Program-made: the position numbers and the translations under genes
Shown here: positions 1 through 64,000 of the stretch, piece by piece
Numbering within the stretch: the first letter of the stretch is position 1
Layout of the letters: each line of letters begins with the position of its first letter
Origin: Prevotella sp. P6B1
GTDB lineage: Bacteria; Bacteroidota; Bacteroidia; Bacteroidales; Bacteroidaceae
Length of the DNA stretch: 64,000 bases
Direction of reading: 5' to 3'
NCBI RefSeq assembly: GCF_000702825.1
Contig: NZ_JNKF01000011.1
Span: 310,001 to 374,000 of the forward strand
Notes under the pieces: model-generated
The model's input: the letters and a program-made list of their open reading frames with translations, nothing else
The model's database searches: none
Told to the model about the DNA's origin: nothing

Positions 1-2184
1 TATGTGGTATGTAAGATTCCACGCTGGGACCTCTCGAAGTTCCACGGTGTTGATAAGGAGCTCGGTTCATCAATGAAGTCAGTTGGTGAGGTGATGGCCA
101 TAGGTCGTAACTTTGAGGAGGCTATCCAGAAAGGCTTGCGTATGATTGGTCAGGGCATGCACGGCTTTGTGGAGAACAAGGAGCTGAAGATTGCTGATAT
201 CGATGCTGCGCTGCGTGAGCCAACAGATAAGCGTATCTTCGTCATCTCGAAGGCCATGCATGATAAGCTTTACGACATCGACCGCATTCATGAGTTGACC
301 AAGATTGATAAGTGGTTCCTGCAGAAGCTGAAGCACATTATTGATATTGACGAGAAGTTGAAGAAACAGAATATCAATACCCTTGAGAAAGACCTGTTGC
401 GCGAGGCGAAGGTATACGGCTTTACCGATTTCCAGATTGCCCGTGCTATCGGATTGGAGGGCGAGACTCGTAATATGCACGAGGCACTGCTGCTGGTTCG
501 TAACCGTCGTAAGCAGTTCGGTATCCTGCCTGTAGTCAAGCAGATTGACACCTTGGCTGCCGAGTATCCTGCACAGACCAACTATCTGTACGTGACTTAC
601 AGTGGCGTTGCCAGTGATATCCAGTTCGAGGCCGACAAGAAGAGTATCATCGTGCTGGGCTCTGGTGCCTATCGTATCGGTTCTTCGGTAGAGTTCGACT
701 GGTGTGGCGTTCAGGCATTGAATACCATCCGCAAGGAAGGTTGGCGCTCAGTTATGATCAACTATAACCCTGAGACAGTGTCGACAGACTATGATATGTG
801 TGATCGTCTGTACTTCGACGAGCTCACTTTTGAGCGTGTGCTTGACATTATCGACATGGAGCAGCCTTACGGTGTGATTGTTTCGACAGGTGGACAGATT
901 CCTAACAATCTGGCTGTATATCTCGACGAACAGCACGTAAACATCCTTGGTACTCAGGCAGTTGATATTGATGGTGCAGAGGATCGTGCTAAGTTCTCAC
1001 AGATGCTCAATGAGATAGGCGTAAACCAGCCTGAATGGAGCGCGCTTACCTCAATGGAGGATATTGACCGCTTTGTGGACCGTGTAGGATTCCCTGTACT
1101 GGTGCGTCCCTCGTATGTGCTCTCGGGTGCTGCTATGAATGTCTGCTCGAACAAGGAAGAACTTGAGAAGTTCCTGCAGTTGGCAGCCAATGTGTCGGAA
1201 GATCATCCTGTGGTTGTTTCAAAGTTCATTGAGAATGCCAAGGAAATTGAAATGGATGCTGTAGCTAAGGATGGTGAAATTCTGGCATATGCCATCAGTG
1301 AGCATATCGAGTTCGCCGGCGTGCATTCTGGAGATGCCACCATCCAGTTCCCCCCACAGAAACTGTATGTAGAGACCGTTCGTCGTATCAAGCGTATCTC
1401 TCGTCAGATTGCCAAGGCATTGCATATCAATGGTCCGTTCAATATCCAGTTCATGGCGCGTGAGAACGATATCCTTGTGATTGAGTGTAACCTGCGCTCA
1501 TCGCGTAGCTTCCCATTCGTGAGCAAGGTGCTGAAGATGAACTTTATCGACCTGGCTACGAAGGTGATGCTGGGGCTGCCTGTAGAGAAGCCTGCCAAGA
1601 ACCTCTTCGATCTCGACTATGTAGGTATCAAGGCTTCGCAGTTCAGCTTCAACCGTCTGCAGAAGGCCGACCCTGTGCTTGGTGTTGATATGGCATCGAC
1701 TGGTGAAGTTGGTTGTATTGGCGATAATACCGACACTGCACTGCTCAAGGCCATGCTTAGTGTGGGGCACCGTATCCCCAAGAAGACGGTGCTGCTTTCT
1801 ACGGGTTCGGCTAAGCAGAAGGCAGAGATGCTCGACGCTGCCCGTCAGCTGGTCGACAATGGCTATGAACTCTATGCTACAGGCGGTACTTCTAAGTATC
1901 TGACCGACAACGGTGTACAGAATACCATGGTGTATTGGCCCTCAGAGGATGCACAGCCACAGGCCCTCGATCTGCTCCACGAGCACAAGATTGATATGGT
2001 AGTCAATATTCCAAAGGACTTGACCAGCCATGAGTTGACCAACGGTTATAAGATTCGCCGTGCGGCCATCGACCTCAATGTGCCTCTGATTACCAATTCA
2101 CGTTTGGCTAGTGCGTTCATTCACGCATTCTGTACCATAAAATTAAATGAAATTGGTATCAAATCGTGGGCTGAATATCGCTAA
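1..2184 (+). CDS. carB: Carbamoyl-phosphate synthase large subunit (3' part, 5' end outside window)
   Basis: This is the C-terminal 727 residues of the large subunit that makes carbamoyl phosphate from bicarbonate, ammonia and 2 ATP for pyrimidine and arginine synthesis. The frame is open to the first base, so the gene is cut by the window. Visible parts are the end of the first ATP-grasp half, the helical oligomerisation region (about residues 50-190), the second synthetase half starting near the VLGSGAYRIGSSVEFD motif (about 215) with its ATP-grasp domain (about 330-530), and a C-terminal MGS-like allosteric domain (from about 597, LLSTGSAKQK). The length fits a family size near 1070 residues. 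No frameshift is seen. The small subunit carA is expected upstream, outside the window. Confidence 0.97.
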   Translation, partial: YVVCKIPRWDLSKFHGVDKELGSSMKSVGEVMAIGRNFEEAIQKGLRMIGQGMHGFVENKELKIADIDAALREPTDKRIFVISKAMHDKLYDIDRIHELTKIDKWFLQKLKHIIDIDEKLKKQNINTLEKDLLREAKVYGFTDFQIARAIGLEGETRNMHEALLLVRNRRKQFGILPVVKQIDTLAAEYPAQTNYLYVTYSGVASDIQFEADKKSIIVLGSGAYRIGSSVEFDWCGVQALNTIRKEGWRSVMINYNPETVSTDYDMCDRLYFDELTFERVLDIIDMEQPYGVIVSTGGQIPNNLAVYLDEQHVNILGTQAVDIDGAEDRAKFSQMLNEIGVNQPEWSALTSMEDIDRFVDRVGFPVLVRPSYVLSGAAMNVCSNKEELEKFLQLAANVSEDHPVVVSKFIENAKEIEMDAVAKDGEILAYAISEHIEFAGVHSGDATIQFPPQKLYVETVRRIKRISRQIAKALHINGPFNIQFMARENDILVIECNLRSSRSFPFVSKVLKMNFIDLATKVMLGLPVEKPAKNLFDLDYVGIKASQFSFNRLQKADPVLGVDMASTGEVGCIGDNTDTALLKAMLSVGHRIPKKTVLLSTGSAKQKAEMLDAARQLVDNGYELYATGGTSKYLTDNGVQNTMVYWPSEDAQPQALDLLHEHKIDMVVNIPKDLTSHELTNGYKIRRAAIDLNVPLITNSRLASAFIHAFCTIKLNEIGIKSWAEYR

Positions 2185-2240
2185 GATAAGAGGGTAAAAG
2201 CCCTTTTATGACCCTAAAATGCAAAAAAATGGTGTAATAA

Positions 2241-2272
2241 TTTGGTAGTTTCAAATTATTGCACTATTTTTG
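2241..2272 (+). promoter_or_regulatory. Bacteroidota promoter for the sensor kinase - nspC pair
   Basis: A -33-like TTTG (2241-2244), exactly 20 nt, then the -7 box TATTTTTG (2265-2272). The start codon of the kinase follows at 2307, leaving a leader of about 30 nt. The match to the known Bacteroides consensus is seen in sequence; activity is inferred. Confidence 0.7.
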
Positions 2273-2306
2273 CAAAGTCATTGTATTAAATAATTGACTC
2301 TATAGA

Positions 2307-3449
2307 ATGGATGTAGCAGATACTCTTGAATCTAAAATAAACCGCAGTGAGTATAAAATACTCATTGTTGACGATGTAGTAAGTAATGTCCTTTTGTTGA
2401 AGATATTGCTTACCAATGAGAAATTCCAAGTATGTACCGCTAACAACGGCACCACTTGTATTGAGCAGGCAAGAAGTCAGAAACCTGATTTGATTCTGCT
2501 CGATGTCATGATGCCTGACATTAGTGGGTTCGATGCTGCCATCATTCTGAAGAAGGACGAAGCTACTAAGGATATCCCCATCATCTTCCTAACTGCACTC
2601 AATACACCGCAGGATTTGGTACGTGGATTTCAGGTTGGTGCCAGTGACTTCCTGACCAAGCCTTTTAATAAGGAGGAGTTGGTGATGCGTGTGATGCAGC
2701 AGATTTCATTGGTGGCTGCCAAGCGTATCATTGAACAGCAGAATACCGATTTGCGTGCTACACTCGCCAATCGCGATAAGATGTACTCAGTTATTGCCCA
2801 CGATCTTCGTTCACCCATGGCCAGCATCCGTATGGTGCTCAATCTGGTGGTTGCATCAACATCGCCTGAGACTGTAGGCCCTGAACTGTATGAGTTGTTG
2901 GATAAGGCAAATCGGGAATCTGAGGATGTACACGATCTGCTTGACAACTTGTTGAAGTGGACCAAGAGTCAGACTGGGCGTCTGAATGTGGTTATTCAGG
3001 ATCTCGATCTGAACGATATTATTCCTGGTGTTGTTGAAATCTTCGAGATGATTGCGCAGACCAAGCAGATTAAGTTGAACCTGTTGCCGTCGAGCGATAG
3101 CCTTATTGTTACTGCCGACAACGACATGCTGAAGACGGTAATGCGTAATTTCCTGTCGAATGCTATCAAGTTCTCGCCAGAGAATTCGACCATCGATATC
3201 AAGATGAATTCTGATGGAGATTTTGCAAGAATCAGCGTCACCGACCATGGTGTTGGTATAGCTGCCGATCGTATCGGTTCTATTTTTAAGAAAGGTGATA
3301 CTACCTACGGAACCGGCGGTGAGGAAGGCTCTGGACTCGGCTTGCAGTTGTGTCAGGACTTCGCTAGAAAGAACGGAGGAGATTGTTATGTAGAGTCCAT
3401 CGAGGGACAAGGTAGTACTTTTAGCTTTACAGTTCCATTAAAGAAATAA
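2307..3449 (+). CDS. Hybrid response regulator - histidine kinase (REC-HisKA-HATPase)
   Basis: A 380-residue cytoplasmic signalling protein with an N-terminal receiver domain (about 17-130; acidic pair D22/D23, phospho-acceptor D66 in LLDVMMPD, K118 in LTKPF), then a HisKA dimerisation helix with H165 in the H-box IAHDLRSPM, then a HATPase domain with N-box (MRNFLSNAIKFS) and G-box (GSGLGLQL). It has no membrane segment and no output DNA-binding domain, so it should read a phosphorylation or cytosolic input and pass phosphate to another partner. Its stop codon abuts the ATG of nspC with no gap, so the two are almost certainly co-transcribed. The partner and signal cannot be read from sequence. 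Confidence 0.9.
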   Translation: MDVADTLESKINRSEYKILIVDDVVSNVLLLKILLTNEKFQVCTANNGTTCIEQARSQKPDLILLDVMMPDISGFDAAIILKKDEATKDIPIIFLTALNTPQDLVRGFQVGASDFLTKPFNKEELVMRVMQQISLVAAKRIIEQQNTDLRATLANRDKMYSVIAHDLRSPMASIRMVLNLVVASTSPETVGPELYELLDKANRESEDVHDLLDNLLKWTKSQTGRLNVVIQDLDLNDIIPGVVEIFEMIAQTKQIKLNLLPSSDSLIVTADNDMLKTVMRNFLSNAIKFSPENSTIDIKMNSDGDFARISVTDHGVGIAADRIGSIFKKGDTTYGTGGEEGSGLGLQLCQDFARKNGGDCYVESIEGQGSTFSFTVPLKK

Positions 3450-4571
3450 ATGAATACACCTATTTATATTATAGAAGAAACAAAGCTTCGCCGTAACCTC
3501 AGTCTGATTGCTGAAGTTGCGGCGAAAGCCGATATTGAAGTGATACTTGCTTTCAAAGCTTTTGCCCTTTGGAAGACGTTCCCAATTTTCCGTGAGTATA
3601 TCCACAGCACTACCGCCAGTTCACTGTCGGAGGCCCGTTTGGCGTTCGAGGAGTTCAAGGCGCCTGCCCATACATACTCACCTGCCTATACAGAAGAGGA
3701 ATTTCCTGAGATTGTGAAGTGTTCATCCTACATTACCTTTAACTCGCTGTCGCAGTATGAGCGTTTTCACCAGCAGGCCCAGTCAGTATCATTAGGACTG
3801 CGTGTTAATCCAGAATATTCGGAGGTTGGTACCTTATTATATAATCCATGCGCACCAGGTACGCGTTTTGGTATTACTGCAGATAAACTGCCCGAGCAGT
3901 TGCCTGCCGATATTGAAGGTTTTCACTGCCATTGTCATTGCGAGAGTGGGGCAGATGTGTTCCAGCGTACTCTTGTACATATCGAGGAGAAATTTGCTAA
4001 ATGGTTCCCTCAGCTCAAATGGATTAATTTTGGTGGTGGCCATCTCATGACCCGTAAAGATTACGATGTGGAACTGCTTATCCAGTTGATGCGCGACTTC
4101 AAGAGTCGCTATCCTTGGCTTCAGGTAATCCTTGAACCTGGTAGTGCGTTTGCCTGGCAAACTGGTCCGCTTGTATCGCATGTAGTTGACCTTGTGGAGG
4201 ACAAAGGAATCAAAACAGCCATTCTTGACGTCAGCTTCACATGTCATATGCCTGACTGTTTGGAGATGCCTTATATGCCTGAAGTACGTGGCGCAGAGAT
4301 TGTGGATATTGAAAAAGCTACCGAACCGATGACATATCGTTTGGGCGGTAATAGTTGTTTGAGTGGTGATTTTATGGGTTCGTGGACTTTCGACCATGAA
4401 TTAAAAATGGGGGAGGAAGTGATTTTCGAGGATATGATTCACTACACAACCGTGAAAACTTGCACTTTTAACGGAATTTCACATCCTGCTATAGGGATGC
4501 TTCATGCAGATAGTCATTTGGAGATTTTGCGCCGTTTTGGGTACGAAGACTACCGAAATCGCATGGATTAG
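3450..4571 (+). CDS. nspC: Carboxynorspermidine/carboxyspermidine decarboxylase
   Basis: A 373-residue PLP enzyme of the fold-III (alanine racemase-like) decarboxylase group. It removes CO2 from carboxyspermidine or carboxynorspermidine in the alternative polyamine pathway used by many gut Bacteroidota. The Schiff-base lysine is K36 (AFKAFALW); the phosphate-binding GGGH stretch, the EPGSAF segment and the RLGGNSCLSGD block typical of NspC are present. Length fits the family. The start codon directly follows the kinase stop, a translational-coupling arrangement. The partner dehydrogenase is not in the window. Product identity (spermidine or norspermidine) cannot be decided from sequence. Confidence 0.93.
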   Translation: MNTPIYIIEETKLRRNLSLIAEVAAKADIEVILAFKAFALWKTFPIFREYIHSTTASSLSEARLAFEEFKAPAHTYSPAYTEEEFPEIVKCSSYITFNSLSQYERFHQQAQSVSLGLRVNPEYSEVGTLLYNPCAPGTRFGITADKLPEQLPADIEGFHCHCHCESGADVFQRTLVHIEEKFAKWFPQLKWINFGGGHLMTRKDYDVELLIQLMRDFKSRYPWLQVILEPGSAFAWQTGPLVSHVVDLVEDKGIKTAILDVSFTCHMPDCLEMPYMPEVRGAEIVDIEKATEPMTYRLGGNSCLSGDFMGSWTFDHELKMGEEVIFEDMIHYTTVKTCTFNGISHPAIGMLHADSHLEILRRFGYEDYRNRMD

Positions 4572-4632
4572 GCCTATTTTTGTCAAGATTTCGATAAAAT
4601 CGCACTTTTTTGAAAAAAAAACGCCTGAAAAG

Positions 4633-4663
4633 TTTGTTAGTTCCGAAAAAAGCATTACCTTTG
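4633..4663 (+). promoter_or_regulatory. Promoter of the tRNA cluster
   Basis: TTTG (4633-4636), 19 nt, TACCTTTG (4656-4663). It lies about 40 nt before the first tRNA-Gly, in the 133-nt gap after nspC. No other matching promoter is seen between here and the ssb operon. Confidence 0.7.
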
Positions 4664-4704
4664 CACCCGCAATCAAGAGAGATGCCTCTGATAAAGAGAA
4701 TAAC

Positions 4705-4777
4705 GCGGAAATAGCTCAGTTGGTAGAGCACAACCTTGCCAAGGTTGGGGTCGCGGGTCCGAGTCCCGTTTTCCGCT
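4705..4777 (+). tRNA. tRNA-Gly (GCC)
   Basis: A 73-nt cloverleaf: acceptor GCGGAAA (4705-4711) pairs with TTTCCGC (4770-4776), the anticodon loop is TTGCCAA, and the T-loop is GTCCGAGTCC. The 3' CCA is not encoded. It is identical to the copy at 5039-5111. Confidence 0.97.
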
Positions 4778-4828
4778 CACTTGTTGAACAAAAAAGAGTC
4801 ATTAAGGAATGGCCTTAATGGTAAAAAT

Positions 4829-4910
4829 GCCCAGGTGGCGGAATTGGTAGACGCGCACGTTTCAGGTGCGTGTGCCGCAAGGCGTGCAGGTTCGAGTCCT
4901 GTTCTGGGCA
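4829..4910 (+). tRNA. tRNA-Leu (CAG)
   Basis: A class II tRNA with long variable arm. Acceptor GCCCAGG (4829-4835) pairs with TCTGGGC (4903-4909). Anticodon stem CACGT/GCGTG encloses loop TTCAGGT, giving anticodon CAG. CCA is not encoded. Confidence 0.95.
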
Positions 4911-4933
4911 CTCTTTTTTATTCAGCGTATGTT

Positions 4934-5020
4934 GGAGAGGTGGCGGAATTGGTAGACGCGCTACTTTGAGGGGGTAGTGTCAATTGCGACGTGGGAGTTC
5001 GAGTCTCCTCCTCTTCACCA
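4934..5020 (+). tRNA. tRNA-Leu (GAG), CCA encoded
   Basis: A class II tRNA: acceptor GGAGAGG (4934-4940) pairs with CCTCTTC (5010-5016). Anticodon stem CTACT/GGTAG encloses loop TTGAGGG, giving anticodon GAG. The terminal CCA (5018-5020) is encoded, unlike in the neighbouring tRNAs. Confidence 0.95.
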
Positions 5021-5038
5021 TTTATAATTGACTTTTTT

Positions 5039-5111
5039 GCGGAAATAGCTCAGTTGGTAGAGCACAACCTTGCCAAGGTTGGGGTCGCGGGTCCGAGTCC
5101 CGTTTTCCGCT
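5039..5111 (+). tRNA. tRNA-Gly (GCC), second identical copy
   Basis: Identical over 73 nt to 4705-4777, acceptor to discriminator; CCA is not encoded. The two copies bracket the two leucine tRNAs as direct repeats. Confidence 0.97.
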
Positions 5112-5162
5112 CTCTTAATAAGGAAAACAACGACAACAACATCTTTACTTTAACAACCAAAT

Positions 5163-5705
5163 ATGAATTTATATATTAGATATTTTGATAAGGAGACACT
5201 CGTTAAGACTGTTGACGAGGCTATCGATTTTTTAGCATCAATCAATGAGATTGATATGAATCCTCTGTTAGAGGCCGATATCCGCGAATATGCACAGAGC
5301 GACGTGTTCTATCCTAAAAGATATAAAGTTCACCCCAGGGTTTATTTCATTATAATTAAGACTGATGCCGAGACCATGCAGGACTTTAAGGACAAGAAAG
5401 CCGTACATCCTACTGAGGCCAACGCTCATGCTGCCAAGCAAACACCAGCGCTGGTTCGTTTACAGGAAGTCAACGAAGGCTGGTATGAGGGTATTGTGGA
5501 CTTCAAACGTGTACTGATGGTACCAGGTACAGGTAAATTCGAGTATCGTGACACACAATTTGTTGCACGTGTAAAAGCCTTCTCAGGTATGGAGTGTTAC
5601 GAACGTATTATTGATTATCTGCGTGATCGTGTAGATTCTCGTAGTCAATTTCCGTCGCCTAAGGGGAAGAATTTTAAATTCCGTTTCTTAGGAAAAACTA
5701 AATAA
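5163..5705 (+). CDS. Conserved-looking protein of unknown function upstream of ssb
   Basis: A 180-residue soluble protein, not recognised. It has no signal peptide or membrane helix, is mixed alpha/beta by composition, and ends in a basic tail (KGKNFKFRFLGKTK). The ATG at 5163 lies 52 nt after the last tRNA; no promoter box is evident in that gap, so it may be read through from the tRNA promoter. The next gene, ssb, starts 24 nt downstream on the same strand. The context (ssb, gldE) suggests a housekeeping operon, but no function is claimed. Confidence 0.75.
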   Translation: MNLYIRYFDKETLVKTVDEAIDFLASINEIDMNPLLEADIREYAQSDVFYPKRYKVHPRVYFIIIKTDAETMQDFKDKKAVHPTEANAHAAKQTPALVRLQEVNEGWYEGIVDFKRVLMVPGTGKFEYRDTQFVARVKAFSGMECYERIIDYLRDRVDSRSQFPSPKGKNFKFRFLGKTK

Positions 5706-5729
5706 GTTGCAACTAAAATCACTACAATT

Positions 5730-6092
5730 ATGAATAAGGTTATGCTTATTGGCAATGTAGGCCAGGATCCTGAAGTTCGTTATGTTGATCAGGGTGTAGC
5801 TGTGGCGCGTGTTCGCTTGGCAACCACAGAACGTGGTTATACCCTCCAGAATGGTACCCAGGTTCCCGATCATACAGATTGGCATAACGTTATTCTGTGG
5901 CGCCGTTTAGCCGAGATTGTTGAGAAATACGTACATAAGGGCGATAAATTGTATATTGAAGGTCGTATCCGTTACACTACGTACGATGACAAACAGGGTC
6001 AGCGTCGTTATGCAACCGAGATATGGGCTGACAACATGGAATTGCTCTCACCAAAATCAGACAATGGACTATCTTCAACAAATCCTGAATGA
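5730..6092 (+). CDS. ssb: Single-stranded DNA-binding protein, short form without acidic tip
   Basis: A 120-residue OB-fold protein that coats single-stranded DNA in replication and repair. The N-terminal MNKVMLIGNVGQDPEVRY and the WHNVILWRRLAEI block are diagnostic. Family members usually run to about 140-180 residues and end with an acidic tip such as DDDIPF that recruits partner proteins. This one stops after about 12 residues beyond the OB fold (ending SSTNPE) and has no tip. Its last 29 nt overlap the start of gldE in another frame. It may be a paralogue, with a full-length SSB elsewhere, or a tail lost to the overlap. Confidence 0.93.
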   Translation: MNKVMLIGNVGQDPEVRYVDQGVAVARVRLATTERGYTLQNGTQVPDHTDWHNVILWRRLAEIVEKYVHKGDKLYIEGRIRYTTYDDKQGQRRYATEIWADNMELLSPKSDNGLSSTNPE

Positions 6093-7377
6093 AGTTACTG
6101 TCACAGCTCCAAGTCTTGGGGCTGTGATAGCGATTATTATAGCAGCATTGCTGCTTTTGTTTTCCGGTTTCGCATCCGGTTCAGAAATAGCCTTTTTCTC
6201 TTTGTCACCTCATGATATCAATGAACTCGATGAGGAGAGGGGTGATGCCGACAAGTACATACTCCAACTCCGCGAGGATTCTGAACGCACTTTGGCTACA
6301 ATCCTGATTACCAATAATCTGGTAAATGTCACCATTATTATGCTCTGCAATTACTTTTTTGCACATGTCATCGATTTTGGTGCTGCTTATTGGTTGCAGT
6401 TCGTTGTTATCACTGTTCTGCTGACCTTCTTGTTGTTGCTATTTGGTGAAATTATGCCGAAGGTCTATGCTGGTCAACGTGCTCTGTTGTTCTGCCGTCG
6501 GGTAGCTGGCAGTATCATGGTGCTTCGTAAATTGTTTTATCCACTTTCTTCGGTGTTGATCCGCTCTGGTATCATTGCCGAGAAGGTTGTACAGAAGGAA
6601 AATCATGCCCTTAGTGTTGACGACTTGGAACAAGCTCTTGAACTTACTGACGAGAATGAGCTCAAAGAAGAGAAGAATATGCTTGAGGGTATAGTTCGTT
6701 TTGGTGATGAGACAGCCAAGGAGGTAATGACGAGCCGTCAGGATGTTATCGATCTCGATTTTCGTCTGTCCTTCCCAGAGGTGCTCAAGTGTATTGTTGA
6801 GAATAATTATTCGCGTATCCCAGTCTACCAAGACACTATAGATAATATTCGTGGTATACTGTATATCAAGGACTTACTACCTCATCTTTCCAAGCCTTCG
6901 TCATTTCGTTGGCAATCGCTTATTCGGCCGCCTTACTTCGTTCCGGAGACTAAGAAAATTGACGATTTGTTGCGTGATTTTCAAGAAAATAAGGTTCATA
7001 TCGCTATTGTTGTCGATGAGTTTGGCGGCACCAGTGGTATTATTACCCTCGAGGATATCCTTGAGGAGATTGTGGGCGAGATTAATGATGAGTACGATGA
7101 AGAGGAGAAATTCTACACCCGTATCAACGCCAACACCTATGTGTTTGAAGGCAAAACCCTGTTGAGTGATTTCTACAAGATTCTTGATCTTGACGACGAG
7201 ACATTTGAAGCAGTGGAGGGTGATGCTGACTCGCTGGCTGGTTTGCTGTTAGAAATCAAAGGTGACTTCCCCGAGCTTCACGAACGTCTCGATTATGAAA
7301 ACTTTACATTCGAGGTTACTGAACTCGATGGTCATCGTATCTCTAAAATCAAGGTCGTTATCCACGATCCTTCCTAA
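6064..7377 (+). CDS. gldE: Gliding-motility-associated GldE-like CNNM/CBS protein
   Basis: A 437-residue inner-membrane protein with an N-terminal CNNM/DUF21 domain of about four helices (residues 20-190), a pair of CBS domains (about 210-330, IPVYQDTIDNIRGILYIKDL and VDEFGGTSGIITLEDILEEI) and a C-terminal CorC/HlyC transporter-associated domain. GldE proteins are linked to gliding and type IX secretion in Bacteroidota; the biochemical role is unclear (ion transport or support of the GldD lipoprotein). I chose the ATG at 6064, inside the end of ssb, because residues from there begin the hydrophobic domain; an upstream in-frame extension would be buried in ssb. gldD does not follow directly here. 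A paralogue lies at 54455-55732. Confidence 0.85.
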   Translation: MDYLQQILNEVTVTAPSLGAVIAIIIAALLLLFSGFASGSEIAFFSLSPHDINELDEERGDADKYILQLREDSERTLATILITNNLVNVTIIMLCNYFFAHVIDFGAAYWLQFVVITVLLTFLLLLFGEIMPKVYAGQRALLFCRRVAGSIMVLRKLFYPLSSVLIRSGIIAEKVVQKENHALSVDDLEQALELTDENELKEEKNMLEGIVRFGDETAKEVMTSRQDVIDLDFRLSFPEVLKCIVENNYSRIPVYQDTIDNIRGILYIKDLLPHLSKPSSFRWQSLIRPPYFVPETKKIDDLLRDFQENKVHIAIVVDEFGGTSGIITLEDILEEIVGEINDEYDEEEKFYTRINANTYVFEGKTLLSDFYKILDLDDETFEAVEGDADSLAGLLLEIKGDFPELHERLDYENFTFEVTELDGHRISKIKVVIHDPS

Positions 7378-7393
7378 TTAAATACAAGAAACA

Positions 7394-8983
7394 ATGATTA
7401 ATGAATATCAGATAAGAGTCAGACCGGAAGTGGCAGCGCAGCAGGATAGGTTAGTAAGCTATCTGAGCGATGAATATGGTATCAGTCCCAATAGTATCAA
7501 CGGGATTAGGATACTTAAACGTAGTATTGATGCGCGACAACGACAGATTTTTGTTAACCTGAAGGTTCGTGTTTATGTCAACGAGTTGCCGAAGGATGAT
7601 GAATATGTTCACACTGAATATCCAAACGTTGAAGACCGTCCGCAGGTGATTGTGGTAGGTGCGGGGCCTGGTGGTTTGTTTGCAGCCTTGCGCCTGATAG
7701 AATTAGGACTTCGCCCCATTGTACTGGAACGTGGTAAGAATGTTCATGACCGAAAGAAAGATTTGGCCAATATCAGTCGTACACAACTGGTAGATAGTGA
7801 GAGTAACTATTGTTTTGGTGAGGGTGGAGCTGGAGCTTATAGTGATGGGAAGTTATATACGCGTTCAAAAAAGCGTGGTAATACGGATAAGATTCTTAAT
7901 GTGTTTTGTCAGCATGGGGCTTCGACAGCTATTTTGGCTGATGCGCATCCGCATATTGGTACCGACCGTTTGCCAAAGGTGATAGAGGCTATGCGTAATA
8001 CAATCATCAGGTGTGGTGGCGAAGTGCATTTTCAGACTAAAATGACACGACTGGTGATGGATGATGGTGGTAAAGTGATAGGTGTTGAAGCTATCAGTCA
8101 GCATCCAGGTCCTGATACACAACAGCAATATGATGGTCCGGTAATTCTAGCAACAGGTCACTCGGCTCGAGATGTTTATCGCTATCTGGCTGATGCAAAG
8201 ATTGAGATTGAGGCGAAAGGAATAGCTGTTGGTGTGCGATTGGAGCATCCGAGTCAGCTGATAGACCAGATACAATACCATAGCAAGCAGGGACGTGGTC
8301 AATGGTTGCCCGCTGCGGAATATGCAATGGTTACGCAGGTTGATGGTCGTGGCGTATATTCGTTCTGTATGTGTCCTGGTGGTTTTGTAATTCCTGCAGC
8401 TACCGATAAGGAACAGATTGTGGTGAATGGTATGAGTCCGGCAAGTCGTGGTACAGCATGGAGTAATAGCGGCATGGTGGTCGAGGTACGTCCCGAGGAT
8501 ATTGAGGGTGATGACTGTCTGGCTATGATGCGATTCCAGGAACAATTGGAGAAGACGTGCTGGCAACAAGGAAATATGAAACAGACGGCACCTGCACAGC
8601 GTATGGCAGACTTTGTGAATGGTAAGTTGAGCTATGATTTGCCTAAGTCTTCGTATGCGCCAGGATTGATTTCGAGCCCGTTGCATTTTTGGTTGCCACC
8701 AATGATTGGCAAGCGTTTACAACAGGGCTTTAAGACCTTCGGTAAAAACGCACATGGTTTTCTGACTAACGAGGCGGTAATGATTGCGGTAGAAACGCGT
8801 ACGTCGAGTCCAGTGCGTATTGTTCGTGATCGAGAAACGTTGCAGCATGTTCGTATTCAAGGGCTTTTCCCCTGTGGTGAGGGTGCTGGCTATGCAGGCG
8901 GCATTGTGTCGGCAGGTGTTGACGGAGAACGATGTGCGGATGCAGTAGCGCAATACCTTGGATACGCGAAAATGAAAGACTGA
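7394..8983 (+). CDS. FAD-dependent dehydrogenase (COG2509-type)
   Basis: A 529-residue cytoplasmic oxidoreductase. The Rossmann motif VVGAGPGGLFAAL begins near residue 87, unusually far from the N-terminus because a roughly 80-residue leading domain precedes it, as in this family. Further FAD-contact blocks are CFGEGGAGAYSDGKL and the C-terminal LFPCGEGAGYAGGIVSAGVDG. The substrate is unknown. The gene starts 16 nt after gldE and is likely co-transcribed. No broken motif is seen. Confidence 0.88.
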   Translation: MINEYQIRVRPEVAAQQDRLVSYLSDEYGISPNSINGIRILKRSIDARQRQIFVNLKVRVYVNELPKDDEYVHTEYPNVEDRPQVIVVGAGPGGLFAALRLIELGLRPIVLERGKNVHDRKKDLANISRTQLVDSESNYCFGEGGAGAYSDGKLYTRSKKRGNTDKILNVFCQHGASTAILADAHPHIGTDRLPKVIEAMRNTIIRCGGEVHFQTKMTRLVMDDGGKVIGVEAISQHPGPDTQQQYDGPVILATGHSARDVYRYLADAKIEIEAKGIAVGVRLEHPSQLIDQIQYHSKQGRGQWLPAAEYAMVTQVDGRGVYSFCMCPGGFVIPAATDKEQIVVNGMSPASRGTAWSNSGMVVEVRPEDIEGDDCLAMMRFQEQLEKTCWQQGNMKQTAPAQRMADFVNGKLSYDLPKSSYAPGLISSPLHFWLPPMIGKRLQQGFKTFGKNAHGFLTNEAVMIAVETRTSSPVRIVRDRETLQHVRIQGLFPCGEGAGYAGGIVSAGVDGERCADAVAQYLGYAKMKD

Positions 8984-9008
8984 AAAAATGAAAAAATAAA
9001 GGAAAAGG

Positions 9009-9040
9009 TTTGGTAATTCCAAATCTTTTTTTTATTTTTG
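9009..9040 (+). promoter_or_regulatory. Promoter of the cytidylate-kinase-like gene
   Basis: TTTG (9009-9012), 20 nt, TATTTTTG (9033-9040); start codon at 9081. Confidence 0.7.
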
Positions 9041-9080
9041 CAACATCAAAGAGAATCTATTAACTAAAACTTGGAACGAT

Positions 9081-9701
9081 ATGAATAGGGAGGAGAAATT
9101 TGTAATTACAATCAGTCGTCAGTTCGGTACAGGCGGACATGAGATTGGTGCGGAAATTGCCCGAAGACTGAATGTAAAACTGCTGGATAAGCAGATTTTG
9201 AATGAGGTGGCTAAGCGCAACCAAGTAGTAGAAGAAGCCATGGAAAAGATTGAAACACGTAATCCGCTTTGGCGGGATGATTTTACCGATTTCTATCGTA
9301 ACTACATGGCGAAAGCGGAATACGATGGTGCAGAGCAGGATCAAACCAGTCACGAGTTGTTTGACGCCCAGTGTGCTGCCATTAAACAGATAGCCTCGAA
9401 AGAGAGTTGTGTGATTGTGGGGCGATGCGGATTCCATATTTTCGAGAATCATCCCAATTGTCTGAAACTGTTTATTCACTCGAGCGAGGACTGCCGTAAG
9501 CGTCGAATTGCTCAAAAGTACGGTCTCGATGTGAGAGATGCGGCTGCGATGGTAGTGGACAATGACTATAGTCGTGAGCTGTACACGAAGACATTTACAG
9601 GCAAGGATTGGACCGATGCACGTAACTATGATATCTCGCTTGACGTACGAAAATTCGGCATAAACGGTGCCGTTGACTTCTTAATGAAGTGTATTGAATA
9701 G
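9081..9701 (+). CDS. Cytidylate-kinase-like family protein
   Basis: A 206-residue P-loop kinase of the Cytidylate_kinase2 type. The N-terminal ITISRQFGTGGHEIG is the family's modified nucleotide-binding loop, and LLDKQIL and SCVIVGRCG are conserved core segments. These proteins sit beside the canonical Cmk in many Bacteroidota and Firmicutes; the true substrate is not established. It has its own promoter and stands alone between the FAD dehydrogenase and pheT. Confidence 0.85.
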   Translation: MNREEKFVITISRQFGTGGHEIGAEIARRLNVKLLDKQILNEVAKRNQVVEEAMEKIETRNPLWRDDFTDFYRNYMAKAEYDGAEQDQTSHELFDAQCAAIKQIASKESCVIVGRCGFHIFENHPNCLKLFIHSSEDCRKRRIAQKYGLDVRDAAAMVVDNDYSRELYTKTFTGKDWTDARNYDISLDVRKFGINGAVDFLMKCIE

Positions 9702-9716
9702 ATTTTGCAGGAAAAA

Positions 9717-9748
9717 TTTGTGTATATACCAATTTTTTGCTACCTTTG
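9717..9748 (+). promoter_or_regulatory. Promoter of pheT
   Basis: TTTG (9717-9720), 20 nt, TACCTTTG (9741-9748); start codon at 9793. Confidence 0.72.
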
Positions 9749-9792
9749 CATCCTGAAATTTCGAAGATAGTAATTACTAAAGAATTGGTATA

Positions 9793-12255
9793 ATGAATAT
9801 TTCCTACAAATGGTTGAAGGAATACGTGGATTTCGACCTGACTGCACAGCAGGTTGCTGATGCTTTGACATCAACAGGTCTGGAAGTCGACGCATTAGAA
9901 GAAGTACAGAGTATTAAAGGCGGTCTGAAGGGACTTTATGTAGGTAAGGTGCTTACCTGTGAGGCCCATCCAAATTCAGATCACTTACATGTGACAACGG
10001 TTGATCTGGGTAAGGGAGAACCATCGCAGATTGTATGTGGTGCACCTAATGTTGCCGCAGGTCAGAAAGTAATCGTGGCAGATTTGGGCTGCGTGCTCTA
10101 CGATGGTGATCAGGAGTTTGTTATTAAGAAAAGCAAGTTGCGTGGTGTGGAGTCAAATGGAATGATCTGCGCTGAAGATGAGATTGGTATTGGCACCGAC
10201 CACGCTGGTATTATCGTGTTGCCTGAAGATGCTGTGGTAGGTACGCCTGCTGCAGAATACTACCACCTTGAGAGTGATTGGCTGATTGAGGTAGATATCA
10301 CTGCCAACCGTGCTGATGGTTTGAGCCACTGGGGAGTTGCGCGCGATCTTTATGCCTGGTTGAAGAGTAATGGCTATGAGACTAAGATGCATCGTCCTGA
10401 TTGTTCGAAGTTCGTGGTTGATAATCACGACCTGCCTATTGAGGTGAAGATTGAGAATACTGAGGCTTGTAAGCGCTATGCTTGTGTGAGTGTGAAGGAT
10501 TGCGAAGTCAAGGAGAGTCCTGAGTGGTTAAAGAATAAGTTGAATACCATCGGACTACGTCCCATCAACAATATCGTTGACATTACCAATTATGTGATGA
10601 TGGCCTATGGGCAGCCCTTACATACCTTTGATGCTGACATGGTAAAGGGGCATCAGATAGTAGTAAAGACTATGCCCGAGGGCACTCCATTCCAGACTTT
10701 GGACGGCGAGGAGCACAAGCTGAGCGACCGCGATCTGGCTATCTGCAATGCCGAGGACCCCATGTGTATTGCCGGCGTTTTCGGTGGTAAGGGTAGCGGT
10801 ACTTACGAGACTACCAAGAATGTGGTGCTTGAGAGTGCCTATTTCCACCCAACATGGATACGTAAGAGCGCACGCCGCCACGGACTTAGCACAGATGCTA
10901 GCTTCCGTTTTGAGCGTGGTGTTGATCCCAATGGCACCATCTATGCCCTGCAGCAGGCCGCTATCCTGTGCAAGGAACTGGCTGGCGGTAAGGTGAGCAT
11001 GGAAATTGTGGACGTGTATCCCGAGAAGATGGAGAATGCCGTAGTAGATCTCTCATATCAGTATGTTCACGGATTGGTTGGTAAGGAGATTCCAACCGAT
11101 AAGATCAAGGCCATCTGCGAGAGCCTGGAGATGAAGGTGCTCGAGGAGACTGCTGAGGGCCTGAAGCTGGAGATTCCTGCTTACCGTGTGGACGTTACCC
11201 GTCCTTGCGATGTAGTAGAGGATATCCTGCGCATCTACGGATATAATAATGTAGAGATTCCAACCCAGCTGAAGGGTAGCCTGGTAATTAAGGGCGACGA
11301 AGACCAGAAGCACAAGCTGGCTAACATTGTAAGCGAGCAGCTTGTAGGCGAGGGCTTTAACGAGATTCTGAACAACTCGCTCACCAAGGGTGCTTACTAC
11401 GAAGGGCATAATGCCTACGCTGCCGAGAACTGCGTAAAGATTATGAACCCACTGAGTACCGATCTGAATGTGATGCGCCAGACATTGCTGTTTGGTGGTT
11501 TGGAGAGCGTACAGCACAATGTGAACCGCAAGCGCGGAAACCTGCGATTCTTTGAGTTCGGTAACGTATATACTTTCGATCCCGAGAAGGCTAACCTCGA
11601 CGATCCTATGCAGGCTTACAAGGAACAGTATCATGCTGCCCTGTGGCTCACAGGTAAGCGTGTTGAGGGCAGTTGGGCTCATGCTAACGAGGAGAGCAGC
11701 TTCTACGAGCTGAGCGCCTACGTTGAGAATATTTTGCGTCGTATCGGTGTTAAGCCCGGTATGATTGTTCGTAAGAAGAGCGAGAACGACATCTTCTCGG
11801 CCGGTCTTACTATCGAGAACCGTGGAGGTAAGAAACTCATCGAGATGGGGATTATTACCAAGAAGCTGCTGAAGCTGTTCGGACTGGATGCACCTGTATT
11901 CTATGCAGAATTGAACTGGACTGCGTTGATGAAGGTAATTAAGAAGAACGAGGTGCTTTATACCGAGGTACCAAAGTTCCCGGCCGTTAGTCGCGACCTG
12001 GCTCTGTTGGTTGACAAGAGTGTAGAGTTTGCTCAGATTGAGCAGATTGCTCGCCAGACCGAGAAGAAGTTGCTGAAGAAGGTTGAACTGTTTGACGTTT
12101 ATGAGGGTGACAAGCTTCCTGCAGATAAGAAGAGCTACGCCGTGAACTTTATCCTCCAGGACGAGGAGAAAACCATGGGTGACAAGCAGATTGAGGCCAT
12201 CATGAACAAGCTTATAGCGCAACTCAAAAAGCAGCTGAATGCGGAACTGAGATAA
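9793..12255 (+). CDS. pheT: Phenylalanyl-tRNA synthetase beta subunit
   Basis: A 820-residue beta chain of the alpha2-beta2 synthetase that charges tRNA-Phe. Domains in order: N-terminal tRNA-binding OB fold (about 40-150, VLTCEAHPNSDHLHV), B3/B4 editing region (about 210-390), B5 DNA-binding-like domain (about 400-480), a catalytic-like core, and a C-terminal ferredoxin-fold anticodon-binding domain (from about 725, VPKFPAVSRDLALLVD). The length is typical. pheS is not adjacent, which is normal in this phylum. Confidence 0.97.
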   Translation: MNISYKWLKEYVDFDLTAQQVADALTSTGLEVDALEEVQSIKGGLKGLYVGKVLTCEAHPNSDHLHVTTVDLGKGEPSQIVCGAPNVAAGQKVIVADLGCVLYDGDQEFVIKKSKLRGVESNGMICAEDEIGIGTDHAGIIVLPEDAVVGTPAAEYYHLESDWLIEVDITANRADGLSHWGVARDLYAWLKSNGYETKMHRPDCSKFVVDNHDLPIEVKIENTEACKRYACVSVKDCEVKESPEWLKNKLNTIGLRPINNIVDITNYVMMAYGQPLHTFDADMVKGHQIVVKTMPEGTPFQTLDGEEHKLSDRDLAICNAEDPMCIAGVFGGKGSGTYETTKNVVLESAYFHPTWIRKSARRHGLSTDASFRFERGVDPNGTIYALQQAAILCKELAGGKVSMEIVDVYPEKMENAVVDLSYQYVHGLVGKEIPTDKIKAICESLEMKVLEETAEGLKLEIPAYRVDVTRPCDVVEDILRIYGYNNVEIPTQLKGSLVIKGDEDQKHKLANIVSEQLVGEGFNEILNNSLTKGAYYEGHNAYAAENCVKIMNPLSTDLNVMRQTLLFGGLESVQHNVNRKRGNLRFFEFGNVYTFDPEKANLDDPMQAYKEQYHAALWLTGKRVEGSWAHANEESSFYELSAYVENILRRIGVKPGMIVRKKSENDIFSAGLTIENRGGKKLIEMGIITKKLLKLFGLDAPVFYAELNWTALMKVIKKNEVLYTEVPKFPAVSRDLALLVDKSVEFAQIEQIARQTEKKLLKKVELFDVYEGDKLPADKKSYAVNFILQDEEKTMGDKQIEAIMNKLIAQLKKQLNAELR

Positions 12256-12290
12256 ATGGTAAAATGTAAATAGTAAAATAGTAAATTAAT

Positions 12291-13028
12291 ATGGGAAGAG
12301 CATTTGAATATCGTAAAGCTACAAAGCTGAAGCGATGGGGCCATATGGCCAAGACATTTACAAAGATTGGTAAGCAGATTGCTATCGCCGTAAAGGCAGG
12401 CGGTCCAGAGCCCGAGAACAATCCCGCACTGCGTGCTATCATTGCTAACGCAAAGCGCGAGAATATGCCAAAGGATAACATCGAGCGTGCTATCAAGAAT
12501 GCTATGGGTAAGGACCAGAGCGATTACAAGGAAGTGACTTATGAAGGATACGGACCTCATGGAATCGCAATCTTTGTTGAGACCCTTACCGATAACACAA
12601 CACGTACTGTGGGTGATGTTCGTTCGGTATTCAACAAATTCAATGGTAATCTGGGAACTCAGGGATCTCTGAGCTTCTTGTTCGATCACAAGTCTGTGTT
12701 CACTTTCAAGAAGAAGGATGGACTGGATATGGACGAAATGATTCTCGACCTGATTGACTACGGTGTAGAGGATGAGTATGATGAGGACGAGGAAGAGAAC
12801 AGCATTACCATCTATGCAGATCCTTCAAGCTTTAGTGCTGTGCAGAAGCATTTGGAGGAGAATGGATTCGAGGTAACAGGTGCTGAGTTCACCCGTATTC
12901 CTAACGATCTGAAAGACGTGACTGCCGAGCAGCGCGAGACCATCGATAAGATGGTTGAGAAACTCGAGGACTTCGATGACGTTCAGACCGTTTACACAAA
13001 CATGAAACCTGAGGAGGTTGCAGAATAA
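12291..13028 (+). CDS. YebC/PmpR family protein
   Basis: A 245-residue YebC-family protein. The MGRAFEYRKATKLKRWGHMAK start and the acidic loop near residues 160-172 are characteristic. Members act as transcriptional regulators or, by more recent work, as ribosome-associated factors easing translation of difficult motifs. It follows pheT after 35 nt of A/T-rich repeats (AAATAGTAAAATAGTAAA) and is probably in the same transcript, which fits a translation role. Confidence 0.92.
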   Translation: MGRAFEYRKATKLKRWGHMAKTFTKIGKQIAIAVKAGGPEPENNPALRAIIANAKRENMPKDNIERAIKNAMGKDQSDYKEVTYEGYGPHGIAIFVETLTDNTTRTVGDVRSVFNKFNGNLGTQGSLSFLFDHKSVFTFKKKDGLDMDEMILDLIDYGVEDEYDEDEEENSITIYADPSSFSAVQKHLEENGFEVTGAEFTRIPNDLKDVTAEQRETIDKMVEKLEDFDDVQTVYTNMKPEEVAE

Positions 13029-13034
13029 GAAAAG

Positions 13035-13066
13035 AAAGTCCCTCGCCATGTGGTGAGGGACTTTTC
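13035..13066. terminator. Bidirectional terminator between yebC and the lipoprotein gene
   Basis: A perfect 10-bp stem AAAGTCCCTC (13035-13044) / GAGGGACTTT (13055-13064), extendable inward by four pairs, with A-rich flank on the left and T-rich flank on the right. It serves both converging genes. Confidence 0.9.
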
Positions 13067-13067
13067 T

Positions 13068-13451
13068 TTAATAATCTTTATCAGTGAATACTACATCCAG
13101 AAGAATTTTCTTCGGGTCCTTTTCGGAGTGGTAGGTATAGGCGAAGCGGAACTTCGCATCCTTATATGCCTTGACGGCCGTGCTATTCTTGAGTGACTGC
13201 TTCAATGTATTTACGGCTTCGTCCTTGTTCAGATTGGCATCATCTGCTACACCGGTCAATCTGTAATAGTAGTGTACAGTACGTGTATCACGCTCAAATG
13301 TTAGACTATCGATGATGGTGGTCTCGTCCATTGCTGTGGGACAATGCTTGCGTGTGTAATCCTTGGCGTCGCGCTCTGCACGATCCTCGAGTGACTCCTG
13401 ACAGGCTGTCAATAATATGGCGAAAAATGCCAATATCCAATACTTTTTCAT
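13068..13451 (-). CDS. Small lipoprotein of unknown function
   Basis: A 127-residue protein with a lipoprotein signal peptide: MKKYWILAFFAILLTAC, lipobox LTAC with cysteine at residue 17. The mature part is charged and ends with FTDKDY; no known domain was recognised. I use the ATG at 13451, since an upstream in-frame ORF extension would precede the signal peptide and pass through the promoter. A -7 box TATCTTTG lies on the minus strand at 13474-13481, giving a leader of about 20 nt. It is divergent from lepA. Confidence 0.8.
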   Translation of the reverse strand: MKKYWILAFFAILLTACQESLEDRAERDAKDYTRKHCPTAMDETTIIDSLTFERDTRTVHYYYRLTGVADDANLNKDEAVNTLKQSLKNSTAVKAYKDAKFRFAYTYHSEKDPKKILLDVVFTDKDY

Positions 13452-13473
13452 AATGAATGCTTTTTTTTGGCTG

Positions 13474-13481
13474 CAAAGATA
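13474..13481 (-). promoter_or_regulatory. -7 box of the lipoprotein gene
   Basis: TATCTTTG on the minus strand, 22 nt before the ATG. A matching -33 TTTG at the usual spacing is not seen. Confidence 0.5.
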
Positions 13482-13522
13482 CAAAAAAAAGCAAAAATAT
13501 GCGATTTCTGAGACTTTTTTTA

Positions 13523-13530
13523 TACCTTTG
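13523..13530 (+). promoter_or_regulatory. -7 box of lepA
   Basis: TACCTTTG, 23 nt before the lepA ATG. The -33 region is not a clear TTTG. Confidence 0.55.
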
Positions 13531-13553
13531 CACTTTAAAGCATAGAATCTACA

Positions 13554-15335
13554 ATGAATCATATAAGAAATTTCTGCATTATAGCCCATATTGATCACGG
13601 GAAATCTACTCTGGCCGACAGACTGTTAGAGTACACTAAGACAATTCAGGTGACTGAGGGGCAGATGCTCGATGATATGGATCTGGAGCGTGAACGTGGA
13701 ATCACCATTAAGAGTCATGCCATCCAGATGGAATATACTTATCAGGGAGAGAAATATATCCTGAACCTGATTGATACCCCAGGACACGTTGACTTCTCAT
13801 ACGAAGTGTCTCGTTCTATTGCTGCTTGTGAGGGTGCGTTATTGGTTGTTGATGCTACTCAGGGTGTGCAGGCTCAGACGATTTCTAACCTCTATATGGC
13901 TATTGATCATAATCTAGAGATTATCCCTGTCATTAATAAGATTGATATGCCCAGCGCTATGCCCGATGAGGTGGAGGATGAGATTATCGATCTGATTGGA
14001 TGTGATCGCGAGGATATTATCCGCGCTTCAGGTAAAACCGGTGAGGGCGTTGAGGAGATATTGAATGCTGTGGTAGAGCGTATCCCACACCCTGTGGGTG
14101 ATGAGAAGGCACCACTTCAGGCGCTCATTTTCGACTCTGTTTTCAATTCCTTCCGTGGTATTATTGCGTACTTTAAAATTGTAAACGGCTCGATTAAAAG
14201 TGGCGACCATGTGAAGTTCTTTAATACAGGTATGGAGTATGACGCAGATGAGATTGGTGTGCTGAAGATGGATATGATACCCCGCAAAGAACTGAAGACA
14301 GGCGATGTGGGATATATTATCAGTGGTATCAAAAACTCGAAGGAGGTTAAGGTCGGCGATACCATTACCCATGTGTCTTTACCTTGTGATAAAGCTATTG
14401 AGGGCTTCCAAGAGGTTAAGCCCATGGTGTTTGCCGGTGTTTATCCTATTGATCCTGCTGACTACGAGAACCTGCGTGCCTCACTTGAAAAACTACAATT
14501 GAATGATGCATCGCTCACATTCATGCCCGAAAGCTCAGTAGCGCTTGGATTTGGTTTCCGTTGCGGTTTCCTTGGATTGCTCCATATGGAGATTATCCAG
14601 GAACGATTGGACCGAGAGTTTGATATGGATGTAATTACCACTGTGCCAAACGTTAGCTATATGTGCTATACCAAGCAAGGTGAGGTTAAAGAGGTGCACA
14701 ATCCTTCAGGCCTTCCGGATTTGACTCTGATCGATCATATCGAGGAGCCCTATATCCGTGCTTCTATTATTACTGCTGCCGATTTTATCGGCCCCATCAT
14801 GACACTCTGTCTTGATAAGCGTGGTGAGTTGCTCGACCAGCAGTATGTCAGTGGAAACCGTATCGAATTACATTTTATGTTGCCGTTGGGTGAGATTGTG
14901 ATCGACTTCTACGATAAGCTTAAATCTGTATCGAAGGGATATGCGTCATTCGATTACCATATCGATGGCTTCCGTCCCTCGAAGCTCGCAAAGCTGGATA
15001 TCCTGCTTAATGGCGAACCCGTGGATGCACTATCAACGCTGACGCACCAAGACAATGCAGTGACTTTTGGTCGTCGTATGTGTGAAAAACTGAAGGAGCT
15101 GATTCCGCGTCAGCAGTTTGACATAGCTATCCAGGCTGCTATTGGTGCTAAAATCATAGCCCGTGAGACTGTGAAGCAGGTACGTAAGGATGTGACTGCC
15201 AAATGTTATGGTGGTGACGTGAGTCGTAAGCGTAAGTTGTTGGAGAAACAGAAGCGTGGCAAGAAGAGAATGAAGCAGATCGGTAATGTGGAAGTGCCGC
15301 AGAAGGCTTTCCTCGCAGTATTGAAATTGGACTAA
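13554..15335 (+). CDS. lepA: Elongation factor 4 (back-translocase)
   Basis: A 593-residue GTPase that acts on stalled ribosomes. G1 loop AHIDHGKST (residues 11-19), G3 DTPGHVDF and G4 NKID are intact, followed by EF-G-like domains and the LepA-specific C-terminal domain ([26 protein letters not shown]). Length is standard. The next gene follows after 16 nt on the same strand. Confidence 0.98.
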
Positions 15336-15351
15336 AAACAAACGATAATCT

Positions 15352-15951
15352 ATGGCAAATGTTAGCTTGACAACAAGAGATGTGGCACGTGAATTAGCCC
15401 GTCGATACAGTACAATGACGCATGATGAGCTCGACTTGCTCGAGAGCATTCTTGTTCCAATGAAATTCGCCAAGAACGAGTTCGTTCTGAAAGAAGGCGA
15501 GGTATGTACTAACATTTATTGGGTGGTACGCGGATTGGTGCGTCAGTATTACTTCAAAAACGATAAGGAGTTGACCGAATATATGGCGACAGAGAACAAC
15601 ATCGTGATGTGTATCGAAAGTTTGTTCCGTGAGCAGCCTTCACAGTTGCAGATAAAGGCGCTCGAGCCTACTATTCTTATTGCCCTGCCCAAGGCAGAAC
15701 TGGAGGCTGTGGCTATGAAAAGCGTGAATATCCAGATACTGTACCGTAAGATTCTTGAGGAGAGCCTGATTCTTTCACAGCACCATGCTGACATGTTGCG
15801 CTTTGAGAGTGCGCAGGACCGGTACCAGAAATTGGTAAAGAATCAGCCGCAATTGGTACTTCGAGCTCCCTTGGTTTATATCGCCAGCTACCTGCAGATG
15901 ACCCCTGAGACACTCTCAAGAGTACGTACTGCAGCGCTGATGGAGAAATAA
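15352..15951 (+). CDS. Crp/Fnr family transcription regulator
   Basis: A 199-residue regulator with an N-terminal cyclic-nucleotide-binding-type beta barrel (about 30-120) and a short C-terminal helix-turn-helix whose recognition part reads ASYLQMTPETLSRVR. No iron-sulfur cysteine cluster like that of Fnr is seen. The effector is unknown. It follows lepA closely (16 nt) and converges on the ABC gene, with only 6 nt between stops. Confidence 0.88.
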   Translation: MANVSLTTRDVARELARRYSTMTHDELDLLESILVPMKFAKNEFVLKEGEVCTNIYWVVRGLVRQYYFKNDKELTEYMATENNIVMCIESLFREQPSQLQIKALEPTILIALPKAELEAVAMKSVNIQILYRKILEESLILSQHHADMLRFESAQDRYQKLVKNQPQLVLRAPLVYIASYLQMTPETLSRVRTAALMEK

Positions 15952-15957
15952 AAACGA

Positions 15958-17394
15958 TTAATTCTTTTTCAGATAGAGTGAGTTATCGATACAATTCGGT
16001 AACTCATTTTCATAATGGGTTACGTAAATTAGCGTACGGTCTGGATTTTCGTACATATAACGGTCAACGATTGATTTGACCAAATTGCGGTTGCACAGAT
16101 CAAGCCCATGAAGAGGCTCATCAAGAATCAGTAGGTCGGGACTCTTGACAAAAGCGCGCGCCAAGAGGACCAGACGTTGTTCTCCGCTCGAGATCTCGAG
16201 AAATTTGCGATCGGCCAAGTGTTTTATGCCGAATAAATTCATCCATTCGATACATATCTGCTTCTCAACCTCAGTAGGCTTGAAATATAGTCCTACAGTG
16301 TCTTTCAGACCGCTGGCCACAATCTGGATTGCTGGGATATTCTGCTTATAGCTACGATGCATTTCTGGTGATACATAACCAATATGCTTCTTGATATCCC
16401 ATATGCTTTCGCCTGAGCCACGCTTATGACCAAACAGTGAGATATCACATGCATAGCTCTGTGGATTGTCGGCACAAACCAGAGAGAGAAGGGTAGACTT
16501 GCCGGAGCCATTCTGACCTGATAGTGACCAATGTTCACCCTTGAGGACCACCCAGTTAAGATCTTTCAGAATGGTTCGTTCACCATAGCGAATAGTGACA
16601 TGGTTGAACTTGATAATTTCCTGTGGGAGTGGGGGAATGACATCCTTGCAGATATCCTCGATAGCCAGAGGACAGCGTTCGATAGGAAATTCGGTCTTTA
16701 CCTTGATATCGGATACAAAGCGTAGCTCATTTAGTTTGATGACACGGGTAACAAACTCGGGAATCTCGTTCATCTTAGATAGCACTAAAATTATTTGCAT
16801 ATCCTGTTCCTTAGACAACTGAAGAAGTAATTCATTGACTTGGTCACGAGTTTCAGCATCAAGTCCAATAAAGGGGTTCTCGATGATGAGTACGCGAGGT
16901 CTGGTAAACAGGCTTGCTGCGAGTTTGAATTTGCGCAGTTCGCCACTGCTCAGCAGGATGATATATTTATCAAGCAGTTCATCGAGATGGAAAAGTTTAT
17001 AAATATGCTGTTGGAAAGCACGGCGTTCAGGGGTGTCTTCGCCTGATAACAGGAAGGCTTCTTCAAGTTTATTGCCAACGGTTGGTGTATCCTCGTCAAT
17101 TTCCGTTTGGTTCCATCGTTGTTGTAGAAAGTATGTCCGGTCGTTGTCACCACCGTATGTATCACGAAATGTGATGTGTTTGATGTTGTTATAGGGTTCG
17201 TCGAAAGCATAACTTATCATATCCGGAAATACGGGATGGCGGCCGGTGATCATATCGATTAGCATACTTTTTCCGCCGCCATTACGGCCAACAATAGCTA
17301 CATGTTCTCCTTCGTCAAGCCAAAAGTCAACAGGTTCTGCCAAACTCCATTCTGGCTTGCGTGCTATAGCATTCTTTAATTCGATGATCCTCAT
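15958..17394 (-). CDS. Tandem ABC ATPase (ModF-like)
   Basis: A 478-residue cytoplasmic protein with two complete ATP-binding cassettes and no membrane domain. Walker A motifs are GRNGGGKS (K42) and GQNGSGKS (K299); signature motifs are LSSGELRKF and ISSGEQRLV; Walker B segments are VLIIENPF and LLILDEPL. The first Walker B has Asn after Glu where Asp is less usual. The layout matches ModF/PhrA-type proteins; substrate or role is unproven and no permease gene is adjacent. Its ATG overlaps the ruvC stop (ATGA), so the two are translationally coupled. Confidence 0.85.
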
Positions 17395-17954
17395 ATTTTT
17401 CTTTTAGATACTTTCTCTTGATTTTTATTAATAAAGTCTTTCCAACCACGATACTTCACAGGACTTTCTGGACGCCCCATCTGTAGAAAGTGGCAGTAGG
17501 CTGCTGCCAAGGCGTCGGTAGCATCCATATACTTGCCCATCTCCTCTGAAGGTATTTTCAGAAGTCTCTGAAGCATTCCTGCTACCTGTTCTTTTGAGGC
17601 CATTCCATTGCCCGTTAGTGCCATCTTAATTTTCATCGGGGCATATTCATGAATGGGGACTCCATGATGGACGGCGGCTGCTATGGCAGTTCCTTGAGCG
17701 CGACCTAACTTCAGCATAGATTGGACATTCTTGCCGAAAAAGGGGGCTTCGATAGCCATCTCGTCGGGCAGGAAACCATCAATGATACTGGTTACGCGCT
17801 CGAAGATATGACCTAATTTCAAATAGGCATCTGGAAATTTCCGCAGATCGATAACTCCCATCGTCATCATTTGCGCTTTCCCGTCGATGACCTTCAGCAG
17901 TCCGTAACCCATCAAATTCGTTCCAGGATCAATGCCAAGTATTATTTTTTCCAT
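17391..17954 (-). CDS. ruvC: Holliday junction resolvase RuvC
   Basis: A 187-residue endonuclease that cuts Holliday junctions made by RuvAB. The first catalytic aspartate is D9 (LGIDPGTN); the IEAPFFGKN segment and the C-terminal [12 protein letters not shown] provide the other acidic residues. I use the ATG at 17954; upstream in-frame codons fall inside the promoter. The -7 box TAAATTTG ends only 8 nt before this ATG, so the mRNA should have almost no leader. It is co-transcribed with the downstream ABC gene (4-nt overlap). Confidence 0.96.
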
Positions 17955-17962
17955 TTCGGCTG

Positions 17963-17994
17963 CAAATTTACTAATAATATAGCAAAATTCCAAA
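17963..17994 (-). promoter_or_regulatory. ruvC promoter with nearly no leader
   Basis: On the minus strand TTTG (17991-17994), 20 nt, TAAATTTG (17963-17970), then CAGCCGAA and the ATG. It overlaps the divergent promoter of the next gene. Confidence 0.75.
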
Positions 17995-18002
17995 AATATT
18001 AG

Positions 18003-18010
18003 TAATTTTG
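18003..18010 (+). promoter_or_regulatory. -7 box of the D,D-carboxypeptidase gene, 8 nt from the ATG
   Basis: TAATTTTG followed by CACACGAA and the ATG at 18019. No clear TTTG is seen at -33, where the sequence overlaps the ruvC promoter. Confidence 0.55.
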
Positions 18011-18018
18011 CACACGAA

Positions 18019-18966
18019 ATGAAACATATAGGTACTATATTTGTTACATGGATGCTACTATTGTTTGTGGCATCGTGCAGATCAGGACAACGTGAGGATA
18101 GCGATATTACCCCAGAACAGGCCCGACTGATGGCTGTTAGTCATATTGATAGTACATCGTTGATGATGTTTGTAAATACAGATACGGTACAGGGGCGCAC
18201 GAAACTCGATTCTCTCAGTGCTGATGCTTGGATGCTGGTGGACGATTCGACAGGTATCATTATCAGTCAGAAAAATGCATTAGAGCGTCGTTATATGGCA
18301 TCAATCACAAAGATGATGACCTGTCTGTTGGCGTTGGAAAATGGCCGGTTAGCGGATAGTATAGAGATTACCAGTGATGTTTTTATTAATAAGGATTCAC
18401 GTGTAAGATTGGGTGATGAATATCTGATGAACGACTTATTATACGAGATGATGATGATTAGTGACAATGATGCTGCTTATGCGTTAGCAAAACAAGTGGC
18501 GGGCGACACGTTGCAGTTCTATGATATGATGAACCGTAAAGCTATGTATCTGGGTATGGATAGTACACATTTTGCCAATCCGAATGGTATGCCTAACGAT
18601 AATAACTTCAGTAGTGCTGCTGATTTGATAAAACTTGCACGCTATTGTATGCGTGATAGTGCTTTTGCTGTCATCGTTGGTACTGCTGAGAAAAATATAC
18701 CGCTAACGGATGGTCGCTATCTGGCTTGTCGTAACTCCAACGCTTTACTCCATACGTATGAAGGTTGTACTGGTATCAAGACAGGTTATACCCGTCAGGC
18801 TGGCTATTGTTTGGCCTCATCGGCTACCAGAAGTGGAATTTCTTTAACACTGGTACTACTGAACAGTCGCACGTTTAAAAGTAGGTTTATAGAATCGGCT
18901 GCACTTTTGGATTATGGTTTCCGAGTGATGCAGGCATACTATCAAACGAAATCTATCGTACATTGA
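18019..18966 (+). CDS. D-alanyl-D-alanine carboxypeptidase (S11-type), lipoprotein
   Basis: A 315-residue penicillin-binding-protein-like serine peptidase expected to trim the terminal D-Ala of peptidoglycan stem peptides. A lipobox (LFVASC, C20) indicates anchoring in a membrane facing the periplasm. The three active-site motifs are present: S95-I-T-K98, S148-D-N and K254-T-G. There is no C-terminal membrane anchor helix of the DacA type; lipidation replaces it. Its 3' end overlaps the converging M15 peptidase by 14 nt. Confidence 0.92.
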
Positions 18967-19600
18967 ATTCGAAATGCTGGTAGTCTTTCTTGGTTCGCCA
19001 AGCACCGCCCCATATAAAACCATATTTTGTGAATAGTTTGTAACACAAATCGTTACGTGTAATTTTGTAAGGGAATTTTGCTGTGCGCTCAATGTATTTC
19101 CTAGCATTTGCGGGCTCTACAATCTGACTGCCATCTTTTTTACTATAACGTATATAAGGATTATAAAGTGGATTGATATCTACGGCTAATCCGCGGGCAT
19201 GTTTTGACAGATTTTTAGACTCCGAGATGTTTCGATAACAGAAACAGCTAGTGTTATTGGCGCGCATCTGGCGCTCGTCGTCGGCATCGTACACATCGGG
19301 CAGACGCATCTGTTGGATAGGATAGTGCGCCTTATACAGTTCGCTGAATATCGCCAATAGTTTTTCTGCTATCAACTTATTGCAAACCATTTCGCCCACA
19401 TGGGTGCGACCTTCAAGGTCGATATGCGAGATTCTGAGGTAGCGCAAATCGCTGCGTTTGATGTAAGGATTTTTGTTCCAAGTTTTACCCTGCATGGTTG
19501 CCCATATGCTATCGGGGATAGCGGAAGAGGTAAAAATCTGGCTTTGCGCGCAGATAGTGCTGCAAAGCCAGATAGTAATTATTGATAATAATTTCTTCAT
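18953..19600 (-). CDS. M15-family zinc D,D-peptidase, secreted
   Basis: A 215-residue protein with a signal peptide (MKKLLSIITIWLCSTICAQS) and a peptidase M15 fold. Zinc ligands H134 and D141 (SKHARGLAVDINP) and H209 (YQHFEF) are intact, so it should be active on D-Ala-linked peptidoglycan peptides. It has no sequence relation to the S11 enzyme it converges on, so two different chemistries for a similar bond sit tail to tail. It starts 3 nt after the stop of hppA on the same strand and is likely its downstream partner in a transcript. Confidence 0.88.
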   Translation of the reverse strand: MKKLLSIITIWLCSTICAQSQIFTSSAIPDSIWATMQGKTWNKNPYIKRSDLRYLRISHIDLEGRTHVGEMVCNKLIAEKLLAIFSELYKAHYPIQQMRLPDVYDADDERQMRANNTSCFCYRNISESKNLSKHARGLAVDINPLYNPYIRYSKKDGSQIVEPANARKYIERTAKFPYKITRNDLCYKLFTKYGFIWGGAWRTKKDYQHFEFNVR

Positions 19601-19603
19601 AAA

Positions 19604-21790
19604 TTACATAAATGCAACTGTAAGACCAGCCATCACTATGCTCACCATTGACATGAGCTTGATCAGAATGTTGAGAGATGGGCCGGAGGTGTCTTTAAAT
19701 GGATCGCCAACAGTATCACCAACGATGCAGGCTTTATGGGCAAACGAGCCTTTACCACCAAAAGCGCCTTCCTCGATGTTCTTCTTTGCGTTATCCCATG
19801 CACCACCAGCGTTGGCCATGAATACGGCGAGGGTGAAACCACCTGCCAAACCGCCTACAAGAAGACCAAGTACACCAGCTACGCCTAAAACACATCCAAC
19901 GACGATTGGGATAATGATGGCCAGGACTGATGGAATAATCATCTCGTGCTGAGCAGCACGGGTGGAGATTTCAACGCAACGGCCATAGTCGGGTGTTCCG
20001 GTACCTTCTAATATGCCGGCAATTTCGCGGAACTGGCGACGAACCTCTTGAACCATCTTCTCGGCAGCACGACCTACTGCCTCCATGGTCATTCCACAGA
20101 ACAGGAAGGCGGCCATTGCACCAACAAAAGTACCAACCAGCACTTTTGGATTCATTAAGTTAACCTGGAAGAAGTTCATGAAGTCTGGAATATTGGCATC
20201 GGCGGCTGAAATCAGTTCGCCTTTCACATTCTCCATCATAACACCTGCACGTGTCATTGCTATCTTAATCTCTTCGATGTACGAAGCTAAAAGAGCCAGA
20301 GCTGTTAGAGCGGCGGAACCGATGGCGAAGCCCTTTCCTGTAGCAGCTGTGGTGTTGCCCAAAGCATCGAGCGCATCAGTACGATGGCGAACCTCTTTGC
20401 CTAAACTCGACATTTCAGCGTTTCCACCAGCATTATCGGCGATAGGACCATAGGCGTCGGTTGCTAAAGTGATACCGAGTGTTGAAAGCATACCTACGGC
20501 TGCAATACCGATACCATATAGGCCATGAGCAAGCGAAGTAGATGTCATCGAGAGATCGAAGCCGTTGGCACAGAGATAGCTGAGCATGATAGCGATACCG
20601 ATGGTGATAACAGGTACGCATGTTGAAATCATACCAGTTCCGATACCTTTGATGATCACAGTTGCAGCTCCGGTCTGGCCAGCCTCCGAAATCTTCTGGG
20701 TAGGTTTGTACGAATGTGAGGTATAGTATTCGGTAGCCTGACCGATAATTACACCTGCGGCTAAACCGGAGATAACGGAGAATGAAAGACCAAGCCAGTT
20801 TTCGATTCCCAGTAGATAGAGAATGGCAAAGGTTGCTGCTGCTATAAGGATTGCGCTGACATTGGTTCCTACAGAGAGGGAGTGCAGCAAATCTTTCATG
20901 GTTGCTCCTTCCTTGGTGCGTACTAGGAAAATGCCAAGAAGAGAGAGGAATACACCTACGGCAGCAATCAGCATCGGGGCAATAACAGCCTTGAGTTGAA
21001 TGTCTAATCCTGCTATCCCAAAAGCGGCTGCTCCAAGCGCTGCGGTAGACAAAACTGAACCGCAATAACTTTCGTACAAATCGGCACCCATACCTGCTAC
21101 ATCACCAACATTATCACCAACGTTATCGGCAATAGTGGCAGGGTTGCGTGGATCATCCTCTGGGATATCAGCCTCTACCTTGCCAACAATATCTGCACCC
21201 ACATCGGCTGCCTTAGTGTAGATACCACCACCCACACGCGCAAACAGGGCTTGAGTTGAAGCTCCCATGCCAAATGTCAGCATGGTTGTCGTTATTGAGA
21301 TCAGACCATCTGCATCGAAGAAATTGAGTACGACGAACCAAATGGCAATGTCGAGCAAACCTAATCCTACAACGGTCAGCCCCATTACGGCGCCAGAACG
21401 GAAAGCAATCTTCAGTCCCGCATCAAGACTCTCGCGTGCGGCGTTAGCAGTGCGAGCGGAAGCGTAAGTGGCAGTTTTCATACCAAAGAATCCTGCCAAC
21501 CCTGAGAAGAATCCACCTGTTAGGAAAGCAAACGGAACCCAAGGGTTCTGTACATTAAGTCCATAGGCCATGAAGGCAAACAGTACGCAGAGCACTGCAA
21601 AAACAATGCCTACAACTTTGTACTGCTGTTTCAAATAAGCCATTGCACCCTTGCGCACATAAAGCGCAATCTCTTTCATGCGTGGCGTGCCTTCATCGGC
21701 CTTCATCATCTGCGTGAAGAAATAGTACGCCATAGCTAGTGCCACAATCGATGCGACGGGCACTAGCCAGAATACTTTGGGAATCATCAT
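19604..21790 (-). CDS. hppA: Membrane-bound ion-pumping pyrophosphatase
   Basis: A 728-residue integral membrane protein with about 16 helices that couples pyrophosphate hydrolysis to export of Na+ and/or H+. The active-site motifs are DVGADIVGKVEADIPEDD (about residues 196-213) and DNVGDNVGD. GNTTAATGKG carries Ala at the position that marks the K+-dependent subfamily. Na+ versus dual Na+/H+ specificity cannot be settled by eye. There is no clear promoter in the 45-nt gap to the upstream gene, so it is probably transcribed with 21836-22660. Confidence 0.96.
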   Translation of the reverse strand: MMIPKVFWLVPVASIVALAMAYYFFTQMMKADEGTPRMKEIALYVRKGAMAYLKQQYKVVGIVFAVLCVLFAFMAYGLNVQNPWVPFAFLTGGFFSGLAGFFGMKTATYASARTANAARESLDAGLKIAFRSGAVMGLTVVGLGLLDIAIWFVVLNFFDADGLISITTTMLTFGMGASTQALFARVGGGIYTKAADVGADIVGKVEADIPEDDPRNPATIADNVGDNVGDVAGMGADLYESYCGSVLSTAALGAAAFGIAGLDIQLKAVIAPMLIAAVGVFLSLLGIFLVRTKEGATMKDLLHSLSVGTNVSAILIAAATFAILYLLGIENWLGLSFSVISGLAAGVIIGQATEYYTSHSYKPTQKISEAGQTGAATVIIKGIGTGMISTCVPVITIGIAIMLSYLCANGFDLSMTSTSLAHGLYGIGIAAVGMLSTLGITLATDAYGPIADNAGGNAEMSSLGKEVRHRTDALDALGNTTAATGKGFAIGSAALTALALLASYIEEIKIAMTRAGVMMENVKGELISAADANIPDFMNFFQVNLMNPKVLVGTFVGAMAAFLFCGMTMEAVGRAAEKMVQEVRRQFREIAGILEGTGTPDYGRCVEISTRAAQHEMIIPSVLAIIIPIVVGCVLGVAGVLGLLVGGLAGGFTLAVFMANAGGAWDNAKKNIEEGAFGGKGSFAHKACIVGDTVGDPFKDTSGPSLNILIKLMSMVSIVMAGLTVAFM

Positions 21791-21835
21791 AATAGATAGG
21801 TTTTAGTTTTTATTGGATTTGTTGATTAGAAAAAC

Positions 21836-22660
21836 TTACTCGTCAGTGAAGTCAATTAGCTCAGTCGACTCTTCGTCGTTCTCATTGCCAAGATCCATCA
21901 TTGTTGAGTAGTTGTCCTCGGTGATATCATCATCGTTAGGTCCATCTACTTCTTCATCTTCCTCGTCGTGTGAACTGTAGTTGTCTTCCACGATAACGTC
22001 AGAATCGTCGTCCTCATCGAAATCGTCATCATCGCCGTTACGCAACTGCATACGGAGTTTGATTTCCTCTGGTTTCAATTTGGCGAAGATGGCTTCAACC
22101 CAGCCTCCCTTTGCTACTTCGAGAACCTCATATCCATCCTCTACTTTCTTGTCGTACATGCCACCTTTTTTGTGCAGGCGGTCTTTAGGAAGAGTGGTGG
22201 TGGAGATATCAAAGCCGCTTTGGATAACGTCCTGAACAGACTGAGACAACGAATCCCAACCTCCACCAAAATTGCGGTCGATAACTTCGAGTAACTGGGT
22301 AGCACTGATATGACGGATATTCTCATAGGTCAAGTCTGTAACACGTGAAATTGGACGCTTCTTGATAGCCCATATAAACTTCATGTTATCGTCGAACTTG
22401 ATAACAGCTACCTTATAGCCGCGGTTCTCATAACTTTTGCGTACTGGGGCAGAGTCTTCACGAAGATCCTCAATGAAGAATGCACTCTTAAAAATCTGGA
22501 TATAGTGCTTCACGTTCTCTTTTACTTCTGCATCCTTGCAAGCAGCTTCCCACATACGGATTACATCGTTCTCCTGAATGTCCCAAACACTACTCTTGGT
22601 TACTGACTTAATTGATAATGACGGATTACTTTCCGGTTGTTGTACTTTTGTTCTTGCCAT
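21836..22660 (-). CDS. Unknown protein with a long acidic tail
   Basis: A 274-residue soluble protein, not recognised. Residues 1-205 form a mixed domain (WDIQENDVIRMW, GYKVAVIKFDDNMKFIWAIKKR); the last 70 residues are extremely rich in Asp and Glu with repeated DxYS elements (VEDNYSS, TEDNYST). It has no signal peptide. It has its own promoter and precedes hppA. Acidic tails of this type often contact basic proteins or mimic nucleic acid, but no function is claimed. Confidence 0.75.
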   Translation of the reverse strand: MARTKVQQPESNPSLSIKSVTKSSVWDIQENDVIRMWEAACKDAEVKENVKHYIQIFKSAFFIEDLREDSAPVRKSYENRGYKVAVIKFDDNMKFIWAIKKRPISRVTDLTYENIRHISATQLLEVIDRNFGGGWDSLSQSVQDVIQSGFDISTTTLPKDRLHKKGGMYDKKVEDGYEVLEVAKGGWVEAIFAKLKPEEIKLRMQLRNGDDDDFDEDDDSDVIVEDNYSSHDEEDEEVDGPNDDDITEDNYSTMMDLGNENDEESTELIDFTDE

Positions 22661-22681
22661 AATATGATACTAAATTTGGTG

Positions 22682-22713
22682 CAAATGTAACCACTTTATT
22701 TTTTATTAGCAAG
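22682..22713 (-). promoter_or_regulatory. Promoter of the acidic-tail gene
   Basis: On the minus strand CTTG (22710-22713), 20 nt, TACATTTG (22682-22689), with a 21-nt leader before the ATG at 22660. Confidence 0.6.
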
Positions 22714-22729
22714 TTTTTAGGCAATATTT

Positions 22730-22760
22730 TTTGTAATTTTCGTAATTTAGCGTAACTTTG
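22730..22760 (+). promoter_or_regulatory. rarA promoter with nearly no leader
   Basis: TTTG (22730-22733), 19 nt, TAACTTTG (22753-22760), then 9 nt to the ATG at 22770. Confidence 0.72.
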
Positions 22761-22769
22761 TGCCCGATT

Positions 22770-24044
22770 ATGGCACAACCATTGGCTGAAAGACTACGTC
22801 CTCGCACTTTAGACGAGTATATCGGACAGGAACATTTGGTAGGCGAGGGAGCTGTTCTGCGTAAGATGATTGACGCAGGACGAATACCTTCGTTTATCCT
22901 ATGGGGACCTCCTGGAGTAGGTAAGACGACACTTGCACAGATTATTGCTCATAAGTTAGAAACACCTTTTTATACACTATCAGCTGTAACTAGTGGTGTC
23001 AAGGATGTGCGTGAGGTGATTGAGAAGGCGCAGAAGGGGAGATTCTTTAATGAAGCTTCACCAATTTTGTTTATCGACGAAATACATCGTTTTTCTAAAT
23101 CCCAACAAGACTCCTTACTGGGAGCTGTCGAGAAAGGTATCGTTACCCTAATTGGTGCTACCACAGAAAATCCTTCGTTTGAGGTTATCAGACCCTTGCT
23201 ATCTAGATGTCAACTCTATGTCCTGAAGTCGCTGGAAAAGGCAGATCTGCTCAAATTGCTTAATCGCGCTATCCAAAAGGATGTTATTCTGAAAGAGAGA
23301 ACTATTAAGCTCGAGGAAACTGACGCTATGTTTAGATATAGTGGTGGTGACGCTCGTAAACTACTAAATATCTTAGAGTTAATTGTAGAAGCTGAAGCAA
23401 AGAATGAAGTCGTAATAACAAATGAAAAGGTGGTTAATCGACTCCAACAGAATCCTTTAGCCTATGATAAGGATGGCGAGATGCATTATGATATCATCTC
23501 TGCCTTTATCAAGAGTATTCGTGGTTCTGATCCAGATGCGGCGCTTTATTGGTTGGCACGAATGATTGAAGGAGGCGAAGACCCGCAGTTCATTGCTCGC
23601 CGACTTGTTATCAGCGCCGCTGAAGATATTGGTCTGGCAAATCCGAACGCTCTACTATTAGCCAACACGGCCTATGATGCCATACTAAAGCTAGGATGGC
23701 CTGAGGGTAGAATACCTTTAGCCGAGGCTACTGTTTATCTTGCAACTTCCCCCAAAAGCAACAGTGCTTATCTTGGTATTGATACTGCACTCGATTTGGT
23801 ACGTCGTACGGGTAACCAGCCGGTTCCACTTCCCATACGTAATGCGCCAACGCAGTTAATGAAGGATTTAGGGTATCATGACGGTTATAAATATCCCCAC
23901 GATTATGCGGGACATTTCACACCGCAACAATATATGCCTGATGCCTTGAAAGAGGAGCGTATCTGGCACGGCCAGCATAATCCAACCGAGGAGAAAATGT
24001 ATCAGCGTATGGTTAACTACTGGGGAAAACGATACGAAGATTGA
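22770..24044 (+). CDS. rarA: Replication-associated recombination protein A (AAA+ ATPase)
   Basis: A 424-residue MgsA/RarA/WRNIP1-family ATPase acting at stalled replication forks and clamp-loader-like DNA ends. Walker [10 protein letters not shown], Walker B LFIDEIHRFS, sensor 1 GATTENPSFEV, and the C-terminal tetramerisation region (YPHDYAGHFTPQQYMPD) are present. I use the ATG at 22770; an in-frame TTG at 22758 overlaps the -7 box and is rejected. The next gene starts 3 nt after the stop. Confidence 0.95.
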   Translation: MAQPLAERLRPRTLDEYIGQEHLVGEGAVLRKMIDAGRIPSFILWGPPGVGKTTLAQIIAHKLETPFYTLSAVTSGVKDVREVIEKAQKGRFFNEASPILFIDEIHRFSKSQQDSLLGAVEKGIVTLIGATTENPSFEVIRPLLSRCQLYVLKSLEKADLLKLLNRAIQKDVILKERTIKLEETDAMFRYSGGDARKLLNILELIVEAEAKNEVVITNEKVVNRLQQNPLAYDKDGEMHYDIISAFIKSIRGSDPDAALYWLARMIEGGEDPQFIARRLVISAAEDIGLANPNALLLANTAYDAILKLGWPEGRIPLAEATVYLATSPKSNSAYLGIDTALDLVRRTGNQPVPLPIRNAPTQLMKDLGYHDGYKYPHDYAGHFTPQQYMPDALKEERIWHGQHNPTEEKMYQRMVNYWGKRYED

Positions 24045-24047
24045 TTT

Positions 24048-24662
24048 ATGGAGCAGAATCTGATTATAGCAATTATTGAATTGTTAGGCACATTTGCCTT
24101 TGCCATATCGGGAATCCGGCATGCTGCTGCCAAGCATTTTGACTGGTTTGGCGGGTATGTGTGTGGTGTGGCTGTGGCTATCGGTGGTGGTACTATCCGT
24201 GATTTAATGCTAGGAACAACACCATTCTGGATGACCAACTCGATTTATCTGATATGCACTGGTGTTGCCCTTTTAACGGTAGTCTTGTTTGGCAAGTGGA
24301 TGGAACCTTTGAAAAACGCGTGGTTTGTGTTTGATACATTGGGACTGGCTTTGTTTACTATTGCGGGTATTCAGAAAAGTTTGGCCTTTGGACAACCTTT
24401 TTGGGTTGCTATTATTATGGGTTGTATTACAGGTTCGGCTGGTGGCGTGATCCGTGATGTGTTGTTGAACAATGAGCCGGTTATTTTTCACAAGGAGATT
24501 TATGCGATGGCATGCGTGATAGGCGGTATCGCGTATTGGGGACTTGCAGAATTAGGATTGCCTGCAGAGATCAGCGCAGGTATAAGTTTCACAGTAACCT
24601 GCATGATTAGGTTTCTGGCAGTACGATACCACCTTTCACTCCCAGTACTGAAGGAGAAATAA
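24048..24662 (+). CDS. TRIC-type (UPF0126) membrane channel protein
   Basis: A 204-residue inner-membrane protein of about seven helices with two repeats of a glycine-rich motif, GGGTIRDLMLG and GGVIRDVLL, which is the internal duplication of the trimeric intracellular cation channel family. It probably conducts monovalent cations. It is co-transcribed with rarA (3-nt gap) and followed by dnaB after 37 nt. Confidence 0.88.
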   Translation: MEQNLIIAIIELLGTFAFAISGIRHAAAKHFDWFGGYVCGVAVAIGGGTIRDLMLGTTPFWMTNSIYLICTGVALLTVVLFGKWMEPLKNAWFVFDTLGLALFTIAGIQKSLAFGQPFWVAIIMGCITGSAGGVIRDVLLNNEPVIFHKEIYAMACVIGGIAYWGLAELGLPAEISAGISFTVTCMIRFLAVRYHLSLPVLKEK

Positions 24663-24699
24663 TCAAAATATATAATTGAGAAATATTCAAATAAATAAG

Positions 24700-26202
24700 A
24701 TGGCAGAACAAACAAATAGAAGAAGGAAAAGCAACCAACCGGTTGACCCAACGTTTGGTCACCTGCAACCGCAGGCTACTGAGATAGAAAGGGCTGTTCT
24801 AGGTGCGTTGATGATTGATAAGGATGCCTATGCTGTAGTTTGTGAGATACTGCGGCCAGAGAGCTTCTATGAACCTCGTAACCAGATGGTTTATGCCGCC
24901 ATACGTGACCTGAGTATGGAGGAGAAACCGGTTGACATCCTGACAGTAACAGACCAGTTGGCAAAGTCTGGTAATTTGGAGCAAGTAGGCGGTCCTGGAT
25001 ATGTCGCAGAATTGAGCTCGAACGTAGCATCATCCGCCAATATTGAATATCATGCTAACATTATCGCTCAGAAGTCATTAGCTCGTCAGCTTATATCTTT
25101 CTCGAGCATGATACAGACTAAGGCCTTTGATGAGACCATTGATGTAGAAGACCTTATGCAGGAGGCGGAAGGTTCGCTTTTTGAACTGTCTCAGCATAAT
25201 ATGAAGAAAGATTATACAGCTATAGATCCAGTAATTTCTCTGGCTGTTAAAGGAATACAGGATGCTGCTCGAAATACCGATGGACTGACTGGTGTGTCAA
25301 CAGGTTATTTCAAACTCGACGATATGACCAGTGGATGGCAGGCATCTGATTTAGTGATTATTGCTGGCCGACCTGCGATGGGTAAAACGTCTTTTGCTCT
25401 CTCTATGGCTAAGAATATTGCGGCTGATATGCGTGTGCCGATGGCTTTTTTCTCGCTTGAAATGTCGAATGTTCAGCTGGTTAACCGTCTTATTTCAAAT
25501 GCCTGCGAGATTCAGGGCTCTAAGATTCTGAACGGACAGTTGCAACGCGATGAGTGGGAGCGGTTAGATAAGAATATCAATCAGTTGCTAGGTGCACCTC
25601 TCTATGTAGATGATACACCTGGTCTTTCAGTATTTGAACTTCGTACTAAGGCTCGACGACTGGTTCGTGAGCATGGTGTGAAGTTGATTATGATTGACTA
25701 TCTTCAATTGATGAATGCAAACGGTATGCGCTTCAGTAGCCGACAGGAAGAGGTGTCAACTATATCTCGTTCGCTGAAAGGATTGGCTAAAGAGTTGAAT
25801 ATTCCAATTCTGGCTTTAAGTCAGTTGAATCGTGGTGTCGAGAGTCGTGAGGGCTTGGAGGGAAAACGTCCGCAGTTATCTGACCTGCGTGAGTCGGGAG
25901 CTATTGAGCAGGATGCGGATATGGTACTCTTCGTACATCGTCCGGAGTACTACCATATCTATCAGGATGACAATGGACGCGATCTACATGGTATGGCGCA
26001 GATTATTATAGCAAAACACCGTAAAGGTGCTACAGGTGATGTACTGCTGACATTTCGTGGTGAGTTTACGCGATTCGAGAATCCTGAGGACAAAGCAATT
26101 GAGAATCGTGCACCGATGGGCGGTGGTGAGATATTGGGATCAAAAATTAACGGAGATAGCCCATTGCCACCTCCGTTACCTGACGAACCATTGCCGTTCT
26201 AA
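24700..26202 (+). CDS. dnaB: Replicative DNA helicase
   Basis: A 500-residue hexameric 5'-3' helicase. It has an N-terminal DnaB domain (TEIERAVLGALMIDKDAY), a linker, and a RecA-like motor with Walker A GRPAMGKTS, Walker B LIMIDYLQLM, and the LRESGAIEQDADMV motif. I use the ATG at 24700; an in-frame TTG at 24676 is less likely. The C-terminus is a proline-rich extension that ends PDEPLPF, resembling an SSB acidic tip (see findings). It converges on the TPR gene with a 1-nt gap. Confidence 0.97.
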   Translation: MAEQTNRRRKSNQPVDPTFGHLQPQATEIERAVLGALMIDKDAYAVVCEILRPESFYEPRNQMVYAAIRDLSMEEKPVDILTVTDQLAKSGNLEQVGGPGYVAELSSNVASSANIEYHANIIAQKSLARQLISFSSMIQTKAFDETIDVEDLMQEAEGSLFELSQHNMKKDYTAIDPVISLAVKGIQDAARNTDGLTGVSTGYFKLDDMTSGWQASDLVIIAGRPAMGKTSFALSMAKNIAADMRVPMAFFSLEMSNVQLVNRLISNACEIQGSKILNGQLQRDEWERLDKNINQLLGAPLYVDDTPGLSVFELRTKARRLVREHGVKLIMIDYLQLMNANGMRFSSRQEEVSTISRSLKGLAKELNIPILALSQLNRGVESREGLEGKRPQLSDLRESGAIEQDADMVLFVHRPEYYHIYQDDNGRDLHGMAQIIIAKHRKGATGDVLLTFRGEFTRFENPEDKAIENRAPMGGGEILGSKINGDSPLPPPLPDEPLPF

Positions 26203-26203
26203 A

Positions 26204-27895
26204 TCATTTATACTTCGCTATGAGATTATCTGCCTGCAGATTGCCCATTTCCTTGGCTTTCTGCAGGTTTTTCAATCCCTCTTTCTTATTTCCTTTCAAA
26301 CACTGTGCAACTCCGAGGAACAGATAGCCATCACTGTCATCAGGGGCAACGCTGAGCGATTCATTTGCTGTTGCAATCGCATTATCATAGAGACCAACAC
26401 GTATCTCCAAAGAAGCTTTCTCTGCATAATAGAATGTCTCCTTAGGATTCATCACGATAGCCTGATTGATATCATTCAATGCCTGTTGATAGAGGCGTCC
26501 TTCAATCTCTGCTTGATGGCGGATATAGTAAAAGTTATCATTAATAGAAGCCTTCATCAGTACTTCGTAATCATTCATATCAGCGATGGCTTCGCGATAT
26601 CTGTTAGCCTTCAAACGAGCCTGAGCACGTGCCCAGAGATAAGGGGCTGCTTCTTTCAGATATGGTTTGTTGAAGGTGCTCATAGCGCTGTCCATTAATG
26701 CCAGCATGGTAGTAGAATCCTTCAACATTTCCTTACAACGGGCTGCGTTAAAGTAGAGCTCAGCGCTCTTTAGATTTGTGTTTGTCAATTCAGTGTAAAT
26801 ATCATACGCTTCATCATATTTATTCTGAGCAAACAAAATGTTTGCTTCCATTTGACGGTATGTGGGCATAGGATTAAAGGTGTTTGCCGTACGAATCTCG
26901 TTAAGAGCCTTATCCAACGTCCAATTGTCATAGACTTTATTTGGTTGGAAAATCATCTTTTCATATATAAGACGTGCATAGTTATAGTGTGCATCATCTT
27001 TCTGCTGTGCGTTTTTAATGGCCAGTTCCATATCTTGGTCTGCTCCTGCAAAATCATCGTGGCCAGCTTTCAGCTGGGCGCGATACAAATATCCATCAGC
27101 GGCGTTGGGGAACTTCTGGATAAAGTCTTCAATCAGAGAAACATAGGCAGCTGAATCCTGACGCGTGTGGGCCATGTAGAGTGCTAATACTGCTTCTTTC
27201 ACATCATCAGGCAGTTCTTTTTTAATTCTTGTTTGCAGAAGTGTAGCTTCGTTCATGCCAAATCCGGAAATCCTCAGCGAGTCAACAAATCGGGCACTTA
27301 TAGCATAGCTCAATGTGTCTTTATCGGTAGCAGGTTGTTGCATCAGACCGATTACTTCGCCAGCCTGATTAATCAGTGGGGTGCTAACGGTATTGTTGGG
27401 TATGGACATTGCAACGGTGTAGTACTCATATTCGTTTTGGAAGGTTTCTGCCTTGCGAATAATTCCTGCTGGTACATTCTTCAACTCATGATAAGGAAGT
27501 AACCATACTTGTGAGCCAACGGGAGTTGCAGTTGTGCTGATAGTGAGTGGTTGAGTCTTGCCGCTAACTCGAAACTTTACCACGTCGTACATGTCATTGA
27601 CACCGACGATACTTGTGACTGGTAGTTCTTTACCAGAGGCATCAATTACTACTGCTTTAGAAGCTCCTTTGAATGGAGTATAGTTACTCAGCGCATCACC
27701 TGTAGTACTTATAAAGAACCCATTACTACTACCAATCAGTGATCCGTCTTCTGCAAAAGTCTTCAGCGTGAAAACAGACTTTGTAGCTTTTTTTACCCAA
27801 CTGGGTTGGGCTCCAAGGAATAATGGAAAAAAGCTATAAAGAAATACAAGTATTACTTTGATACAATCAATGATGAATTTCTTATTAAGTTTCAT
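26204..27895 (-). CDS. Secreted trypsin-like-fold protein with TPR repeats, catalytic residues lost
   Basis: A 563-residue protein with an N-terminal hydrophobic signal segment (about residues 8-29), a DegP-like two-barrel domain (about 35-210) and a run of tetratricopeptide repeats (about 235-555). The barrel keeps family landmarks (SNGFFISTTGDALSN, D104 in YDVVKFRV, TPLINQAGEVIGL), but the histidine position is T73 and the nucleophile position aligns to Val in NNTVSTPL. It is therefore predicted not to be a protease and more likely acts as a binding or scaffold protein in the periplasm. It is last in the dnaN-recN operon, 25 nt after recN. Confidence 0.8.
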   Translation of the reverse strand: MKLNKKFIIDCIKVILVFLYSFFPLFLGAQPSWVKKATKSVFTLKTFAEDGSLIGSSNGFFISTTGDALSNYTPFKGASKAVVIDASGKELPVTSIVGVNDMYDVVKFRVSGKTQPLTISTTATPVGSQVWLLPYHELKNVPAGIIRKAETFQNEYEYYTVAMSIPNNTVSTPLINQAGEVIGLMQQPATDKDTLSYAISARFVDSLRISGFGMNEATLLQTRIKKELPDDVKEAVLALYMAHTRQDSAAYVSLIEDFIQKFPNAADGYLYRAQLKAGHDDFAGADQDMELAIKNAQQKDDAHYNYARLIYEKMIFQPNKVYDNWTLDKALNEIRTANTFNPMPTYRQMEANILFAQNKYDEAYDIYTELTNTNLKSAELYFNAARCKEMLKDSTTMLALMDSAMSTFNKPYLKEAAPYLWARAQARLKANRYREAIADMNDYEVLMKASINDNFYYIRHQAEIEGRLYQQALNDINQAIVMNPKETFYYAEKASLEIRVGLYDNAIATANESLSVAPDDSDGYLFLGVAQCLKGNKKEGLKNLQKAKEMGNLQADNLIAKYK

Positions 27896-27920
27896 ATTAT
27901 GTCAATATTATATTAAGTTA

Positions 27921-29579
27921 CTAATTCTTTAATAATTCCTTAGCATTTTGGATAGCAGCTTCAGAGATGTCACTACCACTCAGCATCTGGGCAATCTCCC
28001 GAACACGTTCGTCGGGTGCCAGCTGATGCATTCGGCTGGTCGTACCATGAGCAGTCTCGTTCTTTTCTACCTTATAGTGAACAGAACCTAAGGCCGCAAT
28101 TTGTGGTAGATGGGTGATACTGATAACCTGACGTCCATGTCCTCCCATCTCTTTCATTATCTGTGCCATCATCTCTGCAGTCTTGCCACTAACACCAGTA
28201 TCAATCTCGTCGAAAATGATTGTCGGAAGTTTGACGGCTCCGCTAATCATTGCTTTCAAGGATAGCATAACACGGGCTATTTCTCCACCTGATGCCACCT
28301 GGGAAACTGGTTGGAGTGGGGTAGACGTGTTGGCACTGAACAGGAACGATACTCTATCAGATCCTTTATAACCAAGTTCCGTTGCAGTTAGTTGGATGCT
28401 GAATCTAACATGTGGCATACCTAATGGAACCAGTCGTTTTTGCATTTCATCCTCGATGGTCTTGGCTGCCTTGATACGAAGTTTTGTTAATACTTCAGCC
28501 TCTTTACGTGTTCGTATTTCTAAATCGTTTTTACGAGTCTTAAGTGCCTCGAGTGATTCATCACTATTTTCGATAGCATTTAATTGATAGTGTAGCTCAT
28601 TGCGTTTGTTAATCAACTCTTCTACCGTCTCGACGTGATACTTCTTTTCCAGTTCATATATATGATCCAGACGGTTATTGACTTGATCTAACTCTGTGGG
28701 ATCGAAGTCTATACTATCCAGTAGGCTACAGATTTCCTGGCTGACATCTTTCAAATCTATATAGTCACTGTCTATCCGTTGAACGAGTTCGCCTACTTCT
28801 GGGTAGACATTCTCTATATTTCTTAATGCAGAGAGCGATACACGCAATGATTCCAGTGCCCCAACTTGTTCCGAAGAAAGAGCATTGTCGGTGGTGTACA
28901 GAGCACTCTTGATATCTTCTGAGTGTTCCATTGTTTCACTACGTTGCTCTAGTTCTTCTTGTTCTCCTTTTGTGAGGTTTGCATTTGCCAGTTCATCATA
29001 TTGGAACTGCATGAAATCGTGATTCTCACGGTTACGCTCAATGGTAGATATCATCTCTTTCAGTTCCTTTTCTGCCTGAAGAAAACCGTTGTATGATTTT
29101 TGATATTGGGCAAGTTGCAGTGCATCGTTTGCAATGATATCTACAACCTCTAATTGAAAATCCTGTTTGTTTAGTAACAGGTTCTGATGTTGTGAATGCA
29201 CATCCATTAGCTGCTCGCCAAGTTCCTTCAACATAGAAAGTGCCACAGGCGTGTCATTGATGAAAGCCCGACTCTTGCCAGCAGCTGTCAGTTCACGTCG
29301 TATAATGCAATCTTCGGCGTCATACTCGATATCATTTTCGTCAAAGAATTTCTGCATTGCATAACGTGATAAGTCGAAATGGGCCTCAATGATGCATTTG
29401 TCAGCCCCTTGTTTGATGGTTTTTGAATCAGCTCGCTGTCCTAGTAATAAGGCAATGGCACCGAGGATGATACTTTTACCAGCACCAGTTTCACCTGTGA
29501 TTACAGAGAATCCCTCGTATAATGATATATCGAGTTCGTCTATCAGGGTGAAATTCTTAATATATAATTGTCTAAGCAT
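27921..29579 (-). CDS. recN: DNA repair protein RecN
   Basis: A 552-residue SMC-like ATPase active at DNA double-strand breaks. Walker A GETGAGKS (about residues 29-36), a central coiled coil (about 150-370), signature VASGGEIARVMLSLK and Walker B IIFDEIDTGVSGKTA are all present. The length is standard. It starts 6 nt after the PorD-like gene in the same operon. Confidence 0.96.
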   Translation of the reverse strand: MLRQLYIKNFTLIDELDISLYEGFSVITGETGAGKSIILGAIALLLGQRADSKTIKQGADKCIIEAHFDLSRYAMQKFFDENDIEYDAEDCIIRRELTAAGKSRAFINDTPVALSMLKELGEQLMDVHSQHQNLLLNKQDFQLEVVDIIANDALQLAQYQKSYNGFLQAEKELKEMISTIERNRENHDFMQFQYDELANANLTKGEQEELEQRSETMEHSEDIKSALYTTDNALSSEQVGALESLRVSLSALRNIENVYPEVGELVQRIDSDYIDLKDVSQEICSLLDSIDFDPTELDQVNNRLDHIYELEKKYHVETVEELINKRNELHYQLNAIENSDESLEALKTRKNDLEIRTRKEAEVLTKLRIKAAKTIEDEMQKRLVPLGMPHVRFSIQLTATELGYKGSDRVSFLFSANTSTPLQPVSQVASGGEIARVMLSLKAMISGAVKLPTIIFDEIDTGVSGKTAEMMAQIMKEMGGHGRQVISITHLPQIAALGSVHYKVEKNETAHGTTSRMHQLAPDERVREIAQMLSGSDISEAAIQNAKELLKN

Positions 29580-29585
29580 AGTGGT

Positions 29586-30494
29586 TTATTTGGTTATTTG
29601 TTCCCAACTGTTATTCTGAGAGGCGTTTAGTTCCATCAGTATTTCATAGATACGCTGTTTCTCTTTATGAGTACCTTTGTTCCTGTATACATTTATCAAT
29701 TCGTCCTTTTTGTAATCTGTCCAAATCTGTGGCAGCAAACTGAGTGGCTTGTCAGTATGGGCTTTATATAAACAGCTTTCTATAGATGCTGAAATCTCTG
29801 TTCTGCCACGTTCTGCGTTATTTGCCATTTCGTCAAGGCCTTTACGATAATAGTCATATTGTAACTGACGGAATGGTTTCATCGATTCGTCGAGATAATC
29901 GTTGATGATAGCAAAACGATTGCGGTTGTCCTCAAATGATTTCCAGCCAGGAAAGCCGAGGTTTTGAGCATTATTTACAAGAATGAGGCATCGCTGTAAT
30001 ATATCTGTTCCTCCTAACGGGGAGAAACTATCAAGATCAAGTCCGATGATAAGGAAGGCATAATAGGCCAAAAGAGCCGTCAGTTGATTGTCGATATTTT
30101 CTTCAGCAAAATTGAGTTGGTCAAACTGCTGAAAGGAGAAATTGAAACTTGCATCCTTATTATTATATAAGGTGGAGGTATAAGAAGAATTAAACACCGG
30201 GCGATTAGCTTGAATAAGGGCTGTACACTCGAAACGGTTCTCGTCGCGCAAGTATTTGCTGACGGTGATATTCAGATTGCATTGAATGCGTTCGTTTTTC
30301 TGAAACTGCAAATCAGTCCAGGTGTGTTCGTTCATAAGCTGTTCAATGGTCTTCTGTAGATTTTCGAACACGCTCACATCTGTTCCTTGAACCTGACTAT
30401 GATTAATATTAACCTTAACTTGCAGTTCTTGGGCATTCAATCCCAGAACTGCAAGTGTCAGTATTGCTATCACGAAAGCCTTTTTGCTAATCAT
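29586..30494 (-). CDS. DUF4835 / PorD-like secreted protein
   Basis: A 302-residue protein with a signal peptide (MISKKAFVIAILTLAVLGLNAQ) and the DUF4835 architecture, including NRPVFNSSYTSTLYNNKD and the SPLGGTDILQRC segment. DUF4835 includes PorD of the type IX secretion system, so a periplasmic or outer-membrane role in secretion is likely. Its start overlaps the exonuclease stop by 4 nt. The pairing with recN and a DnaQ-like nuclease is common in Bacteroidota and not functionally explained. Confidence 0.82.
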   Translation of the reverse strand: MISKKAFVIAILTLAVLGLNAQELQVKVNINHSQVQGTDVSVFENLQKTIEQLMNEHTWTDLQFQKNERIQCNLNITVSKYLRDENRFECTALIQANRPVFNSSYTSTLYNNKDASFNFSFQQFDQLNFAEENIDNQLTALLAYYAFLIIGLDLDSFSPLGGTDILQRCLILVNNAQNLGFPGWKSFEDNRNRFAIINDYLDESMKPFRQLQYDYYRKGLDEMANNAERGRTEISASIESCLYKAHTDKPLSLLPQIWTDYKKDELINVYRNKGTHKEKQRIYEILMELNASQNNSWEQITK

Positions 30495-31348
30495 CCGTTA
30501 AGTTTTGATTCACGCAGACGAATTCGTGTAAGAACCTGTTTTGTATTGTATGTGAAATCTCCAGCCAGTATCCAACTATAATAGCCAGGATCAATATGTA
30601 AAACATCGGCAACTGGGATGCCTTTGTGTTTACCGAAGTTGAACACTTCGGTTAAGCGGGGATTTCCATCAGAGTCGAGTAGGGGATTTCCGTTCTTGTC
30701 TTTAACCTCTCCCCATACAATGCGTCCTGCGAAGTCTACATTATTATTAGTACGCGAGAACTCTGCTAGTTTCTGCATGTCGTTCTCAAGTACTTTTTCT
30801 GGATCTTCATTGGCACCAGGTGCATACTTGTCAAGTTCGCCCATCAGTACACGATATGTAGCTTCAGTGTCCTGATCAGCGCGATGTGCCTCAAAGTCTT
30901 CCTCCATCTTTCTTCCACAATAGAATTTATAGGCTGCAGCCAGATTTCTACGTTCCATCTTGTGGAAAATGGTTTGGGCATCAATCATTTTACTCTTGCT
31001 AAAGTCGAAATCTACGCCAGCACGGAGAAATTCTTCTGCAAGTAAAGGTATATCAAAATGATTGGAGTTAAAGCCTGCAAAATCACATCCAGTAAATTTC
31101 TCTGCTAATATGCTTCCTAACTGCTTGAATGTAGGCTTATCCTTGACGTCTTCGTTAGAAATGCCAGTCAATTGTGTGATAATTGGCTCAATTGGCTTTT
31201 CTGGATTCACCAGTTCGTTACCCCTTTCTTCTCGTCCGTCAGGATACACTTTGATATAAGAGATCTGGATGATACGGTCCTTGACTAAATCAAGGCCCGT
31301 AGTCTCCAAATCGAAGATAACCAGTGGTTTTGTAAGATTCAGTTTCAC
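30491..31348 (-). CDS. DnaQ-like 3'-5' exonuclease
   Basis: A 285-residue protein with an RNase T/DnaQ fold. Exo I FDLETTGLD, Exo II (NSNHFDIPLLAEE) and Exo III (HRADQDTEAT) give the DEDDh residues. About 90 C-terminal residues form an extra domain (FNFGKHKGIPVADVLHIDPGYYSWIL) like that seen on some exonuclease proteins of this phylum. Proofreading with the adjacent dnaN clamp is plausible but inferred. Confidence 0.88.
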   Translation of the reverse strand: MKLNLTKPLVIFDLETTGLDLVKDRIIQISYIKVYPDGREERGNELVNPEKPIEPIITQLTGISNEDVKDKPTFKQLGSILAEKFTGCDFAGFNSNHFDIPLLAEEFLRAGVDFDFSKSKMIDAQTIFHKMERRNLAAAYKFYCGRKMEEDFEAHRADQDTEATYRVLMGELDKYAPGANEDPEKVLENDMQKLAEFSRTNNNVDFAGRIVWGEVKDKNGNPLLDSDGNPRLTEVFNFGKHKGIPVADVLHIDPGYYSWILAGDFTYNTKQVLTRIRLRESKLNG

Positions 31349-31367
31349 TTTTTCCTTCTCCCCACTT

Positions 31368-32492
31368 TTAATCGTTAATCAACATAGGCATCATGAGCAT
31401 CAGAACCTCTTGATTCTCAGGCTGCTCGCTTGGTAATACCAGTCCAGCTCTACTAGAGTCGGCCAACTGAATAATAACCTCAGAACACTCGATGTTGCTT
31501 AGTACTTCAATAAAAGCATTACCTTTAAAGCCGATGCTCATAGGATTACCGTTATATTCACATGTCATGCGTTCTGTTGCAGTCTTAGAGAAGTCATAGT
31601 CCTCCGCATCCAGTTGGAAGGTAGAGCCTTCAACGTGGAAACGTACTAGATTGCTGGAATCGTTTGCAAAAGGTTGAACACGGCGCAGAGCAGCCAACAA
31701 TGCTGAACGGTCCAAGCGAGCCTCATTGGGGTTGTTCTGAGGAATAACTGAGTTATAATTGGGGTATCTACCTTCAATCAGACGGCATTGTAGAACACCA
31801 TCGCCATAGTTCACCTCAGCGTTGCGCTCGTCGAATCGGATCGTTACATCGCCACCATCTTTTCCGAGCAGATTTTTCAGCAGGTTAGCTGGTTTCTTGG
31901 GCAGAATGAATGCAGCAGGTTCTTCGCTCTTGATGCTATAAATCTTGTTTCGAACAAGTTTATGTCCATCAGAAGCGACTACAGCCAGGTGATCGGGTGT
32001 CAGGTCGAAATATATACCATTCATCACAGGACGGAGCTCATCTTGAGCAGTTGCAAAGATGGTACGATTGATGTTCTCTGCCAGAATGGCATTAGGCAAT
32101 ACGATAGACTTCGCAAAATCGCTAACTGGCTGGGCAATAGGATACTCATCTGCATTGTCTATAGGCAATGAGAACAGTCCGTTCTGATAACTAATCTTAG
32201 CAAGATTCTGATCCATATTCACATCAAAAGTGATTGGCTGCTCTGAGAATCCCTTAACGGCCTCAAGCAAGTCGTGATTGCCGATAGCAAAGCGAATGTT
32301 TCCTTCGCTATTTGTCAATTCAAGCTGAGTCTTCATGACATTCTCCGAGTCTGACGCTGTCAGATACAGGATATTGTTGTCGATCTCAAATAAGAAATCA
32401 CCCAGAATAGGGAGTGCATTCTTACTGTTAATTACTCTCGATAATGCCGTGAGCTTAGAGCTCAGTGCTGTACTTGATAATGTAAAACGCAT
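31368..32492 (-). CDS. dnaN: DNA polymerase III beta subunit (sliding clamp)
   Basis: A 374-residue ring-forming clamp with three repeated domains. MRFTLSSTALSSKLTALSRV at the start and the C-terminal PSEQPENQEVLMLMMPMLI hydrophobic-pocket region are diagnostic. It is first in a five-gene minus-strand operon: dnaN, exonuclease, PorD-like, recN, TPR protein. dnaA is not adjacent. Confidence 0.97.
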   Translation of the reverse strand: MRFTLSSTALSSKLTALSRVINSKNALPILGDFLFEIDNNILYLTASDSENVMKTQLELTNSEGNIRFAIGNHDLLEAVKGFSEQPITFDVNMDQNLAKISYQNGLFSLPIDNADEYPIAQPVSDFAKSIVLPNAILAENINRTIFATAQDELRPVMNGIYFDLTPDHLAVVASDGHKLVRNKIYSIKSEEPAAFILPKKPANLLKNLLGKDGGDVTIRFDERNAEVNYGDGVLQCRLIEGRYPNYNSVIPQNNPNEARLDRSALLAALRRVQPFANDSSNLVRFHVEGSTFQLDAEDYDFSKTATERMTCEYNGNPMSIGFKGNAFIEVLSNIECSEVIIQLADSSRAGLVLPSEQPENQEVLMLMMPMLIND

Positions 32493-32536
32493 AGTTTATA
32501 GTTATTTTATTATTCTACATATTATATTATTGAGTA

Positions 32537-32568
32537 CAAAATTACAAAAAAAAGTTGTAATGAGCAAA
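32537..32568 (-). promoter_or_regulatory. Promoter of the dnaN operon
   Basis: On the minus strand TTTG (32565-32568), 20 nt, TAATTTTG (32537-32544), with a 44-nt A/T-rich leader before the dnaN ATG. Confidence 0.72.
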
Positions 32569-32659
32569 AAAAAAGGCAGAAAAGTTCTTTATTCAAACTA
32601 TTTTTAGTAATTTCGCACACTGAAAACGATAAATTCAACAAATAAAAACAAAAAAGATA

Positions 32660-33040
32660 ATGGAATTAACAGGAAAAATCATTGCCGTTATGGAAGCCCG
32701 TGGCGGCGTTTCTGCCCGCACAGGTAATTCATGGAAGACTCAGGAGTACGTTATAGAGGTTCCTGGTCAGTATCCTAAGCGTTGTGTATTCAATGTTTTT
32801 GGAGAAGACAGAATTAATCAGTTCAATATCCAGAACGGTGACGAGTTGACAATTCAGTTTGATATTGATGCTCGTGAATACAATGGTCGTTGGTATAATG
32901 ATGTTCGTGCATACAATGTTATTCGTGGTCAGCAGCCTGCTGCAACTCCTCAGGCTGCAGCTCCTTCTGAAGCCACATCACCATTTCCACCAGCACAGGA
33001 GCCTGTAAGCGAGGGATCTTCTGACGACCTGCCATTCTAA
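32660..33040 (+). CDS. DUF3127 protein with an SSB-like C-terminal tip
   Basis: A 126-residue protein: an OB-fold-like N-terminal domain (residues 1-92, MELTGKIIAVMEARGGVS, WYNDVRAYNV), then a Pro/Ala/Ser-rich linker, then the acidic tip SSDDLPF. This is the layout of SSB (OB fold, disordered linker, DDxxPF tip) although the fold sequence is DUF3127. The tip suggests it docks onto the same replication and repair partners. It stands alone and is followed by a good terminator. Confidence 0.85.
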   Translation: MELTGKIIAVMEARGGVSARTGNSWKTQEYVIEVPGQYPKRCVFNVFGEDRINQFNIQNGDELTIQFDIDAREYNGRWYNDVRAYNVIRGQQPAATPQAAAPSEATSPFPPAQEPVSEGSSDDLPF

Positions 33041-33066
33041 ATCCGGCACCAACATTGATCTATACA

Positions 33067-33104
33067 AGCCTCTGGAATTATGTGTTCTAGAGGCTATTTT
33101 TTTT
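33067..33104 (+). terminator. Terminator of the DUF3127 gene
   Basis: An 11-bp stem AGCCTCTGGAA / TTCTAGAGGCT with one G-U pair, loop TTATGTG, followed by A and eight T. The rest of the 232-nt gap up to 33272 shows no further gene. Confidence 0.88.
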
Positions 33105-33272
33105 GTGAAGCATATGACATTAGAATTGGCATTATGATAAATAGGTGATATGGATTCATATCTATTTCGGGCCTACTATGTTATATAGTCTACTTTGTGA
33201 TTTAAAGAGCAGCATTATCTGATGAATAATCAGGCCTATGTAATTTCAATAATCAACTCTTGATATTGTCAA

Positions 33273-33983
33273 TTATTTAATATAGAAATCTTTGGTGAGT
33301 TGTTGATACCAGTCACTTCTTTGTCCTGGAGCTATTTCTAATACTTCTTCGTGAAAATCTATATGATTTGCAGGAACTTTCCTGATCTCAACCAGTTGGC
33401 GTTTTGGCAGTTTATTTGGTGTGGTTTTGATGAGGCATATTCTTGTGATAAACAAACCTTCTAATGCGGCTGTAGTCTCAATATCATCGCTGTTTTCGGA
33501 TGGTATGATTACGGATAGAATTCCGTTGTCTTTTAATAGTCTTTTCGCAGTCTGAATCAGTGATGTGTAGTTCAGCGTGACAGTGTGCCTGGCCAGTGTA
33601 CGCTGCTCTTGTGGGCATGTGAGAGAATCTACGAAATATGGAGGGTTGCAGACGATGGCGTCATACCCTATGCTGTCGTTAATTTTAGTAGCATCTCCTC
33701 TATTTATCATAATCTTCTTCGCGAATGGAGAATTCGTGACATTTTCTTCTGCTTGACTTGCTGCGTCTGGGTCGATGTCGATTCCATGAACGATAGCGTC
33801 TGGATAGCGTTGAGCCATCATGAGTGCCATAAGTCCAGTGCCTGTCCCAATATCCAATATTCTTGACTGTCCTTGTGGCGCTTGAGCCCAAGCGCCCAGT
33901 AAAGTCCCATCTGTGCCAACCTTCATGGCACAATGTTCCTGATTAATCGTGAATTGTTTGAATTGAAAGCTATTTTTACTCAT
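33273..33983 (-). CDS. tRNA1(Val) adenine-37 N6-methyltransferase-like
   Basis: A 236-residue SAM-dependent methyltransferase of the TrmN6/YfiC group. SAM motif I DIGTGTGLMALMM, the acidic motif GIDIDPDA, and the catalytic NPPY (CNPPYFVDS) for N6-adenine methylation are present, and the start (FQFKQFTINQEHCAMKVGTDG) is family-typical. The -7 box TATCTTTG ends 8 nt before the ATG. It is divergent from lon. Confidence 0.9.
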   Translation of the reverse strand: MSKNSFQFKQFTINQEHCAMKVGTDGTLLGAWAQAPQGQSRILDIGTGTGLMALMMAQRYPDAIVHGIDIDPDAASQAEENVTNSPFAKKIMINRGDATKINDSIGYDAIVCNPPYFVDSLTCPQEQRTLARHTVTLNYTSLIQTAKRLLKDNGILSVIIPSENSDDIETTAALEGLFITRICLIKTTPNKLPKRQLVEIRKVPANHIDFHEEVLEIAPGQRSDWYQQLTKDFYIK

Positions 33984-33991
33984 AATCGCTG

Positions 33992-33999
33992 CAAAGATA
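33992..33999 (-). promoter_or_regulatory. -7 box of the methyltransferase gene, 8 nt from the ATG
   Basis: TATCTTTG on the minus strand followed by CAGCGATT and the ATG. A -33 TTTG is not evident. Confidence 0.55.
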
Positions 34000-34052
34000 C
34001 TAATTATTTGTAAATAATCAGGCTTTCTTTCTTAATTCTTAATTATTATTAG

Positions 34053-34060
34053 TAACTTTG
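34053..34060 (+). promoter_or_regulatory. -7 box of lon
   Basis: TAACTTTG, 24 nt before the lon ATG. The -33 region is only a weak TTTC/TTCT match. Confidence 0.55.
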
Positions 34061-34084
34061 CACCCCAAACTAATAAAATAGCAA

Positions 34085-36541
34085 ATGAGTAATCAGAATA
34101 ACAATTCAGCATTTTCGATGATTGCTGATATCGATGGAGATTTCAATGATTTTTTGAATGTTCACACTCCAAGCCAAGTACCCATTCTTGCATTGCGAAA
34201 TATGGTTCTGTTTCCTGGTGTTGTGACGCCAGTCCTGATTGGACGCCAAACCAGCAAGGCTTTAGTTGAAAAGGCAGAACGCAAGGGTCTTATTTTCGGT
34301 GTTGTAGCTCAGCGTGATCCAGAGATTGATTCTCCTGTGTTGGAGGATCTGTATCCTGTGGGTGTTTATGCCAAGGTGATGAAGATTCTATCTCTCCCAA
34401 ATGGCAATGTGACGGCTATTATTCAGGGATTCGGACGCTTTGAACTTTATGAGATAACCAAGACCTCGCCTTATCTCGAGGGTAATGTTACTCCCATTGC
34501 GGAGGTTCAGCCCGAGAAGAAGGATCGCGAGTTTAAAACTGCCATAGGTGATCTTCGCGATATGGTCAACAAGTATATCTCGATGTCTGATGAGATTCCT
34601 GATGAGGCTAATTTCGCAATTAAGAACATCTCTAACGATGTGATGGTGCTGAACTTTGTATGCACCAATCTGCCGTTTAATTACAAGGAGAAGCAGGCCC
34701 TGCTTGAGGCGTCTTCGGTTAAGGAGCGTCTGTTTATGACGATGAAACTGTTGAACCGAGAGATAAACCTGCAGAACCTAAAGGCCGAAATCCGTAATAA
34801 GACCCGTGAGGATATCGACGAGCAGCAGCGCAACTACTTCCTGCAGCAACAGATTAAGAATCTGCAGGCAGAGATGGGCAATGGTGAATCGCCCGAGAAG
34901 CGCGAATTGCTTCGCAAGGCCAGATACAAGTTGTGGTCGTTAGAGATGGGGAGACTCTTCCGTAAGGAGTGCGACAAGCTCGATAATCTTAATCCTCAGA
35001 GTCCGGAGTACAATGTACAACTGACTTATCTTCAGACGCTGGTTAATCTGCCTTGGGGCGAATATACTGAGGATGACCTGGATCTGAAACGTGCACAGAA
35101 GATCCTTGATAAGGAACACTATGGTATGGAGAAGGTCAAGGAGCGTATTCTGGAGTATATGGCCGTTCTCGCCCTGCGTGGCGACCTGAAGTCCCCTATC
35201 CTATGTCTTTATGGTCCTCCAGGCGTTGGTAAGACCTCATTGGGTAAGTCGATTGCATCAGCCATGAAGCGTAAGTATGTGCGTGTATCGTTAGGTGGAC
35301 TGCACGACGAGGCTGAGATTCGTGGACACCGTCGTACCTATATCGGTGCTATGCCTGGTCGTATTATTAAGAGTATCCAGAAGGCAGGCTCCAGCAATCC
35401 CGTATTCATTCTCGATGAGATTGACAAGGTGACTCAGAATACCCACAATGGTGACCCGGCATCGGCGATGCTCGAAGTGCTTGACCCAGAGCAGAACAAC
35501 GCCTTCCACGACAACTATCTCGACGTGGACTACGACCTTTCAAAGGTGCTGTTCATTGCTACGGCTAACAATCTGAGTACCATTCCACGTCCCCTACTCG
35601 ACCGTATGGAGATTATCGACGTAAGTGGTTATATTACAGAGGAAAAGATTGAAATAGTAAAGCGTCACTTGATTCCGCGCGAACTTGAGAATACTGGTTT
35701 GAATATCCCAGAAATAAAGCCCAGATTCAATAAGGCAGCCATCGAAATGATCATTGAGCGTTATACCCGTGAAAGCGGTGTGCGCCAGCTTGAGAAGCAG
35801 ATTAACAAGGCTCTGCGTAAGATAGCCTTTAAGCTTCAGATTGACAAAGAGATGGAGTATAATAAGATTACCCCTAATGAACTGGAGGATCTGCTCGGAA
35901 AACCACCATTCTATCGTGATATCTATCAGGGTAACGACTATGCTGGTGTGGTAACTGGACTGGCATGGACCTCAGTAGGTGGTGAGATACTGTTTATTGA
36001 GACCTCACTGTCCAAGGGTAAGGGCTCAAAGCTTACGCTGACCGGTAATCTGGGTGATGTCATGAAGGAATCGGCTATTCTGGCCCTCGAGTATGTGAAA
36101 GCACATGCCGAGACTCTGCACATCGACTATCGCATCTTTGACAACTGGAACATCCATATCCACGTGCCAGAGGGTGCTACGCCTAAGGATGGTCCTTCGG
36201 CCGGTATCACTATTGCTACATCGATTGCCTCTGCCCTCACCCAGCGTAAGGTGCGCAAGAATACAGCGATGACAGGCGAGATCACCTTGCGTGGTAAGGT
36301 GCTGCCCGTAGGCGGTATCAAGGAGAAGATTCTGGCCGCCAAGCGTGCTGGTATCACTGATATCGTGATGTGCCAGGAGAACGAGAAGGATATCCTTGAG
36401 ATTCCCGATATCTATCTGAAGGGTGTTAACTTCCACTATGTGGAGAATGTTCAGGACGTATGGGATTTTGCCCTGACAGATGAGATTGTGAAGGCTCCCC
36501 TTGATTTTACTATTCCCGAAGAAAACGACAAAAAGAAATAA
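34085..36541 (+). CDS. lon: ATP-dependent protease La
   Basis: An 818-residue protease that degrades misfolded and regulatory proteins. It has an N-terminal substrate-binding LON domain (about 35-240), a coiled region, AAA+ ATPase with Walker [10 protein letters not shown] and Walker [10 protein letters not shown], and a C-terminal serine-lysine protease domain with S705 (PKDGPSAG) and the lysine of GGIKEK about 40 residues later. All catalytic parts are intact. It is followed after 26 nt by tgt. Confidence 0.98.
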
Positions 36542-36567
36542 TAATCTCCATACAGAGATACAAATAG

Positions 36568-37710
36568 ATGAAATTTGAAGTACAACATACAGATACAGCC
36601 AGTGACGCCCGAGCAGGATTGATTACAACCGATCACGGACAGATCCAGACACCTATCTTCATGCCAGTTGGTACGGTGGGTAGTGTGAAGGGTGTTCACT
36701 TCAGTGAGCTGCGTGAGCAGGTCAAGGCACAGATTATCTTAGGTAATACCTATCACCTGTATCTCCGTCCCGGTCTGGATATCCTCCGACAGGCAGGCGG
36801 TTTACACAAGTTCAATACATGGGATCGTCCTATCCTGACCGATTCGGGCGGTTTCCAGGTATTCTCGTTGACAGGTATCCGTAAGCTCCGTGAGGAGGGT
36901 TGTGAGTTCCGTAGTCATATCGATGGCTCGAAGCACATCTTTACACCGGAGAATGTGATGGATACCGAGCGTGTGATAGGTGCTGATATCATGATGGCAT
37001 TCGATGAGTGCCCACCAGGCCAGAGCGACTACAAATATGCCGAGAACAGTCTGCGCCTGACTCAGCGCTGGTTAGAACGCTGCGTGAAGCGATTCAATGA
37101 GACCGAGCCCTTGTATGGCTACAAGCAGACCCTGTTCCCTATCGTACAGGGCTGTACCTATAAGGACCTTCGCCAGGACGCTGCCAAGCACGTTTGCGAT
37201 GTGCTGAGCCGTCTGAACGACGGTGGTGGTGCCTCTATCGGCGGACTGGCTGTAGGCGAGCCTACCGAGGTGATGTACGAGATGATCGAGGTGGTGAACG
37301 ACATCCTGCCAAAGGACCGTCCTCGTTATCTGATGGGTGTAGGAACGCCTCAGAACATCCTCGAAGGTATTGAGCGCGGTGTCGATATGTTCGACTGCGT
37401 GATGCCAACCCGTAATGGTCGTAACGCCATGCTCTTCACCTATGAGGGCACAATGAACATGCGTAACAAGAAGTGGGAGAACGACTTCTCACCTATCGAT
37501 CCCGATGGCTGTGAGATTGACCGTATCCATAGTAAGGCCTACCTGCACCATCTGTTCAAGGCTCAGGAGTTGCTGGCCATGCAGATTGCCTCGATTCACA
37601 ACCTTGCGTTCTATCTGCGCCTGGTAGGCGATGCCCGCCAGCACATTATTGCCGGCGACTTCGTACAGTGGAAACGTAGTGTAATCGATCAATTAGGACG
37701 TAGACGATGA
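36568..37710 (+). CDS. tgt: tRNA-guanine transglycosylase
   Basis: A 380-residue enzyme that swaps guanine-34 for a 7-deazaguanine (queuosine precursor) in Asp, Asn, His and Tyr tRNAs. The substrate-binding aspartate motif DSGGFQVFS and the second catalytic aspartate segment MFDCVMPTRNGRN are present. A C-terminal Cys/His zinc-site pattern is not obvious: the usual CxCxxC part reads DPDGCEIDRI here, as in a subset of Bacteroidota enzymes. Its stop overlaps the start of the next gene by 4 nt. Confidence 0.95.
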   Translation: MKFEVQHTDTASDARAGLITTDHGQIQTPIFMPVGTVGSVKGVHFSELREQVKAQIILGNTYHLYLRPGLDILRQAGGLHKFNTWDRPILTDSGGFQVFSLTGIRKLREEGCEFRSHIDGSKHIFTPENVMDTERVIGADIMMAFDECPPGQSDYKYAENSLRLTQRWLERCVKRFNETEPLYGYKQTLFPIVQGCTYKDLRQDAAKHVCDVLSRLNDGGGASIGGLAVGEPTEVMYEMIEVVNDILPKDRPRYLMGVGTPQNILEGIERGVDMFDCVMPTRNGRNAMLFTYEGTMNMRNKKWENDFSPIDPDGCEIDRIHSKAYLHHLFKAQELLAMQIASIHNLAFYLRLVGDARQHIIAGDFVQWKRSVIDQLGRRR

Positions 37711-38879
37711 AAGAAGGTTTGCGTAAGATAGGAACCTGGCTGCGATGGCTGAAGTGTCTGCGATGCCTGAAGTACCTGAATCCGTTTCGGTTGCTGAAAC
37801 GGCTGGACCGCTATATCATCGCCAAGTTTATCGGTACCTACATTTTCTCGATCATTCTGATCATCTCGATCTCGATTGTGTTTGATGTCAACGAGAACCT
37901 TGCCAAGTTTACGACCTACAACGCTCCACTCAAGGCGATTGTGTTCGACTATTATGCCAACTTCATCCCCTACTTCGCCAATCTGTTCTCGCCGTTGTTC
38001 GTTTTTATTGCCGTCATCTTCTTTACATCGAAGCTGGCGGGCAATTCCGAGGTCATCGCTATGTTGGCAGCTGGCGTTAGTTTTAAGCGCCTGTTGCGCC
38101 CGTATATGGTGTCTGCGGCACTCATAGCTGCGGTTAACTTCTATCTTGGCGGCTATGTGATTCCGAAGGGCAACCAGATCAAGATGGAGTTCGAGTCGAA
38201 GTACAAGAACAAGAAGCGTTCGCTCTCTGCCAGCAATGTACAGCTGATGGTGTCGCCTGGTGTGATAGCCTATATCCAGCAGTACGACGACCAGACGCAT
38301 ACGGGCTATGGCTTCTCGCTCGATAAGTTTGAGAACAAGAAGCTGGTGAGCCATATGACAGCCTCTGTGATCCGTTACGACAGTATCAGCGACTCGCGCT
38401 ACCACTGGAAGGCGCAGTCGTATAAGATACGTACATTGAAAGGCCTGCGCGAGGAGATTCAGTCGGGTGCTGTCATCGACACATTGATCCAGATGGAACC
38501 GATGGATTTGGTTTTCTCGAAGGGTCAGCAGGAGACGCTCACCATCACCGAGCTGCGTAACTATATCGGCAAGCAGGTGGAGCGTGGTTCGCAGAATGTG
38601 GTGCAGTACGAGGTGGAATACCACAAACGCATAGCAACCTCGTTTGCCTCGTTTATCCTGACGCTGATAGGTGTGTCGCTCTCCAGTCGTAAGCGTAAGG
38701 GCGGTATGGGTCTCTATCTGGGTATCGGACTGGCGCTCTCGTTTGGTTACATCCTGTTGCAGACCATCAGTGCCACCTTTGCCATCAATGCCGATACACC
38801 GGCTATGCTGGCAGCGTGGATACCTAATATATTATATTGCTTTATTGCATACTTCTGCTTCAGGCAAGCACCGAATTAA
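37707..38879 (+). CDS. LptF/LptG-family permease
   Basis: A 390-residue inner-membrane protein with six predicted helices in two groups (about residues 35-130 and 305-385) around a large periplasmic domain, the layout of LptF/LptG, which extract lipopolysaccharide for export. The short basic N-terminus (LRWLKCLRCLKYL) is cytoplasmic. The ATG overlaps the tgt stop. Another Lpt component, LptC, lies at 55729-56412; the LptB ATPase is not seen. Confidence 0.9.
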   Translation: MKEGLRKIGTWLRWLKCLRCLKYLNPFRLLKRLDRYIIAKFIGTYIFSIILIISISIVFDVNENLAKFTTYNAPLKAIVFDYYANFIPYFANLFSPLFVFIAVIFFTSKLAGNSEVIAMLAAGVSFKRLLRPYMVSAALIAAVNFYLGGYVIPKGNQIKMEFESKYKNKKRSLSASNVQLMVSPGVIAYIQQYDDQTHTGYGFSLDKFENKKLVSHMTASVIRYDSISDSRYHWKAQSYKIRTLKGLREEIQSGAVIDTLIQMEPMDLVFSKGQQETLTITELRNYIGKQVERGSQNVVQYEVEYHKRIATSFASFILTLIGVSLSSRKRKGGMGLYLGIGLALSFGYILLQTISATFAINADTPAMLAAWIPNILYCFIAYFCFRQAPN

Positions 38880-38923
38880 GAGTGAATAGTGATTAGTGAA
38901 TAGTGAAAAGTGAATAGTGATTA
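38880..38923 (+). repeat. Short tandem repeat gap (AGTGAATAGTG units)
   Basis: The whole gap between the permease and the DEAD-box helicase is built from imperfect copies of AGTGAATAGTG(ATT). The 16-mer AGTGAATAGTGATTAG at 38881-38896 recurs exactly at 63645-63660 after secA. Confidence 0.75.
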
Positions 38924-40225
38924 ATGAAATTTGAAGAAACATATTTGAACGATAATATCCTCGATGCGCTTTACGACATGCACTTCGATGAAATGACACC
39001 TATCCAGGAGCGATGCATTCCTGAGATTCTGGATGGTTACGATGTGCTGGGTATTGCTCAGACAGGAACAGGAAAGACGGCAGCCTATCTGTTGCCGATA
39101 CTCTCTGAACTCGATGATGGTAACTTCCCTAAGGATGCCGTCAACGCTGTGATTATGTCGCCTACACGCGAGCTGGCACAGCAGATTGACCAGGCCATGC
39201 AGGGCTTCGGTTATTATCTCGACGATGTGAGCAGTGTGGCTGTTTATGGTGGTAACGATGGTAACCGCTACGACCAGGAGCTACGCTCCATGCGTATGGG
39301 TGCCGATGTGATGATAGCCACTCCAGGTAGATTACTGAGCCATCTGAAGGTGGGTAATCTCGACTTGTCGCGCTGCTCGTTCTTTGTGCTCGATGAGGCC
39401 GACCGCATGCTCGATATGGGTTTCATCGACGACATCATGAAGATTGTGAAGGAGCTGCCCAATGACTGTCAGCGCATCATGTTCTCGGCCACTATGCCGA
39501 AGAAGATCCGTGAGTTGGCCGTACAGTTGCTCAACGACCCTGTTGAGGTGAAGATAGCCGTATCGAAGCCTGCCGAGAAGATTCATCAGATGGCCTATGT
39601 GTGCTACGAGCCACAGAAGCTGAAGATTATCCAGGATATCTTCAAGAAGGGCGACCTGAAGCGCGTCATCATCTTCTCGGGCAAGAAGGAGCGTGTGAAG
39701 GAGGTAACCCGTAAGCTCAAGTCGATGCACGTGAACTGCGACCAGATGCACAGCGACCTCTCGCAGCAGGAGCGCGATGAGGCCATGTACCGCTTCAAGG
39801 CCGGACAGACCGACGTGCTGGTAGCCACCGACATCGTGGCGCGTGGTATCGACATCGACGATATCCGTCTGGTCATCAACTACGATGTGCCCAGCGACTC
39901 TGAGGACTATGTACACCGTATCGGTCGTACGGCCCGTGCCGATCGCGATGGCGAGGCCATCACGTTTGTCAGCGATACTGATATATACCGTTTCCAGAGC
40001 ATCGAGCACTTCCTGGGTAAGGAGGTTGAGAAGATGCCTCTGCCCGAGGGCTTAGGCGATGCTCCAGAATACAAGAAGCGTGAGAAAAAGCCTACCAGCC
40101 GTCGTAATGGTCGTTGGCACTCCAAAGGTCACGGTCATGGCAATGGCAAGGGTAAAGGCCACGGAAACGGCCAAGGTAAAGGCAAGCCCCAAGGTAAGCC
40201 CAAAGCCCCCAAGAATAATGTTTAA
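38924..40225 (+). CDS. DEAD-box RNA helicase (RhlE-like)
   Basis: A 433-residue helicase with motif I AQTGTGKT, motif II DEAD, motif III SAT, and motif VI HRIGRTAR. It should remodel RNA in ribosome assembly or decay. The last 50 residues are a low-complexity Gly/His/Lys/Asn tail (for example KGHGHGNGKGKG), longer in histidine than the usual RGG-type tails, likely an RNA-binding extension. Confidence 0.94.
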   Translation: MKFEETYLNDNILDALYDMHFDEMTPIQERCIPEILDGYDVLGIAQTGTGKTAAYLLPILSELDDGNFPKDAVNAVIMSPTRELAQQIDQAMQGFGYYLDDVSSVAVYGGNDGNRYDQELRSMRMGADVMIATPGRLLSHLKVGNLDLSRCSFFVLDEADRMLDMGFIDDIMKIVKELPNDCQRIMFSATMPKKIRELAVQLLNDPVEVKIAVSKPAEKIHQMAYVCYEPQKLKIIQDIFKKGDLKRVIIFSGKKERVKEVTRKLKSMHVNCDQMHSDLSQQERDEAMYRFKAGQTDVLVATDIVARGIDIDDIRLVINYDVPSDSEDYVHRIGRTARADRDGEAITFVSDTDIYRFQSIEHFLGKEVEKMPLPEGLGDAPEYKKREKKPTSRRNGRWHSKGHGHGNGKGKGHGNGQGKGKPQGKPKAPKNNV

Positions 40226-40245
40226 TCTTTAATGGTTAATCTTTA

Positions 40246-41079
40246 ATGATAACATTTCCCATAGCAAAGATCAATCTCGGACTGAATGTGGTAGAGAAGC
40301 GTCCTGATGGTTATCATAACCTGCAGACGGTGTTCTTCCCTGTGCCCATACAGGATGCACTCGAGGTTTATCCGATGGATCCGGCATTTCCGTCGCAGTT
40401 TGATTGCGATCTGAAGGTGTCGAACATCCAGATCGACGGCGATGAGCAGCGCAACCTGGTGGTGCGTGCCTACAACCTGTTGAAGGCCGATTTCCCCCAG
40501 ATGCCTCGCGTACACGCGCATTTATATAAAGGTATCCCCACACAGGCCGGTATGGGTGGTGGCTCGAGCGACTGCGGGTTTATGATCACCCTGCTCAACG
40601 AGCTCTGCCAGTTAGGACTCACCGAACAGCAGATGATAGACTATGCTGCCCGCTTAGGTGCCGACTGCGCGTTCTTTATCGTCAACAAGCCTTGCTATGC
40701 TGAGGGTATAGGTGAGAAACTGCAGCCCATAAGTCTTTCATTGTCAGGGTGGTATCTATCGTTGGTTCGACCAGATATTCCGGTATCTACCAAGGAGGCT
40801 TTCTCGCTCATCAAGCCGCATTATCCAGCTGAGAACTGTCGCGAGGTGGTTCAGATGCCTGTAGAAGCGTGGCGCGGTCGCCTGACCAATGATTTCGAGG
40901 AGAGCGTGTTTGCTATCCATCCCGAGTTAGGTGCCGTGAAGGAGCGCCTGTATGCGTTGGGAGCCACCTACGCTGCCATGTCGGGCTCTGGGTCAACTCT
41001 GTTTGCGCTGTCGAAAGCGCCTCTCCCACTCGATGAATTCGATCAAAAAGGAACATTTAGAACAACTATGTCAATATAA
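40246..41079 (+). CDS. ispE: 4-diphosphocytidyl-2-C-methyl-D-erythritol kinase
   Basis: A 277-residue GHMP kinase of the non-mevalonate isoprenoid pathway. The ATP-binding motif PTQAGMGGGSSDCG is intact, with the N-terminal KINLGLNVVEKRPDGYHNL and C-terminal MSGSGSTLFAL motifs. It sits 20 nt after the helicase and 11 nt before galE on the same strand. Confidence 0.96.
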   Translation: MITFPIAKINLGLNVVEKRPDGYHNLQTVFFPVPIQDALEVYPMDPAFPSQFDCDLKVSNIQIDGDEQRNLVVRAYNLLKADFPQMPRVHAHLYKGIPTQAGMGGGSSDCGFMITLLNELCQLGLTEQQMIDYAARLGADCAFFIVNKPCYAEGIGEKLQPISLSLSGWYLSLVRPDIPVSTKEAFSLIKPHYPAENCREVVQMPVEAWRGRLTNDFEESVFAIHPELGAVKERLYALGATYAAMSGSGSTLFALSKAPLPLDEFDQKGTFRTTMSI

Positions 41080-41090
41080 TTTAAAGCATT

Positions 41091-42131
41091 ATGAAACAAA
41101 CAATCCTTGTAACTGGTGGAACCGGTTTTATCGGTAGTCACACCACCGTAGAACTGCAGGAAGCAGGCTACGAAGTAGTCATCATCGACAATCTGTCAAA
41201 CTCTAATGCCAATGTTGTCGACGGTATCGAGAAGATTACTGGCATCCGTCCAGCTTTCGAGCAGGTTGACTGCTGCGATTTCGAGGCGGTTGAGGGCGTA
41301 TTCAAGAAGTACCCCAAGATTGAGGGTATCATCCACTTTGCCGCATCAAAGGCTGTAGGTGAGAGCGTAGAGAAGCCCCTGCTCTACTATCGCAACAACC
41401 TGACATCGCTCATCAATCTGCTGGAGCTCATGCCAAAGTACGACGTGAAGGGTATCATCTTCTCTTCAAGCTGCACCGTTTACGGTCAGCCCGCTGCCGA
41501 GAATCTGCCTGTTACAGAGAATGCACCCATCCAGAAGGCCATGAGTCCTTATGGCAACACCAAGCAGGTGAACGAGGAGATCATCCAGGATTATATCCAC
41601 TCGGGTGCGCCTATCAAGAGTATCATCCTGCGTTACTTCAACCCCATCGGTGCACATCCATCAGCACTCATCGGTGAGTTGCCTAACGGTGTGCCCATGA
41701 ACCTTATCCCATTCGTTACCCAGACTGCTATGGGTATCCGTGAGCAGCTGAAGATCTTCGGTAACGACTACAACACACCTGATAAGACCTGTATCCGCGA
41801 CTATATCTATGTAGTGGATCTGGCTAAGGCTCACGTGAAGGCTATGGAGCGTGTGCTCGACAAGCCTGAGTGCGAGGCTGTTGAGGTGTTCAATATCGGT
41901 ACCGGTAAGGGGCTGTCAACACTCGAGGTTGTAGAGGGCTTCGAGAAGGCTACCGGCGTGAAGGTTAACTGGACCTACGCTCCACGTCGTGAGGGCGATA
42001 TCGAGCAGGTATGGGGTAATGTCGATAAGGCCAACAAGGTGCTTGGCTGGAAGGCAGAGACGCCAACTGATGAGATTCTGCGTACAGCCTGGCGCTGGCA
42101 GGAGAAACTTCGTGAACGTGGTATTCAGTAA
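41091..42131 (+). CDS. galE: UDP-glucose 4-epimerase
   Basis: A 346-residue extended short-chain dehydrogenase that interconverts UDP-glucose and UDP-galactose using bound NAD. NAD motif GGTGFIGSH (residues 8-16), catalytic SSSCTVYG serine and the YGNTK tyrosine/lysine pair are present. It is last in the run lon to galE and followed by a strong terminator. Confidence 0.95.
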   Translation: MKQTILVTGGTGFIGSHTTVELQEAGYEVVIIDNLSNSNANVVDGIEKITGIRPAFEQVDCCDFEAVEGVFKKYPKIEGIIHFAASKAVGESVEKPLLYYRNNLTSLINLLELMPKYDVKGIIFSSSCTVYGQPAAENLPVTENAPIQKAMSPYGNTKQVNEEIIQDYIHSGAPIKSIILRYFNPIGAHPSALIGELPNGVPMNLIPFVTQTAMGIREQLKIFGNDYNTPDKTCIRDYIYVVDLAKAHVKAMERVLDKPECEAVEVFNIGTGKGLSTLEVVEGFEKATGVKVNWTYAPRREGDIEQVWGNVDKANKVLGWKAETPTDEILRTAWRWQEKLRERGIQ

Positions 42132-42142
42132 TATCTACTAAG

Positions 42143-42168
42143 GCTCCCTGATTTCAGGGAGCTTTTTT
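42143..42168 (+). terminator. galE terminator
   Basis: An 8-bp stem GCTCCCTG / CAGGGAGC, loop ATTT, followed by six T. Confidence 0.92.
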
Positions 42169-42435
42169 ATTTTCATTTCTTTCATCACTGAAAGAAACGA
42201 AACAAAGAAAGGTGCGAAAACGTCCTGAGCTCGGAGGCCGGTACACATAAAGACCTCCTCGTGCGGAATGTTTTCGAGTGATTTATCACGAGAAACATGT
42301 AGTACGAAGTGCGGTTAATGGCGCACGAAGTGCGCGGGGTTTGGGGGCTTGCCCCCATTAAGAAAACCCACGCCAGGGCTTTGATGCCCTGATTGTGAAG
42401 GGAAGGCCTTGGGAGAATCCTGAAGACTCAGGATT
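42169..42435. repeat. Hairpin-rich intergenic region, possibly an interspersed repeat
   Basis: About 260 nt without a gene. It holds successive inverted repeats: GCGCAC-GAA-GTGCGC (42321-42335), GGGGGC/GCCCCC (42343-42356), CAGGGC-TTTGAT-GCCCTG (42374-42391) and AATCCTGA-AGAC-TCAGGATT (42416-42435, entering the stop of the permease). The composition is more G-rich than the rest of the intergenic DNA. No T-run follows the hairpins, so simple terminators are unlikely. Confidence 0.7.
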
Positions 42436-43702
42436 GTCTTTTGGATTTCTTGATGCGGCCCATGATATCGTAGGTGTACGATAGGATGATATACGATATC
42501 AACCCCGTCAGGATACCATCCGAGATGCTGCCGGTGATGGGCATGAGGAGGATGGTGAGGAAGGCGGGCATGGCCTCGAGGTTGAAGGTGAGCTTGATGT
42601 GGCGCACCACGCCGAAGAGGAAGAATCCTGCTACAACCATCACTGGCGATGTGGCAGCTGCAGGGATGGCTAAGAACACGGGGGCGAGAAACAGGCTGAG
42701 GGCAAAACAGATGGCTGTTACAAAGGCCGAAACACCTGTACGTCCGCCTTCGGCAAAGCCGGTGGCACTCTCTACATAGGTGGTGATGGTGCTGCAGCCG
42801 AAGCATGCACCTGTAACGGTGGCAAGGGCGTCGCTCAGCATGATGCTGCGCATGTGGGGTATTCGTCCGCTCTTACGGATGATGCCCGAGCTGGCCATCA
42901 CACCTACCACGGTTCCCAGGGTGTCGAACACGTCGAAGAAGAGCATCGTCATGACGCATACCCAGAAGTCGGGCATCATCAGGTAGTGGAGTGAGAACTG
43001 ACAGAACAGCGGTGCTGGCGATGGTGGCAGCGAGAACACCTCGTGAGGGATGACGGTGACACCGAAGGGCACACCCAGCACGGTGATGATGCAGATGCCC
43101 ATCAGCAGTCCGCCTTTGACGTGGAACGCGGTGAACAGTCCTGTGAGTATCAGTCCTAAGAGGAAGAGCAGCGACGATGGCGTGATGAGGGTCTCCATGT
43201 GGTTGAAGATGGTTCCTTCGGCCAGGATGCCGCTATTCTTGAATCCGATCATGGCCACGAAGAAGCCTATGCCGGCAGCGAAGGCGTACTTGAGCGATGT
43301 GGGCACCATCTCGAAGATGATCTGTCGGAGGTTGCTCACGCAGATGAGCACGAAGAGCAGTCCCTCAACGAGTACGGCTGTGAGTGCGAACTGCCAGGGG
43401 TAGCCCAGTGCGAGGCATACGGTCTCAACGAAGAAGGTGTTGAGTGCCAGTCCGGGTGCCAGTCCGAATGGACGGCGTGCGATGAACGCCATGAACAGTG
43501 TGCCTACGATGGCCGAGATGGCAGTGGCAGTGAACAGCGAGTCGATGGGGAATCCCAGATCGGCCAGCGGTCCGAAGATGACGGGCATGAGCGCGAGGAT
43601 ATACACCATGGTGATAAAGGTGGTTATGCCCGATATGATCTCGGTCTTCAGGCTGTCGCGCTGCAGCGAGAAGCCTAACATTGCAAGGAATCTTTCTTTC
43701 AT
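42428..43702 (-). CDS. NCS2-family purine permease
   Basis: A 424-residue inner-membrane transporter with about 12-14 helices, closest in look to the AzgA/PbuG guanine-hypoxanthine group. Start region GFSLQRDSLKTEIISGITTFITMVYIL and the GTVVGVMASSG and CSTITTYVESATGFAEGGRTG motifs support this. The exact base transported is not certain. Its ATG overlaps the stop of the histidine kinase (4 nt), so the pair is co-transcribed. Confidence 0.9.
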   Translation of the reverse strand: MKERFLAMLGFSLQRDSLKTEIISGITTFITMVYILALMPVIFGPLADLGFPIDSLFTATAISAIVGTLFMAFIARRPFGLAPGLALNTFFVETVCLALGYPWQFALTAVLVEGLLFVLICVSNLRQIIFEMVPTSLKYAFAAGIGFFVAMIGFKNSGILAEGTIFNHMETLITPSSLLFLLGLILTGLFTAFHVKGGLLMGICIITVLGVPFGVTVIPHEVFSLPPSPAPLFCQFSLHYLMMPDFWVCVMTMLFFDVFDTLGTVVGVMASSGIIRKSGRIPHMRSIMLSDALATVTGACFGCSTITTYVESATGFAEGGRTGVSAFVTAICFALSLFLAPVFLAIPAAATSPVMVVAGFFLFGVVRHIKLTFNLEAMPAFLTILLMPITGSISDGILTGLISYIILSYTYDIMGRIKKSKRQS

Positions 43703-45651
43703 GCGTTTGCGGTATAGGGTATGATGAGGTCGAATTTAGCGCCTCCGGTGTAATTGGTGTCGAGTGTAAGTGTGCCGCCCATGTGTTCGGCTACCATGCG
43801 GGCTACGGATAGTCCGAGTCCGGTGCCCTGGGTAAAGCTGTCGAGCTTGGTGAAGCGTTCGAATATGGCTTCGCTCTTGTCGGCTGGTATGCCGCAGCCG
43901 GTATCGGTCACTGCAAAGTGTAGCTTGTCGGCCTCGCGGTTCAGGCTCAGCGTGATGTGGCCCTGCTTGGTGAACTTGGCTGCATTGTCGAGCAGTTTCG
44001 AGATGATGATGCCTATCAGTCGTGGGTGGGACATCAGTGTCTCCTCGGCGGGTATGTTGCACTGGCTGTCGATGGTAACGCCTTTGGCCACTTGCTGTGC
44101 GATGGCCTCGGTAGCGCCTGTTATCATCATCAGTGGTACGCAAGGTTCGGCTTGAGGCAGTGCGTTGTTACCCTCCATGTTGGATATCAGGATCATGTCG
44201 TCGAGTATGTTGGTGAGCAGCCGGGTGTTGTCCTGGATACGGTTGCTGAAGTCCTGACGTTCGTTTTCGGGCAGGTTGAGCCCGGTCATGGCGAGCACCT
44301 GTGTAAAGCCGCTGATGGCGTTGAGCGGTGTACGTATCTCGTGTGTCATGCTCTGCAGGAAGGCGGTCTTGGCGCGCGATGCTGTCTCGGCGCGGTCGCG
44401 CTCCACGGCCAGCTGTCGGTTCTGTGCCACCACCACGTTGCGTTCGCGCTCCAGCTGCCGGTTCTTTACCTCGAGTGTGTGTCGCCAGCGGTTGCTGGTG
44501 GTGAGGAATACGAGCATGGCGATGATGCCGAGCACCATGGCCACACCGCCGGTGGTGAACCGTGAGCGCTGCTGCAGCTGCTGGTTCTGGCGGCGCATCT
44601 CGTCAACGTCGTAGTGCTTGTTGAGCTCCATCTGTTGCTGTCGGGTGGCTATGTCGGCCATCACTTTTTCGAGGCTGTCGTAGCGCAGTTTGATGGCGTA
44701 GGCTTCCTGGTAGCGGCCCATCTGTGCGAGCAGGGCGTGTAGCACGCCGTCGTGATTGATCTGGTGCTGGTTGCTCACTTGTTTGCCGGCCTGCTTCATG
44801 CTGTCGATGATGTGCTGATGCTTGTCGAGACAGGTCATGGCCTCGCTGTTGTGGTGCAGATGGGTGTGCACGGTGCTGCGGTCGATGATCAGGTTCATCT
44901 TGTTGGATGGCAGGTTGGCAGCCGGATAGAGCTCGGCCGAGTCGATGGCTGCTATGGCATCGTCGAACTGATGGTTGGCGATGAGATAGTCGACCAGGGT
45001 GTTATAGTAGTTGAATTGCCAGATGTCGATCTCCTTGTCGGGGTCTTCCTCGTCGAGTACGGTCTTCCACTGTTTGAGTGCCGAGTCCACCTGCTCAACG
45101 GGTGCCTCCTTCAGCAGTTGTGTCTCGGTGAGCCGGTAGTACAGGTTCATGCGGGTTGATCTGTCGCCGTATTCGGGGTCGTAGGTGTCGATGGCCTCGT
45201 GCCAGTAGCGTTCTGCTTCCTCGTAGTTGTTCTGCAGGCTGGCTATCATGGCCAGCAGTGCCAGTCCCTTTACCTGTCCGAGCGCGATGCCGCGTTTCTG
45301 GCCGTCGGTTTGCATGGCGTGTGCTATGTGGTTGGCCTGGTCGTACTCGGCTGCGAAGGCGTAGGATTGTCCCAGCAGGTTCCATGCCAGGTAGTATAGT
45401 CGCCACTGCCTGTGGTTCTTGCAGTTTTCCATATATTCGGGTACGGCGGCCTCGAGCGAGTCGTTCTGATCGTTGTTGTAGAAGTATTCGAGTGTTTTCA
45501 TTCGTACTCTGAGCTTGTCGTACACAGGGCCTTCTTGCTTGGCAGCCTGCTGTCTGTAGCCGACTTGGCACGCTGCTAACGACGTGATAATCAATAGCAT
45601 ACCTAAAGGTATCCTGGCTGTTGATAATATGGATTTAAGTAATCGATTCAT
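43699..45651 (-). CDS. TPR-containing sensor histidine kinase
   Basis: A 650-residue membrane sensor. An N-terminal lipoprotein-like signal (IITSLAAC) is followed by a helical repeat domain (about 40-340, TPR-like), one transmembrane helix (about 365-382, GIIAMLVFLTT), a coiled coil, a HisKA domain with H437 (THEIRTPLNA) and a HATPase with N-box (LLDNAAKF) and G-box (GTGLGLSVA). No receiver or output domain is attached and no response regulator gene is next to it. I use the ATG at 45651; an upstream in-frame extension runs through the promoter. The gene is richer in G+C than most of the window. Confidence 0.88.
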   Translation of the reverse strand: MNRLLKSILSTARIPLGMLLIITSLAACQVGYRQQAAKQEGPVYDKLRVRMKTLEYFYNNDQNDSLEAAVPEYMENCKNHRQWRLYYLAWNLLGQSYAFAAEYDQANHIAHAMQTDGQKRGIALGQVKGLALLAMIASLQNNYEEAERYWHEAIDTYDPEYGDRSTRMNLYYRLTETQLLKEAPVEQVDSALKQWKTVLDEEDPDKEIDIWQFNYYNTLVDYLIANHQFDDAIAAIDSAELYPAANLPSNKMNLIIDRSTVHTHLHHNSEAMTCLDKHQHIIDSMKQAGKQVSNQHQINHDGVLHALLAQMGRYQEAYAIKLRYDSLEKVMADIATRQQQMELNKHYDVDEMRRQNQQLQQRSRFTTGGVAMVLGIIAMLVFLTTSNRWRHTLEVKNRQLERERNVVVAQNRQLAVERDRAETASRAKTAFLQSMTHEIRTPLNAISGFTQVLAMTGLNLPENERQDFSNRIQDNTRLLTNILDDMILISNMEGNNALPQAEPCVPLMMITGATEAIAQQVAKGVTIDSQCNIPAEETLMSHPRLIGIIISKLLDNAAKFTKQGHITLSLNREADKLHFAVTDTGCGIPADKSEAIFERFTKLDSFTQGTGLGLSVARMVAEHMGGTLTLDTNYTGGAKFDLIIPYTANA

Positions 45652-45672
45652 TTCTCTCTCTCTTTGTGGGTA

Positions 45673-45680
45673 CAAAGATA
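45673..45680 (-). promoter_or_regulatory. -7 box of the histidine kinase - permease pair
   Basis: TATCTTTG on the minus strand, 21 nt before the ATG; a TTTG lies 23 nt further upstream (45704-45707), longer than the usual spacing. Confidence 0.5.
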
Positions 45681-45723
45681 CAAAAAAAAATGTATGGATA
45701 TACCAAAACATGCAATTTTTTTT

Positions 45724-46143
45724 TCAGGGGTTATTCAGTGCCCATCCGCGCAGCATGGGGAGCGCGTCGATGGTGTTTGTTCCGCACTCGTGTACGGCCA
45801 TGGCCATGGCCAGCATCATCCATCGGGCGGGTTCGGCAGCGGGGCTGCCTAAGGGTTCGTTGGGACCGATGCCGGTGAGTCGGGCCACACTGGCTATGTA
45901 AGCCTGGGTGTTGTTCTCGGTGGCTGGTGCCCATTTGCGCACGATGGCGGCGATGGTGCCGAGCTGGTACTTGATATAATAGGTATGGGTGAGCAGTCGG
46001 AAGGCTGCGCGCCATCCCCACTCCATGGTGTCGAACTGGCAGAACTGCGGGTCGTTCTGCTCCTGTCGCATGCCTTGCCAGTGGTTGGTGCTGCGGCGTA
46101 TGTTCAGGGGGTTGCAGTTGCGTATGCCTCTTGGTGTGTTCAT
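45724..46143 (-). CDS. Structural protein P5 / lysozyme-like protein
   Basis: A 139-residue protein starting MNTPRGIRNCNPLNIRRS, the hallmark of the group annotated as structural protein P5 in Bacteroidota and phages. GIRNxNPLNIR and WGWRAAFRLL are the conserved blocks, and phage members include a lytic transglycosylase-like fold. It has no signal peptide, so release would need a holin, and the adjacent small membrane protein (3 nt upstream) is a candidate. The last genes of the lysin set end 70 nt from the kinase promoter. Confidence 0.8.
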   Translation of the reverse strand: MNTPRGIRNCNPLNIRRSTNHWQGMRQEQNDPQFCQFDTMEWGWRAAFRLLTHTYYIKYQLGTIAAIVRKWAPATENNTQAYIASVARLTGIGPNEPLGSPAAEPARWMMLAMAMAVHECGTNTIDALPMLRGWALNNP

Positions 46144-46146
46144 GAT

Positions 46147-46350
46147 TCAGTGTGTTTTCCTGATGAGGTTGACATAGTGGTTGAGTCCGAAGATGGATGC
46201 TGCCAGTAGGAAGGACTGTGCGACGTAGTAAAGCAGTCCGCCTGCCACGTCGTTGATTTCCACTACCTGGTAGCTTACGAGTGCTATGCTGCTCACGATG
46301 AGCAGCACGGCACAAGCGTACTGAGAGATTCTGAAAGCTGTGTGTTCCAT
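46147..46350 (-). CDS. Small two-helix membrane protein
   Basis: A 67-residue protein with two predicted membrane helices (about residues 9-27 and 36-57) and a basic C-terminus (NLIRKTH). This is a holin-like outline, but no family was recognised. It lies between the smalltalk-type peptide (23 nt upstream) and the P5/lysozyme-like gene (3 nt downstream) in one transcript. Confidence 0.65.
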   Translation of the reverse strand: MEHTAFRISQYACAVLLIVSSIALVSYQVVEINDVAGGLLYYVAQSFLLAASIFGLNHYVNLIRKTH

Positions 46351-46373
46351 GTTGTAGAGGATGTAGTGGTTAA

Positions 46374-46460
46374 TCAGATAGCAGCTCCGCCGGCTCCGCC
46401 CAGCAACAGTGTGATGACATAGCTCAGGATCTGCAGGATCGTTTTCGTTGTTTTGTTCAT
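46374..46460 (-). CDS. Smalltalk-type micro-protein
   Basis: A 28-residue peptide starting MNKTTKTILQILSYVITLLL: a basic start, one hydrophobic helix and a Gly/Ala-rich end. It matches the pattern of the smalltalk family of very small Bacteroidota proteins, which usually sits between an HU-like DNA-binding gene and an N-acetylmuramoyl amidase or lysin. The function is unknown. It is the first gene after the promoter at 46532-46563. Confidence 0.72.
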   Translation of the reverse strand: MNKTTKTILQILSYVITLLLGGAGGAAI

Positions 46461-46531
46461 AATCTTGATGTGTTTAAAAAGTGAATAAATAGGGTTAATC
46501 AGGTGGTTTGGGCCACGTGTTATTTCATGTA

Positions 46532-46563
46532 CAAAGATACGAAAATTGTTATACATTTCCAAA
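46532..46563 (-). promoter_or_regulatory. Promoter of the smalltalk - membrane protein - P5 set
   Basis: On the minus strand TTTG (46560-46563), 20 nt, TATCTTTG (46532-46539), with a leader of about 65 nt. CACGTGG lies 12 nt after the -7 box (46519 down to 46513). The 369-nt stretch 46461-46829 between the divergent genes holds only regulatory DNA. Confidence 0.7.
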
Positions 46564-46720
46564 TATATATAGTTAAATATTCTTTAATGGTGAAGCCGAT
46601 ATTTCCAAATATGTTGCAAAATATAATTGATTATATTTCAGATTTTAACTTAGATTTGCTATTAAACTTGTTTAACAATTGATTTGCGTTATATTATTTT
46701 ACCTTTTGTGATAAAGTTCT

Positions 46721-46728
46721 TAAATTTG
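46721..46728 (+). promoter_or_regulatory. -7 box of the helicase-primase transcript with CCACGTGG at the expected start
   Basis: TAAATTTG (46721-46728); the -33 position reads TTTT. The 8-bp palindrome CCACGTGG is at 46731-46738. The leader of about 95 nt contains AGACCA (46757-46762), TGGTCT (46779-46784) and AGACCA (46800-46805), which can form two alternative hairpins. Confidence 0.5.
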
Positions 46729-46829
46729 CCCCACGTGGAATTAATAACCTAAGCACAGACCACTGCCCCTCTGAAAGTTGGTCTATGAGGCGGCGTGTTA
46801 GACCATTAACCTTCCTAAAAAATACAATC

Positions 46830-48284
46830 ATGGAAGAAACTAAAAATGAATTGAGCTCTTTTGAGCAGGAAATGTCAGCAAAGGCTGACGAGTTGGAAAC
46901 TCAGCGCCAGGCGCGCGAATCCCAGTTAGTAAGTATCACATTGTCCACGATTGCTGCCGGTGTAGTTTCGAACGAACAAGGCATCATTCAGCTGATGTCG
47001 GGTAAACAGTGGCAACCAGCGCTTCGTGAGTTGGTTATCAATGAGATACGTCGTGTTGCCGATGACCGTTTGTGGTGCCGTGAGTATGACGAGAAGGCCA
47101 GGAGTAGTCAGCACATACTCGTCTATACGGTTAGCCATTGGCAGTCTGTGCCAGCGCAACAGTGGATAGACTTTGTCAGTTTATGTGCCAGTCGCTGTGG
47201 TGTGCCCGAGTCGCTGCTGGTAAATCATGTATTCATGAAGTCGCTCATCGAGGGTCTGGGCTATAACCTGTCGAAGTATCGCTGCATGGCGGTTCCCGAT
47301 GGCGAGGCGTGGGCAAATGTCCGCAATGGTACGCTGGTTGTGAATAGCGATGGTATAGTCAAACTGCGCGAACATCGCAAGGAGGACCTGTTCACACATA
47401 CCCTGCCTTATGTTTACGACAGGCAGGCTGAGTGCCCTCTGTGGCAGCAGTTCCTGGATCGTGTACTGCCCGAAGCTGAGGCTCAGCTGATACTTTCCGA
47501 GTTTATAGGCTACTGCCTGATGAAGCACCACCGGTTCGAAAAGATGCTATGGCTGTTTGGTTCGGGGCAGAATGGCAAGAGTGTGACGCTCGAGGTGATC
47601 GAGGCGCTGCTGGGCTCGATGAACGTTAGCTACCTGTCGCTATCCGACCTGACAAACGATGATGTGAAACGGGCTGGTTTTGAGGGTAAGATGCTTAACA
47701 TCTCGACTGAGAGCGGACGCGATGTTAACCCGAATGTACTGAAACAGTTGACGAGTGGTGAGCGAGTGACGATGAAGCGTTTGTATGTCGATCCGCGTGA
47801 AACCAATGACTACGGTAAGGTTCTGGCGGCTTTCAACGACCTGCCACGAGCTGAGAATACCTTCGGCTATTTCCGCCGATTACTGATTCTGAGCTATGAG
47901 GTGACGATTCCGAAGGAGGAAGTGGATCGCCATCTGGCCGACAAACTGAAAGGCGAACTGCCGGGTATCCTGAACTGGGTGCTACGGGCGCTGCCAGGAT
48001 TGATGGCCCGTAGTGAGTTCACCCGAAGCGAGAACTGCGAGAAGGCACTTGAGCGCTATCGCCTGCTTTCAGACAACGTGCTACTGTTTGCAAGCGAGAT
48101 ATGTGAGTCGTGTGAATATGCTACTAATGGGCAGGAAATCTACACCGCCTATCGCAATTACTGTGCCGGTTCGGCGCTCAAGCCCACTGGCAAGCAGAAG
48201 TTCTATGAGCGACTCTCTGGTATCTTCGTGCGTGAAGACTATGGCAATATCGTACGTTTCAAACTTAAACTCACACAGCAATGA
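46830..48284 (+). CDS. P4-type phage/plasmid helicase (D5-N / SF3 family)
   Basis: A 484-residue protein of the DUF5906/phage-plasmid primase P4 C-terminal group. Walker A GSGQNGKS (G244 to S251, K250), a Walker B-like MLNISTESG and the sensor segment LAAFNDLPRAE are in SF3 order; the N-terminal 210 residues hold the D5_N-like domain. It would unwind DNA at an origin. I use the ATG at 46830; an upstream in-frame codon at 46785 lies in the leader hairpin. The stop overlaps the next gene (ATGA), so helicase and primase are made together. Confidence 0.87.
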   Translation: MEETKNELSSFEQEMSAKADELETQRQARESQLVSITLSTIAAGVVSNEQGIIQLMSGKQWQPALRELVINEIRRVADDRLWCREYDEKARSSQHILVYTVSHWQSVPAQQWIDFVSLCASRCGVPESLLVNHVFMKSLIEGLGYNLSKYRCMAVPDGEAWANVRNGTLVVNSDGIVKLREHRKEDLFTHTLPYVYDRQAECPLWQQFLDRVLPEAEAQLILSEFIGYCLMKHHRFEKMLWLFGSGQNGKSVTLEVIEALLGSMNVSYLSLSDLTNDDVKRAGFEGKMLNISTESGRDVNPNVLKQLTSGERVTMKRLYVDPRETNDYGKVLAAFNDLPRAENTFGYFRRLLILSYEVTIPKEEVDRHLADKLKGELPGILNWVLRALPGLMARSEFTRSENCEKALERYRLLSDNVLLFASEICESCEYATNGQEIYTAYRNYCAGSALKPTGKQKFYERLSGIFVREDYGNIVRFKLKLTQQ

Positions 48285-49321
48285 ATCAGCAGCATCAACA
48301 TTTTGATTTGGAAAGAATCAATAACATCTCAATCGTGGATGTTGCCAAACGCCTGGGTAGTGTCAGAAAAACGGGTAGTCTGTATCTTACACTCTGTCCG
48401 TGGCACGACGATTCGAATCCCTCGTTGGTGCTCTATCATCGCACTAACGAGAACCACTGCCACTGTTATGCCTGCGGCAAGAGCGGTAGTGTGATCAGCT
48501 TTGTGATGCAGCACGAGGGATGGACGTTTGTCGAAGCATGCCAGTGGCTGTCGAACGAGTATGGTATCAGTACCACATCGGCGCGTGGTTACTGGCTGCG
48601 ACCCAAGCCTAAGCCTGTGGAGAGGGCTGTTGCGTCGGGCTTCACCTACATCCCCACTCAGATGGTAGATGAGCTGGTGTCGGCAGAGAATTCGCTGTGC
48701 CAGTGCCTGATGCAGATGTTCCGGCCTGAAGCCGTGGGCTGGATCACGGAAGAGTATCGTATCGGCTGCTATACGATGAATGGCCACGACAATTGTACGG
48801 TGTTCCCAAGTATCGACAAGCATGGCCGTGTATGCAACCTGAAGGTGCAGCACTACGATACCGACCCGCAGTCGCCGCGTTTTGCCCATTGCACGCCGCA
48901 TTCGTGTTTCTGGCTGGGCAGTATCTGGATGCGTGAGGGGCGTCTGCCTAAGGAGGCCCGTTTGAGTTCAACCTGCATGTTTGGTGAACATCTGCTCAAC
49001 CGATATCCTGAGAGTGTAGTGGCGCTTGTTGAGAGTCCTAAGAATGCCTTATTCGGTGCACTGGCCTTTCCTCGGTTCACATGGATAGCCACGGGCAACA
49101 AGGCGATGCTGCGTCGCGATGTGCTCCAGCCATTGCGTGGTCGCAATGTGATTGTCATCCCCGACCGTGATGCCATCAGCGAGTGGCGGGCAAAGATCTG
49201 CCAGATGGCCGATCTGGCTAACTTCACCGTCTTCGATATCTGTGAGCAGAAAGCGCCCGAGGGAGCGTTGAAGTTCGATATCGCCGATTATCTGCAGCAG
49301 CAGCGGCATGTGCCGCCATAA
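48281..49321 (+). CDS. CHC2 zinc-finger and toprim primase-like protein
   Basis: A 346-residue protein. The N-terminal DnaG-type zinc ribbon has C39-x2-H42 and C62-x2-C65 (CPWH, CYACG). A middle segment and a C-terminal toprim-like region follow, with glutamate in LVESPKNA and the DxD-type pair in VIVIPDRDA. The catalytic RNA-polymerase core of full DnaG appears reduced, so it may be a minimal primase or primase-like regulator. Together with the upstream helicase it makes a two-gene replication module. Two T-tailed hairpins follow it. Confidence 0.82.
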   Translation: MNQQHQHFDLERINNISIVDVAKRLGSVRKTGSLYLTLCPWHDDSNPSLVLYHRTNENHCHCYACGKSGSVISFVMQHEGWTFVEACQWLSNEYGISTTSARGYWLRPKPKPVERAVASGFTYIPTQMVDELVSAENSLCQCLMQMFRPEAVGWITEEYRIGCYTMNGHDNCTVFPSIDKHGRVCNLKVQHYDTDPQSPRFAHCTPHSCFWLGSIWMREGRLPKEARLSSTCMFGEHLLNRYPESVVALVESPKNALFGALAFPRFTWIATGNKAMLRRDVLQPLRGRNVIVIPDRDAISEWRAKICQMADLANFTVFDICEQKAPEGALKFDIADYLQQQRHVPP

Positions 49322-49355
49322 CCCGAATGATTTGAGTGGATTTTGAGTTTTTGTC

Positions 49356-49396
49356 AAGCCGTCTGATGAGCTGAAAAGCCCGTACAGACGGCTTTT
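49356..49396 (+). terminator. First terminator after the primase
   Basis: A perfect 10-bp stem AAGCCGTCTG (49356-49365) / CAGACGGCTT (49385-49394), with a 19-nt loop, ending in TTTT. Confidence 0.85.
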
Positions 49397-49419
49397 CCGA
49401 CGGTTGATTTGAGTTTTTG

Positions 49420-49453
49420 GAGGTTTTAAGGCTAAAAACCTCTATTTTTTTAT
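49420..49453 (+). terminator. Second terminator after the primase
   Basis: An 8-bp stem GAGGTTTT (49420-49427) / AAAACCTC (49435-49442), loop AAGGCTA, followed by TATTTTTTT. Confidence 0.85.
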
Positions 49454-49590
49454 AACTGAAAAAATAATTTTATAGTGTAAGATACCCAAAAACTCAAAAG
49501 CGTATATTTAAGTACTTGATTAATAGATGTTTACGATTGTTCTGCGCCCCGTCGAAAACTCAAAGAAAGCTACCGCCCCTCTACCCTAAT

Positions 49591-49629
49591 ACTAACCCCG
49601 CGATAGTATCATACTAAAGCGGGGTTAGT
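49591..49629. terminator. Strong hairpin between the converging primase and hicB genes
   Basis: An 11-bp perfect stem ACTAACCCCGC / GCGGGGTTAGT enclosing a second palindrome TAGTAT-C-ATACTA (49604-49616). There is no T-run on either side, so it is a cruciform-like structure that may block both transcripts or serve another role. Confidence 0.6.
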
Positions 49630-49652
49630 GCCTGGGTGCGGAGCTGTCGGTG

Positions 49653-49997
49653 CTATTTGGCTGATGCCATTTCTACTTTCTCTTCCAGGGCATCCTTGAT
49701 ATATGCATTGATAGAGAGGCCAGCCTGCAGGGCCAACATGGCTATCTGGCGATGGATGGCTGGCGTTAGTCGTACATTCAGCACGCCGGTATAGCTCTTG
49801 TCGGGCTCGATACCTTCGTCCTCGCAATAAGCCAGATAATCATCCACAGCCTCGTGGAAGGCCTCTGTCAGCTCCTTCACGCTCTCGCCCTCAAAATTCA
49901 CCAAGCCGTTGATACCCTCAATCTTTCCGAAGAACACCTGGTCCTTCTCGCTATAGGCTACTGATCCTAAATAGCCTTTGTACGTCATTGTATTCAT
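49653..49997 (-). CDS. hicB: HicB-family antitoxin without a cognate intact HicA
   Basis: A 114-residue protein with an N-terminal HicB fold (TYKGYLGSVAYSEKDQVFFGKIEGI, FHEAVDDYLAYCEDEG) and a C-terminal ribbon-helix-helix DNA-binding domain (LNVRLTPAIHRQIAMLALQA). It should neutralise a HicA mRNA nuclease and repress its own promoter. A strong Shine-Dalgarno TAGGAGGA lies 8 nt before the ATG, rare in this phylum. The toxin position upstream holds only a 20-codon ORF. Confidence 0.88.
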   Translation of the reverse strand: MNTMTYKGYLGSVAYSEKDQVFFGKIEGINGLVNFEGESVKELTEAFHEAVDDYLAYCEDEGIEPDKSYTGVLNVRLTPAIHRQIAMLALQAGLSINAYIKDALEEKVEMASAK

Positions 49998-50014
49998 ATC
50001 ATTTCCTCCTATAG

Positions 50015-50077
50015 TTATTTGATAAAACCTGCTTCTCGTAAATCCTCCAGCACCTGTTTCATGGCATACTCTTTCAT
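50015..50077 (-). pseudogene. 20-codon ORF in the HicA position, likely a truncated toxin
   Basis: The reading frame encodes MKEYAMKQVLEDLREAGFIK and stops with TAA, 17 nt before the hicB ATG. The VLEDLREAGFIK part resembles the first helix and GF turn of HicA (usually followed by a GSHH motif), but everything after is missing. It begins 9 nt after the -7 box. It could instead be a leader peptide. Both readings are inference. Confidence 0.55.
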
Positions 50078-50086
50078 GAACGGCTG

Positions 50087-50118
50087 CAAATGTAACTAAA
50101 TTTTAGTTACACTCCAAA
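50087..50118 (-). promoter_or_regulatory. Promoter of the hic locus
   Basis: On the minus strand TTTG (50115-50118), 20 nt, TACATTTG (50087-50094), then 9 nt to the 20-codon ORF. The spacer is occupied by the palindrome at 50092-50110. Confidence 0.75.
50092..50110. promoter_or_regulatory. 19-bp perfect palindrome, probable HicB operator
   Basis: GTAACTAAATTTTAGTTAC: 9-bp arms around a single central base. It spans most of the spacer and touches the -7 box, so a bound dimer would block polymerase. A ribbon-helix-helix antitoxin is the likely ligand. Confidence 0.75.
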
Positions 50119-50181
50119 TTTTATTGCGATAAATTGTTGATTTTTAGCATATTTTTTAGGGCGCGATTCGAAATTTTGTCG

Positions 50182-50189
50182 TATATTTG
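50182..50189 (+). promoter_or_regulatory. -7 box of the serine hydrolase gene
   Basis: TATATTTG, 55 nt before the ATG at 50245; the -33 site is not clear. Confidence 0.45.
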
Positions 50190-50244
50190 CACCGACAGTT
50201 TATGAAACTATATTAACAACAATCTTTTTATTATCAGCACCAAT

Positions 50245-51306
50245 ATGAAAACAAAGAAAGCAATGGTAGCTGCGATGATGCTCATAGCATTGTCGGCATG
50301 CAAACAAGTGAATCAACCGGCAGAAGTCATCGACCTGCCACGTACACAAACCCCCGGCAGCGTGGCTAAGGCCATGGACGGCTTCCTCACCGAAGCAGCT
50401 GCCGACTCGCTCGACATCCACAGCGTGATGGTGGTCAAGGAGGGCAGCGTCATCTACAGCCGCTGGCAGAGCCAGGGCGTCGATACTGTGCCCCACATCC
50501 TCAACTCGGTCAGCAAGACATTCACCGCCACTGCCGTGGGAATGGCCATCGCCGACGGCAAGATGGCACTCACCGACAAGGTGATCGACTTCTTCCCCGA
50601 CAAGCTGCCTGCCGAAGTGAGCGACAACCTCAAGGCCATGACCGTGCGCGACCTGCTGACCATGACCTGCGGCCACGACGAGGAGCCACGCGCCGCCCGT
50701 ACAGCCGATCAGGACTGGGTGACGGCATTCCTCGCCCACCCCGTAGTCCACAAGCCAGGCACATACTACCTCTACAACAGCATGGGCACCTACATGCTCT
50801 CGGCCATCGTGCAGAAGGTGACCGGCGAGAAGGTGGTCGACTACCTCACCCCAAGGCTCTTTGAGCCCCTGCACATCGACAAGCCACGCTGGGACGAGAG
50901 TCCGCAGGGCATCAACACCGGCGGCTGGGGCCTGTACCTGAAGACCGAGGACTTGGCCAAGATGGGACAGCTGATACTGCAGAAAGGCCTGTGGAACGGC
51001 CGGCAGCTGGTATCGGCCGACTGGATCAGCGAGATGTCGAAGAAGCAGGTGGAGAGCATTAACCCCGGCACCCGCCTGGAGCAGGCCGAGGAGCGCGGAC
51101 TCACCACCGAGACCAGCGACTGGATGCAGGGCTACGGCTACCAGATGTGGCGCTGCCGACCAGGCTGCTTCCGTGCCGACGGCGCACGCGGACAGTTCAT
51201 CATCGTAGTGCCCGAAAAGCAGGCCGTAATAGCCATCACATCCGACGTGGAAGACCTGCAGGGCGAGCTCAACCTCGTGTGGAAACACATCCTGCCTGTG
51301 CTCTGA
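50245..51306 (+). CDS. Class C beta-lactamase-fold serine hydrolase, lipoprotein
   Basis: A 353-residue protein with a lipobox (IALSAC, C19) and a beta-lactamase/esterase fold. The catalytic S88-V-S-K91 is present, the second motif reads YNS rather than the classic YxN, and the C-terminal strand is FIIVVPEKQ. It may be an esterase or a D-peptidase; a true antibiotic-degrading role is not suggested by the motifs. Its codons end almost always in C or G, unlike hicB or the primase, so it may have a different history. It lies between the hic locus and the HU gene. Confidence 0.82.
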   Translation: MKTKKAMVAAMMLIALSACKQVNQPAEVIDLPRTQTPGSVAKAMDGFLTEAAADSLDIHSVMVVKEGSVIYSRWQSQGVDTVPHILNSVSKTFTATAVGMAIADGKMALTDKVIDFFPDKLPAEVSDNLKAMTVRDLLTMTCGHDEEPRAARTADQDWVTAFLAHPVVHKPGTYYLYNSMGTYMLSAIVQKVTGEKVVDYLTPRLFEPLHIDKPRWDESPQGINTGGWGLYLKTEDLAKMGQLILQKGLWNGRQLVSADWISEMSKKQVESINPGTRLEQAEERGLTTETSDWMQGYGYQMWRCRPGCFRADGARGQFIIVVPEKQAVIAITSDVEDLQGELNLVWKHILPVL

Positions 51307-51345
51307 CAGAATTAAGGATTATTAGCGAAAATAATTGCGGAAATG

Positions 51346-51377
51346 TTTGGCATTTCCGTTTTATTTTCGTATCTTTG
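51346..51377 (+). promoter_or_regulatory. Promoter of the HU-family gene
   Basis: TTTG (51346-51349), 20 nt, TATCTTTG (51370-51377). The leader of about 90 nt contains GCAGTTCC / GGGAAACTGC, a possible hairpin. Confidence 0.72.
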
Positions 51378-51473
51378 CATAGTGAACACATGCATGCAGT
51401 TCCAGGCGGGAAACTGCTACCCGAGGCAGTTAGCAGTACACAGTAGTCGGATACTATTACAAACACACTAAAA

Positions 51474-52142
51474 ATGACTACAAACGACATTAAACTCGGA
51501 ATCAACTTGCGCAAGAACAAGAATTCCAAAAACGCGGGGTACGGCAAGTACTACCCCGAAGTTGACACCCAGACCACCCTCTCGCTGCGAGGCTTTGCCA
51601 AGCACATGAGCGACCACGGCTGTATCTACGGTCAGGAGCTCATCGAAGGCGTGCTCAAGAAGATCACCCAGTGCCTGCCCGAGCTCATCAGCCAGGGCGT
51701 GCCTGTAAGGCTCGACCCGCTGGGCACCTTCATGCCAACCTGCCACGTGAACAAGCCCGTGATCAACATCGAGGCCATGGACGGGGCCGACCCCAACGAC
51801 GTGGTGAAAGGCGTACACATCCGTTTCCTGCCCTACGGCGTGGAGAACGACAACCTCACCTCGCGCCGGTTCAAGGAGGAGCACTGCTCGCTCGAGTTCC
51901 GCAACATCATCGACACACAGGAGGTAATCGTGAACGGCAAGCACCGCAAGGTGCAGACACTGAAGCCCATCCAGACCGCCGTAGCCGAGTGGAGAGCCGC
52001 TCAGCTGGCCGATGGCAGCACCGGCGGTGGCGAGGGCTCTAACGCCAACCCTGGCGCCCCTGCAGGCGGCGATAACAGCTCGCAGACAGGCGGCAACACC
52101 GGTGGCGGCGAACCCAACCCCGATGGCAGCACCGAGGATTGA
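51474..52142 (+). CDS. HU-family DNA-binding protein with Gly-rich tail
   Basis: A 222-residue protein. Residues 1-130 look like the extended HU-related domain of Bacteroidota (TLSLRGFAKHMSDHG, GVLKKITQCLPELISQGVPVRLDPLGTFMP); the last 45 residues are a Gly/Asn/Ser/Pro-rich disordered tail. It should bend or coat DNA. In related genomes such a gene is often directly followed by smalltalk and a lysin; here those lie 5 kb away on the other strand. G+C-rich codons match the preceding hydrolase. Confidence 0.85.
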   Translation: MTTNDIKLGINLRKNKNSKNAGYGKYYPEVDTQTTLSLRGFAKHMSDHGCIYGQELIEGVLKKITQCLPELISQGVPVRLDPLGTFMPTCHVNKPVINIEAMDGADPNDVVKGVHIRFLPYGVENDNLTSRRFKEEHCSLEFRNIIDTQEVIVNGKHRKVQTLKPIQTAVAEWRAAQLADGSTGGGEGSNANPGAPAGGDNSSQTGGNTGGGEPNPDGSTED

Positions 52143-52153
52143 GCACAAAAAAT

Positions 52154-52185
52154 GGGGAAGGCGTCCTTCACAGGAGACCTTCCCC
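52154..52185. terminator. Hairpin after the HU gene
   Basis: GGGGAAGG / CCTTCCCC stem (52154-52161 with 52178-52185), extended inward with two mismatches. It lies between converging genes and lacks a clear T-run. Confidence 0.65.
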
Positions 52186-52227
52186 GAACTAAAACTATTT
52201 TGTTGTTCTTAACTACACGTTTTCTTA

Positions 52228-54363
52228 TTAGAAGAACAGATAACGGTTGTCAACCACACCAGCCTTCTGATAGAGCTCCTGCATGAACATGCGAGCGGCC
52301 TGAGTGGCCTGCATCTGCAGCATCTGCTCCGACTGGTTAGCATCGAACTTAGCACCCTCGCGGTTGCTCTTCTTGAGCACCTTGAACAGGTAAGCTCCAC
52401 CGTTACCCTTAACCACAGCCTTGCTGAAGGCACCAGCCTTGGTAGCAGCTACAGCACCAGCCAGAGCGGGCTCTGAGGCACCTGTGGCCTGTACGAATAC
52501 AGGAGCTGTGAAGGTGATCTGATTCACTGAGTCGATACGGGCACCCTTGGCCTTGGCTGCTGCCAGGTCGTTAACACCGGCCAGCTTAGCCTTGATCTGC
52601 TCGAACTTCTTGTCACGGATAACCTCGGCCTTCAGCATGTCCTTCAGGCTGTTGATGTCGCGATAGCCCACGGGGTTAACCTTGGTCAGCGCTACTACCA
52701 GCAGGTGGTCGTTGTTACCACACTCGTACAGAGGACTAACCTCACCGGCCTTGGCTGCGAAGAGCCACTTCATGGTCTCACGAGTGCTGCGCAGACCAGC
52801 TACGTTGTGCTCGTAGTTGAATACATCCTGGCGTGGAGTAACCTTGTAACCGAACTTGCCGGCGTTCTTCTCCATGTCCTCGATGGTCTTGTTCTCGCTT
52901 ACAAACTGGCTGAACTTGTTGTAGGCATCAGAGTAAGTCTGCTTTGAGAAGTCGATGGTGTGCTTGATCACAGCGGCATCGTACTTGTCGACCATGGCCT
53001 TGCGGTTTGTTACCTGGATGATGATGTTGCCCTGAGCGAACTCCAGGTTGGTCACATCGTTAACACCCAGTGTATTGATAGTGTTCAGATACTTCTTTGA
53101 ATCCTCGTCGATGGTGTTGCTGCCCTCGTACATAGCAGAGGTGAGCCACTGCTTAGTACCGGTCTGACCATACTTCTGAGCCATCTGCTCGAAGTCGGCA
53201 CCACCCTTCAGAGCTGTGAAGATGCTGTCGGCAGTCTTCTTGGCAGCCTCGGCGGTAGCACCGCCCACCTGAATCTGGCGATACTCGATAGAGTCGGGCT
53301 GCTGGCTCTTAGAGATGAGCTTAACCACGTTGAGTGTATTATCGTAAGCGGTCTCGAATACAGCTGAAGTCTGACCTACAGCCATTGAGTCGAGCTTAGC
53401 GGCGATATCAGCAGGATAAGCGCGCTTGGTAGCTGCGAAGCCACTGTAGGGGAACTGCGACTGAGCCTTGCGAACCACCTCGGCTGGAGTAGCACCGCTC
53501 TGCAGCTTGGTAGCTGCGTCGGTCATGGTCTTCATCAGCTCCTTGCGGTCGGCGGCTGAAGCTACAACCTGGAAGTCAACATACTTGATGTCGCGGCTCT
53601 CTACGTCCTGCTTGAACATCTCCTTCTTCTCGTTGTACTTGTCCTTGATATCCTTGTCGTCAACCTTTACATCGTTGTCGTTGATGCTTGAGTAAGCAAT
53701 CGAAGCCAGCTGGATGTCGCTCTCGGTGTTCTGACCCTCGAAAGCCATCTTGGCTGAGATGGGGTTAGAGATCAGACAGCTGGTGAGCAGAGTCTGATAT
53801 TTCTGAGCCAGAGTCTGAGTGCGCAGGTTCTTCTCGATGAACTGCCAGTACTTGTAGATAGCCTGGTACTGCTCAGCCAGCTGAGGGTTCTGACCTGCCT
53901 TCTTATAATCGTCGAGGAACTTGGTGAGCATGGTCACGTCGAAACGACCAGTCTGCTGGTTAACGAATGGGCTCTGCATCAGCATGGGGTTGGTACCCTC
54001 CTTCATGATGTTCTGAAGCTCCTCATCGGTAACGGTGAGACCGAGCTTCTCAGCCTCGTTGTTGATGATCTGCTCATTAACGTACTGACTCCATACCTGA
54101 TCCTTGATCTGGTTCAGCTCATCCTCCGAGAAGTTGTCGCGGTTCTGGGTGATCTTCAGGACGTCCTGATACTCATCTACCAGAGCCTGGAACTCCTGAA
54201 CGTTGATTTTGTTTCCTAACACTTCGCCTATCTGCTGGCGCTGCTGGTTCTTCGTTGCTTCGCAAGAACGAACAGCTTCCTCAGCTATAAAGGCGAAAAG
54301 GCCTAAGCCGATAATGCAAACGAGGGCTACGCCTCTTTTACGGATTTTTCCTAATGCTGCCAT
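52228..54363 (-). CDS. PpiD-like peptidyl-prolyl isomerase / chaperone
   Basis: A 711-residue membrane-anchored periplasmic protein. One N-terminal helix (about 10-28, GVALVCIIGLGLFAFIAEE), a SurA/PpiD N-terminal chaperone domain (about 40-200) and one or two parvulin-like regions (DSIEYRQIQVGG, about 365-460) are visible. It should help fold outer-membrane proteins in transit. The catalytic parvulin residues are not well conserved by eye, so a chaperone role is likelier than isomerase activity. Proteins of the envelope cluster lie upstream. Confidence 0.88.
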   Translation of the reverse strand: MAALGKIRKRGVALVCIIGLGLFAFIAEEAVRSCEATKNQQRQQIGEVLGNKINVQEFQALVDEYQDVLKITQNRDNFSEDELNQIKDQVWSQYVNEQIINNEAEKLGLTVTDEELQNIMKEGTNPMLMQSPFVNQQTGRFDVTMLTKFLDDYKKAGQNPQLAEQYQAIYKYWQFIEKNLRTQTLAQKYQTLLTSCLISNPISAKMAFEGQNTESDIQLASIAYSSINDNDVKVDDKDIKDKYNEKKEMFKQDVESRDIKYVDFQVVASAADRKELMKTMTDAATKLQSGATPAEVVRKAQSQFPYSGFAATKRAYPADIAAKLDSMAVGQTSAVFETAYDNTLNVVKLISKSQQPDSIEYRQIQVGGATAEAAKKTADSIFTALKGGADFEQMAQKYGQTGTKQWLTSAMYEGSNTIDEDSKKYLNTINTLGVNDVTNLEFAQGNIIIQVTNRKAMVDKYDAAVIKHTIDFSKQTYSDAYNKFSQFVSENKTIEDMEKNAGKFGYKVTPRQDVFNYEHNVAGLRSTRETMKWLFAAKAGEVSPLYECGNNDHLLVVALTKVNPVGYRDINSLKDMLKAEVIRDKKFEQIKAKLAGVNDLAAAKAKGARIDSVNQITFTAPVFVQATGASEPALAGAVAATKAGAFSKAVVKGNGGAYLFKVLKKSNREGAKFDANQSEQMLQMQATQAARMFMQELYQKAGVVDNRYLFF

Positions 54364-54403
54364 AATGTATTTAAATTTTTAATTATTATTCATAAAACGG
54401 GTG

Positions 54404-54411
54404 CAAAATTA
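54404..54411 (-). promoter_or_regulatory. -7 box of the PpiD-like gene
   Basis: TAATTTTG on the minus strand, 40 nt before the ATG; no clear -33. Confidence 0.45.
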
Positions 54412-54454
54412 ATAAATTTGTTCGAAACAACGAAATTTTTATGTAGAAAATTTG

Positions 54455-55732
54455 CTATTCCGTGATGTTTAAGCGCACCAACTCGATTTTTGTGGCTGTA
54501 TTCTTAATGATTTTAAACTCGTAGCGCCCTATCTTCACCACCTCGTTCAGCTTCGGGAACGACTGGTACTCGTGCAGAATCAGGCCGCCCAGCGTCATAT
54601 ATTCATCGCTCTCAGGAAGGTCGAGATCGAACAACTCGTTCACCTTCGCTATCTCCAGTCGGGCCGACAGCATATACTCATGGTCGCCCAACTGCTTGGC
54701 CACGTGGTTGGTGTTGTCGTGCTCGTCCTCAATCTCGCCCGTAATCTCCTCCATGATGTCCTCGAGCGATACCAGGCCGCTGGTGCCGCCGAACTCGTCG
54801 ATAACCACTGCCAGCGAGCGTTTCTGCTGCATCAGCTGCGCCATCAGTTTCGAGGCCAGCATCGTCTCGGGTACGAACGATATCTCGCGTATCACCTCAC
54901 AGTCTATCACCCTCTGCTGGTTGTTGTTCTTGCCCAGACGGAACATGTCGGATGAGTGTACATAGCCTATCACGTGGTCGATATCCTCGTGATACACCAG
55001 GATCTTCGAATGGCCGCTCTCTATAAACACCTGTTTCAGCTGCTCGATGGTGGCGGTGTCCTCTACCGCATCGATCTCCGTACGGGGCACCATACAGTCG
55101 CGGATCTTCGTCTCCGAGAAGTCGAGCGCATTCTGGAAAATCTTTACTTCCTCCTCGATTTCATCGTCATTATCGGCACTGTCGATACTCGATTGCACCA
55201 GGTAGTCAAGATCCACCTTGGTAAACTCCTTCTCCTCGCCGCTGTTCTTCATGCGGATGCCCACCAGTCGGAGCAGACCCTTCGACAGCAGTGTGGCAAA
55301 GCGCGAGATGGGGTACAGCACCACGTAGCAGATCCATGCCGGCACGGCAAACACCGTGAGCAGGGTATTCGGATTATTCTTGAAGATGGATTTGGGTAGG
55401 AATTCGCCGGTAAACAGCACCACAAAGGTCGATAACAGGGTGTCGGCCGTTACGCGCATACCGTCGCTCAGCGGCGCAAACAGCGTGTCGTCGAACAATC
55501 GGGCAAACAGGATACCATAGATGACCAGCGAGATGTTATTGCCCACCAGCATGGTCGATACAAAGTTATTGGGATGCTGGTAGAAGGTCTTGATGATACG
55601 CTGCGAGAAACGGTTCTTCTCGCGGTCCATCTCGGCACGCAGGCGATTAGACGATACAAAGGCTATCTCCATGCCTGAGAAGAAGGCCGAGAATAGCATC
55701 GAAACCAATAGCCAGATGATCAGTATTGTCAT
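54455..55732 (-). CDS. CNNM/CBS-domain hemolysin-family protein
   Basis: A 425-residue inner-membrane protein with four helices of the CNNM/DUF21 domain (about 1-180), two CBS domains (about 205-325, VIDEFGGTSGLVSLEDIMEEI) and a CorC/HlyC C-terminal domain. It is a paralogue of the GldE protein at 6064-7377. Magnesium or cobalt efflux is the proposed role for the family; haemolysis is only a historical name. Its start overlaps the lptC stop by 4 nt. Confidence 0.9.
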   Translation of the reverse strand: MTILIIWLLVSMLFSAFFSGMEIAFVSSNRLRAEMDREKNRFSQRIIKTFYQHPNNFVSTMLVGNNISLVIYGILFARLFDDTLFAPLSDGMRVTADTLLSTFVVLFTGEFLPKSIFKNNPNTLLTVFAVPAWICYVVLYPISRFATLLSKGLLRLVGIRMKNSGEEKEFTKVDLDYLVQSSIDSADNDDEIEEEVKIFQNALDFSETKIRDCMVPRTEIDAVEDTATIEQLKQVFIESGHSKILVYHEDIDHVIGYVHSSDMFRLGKNNNQQRVIDCEVIREISFVPETMLASKLMAQLMQQKRSLAVVIDEFGGTSGLVSLEDIMEEITGEIEDEHDNTNHVAKQLGDHEYMLSARLEIAKVNELFDLDLPESDEYMTLGGLILHEYQSFPKLNEVVKIGRYEFKIIKNTATKIELVRLNITE

Positions 55733-56412
55733 TGTCCGCTCCTCCTGTGTTTCTGCAACTGCTGTCGCATCGGCTGTAAGGCCTGTGTGGTATCGGGCTT
55801 GGCATCGGCTTTCTTGCCGTCCTTTGGCTCCTCGCTCTCCGGTTTCTCGCCAGTCATGTCCTCGCGGGTAAACGAACCCTTCGAGTTGCTCACCGTATAG
55901 TGCGACATGTGCTCGTCGGAAAGGAAATACGTGCCCTCCATGCTGCGTTCGGGCGTGGTTACCTTGGAATACACGTTCGAGTAGATTTCGTGGCGCACAC
56001 CGTCCCAGAACAGCTCCTCGCTCTGGAATATCAGTCCGTTGATATTACGGATACGTACGCGTCCACGCAGGTGCCACAGCTTCTGCTGGTCGTAATACCA
56101 TGCCGTATCGGCCTGGATATACGCCTCTACGTGGAATTTCTCGTCGAACTGCTCGAAGAACACTCCCCGCTCGAAATACCAGTACGAGGGGTTCTTAACC
56201 GTGTTCACATCCCAGCGCTCGGTCACTATCTTATACTTGATTACGCCGCTGTCGCTGATCAGCGTATTCACGCCATACGAGGTCATGACCGACACCGAAT
56301 CGCGGTCGCGAATGGCTGGTGCCGTGTGCTCCTGCACCTCGGTACAGCCAACTAATATCATCGCTGCAAACGCCGCGATGGCGATTATTCTACCTTCCAC
56401 TTGGCGAACCAT
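55729..56412 (-). CDS. lptC: LPS export protein LptC
   Basis: A 227-residue protein with an N-terminal hydrophobic segment and lipobox-like MILVGC (C23), and the LptC/OstA-like beta-jellyroll (YFERGVFFEQFDEKFHVEAYIQAD, LWHLRGRVRIRN). It should receive lipopolysaccharide from LptF/LptG/B and pass it along the periplasm. The last 35 residues are a charged Lys/Glu/Asp-rich tail. It overlaps the upstream outer-membrane gene by 28 nt and the downstream CNNM gene by 4. Confidence 0.88.
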   Translation of the reverse strand: MVRQVEGRIIAIAAFAAMILVGCTEVQEHTAPAIRDRDSVSVMTSYGVNTLISDSGVIKYKIVTERWDVNTVKNPSYWYFERGVFFEQFDEKFHVEAYIQADTAWYYDQQKLWHLRGRVRIRNINGLIFQSEELFWDGVRHEIYSNVYSKVTTPERSMEGTYFLSDEHMSHYTVSNSKGSFTREDMTGEKPESEEPKDGKKADAKPDTTQALQPMRQQLQKHRRSGQ

Positions 56413-57671
56413 CTCTCATTGAATGTCAGACCGATGTTCAGGCGGAACATGCTCTCCTTGATCATATTATCGGCCGAGCGACGTACAAACTGACCGCTGA
56501 TGTTCAGGATCGAACGGTTGTTGTAGCCGTTCATGATGGGTATGCCGAAACCAATGCTGGCCGACAGCTCCTTGGGACCCTCCTGACCGTTAATATAATA
56601 ATAAGGTGTGGCCATACCTACACCCGCACGATAGCGTACGCGATCCAGGAACTTACGACCCATGGGGCGTGGCGTCCACTCACCACCGATATTGAGGCGG
56701 TAGCTGTCCTTCAGCTGACCCGACTTCAGGGCGTATGTATTGGTCTTGGTATCGAATACGGGAGTGTCTATTTTGCCCCACTTCTGCATGGTCAGATCGG
56801 CACCTATACGCAGGTTGTTGCTGTGGCTGTAAGCTATACCCACGCCATAGGCTGTAGGCAGGCTCAGCGCATTGCCAACACTGTAGGTGGTGGTATCGGC
56901 CTTGCTGATACTCGAGTTGCTGTTGATGATCGACAGCTCGGCATCGCTCTTGAGCGAATGACCGATGCTCCAGGTAGCACCCAGGGTAAGCAGGTCCTGC
57001 TTGCTCAGTGGCAGCTCTAACTGCATGCCCAGGTCGAGCTTGTAGTTGTTCACGTCGGCACCATAGGTCATCTGCATCGTGCTCACGTTCGAAGCACTGC
57101 TACTGCTGCTCATGGTGCGGTTATAGGTGCCCCAGAAGTACGACAGGTTGGCACCGATGCTCAGAGGCTTGAACAGCTTGATACCAGTACCTACAAACAG
57201 CTGGTGCATACCGCCGTCGCCTTCGTAGGTGGTCTTCATCTTGGTCTTATCCTGGTCGTTCAGGGTCTCGGTCTGCGAATAATTGTAACCGATATTTGAA
57301 TATGGCAGTACACCAAAAGATATACCGACATTCTTCCAGGCACGGAACGAACCAATCACATAGTCGAAACCGCCACTCTTGCCGTTCATCTTCGTGCCGT
57401 TCTCATTGAAATTGGTGATCTGGCCCGACAGACCTGCGTCGAAAAGCATGGTAAGCGAGTCGATCGATGAATAAGAGGCGGGGTTCATAGGGTTGACTTC
57501 GTTGCCACGGCGCATGGCAAGGCCAACGCCGTTCATACCTTTATTAAATCCTACACTCTGATCTGTGAGGTCGCCTAAGCCGAACTGGCTGTAAGGAGAG
57601 TTTGTGCTGCTCTGAGCAAAAGCCGATGTTGTCAAGGTTGCCAAGACAAAACTGGCGAGAATCTTATTCAT
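56385..57671 (-). CDS. Outer-membrane beta-barrel protein of unknown function
   Basis: A 428-residue secreted protein with a signal peptide (MNKILASFVLATLTTSAFAQS) and a pattern of alternating amphipathic strands ending in a typical barrel terminus (FRLNIGLTFNERWFAKWKVE). NSPYSQFGLGDL and GMNGVGLAMRRGNEVNPMNPASYSS resemble FadL/PorV-type conserved starts. It heads the envelope run OMP - lptC - CNNM - PpiD. A specific substrate is not claimed. Confidence 0.82.
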   Translation of the reverse strand: MNKILASFVLATLTTSAFAQSSTNSPYSQFGLGDLTDQSVGFNKGMNGVGLAMRRGNEVNPMNPASYSSIDSLTMLFDAGLSGQITNFNENGTKMNGKSGGFDYVIGSFRAWKNVGISFGVLPYSNIGYNYSQTETLNDQDKTKMKTTYEGDGGMHQLFVGTGIKLFKPLSIGANLSYFWGTYNRTMSSSSSASNVSTMQMTYGADVNNYKLDLGMQLELPLSKQDLLTLGATWSIGHSLKSDAELSIINSNSSISKADTTTYSVGNALSLPTAYGVGIAYSHSNNLRIGADLTMQKWGKIDTPVFDTKTNTYALKSGQLKDSYRLNIGGEWTPRPMGRKFLDRVRYRAGVGMATPYYYINGQEGPKELSASIGFGIPIMNGYNNRSILNISGQFVRRSADNMIKESMFRLNIGLTFNERWFAKWKVE

Positions 57672-57710
57672 ATTTATACTTTTAATTCAGTTGAAAAACA
57701 TTTCAGCGTG

Positions 57711-57718
57711 CAAAATTA
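57711..57718 (-). promoter_or_regulatory. -7 box of the outer-membrane protein gene
   Basis: TAATTTTG on the minus strand, 39 nt before the ATG; -33 is not clear. Confidence 0.45.
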
Positions 57719-57762
57719 TCAAAAAAAAACGAAGAAATGGCTTTTTCCTCGAAAATATAAGT

Positions 57763-57770
57763 TATTTTTG
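57763..57770 (+). promoter_or_regulatory. -7 box 4 nt before the GTG of the DUF4105 gene
   Basis: TATTTTTG followed by CATC and GTG at 57775. If used, transcription would begin at the start codon itself. No good -33 TTTG is seen, so confidence is modest. Confidence 0.4.
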
Positions 57771-57774
57771 CATC

Positions 57775-58974
57775 GTGAAACATTTAGAAAAGAAAATTAA
57801 GAGCCTTTTTGCTGCAGTTATCTTGCTGACTGTCAGCTATATAACGCCTGTTTTTGCTCAAAACGACGCAAAACTGGTAAATTACACGTCTGACTCTATC
57901 AGGCACGAATTCGACCCTATGGACTCGGTCGAAGTCAGTTTGCTCACCTGCTCGCCCCACGAGGAGATCTATAGCCTCTATGGTCATTCTGCCATCCGTT
58001 GGCATAGCGGTCCACAGCAGGATCTGGTGTTCAACTGGGGTATGTTCAGCTTCAGCAAGCCTTATTTCGCCCTGCGCTTCATGTTCGGTCTTACCGACTA
58101 CGAACTGGCTGCCTACCCTTACGAATCCTTCTGGCCCTACTACCAGAAATGGGGCAGCAGTATTACAGAGCAGGTGCTGAACCTGACTAACGATGAGAAA
58201 CGCGAGCTGCAGAAACTCCTGGCGGATAACCTGCGACCGGAGAACCGCGTGTACCGCTATAATTTCTTCTACAATAACTGCTCTACCAAGCCGCGCGACA
58301 TGATTGAGCGTTGTATCAACGGCAAGGTGGAATACGCCGAAAGAGCTGACTATCAGCCCACTTTCCGCCAAATGGCTGATGAGTGTAACCGCAATCACGT
58401 GTGGTCTAAGTTCGGCAACAATATGTTATTGGGTTTGAAGGCCGACCAGCCAACTACCCGCGAGCAACAGGAGTTCCTGCCGGCAAACCTGATGATCGAC
58501 TTTGCCCGGGCGCAGATTTACACCAACGGCACCTACCGCCCGCTGGTTAAGGAGGAACGCCTCTTAGTATCGCCTGGCGTACAGCGTATAGAGCCCGACT
58601 TCATCCTGTCGCCCACACAGATAGCCATCGCTCTGCTGGTGTTCTCGCTATTCATCATCTTCGTTGAGTGGAGAACCAAGAAGATAGCTAAATGGTGGGA
58701 CGTGCTCCTGATGACCGTACAAGGCCTGGTGGGTATCCTGCTCACGATCATGGTTTTCTCGCAGCACCCCACTACATCGCTCAATCTCAACCTGCTGCTG
58801 TTCAATCCGCTACCGCTGTTCTTCATCCCATCAGTGATTAAGGGAAAGCGACGTCTGTGGCAGAATGTGCAGTTAGTCATGCTGGCATTATTCTATTTGG
58901 GCGCACTTTTTCAGTGCTATGCCGAAGGAATCACGATTGTGGCACTATGTTTGCTGTTAAGACGTAAGAAATGA
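57775..58974 (+). CDS. DUF4105-family membrane protein
   Basis: A 399-residue protein with a GTG start and a signal peptide (residues 1-27, ending PVFAQ), a DUF4105 domain (about 45-270: ACxPxxEIYSLYGHSAIRW-like start, YNFFYNNCSTKPRDMIE) and about four C-terminal membrane helices. The NNCST cysteine and the GHSAIR histidine look like a papain-like or NlpC-type pair, so hydrolase activity is possible but unproven. I chose GTG 57775 because it begins the signal peptide; an upstream TTG at 57691 would run through the -7 box. The next gene overlaps by 4 nt. Confidence 0.82.
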   Translation: MKHLEKKIKSLFAAVILLTVSYITPVFAQNDAKLVNYTSDSIRHEFDPMDSVEVSLLTCSPHEEIYSLYGHSAIRWHSGPQQDLVFNWGMFSFSKPYFALRFMFGLTDYELAAYPYESFWPYYQKWGSSITEQVLNLTNDEKRELQKLLADNLRPENRVYRYNFFYNNCSTKPRDMIERCINGKVEYAERADYQPTFRQMADECNRNHVWSKFGNNMLLGLKADQPTTREQQEFLPANLMIDFARAQIYTNGTYRPLVKEERLLVSPGVQRIEPDFILSPTQIAIALLVFSLFIIFVEWRTKKIAKWWDVLLMTVQGLVGILLTIMVFSQHPTTSLNLNLLLFNPLPLFFIPSVIKGKRRLWQNVQLVMLALFYLGALFQCYAEGITIVALCLLLRRKK

Positions 58975-60158
58975 AGAATAGATATCTATATGTCACCCTG
59001 CTCGCCTTATTGGCGCTGAGTACGCAGGCGCAGAATCAGACGGGCGCTAAGCCCAGATTGGTAGTGAATATCACTATCGATCAGCTACGTAACGGCTATC
59101 CGGCTCTGTTCGACGATGGATATGTATGCGAACAGGGATTCTATCCCTATCGTCAGATTGATCTGTCATCTGCCATTTCGTCAGTCATGACAGGAACCTC
59201 GCCTTTTTATCACACCATTACTGCCGACAAGTGGTTGGATCGCAACACGCTGCAGACCGTAGCGGCTACGGCTAACGATATTGCCGTATCGACCCTGAGC
59301 GATGAACTGAAACTCGCTACCAAAGGTGTTGGTAAAGTTGGTTCTGTGGCAGCCGATCAGGTTACCGCTGAACTGGCTGCTGGTCATCAGATGGACTGCG
59401 TTGCCTGGAATGAGGATGGTAAGAAGGACTGGAATGCTATCAATCTTACCGACAGGGCTTTACGGCTGTTAATTCAAGAAAAACTCGGGCGTGATACCAT
59501 TCCCGATCTGTTGTACTTGACTTATGGTGCAAAAGACTCGAATAAGTCGGACGATCCTTCTTTGAATCAAGCACTTATCAAGCTTGTTTGCGAGATTGAA
59601 CGTCTGGTAGGATTCCGTCGTACCTTATACGTGTTGACCTCAACTGGTTATACCGAGGAAAATACCGATGAATGCGCCAAATACAATATCCCTACTGGCG
59701 TGTTTTATACCAATCGCACAGCCAACCTGCTTAACATGTATCTTGGTGCGCTGTGGGGACAGGGACAATACATAGAGGGCAGCTATCGTAACCAGCTGTA
59801 CCTGAACCGCCGCCTGTTTGAACAGAAACGTATCAGTCTCACCGATGCTACGGTGAAATCGAAGGAATTCCTCCTGCAGATGTCGGGTGTGAAGCGTGTT
59901 GATATCCACCTGTTTGAACCTCATATCGGCGATCTGGTGGTTGAATTGAACCCTGGGTGGCAGATGCAGAACGACGACACCCACGAACAGACGCCTGTCA
60001 AGAAATCATTAGCTTATTTCCCAATCATATTCTATGGTGCCAATATCCCTGCCGAAAGGGTTCAGACACCTGTCAGCATTGAGCGTATTGCCCCTACTAT
60101 TGCTAAGGCAATTCGCATCCGTGCGCCGAATGCATGTGTGGCTACACCTATTTTTTAA
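58971..60158 (+). CDS. Alkaline-phosphatase-superfamily protein, probably inactive
   Basis: A 395-residue secreted protein (signal MKNRYLYVTLLALLALSTQA). The beginning (RLVVNITIDQLRNGY, SSVMTGTSPFYHTI) follows the PafA-type phosphatase pattern, including the first metal aspartate in TIDQL. The nucleophile region has Ser in place of Thr (DLSSAIS), and the TADHG-type metal motif reads LTSTGY, so Asp-His ligands are missing. It is shorter than PafA (about 550). It is likely a binding protein derived from the enzyme. It is coupled to the DUF4105 gene (4-nt overlap). Confidence 0.72.
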   Translation: MKNRYLYVTLLALLALSTQAQNQTGAKPRLVVNITIDQLRNGYPALFDDGYVCEQGFYPYRQIDLSSAISSVMTGTSPFYHTITADKWLDRNTLQTVAATANDIAVSTLSDELKLATKGVGKVGSVAADQVTAELAAGHQMDCVAWNEDGKKDWNAINLTDRALRLLIQEKLGRDTIPDLLYLTYGAKDSNKSDDPSLNQALIKLVCEIERLVGFRRTLYVLTSTGYTEENTDECAKYNIPTGVFYTNRTANLLNMYLGALWGQGQYIEGSYRNQLYLNRRLFEQKRISLTDATVKSKEFLLQMSGVKRVDIHLFEPHIGDLVVELNPGWQMQNDDTHEQTPVKKSLAYFPIIFYGANIPAERVQTPVSIERIAPTIAKAIRIRAPNACVATPIF

Positions 60159-60190
60159 TTAAAAAGGTTGGTTGTTACAAATATTTTTTG

Positions 60191-60198
60191 TAATTTTG
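60191..60198 (+). promoter_or_regulatory. -7 box of secA
   Basis: TAATTTTG with GTTG (60167-60170) 20 nt upstream; 55 nt before the secA ATG. Confidence 0.6.
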
Positions 60199-60253
60199 CC
60201 GCCGTTTTAGAGTCAGTCATACATAAACAATAAGTAAAAAAGTAAAATTAGAT

Positions 60254-63200
60254 ATGAATTTCAACAAATTATTAAAGTCGCTGTTCGGTGACAAATCCAG
60301 CCGCGACATGAAACTTATCCAGCCACTCGTAGAGCAGGTGAAAGCTGTCTACCCCGAGGTACAGAAGCTGGATAACGATGCTTTGCGCCAGCGCACTAAG
60401 ACATTACAGAAGCAGGTACAGGACTCTGCCAACGAGCAGAAGGCCCGTATCGAGCAGTTAAAGGCCACTATCGAGAGCACGCCTATCGACGAGCGTGCCG
60501 ATATCTTCGCTCAGATCGATAAGCTTGAGAAAGAGGTACTGGAGATTTACGAGCAGGCCCTGAACGAAGTGATGGCCGAGGTATTCGCTATTGTGAAGGA
60601 AACTGCCCGTCGTTTCGCTGAGAACGAGGAGACTGTAGTAACTGCTACCGACTTCGACCGTGAGCTGGCGGGTGACCCTAAGAAGGACTTCATCACTATC
60701 GATGGTGACAAGGCTATATATCACAACCACTGGACTGCCGGTGGTAACGACCTGAAGTGGGAAATGGTACACTACGACGTGCAGTTGTTCGGTGGTGTAG
60801 TTCTGCATCAGGGTAAGATTGCCGAGATGGCTACGGGTGAAGGTAAAACCCTCGTTGCTACCCTGCCCGTGTTTCTCAACGCCCTGACAGGCAACGGTGT
60901 TCACGTGGTAACAGTGAACGACTATCTGGCTAAACGTGACTCGGAATGGATGGGTCCGCTCTATATGTTCCATGGTCTGAGCGTGGACTGTATCGACAAG
61001 CATCAGCCTAACTCTGAGGCCCGTCGTAAGGCTTATCAGGCTGATATCACATTCGGTACCAACAACGAGTTCGGTTTCGACTATCTGCGTGACAATATGG
61101 CTATCTCGCCTGCCGACCTGGTACAGCGCGCACATAACTACGCCATCGTCGACGAGGTCGACTCAGTATTGATTGACGATGCCCGTACACCTCTGATTAT
61201 CTCTGGTCCTATCCCCAAAGGCGACGATCAGATGTTTGAGGAATATCAGCCACTGGTAGAGAAACTGGTAGGTGTTCAGCGTCAGCTGGCTACCCAGTAT
61301 CTGGCCGATGCCAAGACCCTGATTACCGAGGGTAATAAACTGATTGAGGCCGGAAATAAGAAAGATGGTCAGGAGAAACTTGACGAAGGTTTCCTGTCGC
61401 TCTATCGTTCGCACAAGGCCATGCCTAAGAACAAGCCGCTGATCAAGTTCCTCTCAGAGGAAGGTATCAAGGCCGGTATGCAGAATACCGAGAATATCTA
61501 TATGGAGAACAACAACCGTCGTATGCCAGAGTGCGTTGAGCCTCTGTACTTCGTGGTTGATGAGAAGCTGAACTCATGCGACCTGACTGATAAGGGTACT
61601 GCCTGGTTGGCTAATCAGGTGAACGATAACGAACTGTTCGTGTTGCCCGATATCACCTCAGAACTCTCTGCTCTTGAGGCTGAGGCAGGTCTGACCGATC
61701 AGGAGCGTCTGGACAAGAAAGACGAGCTGTTGAACCACTATGCCGTTCAGAGTGAGCGTGTACACACCCTGCAGCAGTTGCTGAAGGCTTACTGCATGTT
61801 CAATAAGGACGATGAATACGTGGTGATTGATGGTGAGGTGAAGATTGTTGACGAGCAGACCGGCCGTATCATGGAAGGTCGCCGCTGGAGCGACGGACTG
61901 CACCAGGCTGTTGAGGCTAAGGAGCACGTGAAGGTAGAAGCTGCTACCCAGACTTTCGCTACCATCACCCTGCAGAACTACTTCCGTATGTACCACAAAC
62001 TGGCTGGTATGACCGGTACAGCTTCGACCGAGGCTGGTGAGTTCTGGGATATCTACAAGCTCGATGTGGTTGAAATTCCTACCAATCGTCCTGTTCTCCG
62101 TAATGATCAGGATGACCGTGTATATAAGACCGCTCGTGAGAAGTATAAGGCTGTGATCGAGGAAGTTGTGAAGATGCGTAACGAAGGCCGTCCAACCTTG
62201 ATTGGTACTACCTCGGTAGAGATTTCAGAGTTGCTGAGCCGTATGCTCGATATGTACGTGAATCCAGAGACTGGTAAGCGCGAGGGAATCCCCCACCAGG
62301 TGCTGAATGCTAAGCTGCACCAGAAGGAGGCTGATATCGTGGCATTGGCCGGTCAGAGCACCAATGGTAAGGGTGCCGTTACCATCGCCACCAACATGGC
62401 TGGCCGTGGTACCGATATTAAGCTCTCGCCTGAGGTGAAGGCTGCCGGTGGTTTGGCTATCATCGGTACCGAGCGCCACGAGAGCCGTCGTGTTGACCGT
62501 CAGTTGCGTGGTCGTGCCGGTCGTCAAGGTGACCCAGGTTCATCTGTCTTCTATGTATCACTCGAGGATAAGCTGATGCGTTTGTTCGCCTCTGAGCGTA
62601 TCGCCTCTGTGATGGACCGCCTGGGCTTCAAGGAGGGTGAGATGATTGAGAGCCCCATGATCTCCAAGAGTATTGAGCGCGCCCAGAAGAAGGTTGAGGA
62701 GAACAACTTCGGCATCCGTAAGCGCTTGATTGAGTACGATGATGTGATGAACAAGCAGCGTACTGTTATCTATGAGAAGCGTCGTCACGCCCTGATGGGT
62801 GAGCGTATCGGTATGGATATCGCTAACATCATCTGGGACCGTGTGGTGAATATCATCGAGAACTCTGCCGACTATCAGAGCTGTAAGGAGGAGTTCCTGC
62901 ACGTACTGTCAATGGAGGTTCTTTTCAGTAGCGAGGAATATCTGAACCAGCCTCGTGAGATTCTGACCGAGAATGCGTTCCAGGCAGCTATCGGCAACTT
63001 CAACCGCAAGACTGAGCGTATCCAGACCGTTGCTATGCCTATCATCACGCAGGTTTACGAGAATCAGGGGCAGATTTATCAGCGTATCATGGTGCCTATC
63101 ACCGATGGCCGTAAGATCTATAACATCCCATGTAACCTGAAGGAGGCTTACGAGACTGAGGGTAAGAGCATTGTGAAGGAGTTTGAGAAGAGCATCCTGT

Positions 63201-63646
63201 TGCACGTTATCGACGAGAGCTGGAAGGAGAATCTCCGTCAGCTCGACGAACTGAAGCACTCTGTACAGAACGCCAGCTACGAGCAGAAGGATCCTCTGCT
63301 GATCTTCAAGCTCGAATCGGCTAAGGTATGGGATGAGATGATCAATGAGATGTACAACCGTATCTGTTCAATCCTGACTCGTGGTCAGATTCCTGAGATG
63401 CAGCAGCAGGTTCAGGAGGCAGCTCCCGAGCAGCACACCCAGCGCCAGCAGTACACCGAGAGCAAGCAGAATGTAGCTGAGGAGCAGTTGGTTGACCGTA
63501 ACCAGCAGACAGCCGCTCAGCACGATACTCGCGCTCAGCAGAGCCACGAGCCTATCGTCAAGGATAAGTTGCCCGGACGCAATGATCCATGTCCCTGTGG
63601 CTCAGGTAAGAAGTTCAAGAACTGCCACGGAAAAGGCATTGTATAG
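60254..63646 (+). CDS. secA: Preprotein translocase ATPase SecA
   Basis: An 1130-residue motor that drives proteins through SecYEG. Walker A MATGEGKT, Walker [15 protein letters not shown], a preprotein-binding domain, the second nucleotide-binding domain ([27 protein letters not shown]) and a C-terminal zinc motif [13 protein letters not shown] are complete. The protein is longer than E. coli SecA (901) because of insertions, as usual in Bacteroidota. A Gln-rich linker (about 1055-1100) precedes the zinc motif. Confidence 0.98.
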
Positions 63647-63660
63647 TGAATAGTGATTAG
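63645..63660 (+). repeat. 16-mer shared with the gap at 38881-38896
   Basis: AGTGAATAGTGATTAG starts at the secA stop codon and extends into the 42-nt gap before the ABC gene. Confidence 0.7.
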
Positions 63661-63688
63661 AAAATAACGAATAGTAAAACGTAATGAT

Positions 63689-64000
63689 ATGATTACAATC
63701 AACCATTTGAAGAAAGCGTTTGGCAAGACCGTTGCCTGTGATATCGAACGGTTCCAGGTGAATGATGGCGACATCCTCGGTCTTGTGGGTAATAACGGAG
63801 CCGGAAAGACTACGCTCTTCCGCATGCTGCTCGATCTGCTGAAGCCTGATGAAGGCGAAGTAGCCCTCGATGGCATCAATCCCGCTGAAAGCGAGGAATG
63901 GAAAGTGGCTACCGGTTCGTACATCGACGAGGGATTCCTGATCGATTTCCTGACGCCTGAGGAGTATTTCGCCTTTATCGGCAAGATTACCAATATGACG
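63689..64000 (+). CDS. ABC transporter ATP-binding protein (5' part, cut by window end)
   Basis: The first 104 codons of an ABC ATPase. Walker A GNNGAGKTT is near residues 38-46, followed by the usual LLKPDEGEVALDG strand. The frame is open to the last base. An earlier ATG at 63684 is followed by a stop and is rejected. It is probably half of a two-gene exporter whose permease lies outside. The Q-loop region reads GSYIDEGFLIDFLTPEEY. No substrate can be inferred. Confidence 0.9.
   Translation, partial: MITINHLKKAFGKTVACDIERFQVNDGDILGLVGNNGAGKTTLFRMLLDLLKPDEGEVALDGINPAESEEWKVATGSYIDEGFLIDFLTPEEYFAFIGKITNMT

Follow-up and report, generated by a model that had tools for sequence, protein, structure and literature searches.

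The region 49331-49564 of the 64,000-nucleotide stretch of Prevotella sp. P6B1 DNA analysed here (the window) is probably the replication origin of a small P4/SaPI-like module consisting of one helicase and one primase gene. An iteron-like origin serving a P4-like helicase-primase pair had been proposed for this region from its letters, and the analysis supports that proposal: the repeated 12-mer is rare, its layout is kept in 19 of 22 loci, the helicase falls in TIGR01613, and its modelled C-terminus is P4-like. The symmetric 66/79/66 spacing of the repeats is a feature that the original prediction missed.

In this study, we computed the repeat sites, their spacing and joint variation, the AT-rich core, a covarying hairpin, the helicase family and a winged-helix fold. 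Binding, melting and replication are inferred, and the array is probably the origin of a PICI/SaPI/P4-type rep-pri-ori module in Bacteroidota.

As had been claimed, the 12-mer TTTGAGTTTTTG is present in three exact copies, two forward (F1 and F2) and one reverse (R1); a fourth copy, the reverse site R2, carries one mismatch. The sites follow one another in the order F1-66-F2-79-R1-66-R2 (bp), which is mirror-symmetric around an AT-rich centre (Table 1). The 10-mer AAAACTCAAA at 49555 and the 7-mer TTTGAGT were likewise found where they had been described. The 7-mer reads as a partial outer site, because outer sites on the same strand lie 11 bp apart in other loci (L070, L072, L073, L077, G020h and G720).

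Table 1. Positions of the genes, repeat sites and hairpins discussed in the text, in window coordinates.
Feature	Position	Strand	Basis or remark
P4-family (SF3/D5-like) helicase, presumed initiator	46830..48284	+	TIGR01613; PF19263, D5_N; model and fold matches
Primase, CHC2 zinc finger and DUF6371	48281..49321	+	PF01807, PF19898
Partial outer site, 7-mer TTTGAGT	49331..49337	+	11 bp ahead of F1
F1, forward site	49342..49353	+	exact 12-mer match; four-site layout test
F1-F2 hairpin	49355..49396	+	arms 49356-49365 / 49385-49394; covariation over 17 sequences
F2, forward site	49408..49419	+	66 bp past F1; exact 12-mer match; layout test
Terminator-like hairpin with T run	49418..49444	+	
AT-rich centre, presumed melting region	49420..49486	.	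A+T 0.76
R1, reverse site	49487..49498	-	79 bp past F2; exact 12-mer match; layout test
R2, reverse site, one mismatch	49553..49564	-	66 bp past R1; 12-mer match; layout test
HU-HIG DNA-binding protein	51474..52142	+	PF18291; often near such modules, membership uncertain

The original prediction had proposed counting the 12-mer genome-wide, and it proved rare. Six exact copies occur in the 3.61-Mb genome (three in the array, two in its partial paralogue on contig C12 and one elsewhere), which led us to reject a common genomic repeat; the control, the pattern read backwards, occurs three times in the same genome. With two mismatches allowed, the window alone holds 9 matches against 6.4 expected, which is unremarkable, so that the signal lies in the clustering of the copies. 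When the window was cut into 255 consecutive 250-nt segments, no segment had a 12-mer present twice on each strand (at most one mismatch, at least two G/C, on a grid that splits the array in two), while the segment 49321-49570 holds 2+2 copies across the strands. The best-motif score in the 330 nt past the primase stop was 46, and the shuffle maximum was 22 (0/100). On these shuffle scores and the segment scan, a chance origin of the repeats was rejected.

The helicase scores 168 bits against TIGR01613 (cut-off 108.7) and matches the SaPI5 primase-helicase 7ola by profile at E 2.5e-14. Its AlphaFold2 model has a mean pLDDT of 66.5, with residues 234-365 below 50, residues 421-480 at 77-90 and a poor AAA core; the best structural match is again 7ola (Z 11.9, rmsd 5.1, 273 residues). 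For residues 413-484, a match was obtained to 1ka8, the origin-binding domain of phage P4 (Z 8.4, rmsd 2.1, 71 residues), tied with RFX winged helices. In the model, the predicted C-terminus (approximately residues 413-484) is a winged helix that resembles the P4 origin-binding domain at the level of fold only. The primase gene follows the helicase gene in all 15 loci found on genome contigs, one of them cut by the contig end. A PADLOC match covered the zinc-finger region of the primase only, a region common to DRT models, and was judged a shared domain. Comparison with phage and plasmid records gave no DNA similarity at E <= 0.01, and none of the viral contigs scanned with the helicase alignment was confirmed. 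In tblastn searches with the helicase against phages and plasmids and with the primase against phages, every match fell below 60% identity, the best-ranked being 33.9% for the helicase and 33.6% for the primase. Past the helicase gene of the phage clone L080, no such array was seen by eye. Around the module, an endolysin-like gene (phrog_873, 45724-46350, reverse strand) diverges from the helicase gene, as does a small hydrophobic holin-like ORF that recurs in L065, L067 and L070. A HicB-type antitoxin gene (PF05534) occupies 49653-50090, and beside it, by eye, is a mere reading-frame remnant where a toxin might be expected.

The primase gene was matched at E <= 1e-30 in 42 of 398 genomes of the window's genus (15 of these below 1e-120). 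In a set of 393 genomes from the order, no genome but that of the window had a match as strong as 1e-40. Scanning genome contigs with the helicase gave the 15 loci, from MAGs titled Prevotella, Prevotellaceae, Bacteroidales or Bacteroidaceae. L071, whose contig ends within the primase, was dropped, and loci bearing two names were counted once (L066=G018, L069=G037, L076=G057, L072=G570, L070=G590, L073=G501, L077=G573). The four sites were scored jointly with arms of 64-68 or 75-79 bp, that is, with the layout supplied to the test. Scored in this way, the layout stood above all 40 of its own shuffles in 19 of the 22 loci having the same primase gene, these loci being mutually related and hence not independent tests. 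L068 (7/40 shuffles), G715 (6/40) and L075 (21/40) did not pass; G597 passed narrowly, with unconvincing sites. When no spacing was supplied, 9 of 16 loci (the window, L066, L067, L070, L072, L074, L076, L077 and L079) had a best 12-mer scoring above every one of the 100 shuffles, that of L076 being another, direct repeat; L065, L068, L069, L073, L075, L078 and G020h did not reach this level. The original prediction had staked itself on the copies being conserved where the helicase gene is; what accompanies the helicase-primase pair in the 19 loci is the architecture, and the letters are not conserved.

Across loci the array lies directly 3' of the helicase-primase pair, with arm lengths of about 66 or about 77 bp. 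Spacing and pairing were analysed in the 13 of 22 loci with a score of at least 55 (the clear loci), in which same-strand spacings peak at 66, with 11 and 77 also common; a spacing of 1 is an effect of T runs. Seven more distant primase loci outside the 22 scored (G578, G691, G707, G784, G783, G010 and G003) were judged by eye and displayed no such array. A second long palindrome, of the GAAGCCTTCC...GGAAGGCTTCG type, follows the array in L068, L069, L073, L078 and G020h, about 230-330 nt past the primase stop and somewhat further in G020h.

Motif letters vary by locus (GAG, GGG, TAG, AAGG), the site sequences being TTTGAGTTTTTG in the window, TTTTGGGTTTTT in L074, TTTTAGTTTTTG in L079, CTTGGAATTTTT in L072 and TTTAAGGTTTTT in G720. 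The forward copies change in step with the reverse ones: when the forward pair and the reverse pair were each chosen independently, likeness was 7.17 within loci and 5.95 between them (0/20000 permutations, n=21), and the own partner ranked ninth or worse in 8 of the 21 loci. Divergence of the helicase was compared with divergence of the motif in 15 of 21 loci (score at least 50), and none of five helicase regions gave a significant relation; for the winged helix the partial r was 0.06 (759/2000). By eye, the winged helix is near-identical in L065, L066 and L067, yet the motif letters of L065 differ. This missing correlation is the main result against a simple code between winged helix and site.

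Copies in inverted orientation could also act by base pairing, as an extruded stem-loop origin (or an RNA structure) like that of pRN1, whose stem-loop origin occupies the same place (available text of PMC4234260); we consider this improbable. The whole region does fold strongly as single-stranded DNA (z -7.15), but such a fold follows from the presence of inverted repeats themselves. The 13-bp inverted pair 49341-49353 / 49487-49499, which had been read as a stem, exists, and so does a second, equally long pair (49408-49420 / 49486-49498); as a preferred stem the former did not hold up, crossed pairings being no worse. Across the 13 clear loci, nested pairings are complementary at 21.1 of 24 positions and crossed pairings at 20.8, the nested being better in 3 loci, worse in 1 and equal in 9. 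F1 and F2 are as alike as forward and reverse sites are: all six pairings have a likeness of 0.86-0.90 (the sites were selected by summed likeness, a measure that treats all six alike), and the site flanks, at 0.22-0.35, are near the background of 0.28. From this equal likeness and the near-background flanks we infer four equivalent sites, and the comparison favours an array of discrete putative protein sites over a single stem.

If the sites are bound by protein, that protein might instead be a regulator or a nucleoid protein such as HU-HIG, controlling transcription of a module whose array is no origin. HU-HIG-like ORFs do occur in the examined flanks of 9 of 15 loci, and the hairpins between the sites could be terminators, but HU-HIG is not present at every locus and HU proteins generally show low sequence specificity. 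The array also lies after the genes and not ahead of them, and PICI origins typically show such a mirror layout with an AT-rich core in the middle (available text of PMC6092414); a purely regulatory array thus seems unlikely. Very improbable is a recombination or transposition end, with an integrase or transposase using the sites as its arm sites. A fixed spacing between paired mirror-image sites is reminiscent of arm sites, and the window's genome has a partial second copy at another place. Against this, a search of the window's contig for PF00589 (tyrosine) integrases only gave none within 80 kb, the nearest being about 82 kb off, and no ORF besides the helicase, the primase and frames overlapping them is common to more than five of 15 loci. 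An empty-site search for one orphan array (see below) in 60 genomes gave no listed relative with both flanks together, so no boundary is readable for that orphan.

As a replication origin, the array would work as follows. The C-terminal winged helix of the helicase would bind the two forward sites on one side and the two reverse sites on the other; the arms being mirror images, we propose that two helicase assemblies would load head to head. These would separate the strands of the AT-rich centre, with priming in both directions done by the primase from the same module. Between F2 and R1, 21 loci have an A+T fraction of 0.61-0.85; in L075, where no array was found, the fraction is 0.45.

The F1-F2 hairpin would either end the helicase-primase transcript or be a single-strand priming signal; as a terminator it may be a weak one. 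Its alignment omits L079 and G720, which have other loops, and G672, G715 and G597, in which the hairpin was not seen. In the 17 sequences, pairing reaches 92.5% in the 11-bp outer stem, where 7 pairs have changed on both sides, and only 42% in the apical helix. The covariation score of the whole structure was reached by 0 of 500 shuffles, the number of doubly changed pairs by 29 and the pair types by 56. The window hairpin matches the resulting model at E 1.4e-11, the window sequence itself being part of that model, and an Rfam search gave no match. The second terminator-like hairpin of the original prediction fared less well: it is present in the C12 copy and, by eye, invisible in most relatives. 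Terminators as the whole explanation were rejected because the repeats sit outside the F1-F2 hairpin.

Arrays also occur apart from the gene pair. At E <= 0.01, 40 of the 398 genomes of the genus give a match to the hairpin model; the weak matches may be unrelated. Among 19 places at E <= 2.3e-6, 11 adjoin a primase gene, that in G470 is a different multi-copy hairpin, and at seven no adjacent primase gene was found. One of the seven, G681, cannot be judged because its upstream flank is N. The other six (G475, G020:C53, G570:C79, G651, G596 and G473) stand above all 40 layout shuffles, so that six arrays in genus genomes, and a three-site copy in the window's genome, have no helicase-primase pair next to them. 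G475 retains 24 residues that match the C-terminus of the primase, and G020:C53 retains, by eye, a few primase codons; deletion therefore explains these two orphans. The arrays of G570:C79 and G596 lie 205 and 736 nt from a contig end. The three-site copy, on C12, keeps F2, R1 and R2 at 79 and 66 bp and has, by eye, neither F1 nor the F1-F2 hairpin. Its neighbours (G000 C12:482965-483225; L005 1495-1755) are rplC on one side and an 833-aa receptor-like ORF on the other; the DNA immediately upstream of rplC has no ORF of at least 90 aa, hence none rpsJ-sized.

Other repeats share these surroundings. A separate dispersed palindromic repeat, CCCTAACACTAACCCCGCGATAGT.../...GCGGGGTTAGT, directly follows the array at window 49582-49635, recurs at G000 C3:29096, C12:427147, C17:122030, C4:3198 and C12:483185 (E < 1e-6), and adjoins both arrays of the window's genome; the G473 orphan array likewise has a dispersed repeat after it. 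G470 and G663 hold 9 hairpin-model matches each, nearly all of 34 nt, probably another dispersed hairpin family.

The orphan arrays may be relics or in-trans sites. A bolder and unlikely reading is that arrays are stand-alone cis elements, able to outlast their initiator or to move without it. Orphans would then act as in-trans origins, as decoys or as incompatibility sites towards a helicase-primase that is co-resident or incoming. Arms would exchange recognition letters jointly so as to evade each other, which would yield incompatibility types on a rigid scaffold of 66 or 77 bp arms and an AT-rich core of about 78 bp. For the origin reading itself, such a layout beside a helicase-primase pair in Bacteroidota, with no integrase nearby, would extend the PICI-type replicons. 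The locus-to-locus letter changes on a fixed scaffold offer a natural panel for studying origin recognition by an SF3 initiator. Given its small size, the segment could also be tried as a replicon in Prevotella genetics.

Our literature search found no paper on Prevotella iterons with a helicase or on a Prevotella phage-satellite primase. In PICI origins, which lie 3' of the initiator gene, two iteron sets surround an AT-rich region, an organisation described as having no counterpart in known bacterial replicons outside PICIs, in an available text in which the terms 'bacteroid' and 'prevotella' are absent (PMC6092414). The window shares with the SaPI/PICI rep(-pri)-ori, as described there, an initiator helicase, a primase and then a 3' origin with two iteron sets and an AT-rich region; the last arrangement, directly 3' of rep/pri, is found in the window and 18 other loci of the 22. 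The SaPI5 protein is, in addition, the best structural match of the helicase. The module differs in that each arm carries two main sites separated by 66 or about 77 bp, the arms being mirror images, that a conserved hairpin sits within one arm, that the helicase gene precedes the primase gene, and that the host belongs to Bacteroidota. It also differs from a whole PICI or phage satellite, which would include an integrase, in that the nearest PF00589 gene is about 82 kb away.

The pRN1 origin likewise lies 3' of the replication gene, past a small hairpin by the stop codon, and needs a stem-loop of conserved shape, not sequence (available text of PMC4234260). It differs in being one large stem-loop whose integrity is needed and in lacking iterons; selection for one nested stem was not found here. 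SCCmec Cch2 is similar in that, as SaPI Rep also does, it binds repeats through its C-terminal domain, the repeats lying just downstream of the Cch2 operon, and different in that its putative origin has short AAGTG direct repeats and another primase, CCPol-MP (available text of PMC7581432). P4 alpha is said to bind its origin repeats via a winged helix (available text of PMC4234260). The likeness to phage P4 alpha and its ori/crr is drawn on the helicase family and the winged helix; the primase here is a separate protein. With a P4-family helicase, an adjacent primase and, at fold level, a winged helix, the module thus has the protein parts of the P4/SaPI/PICI type.
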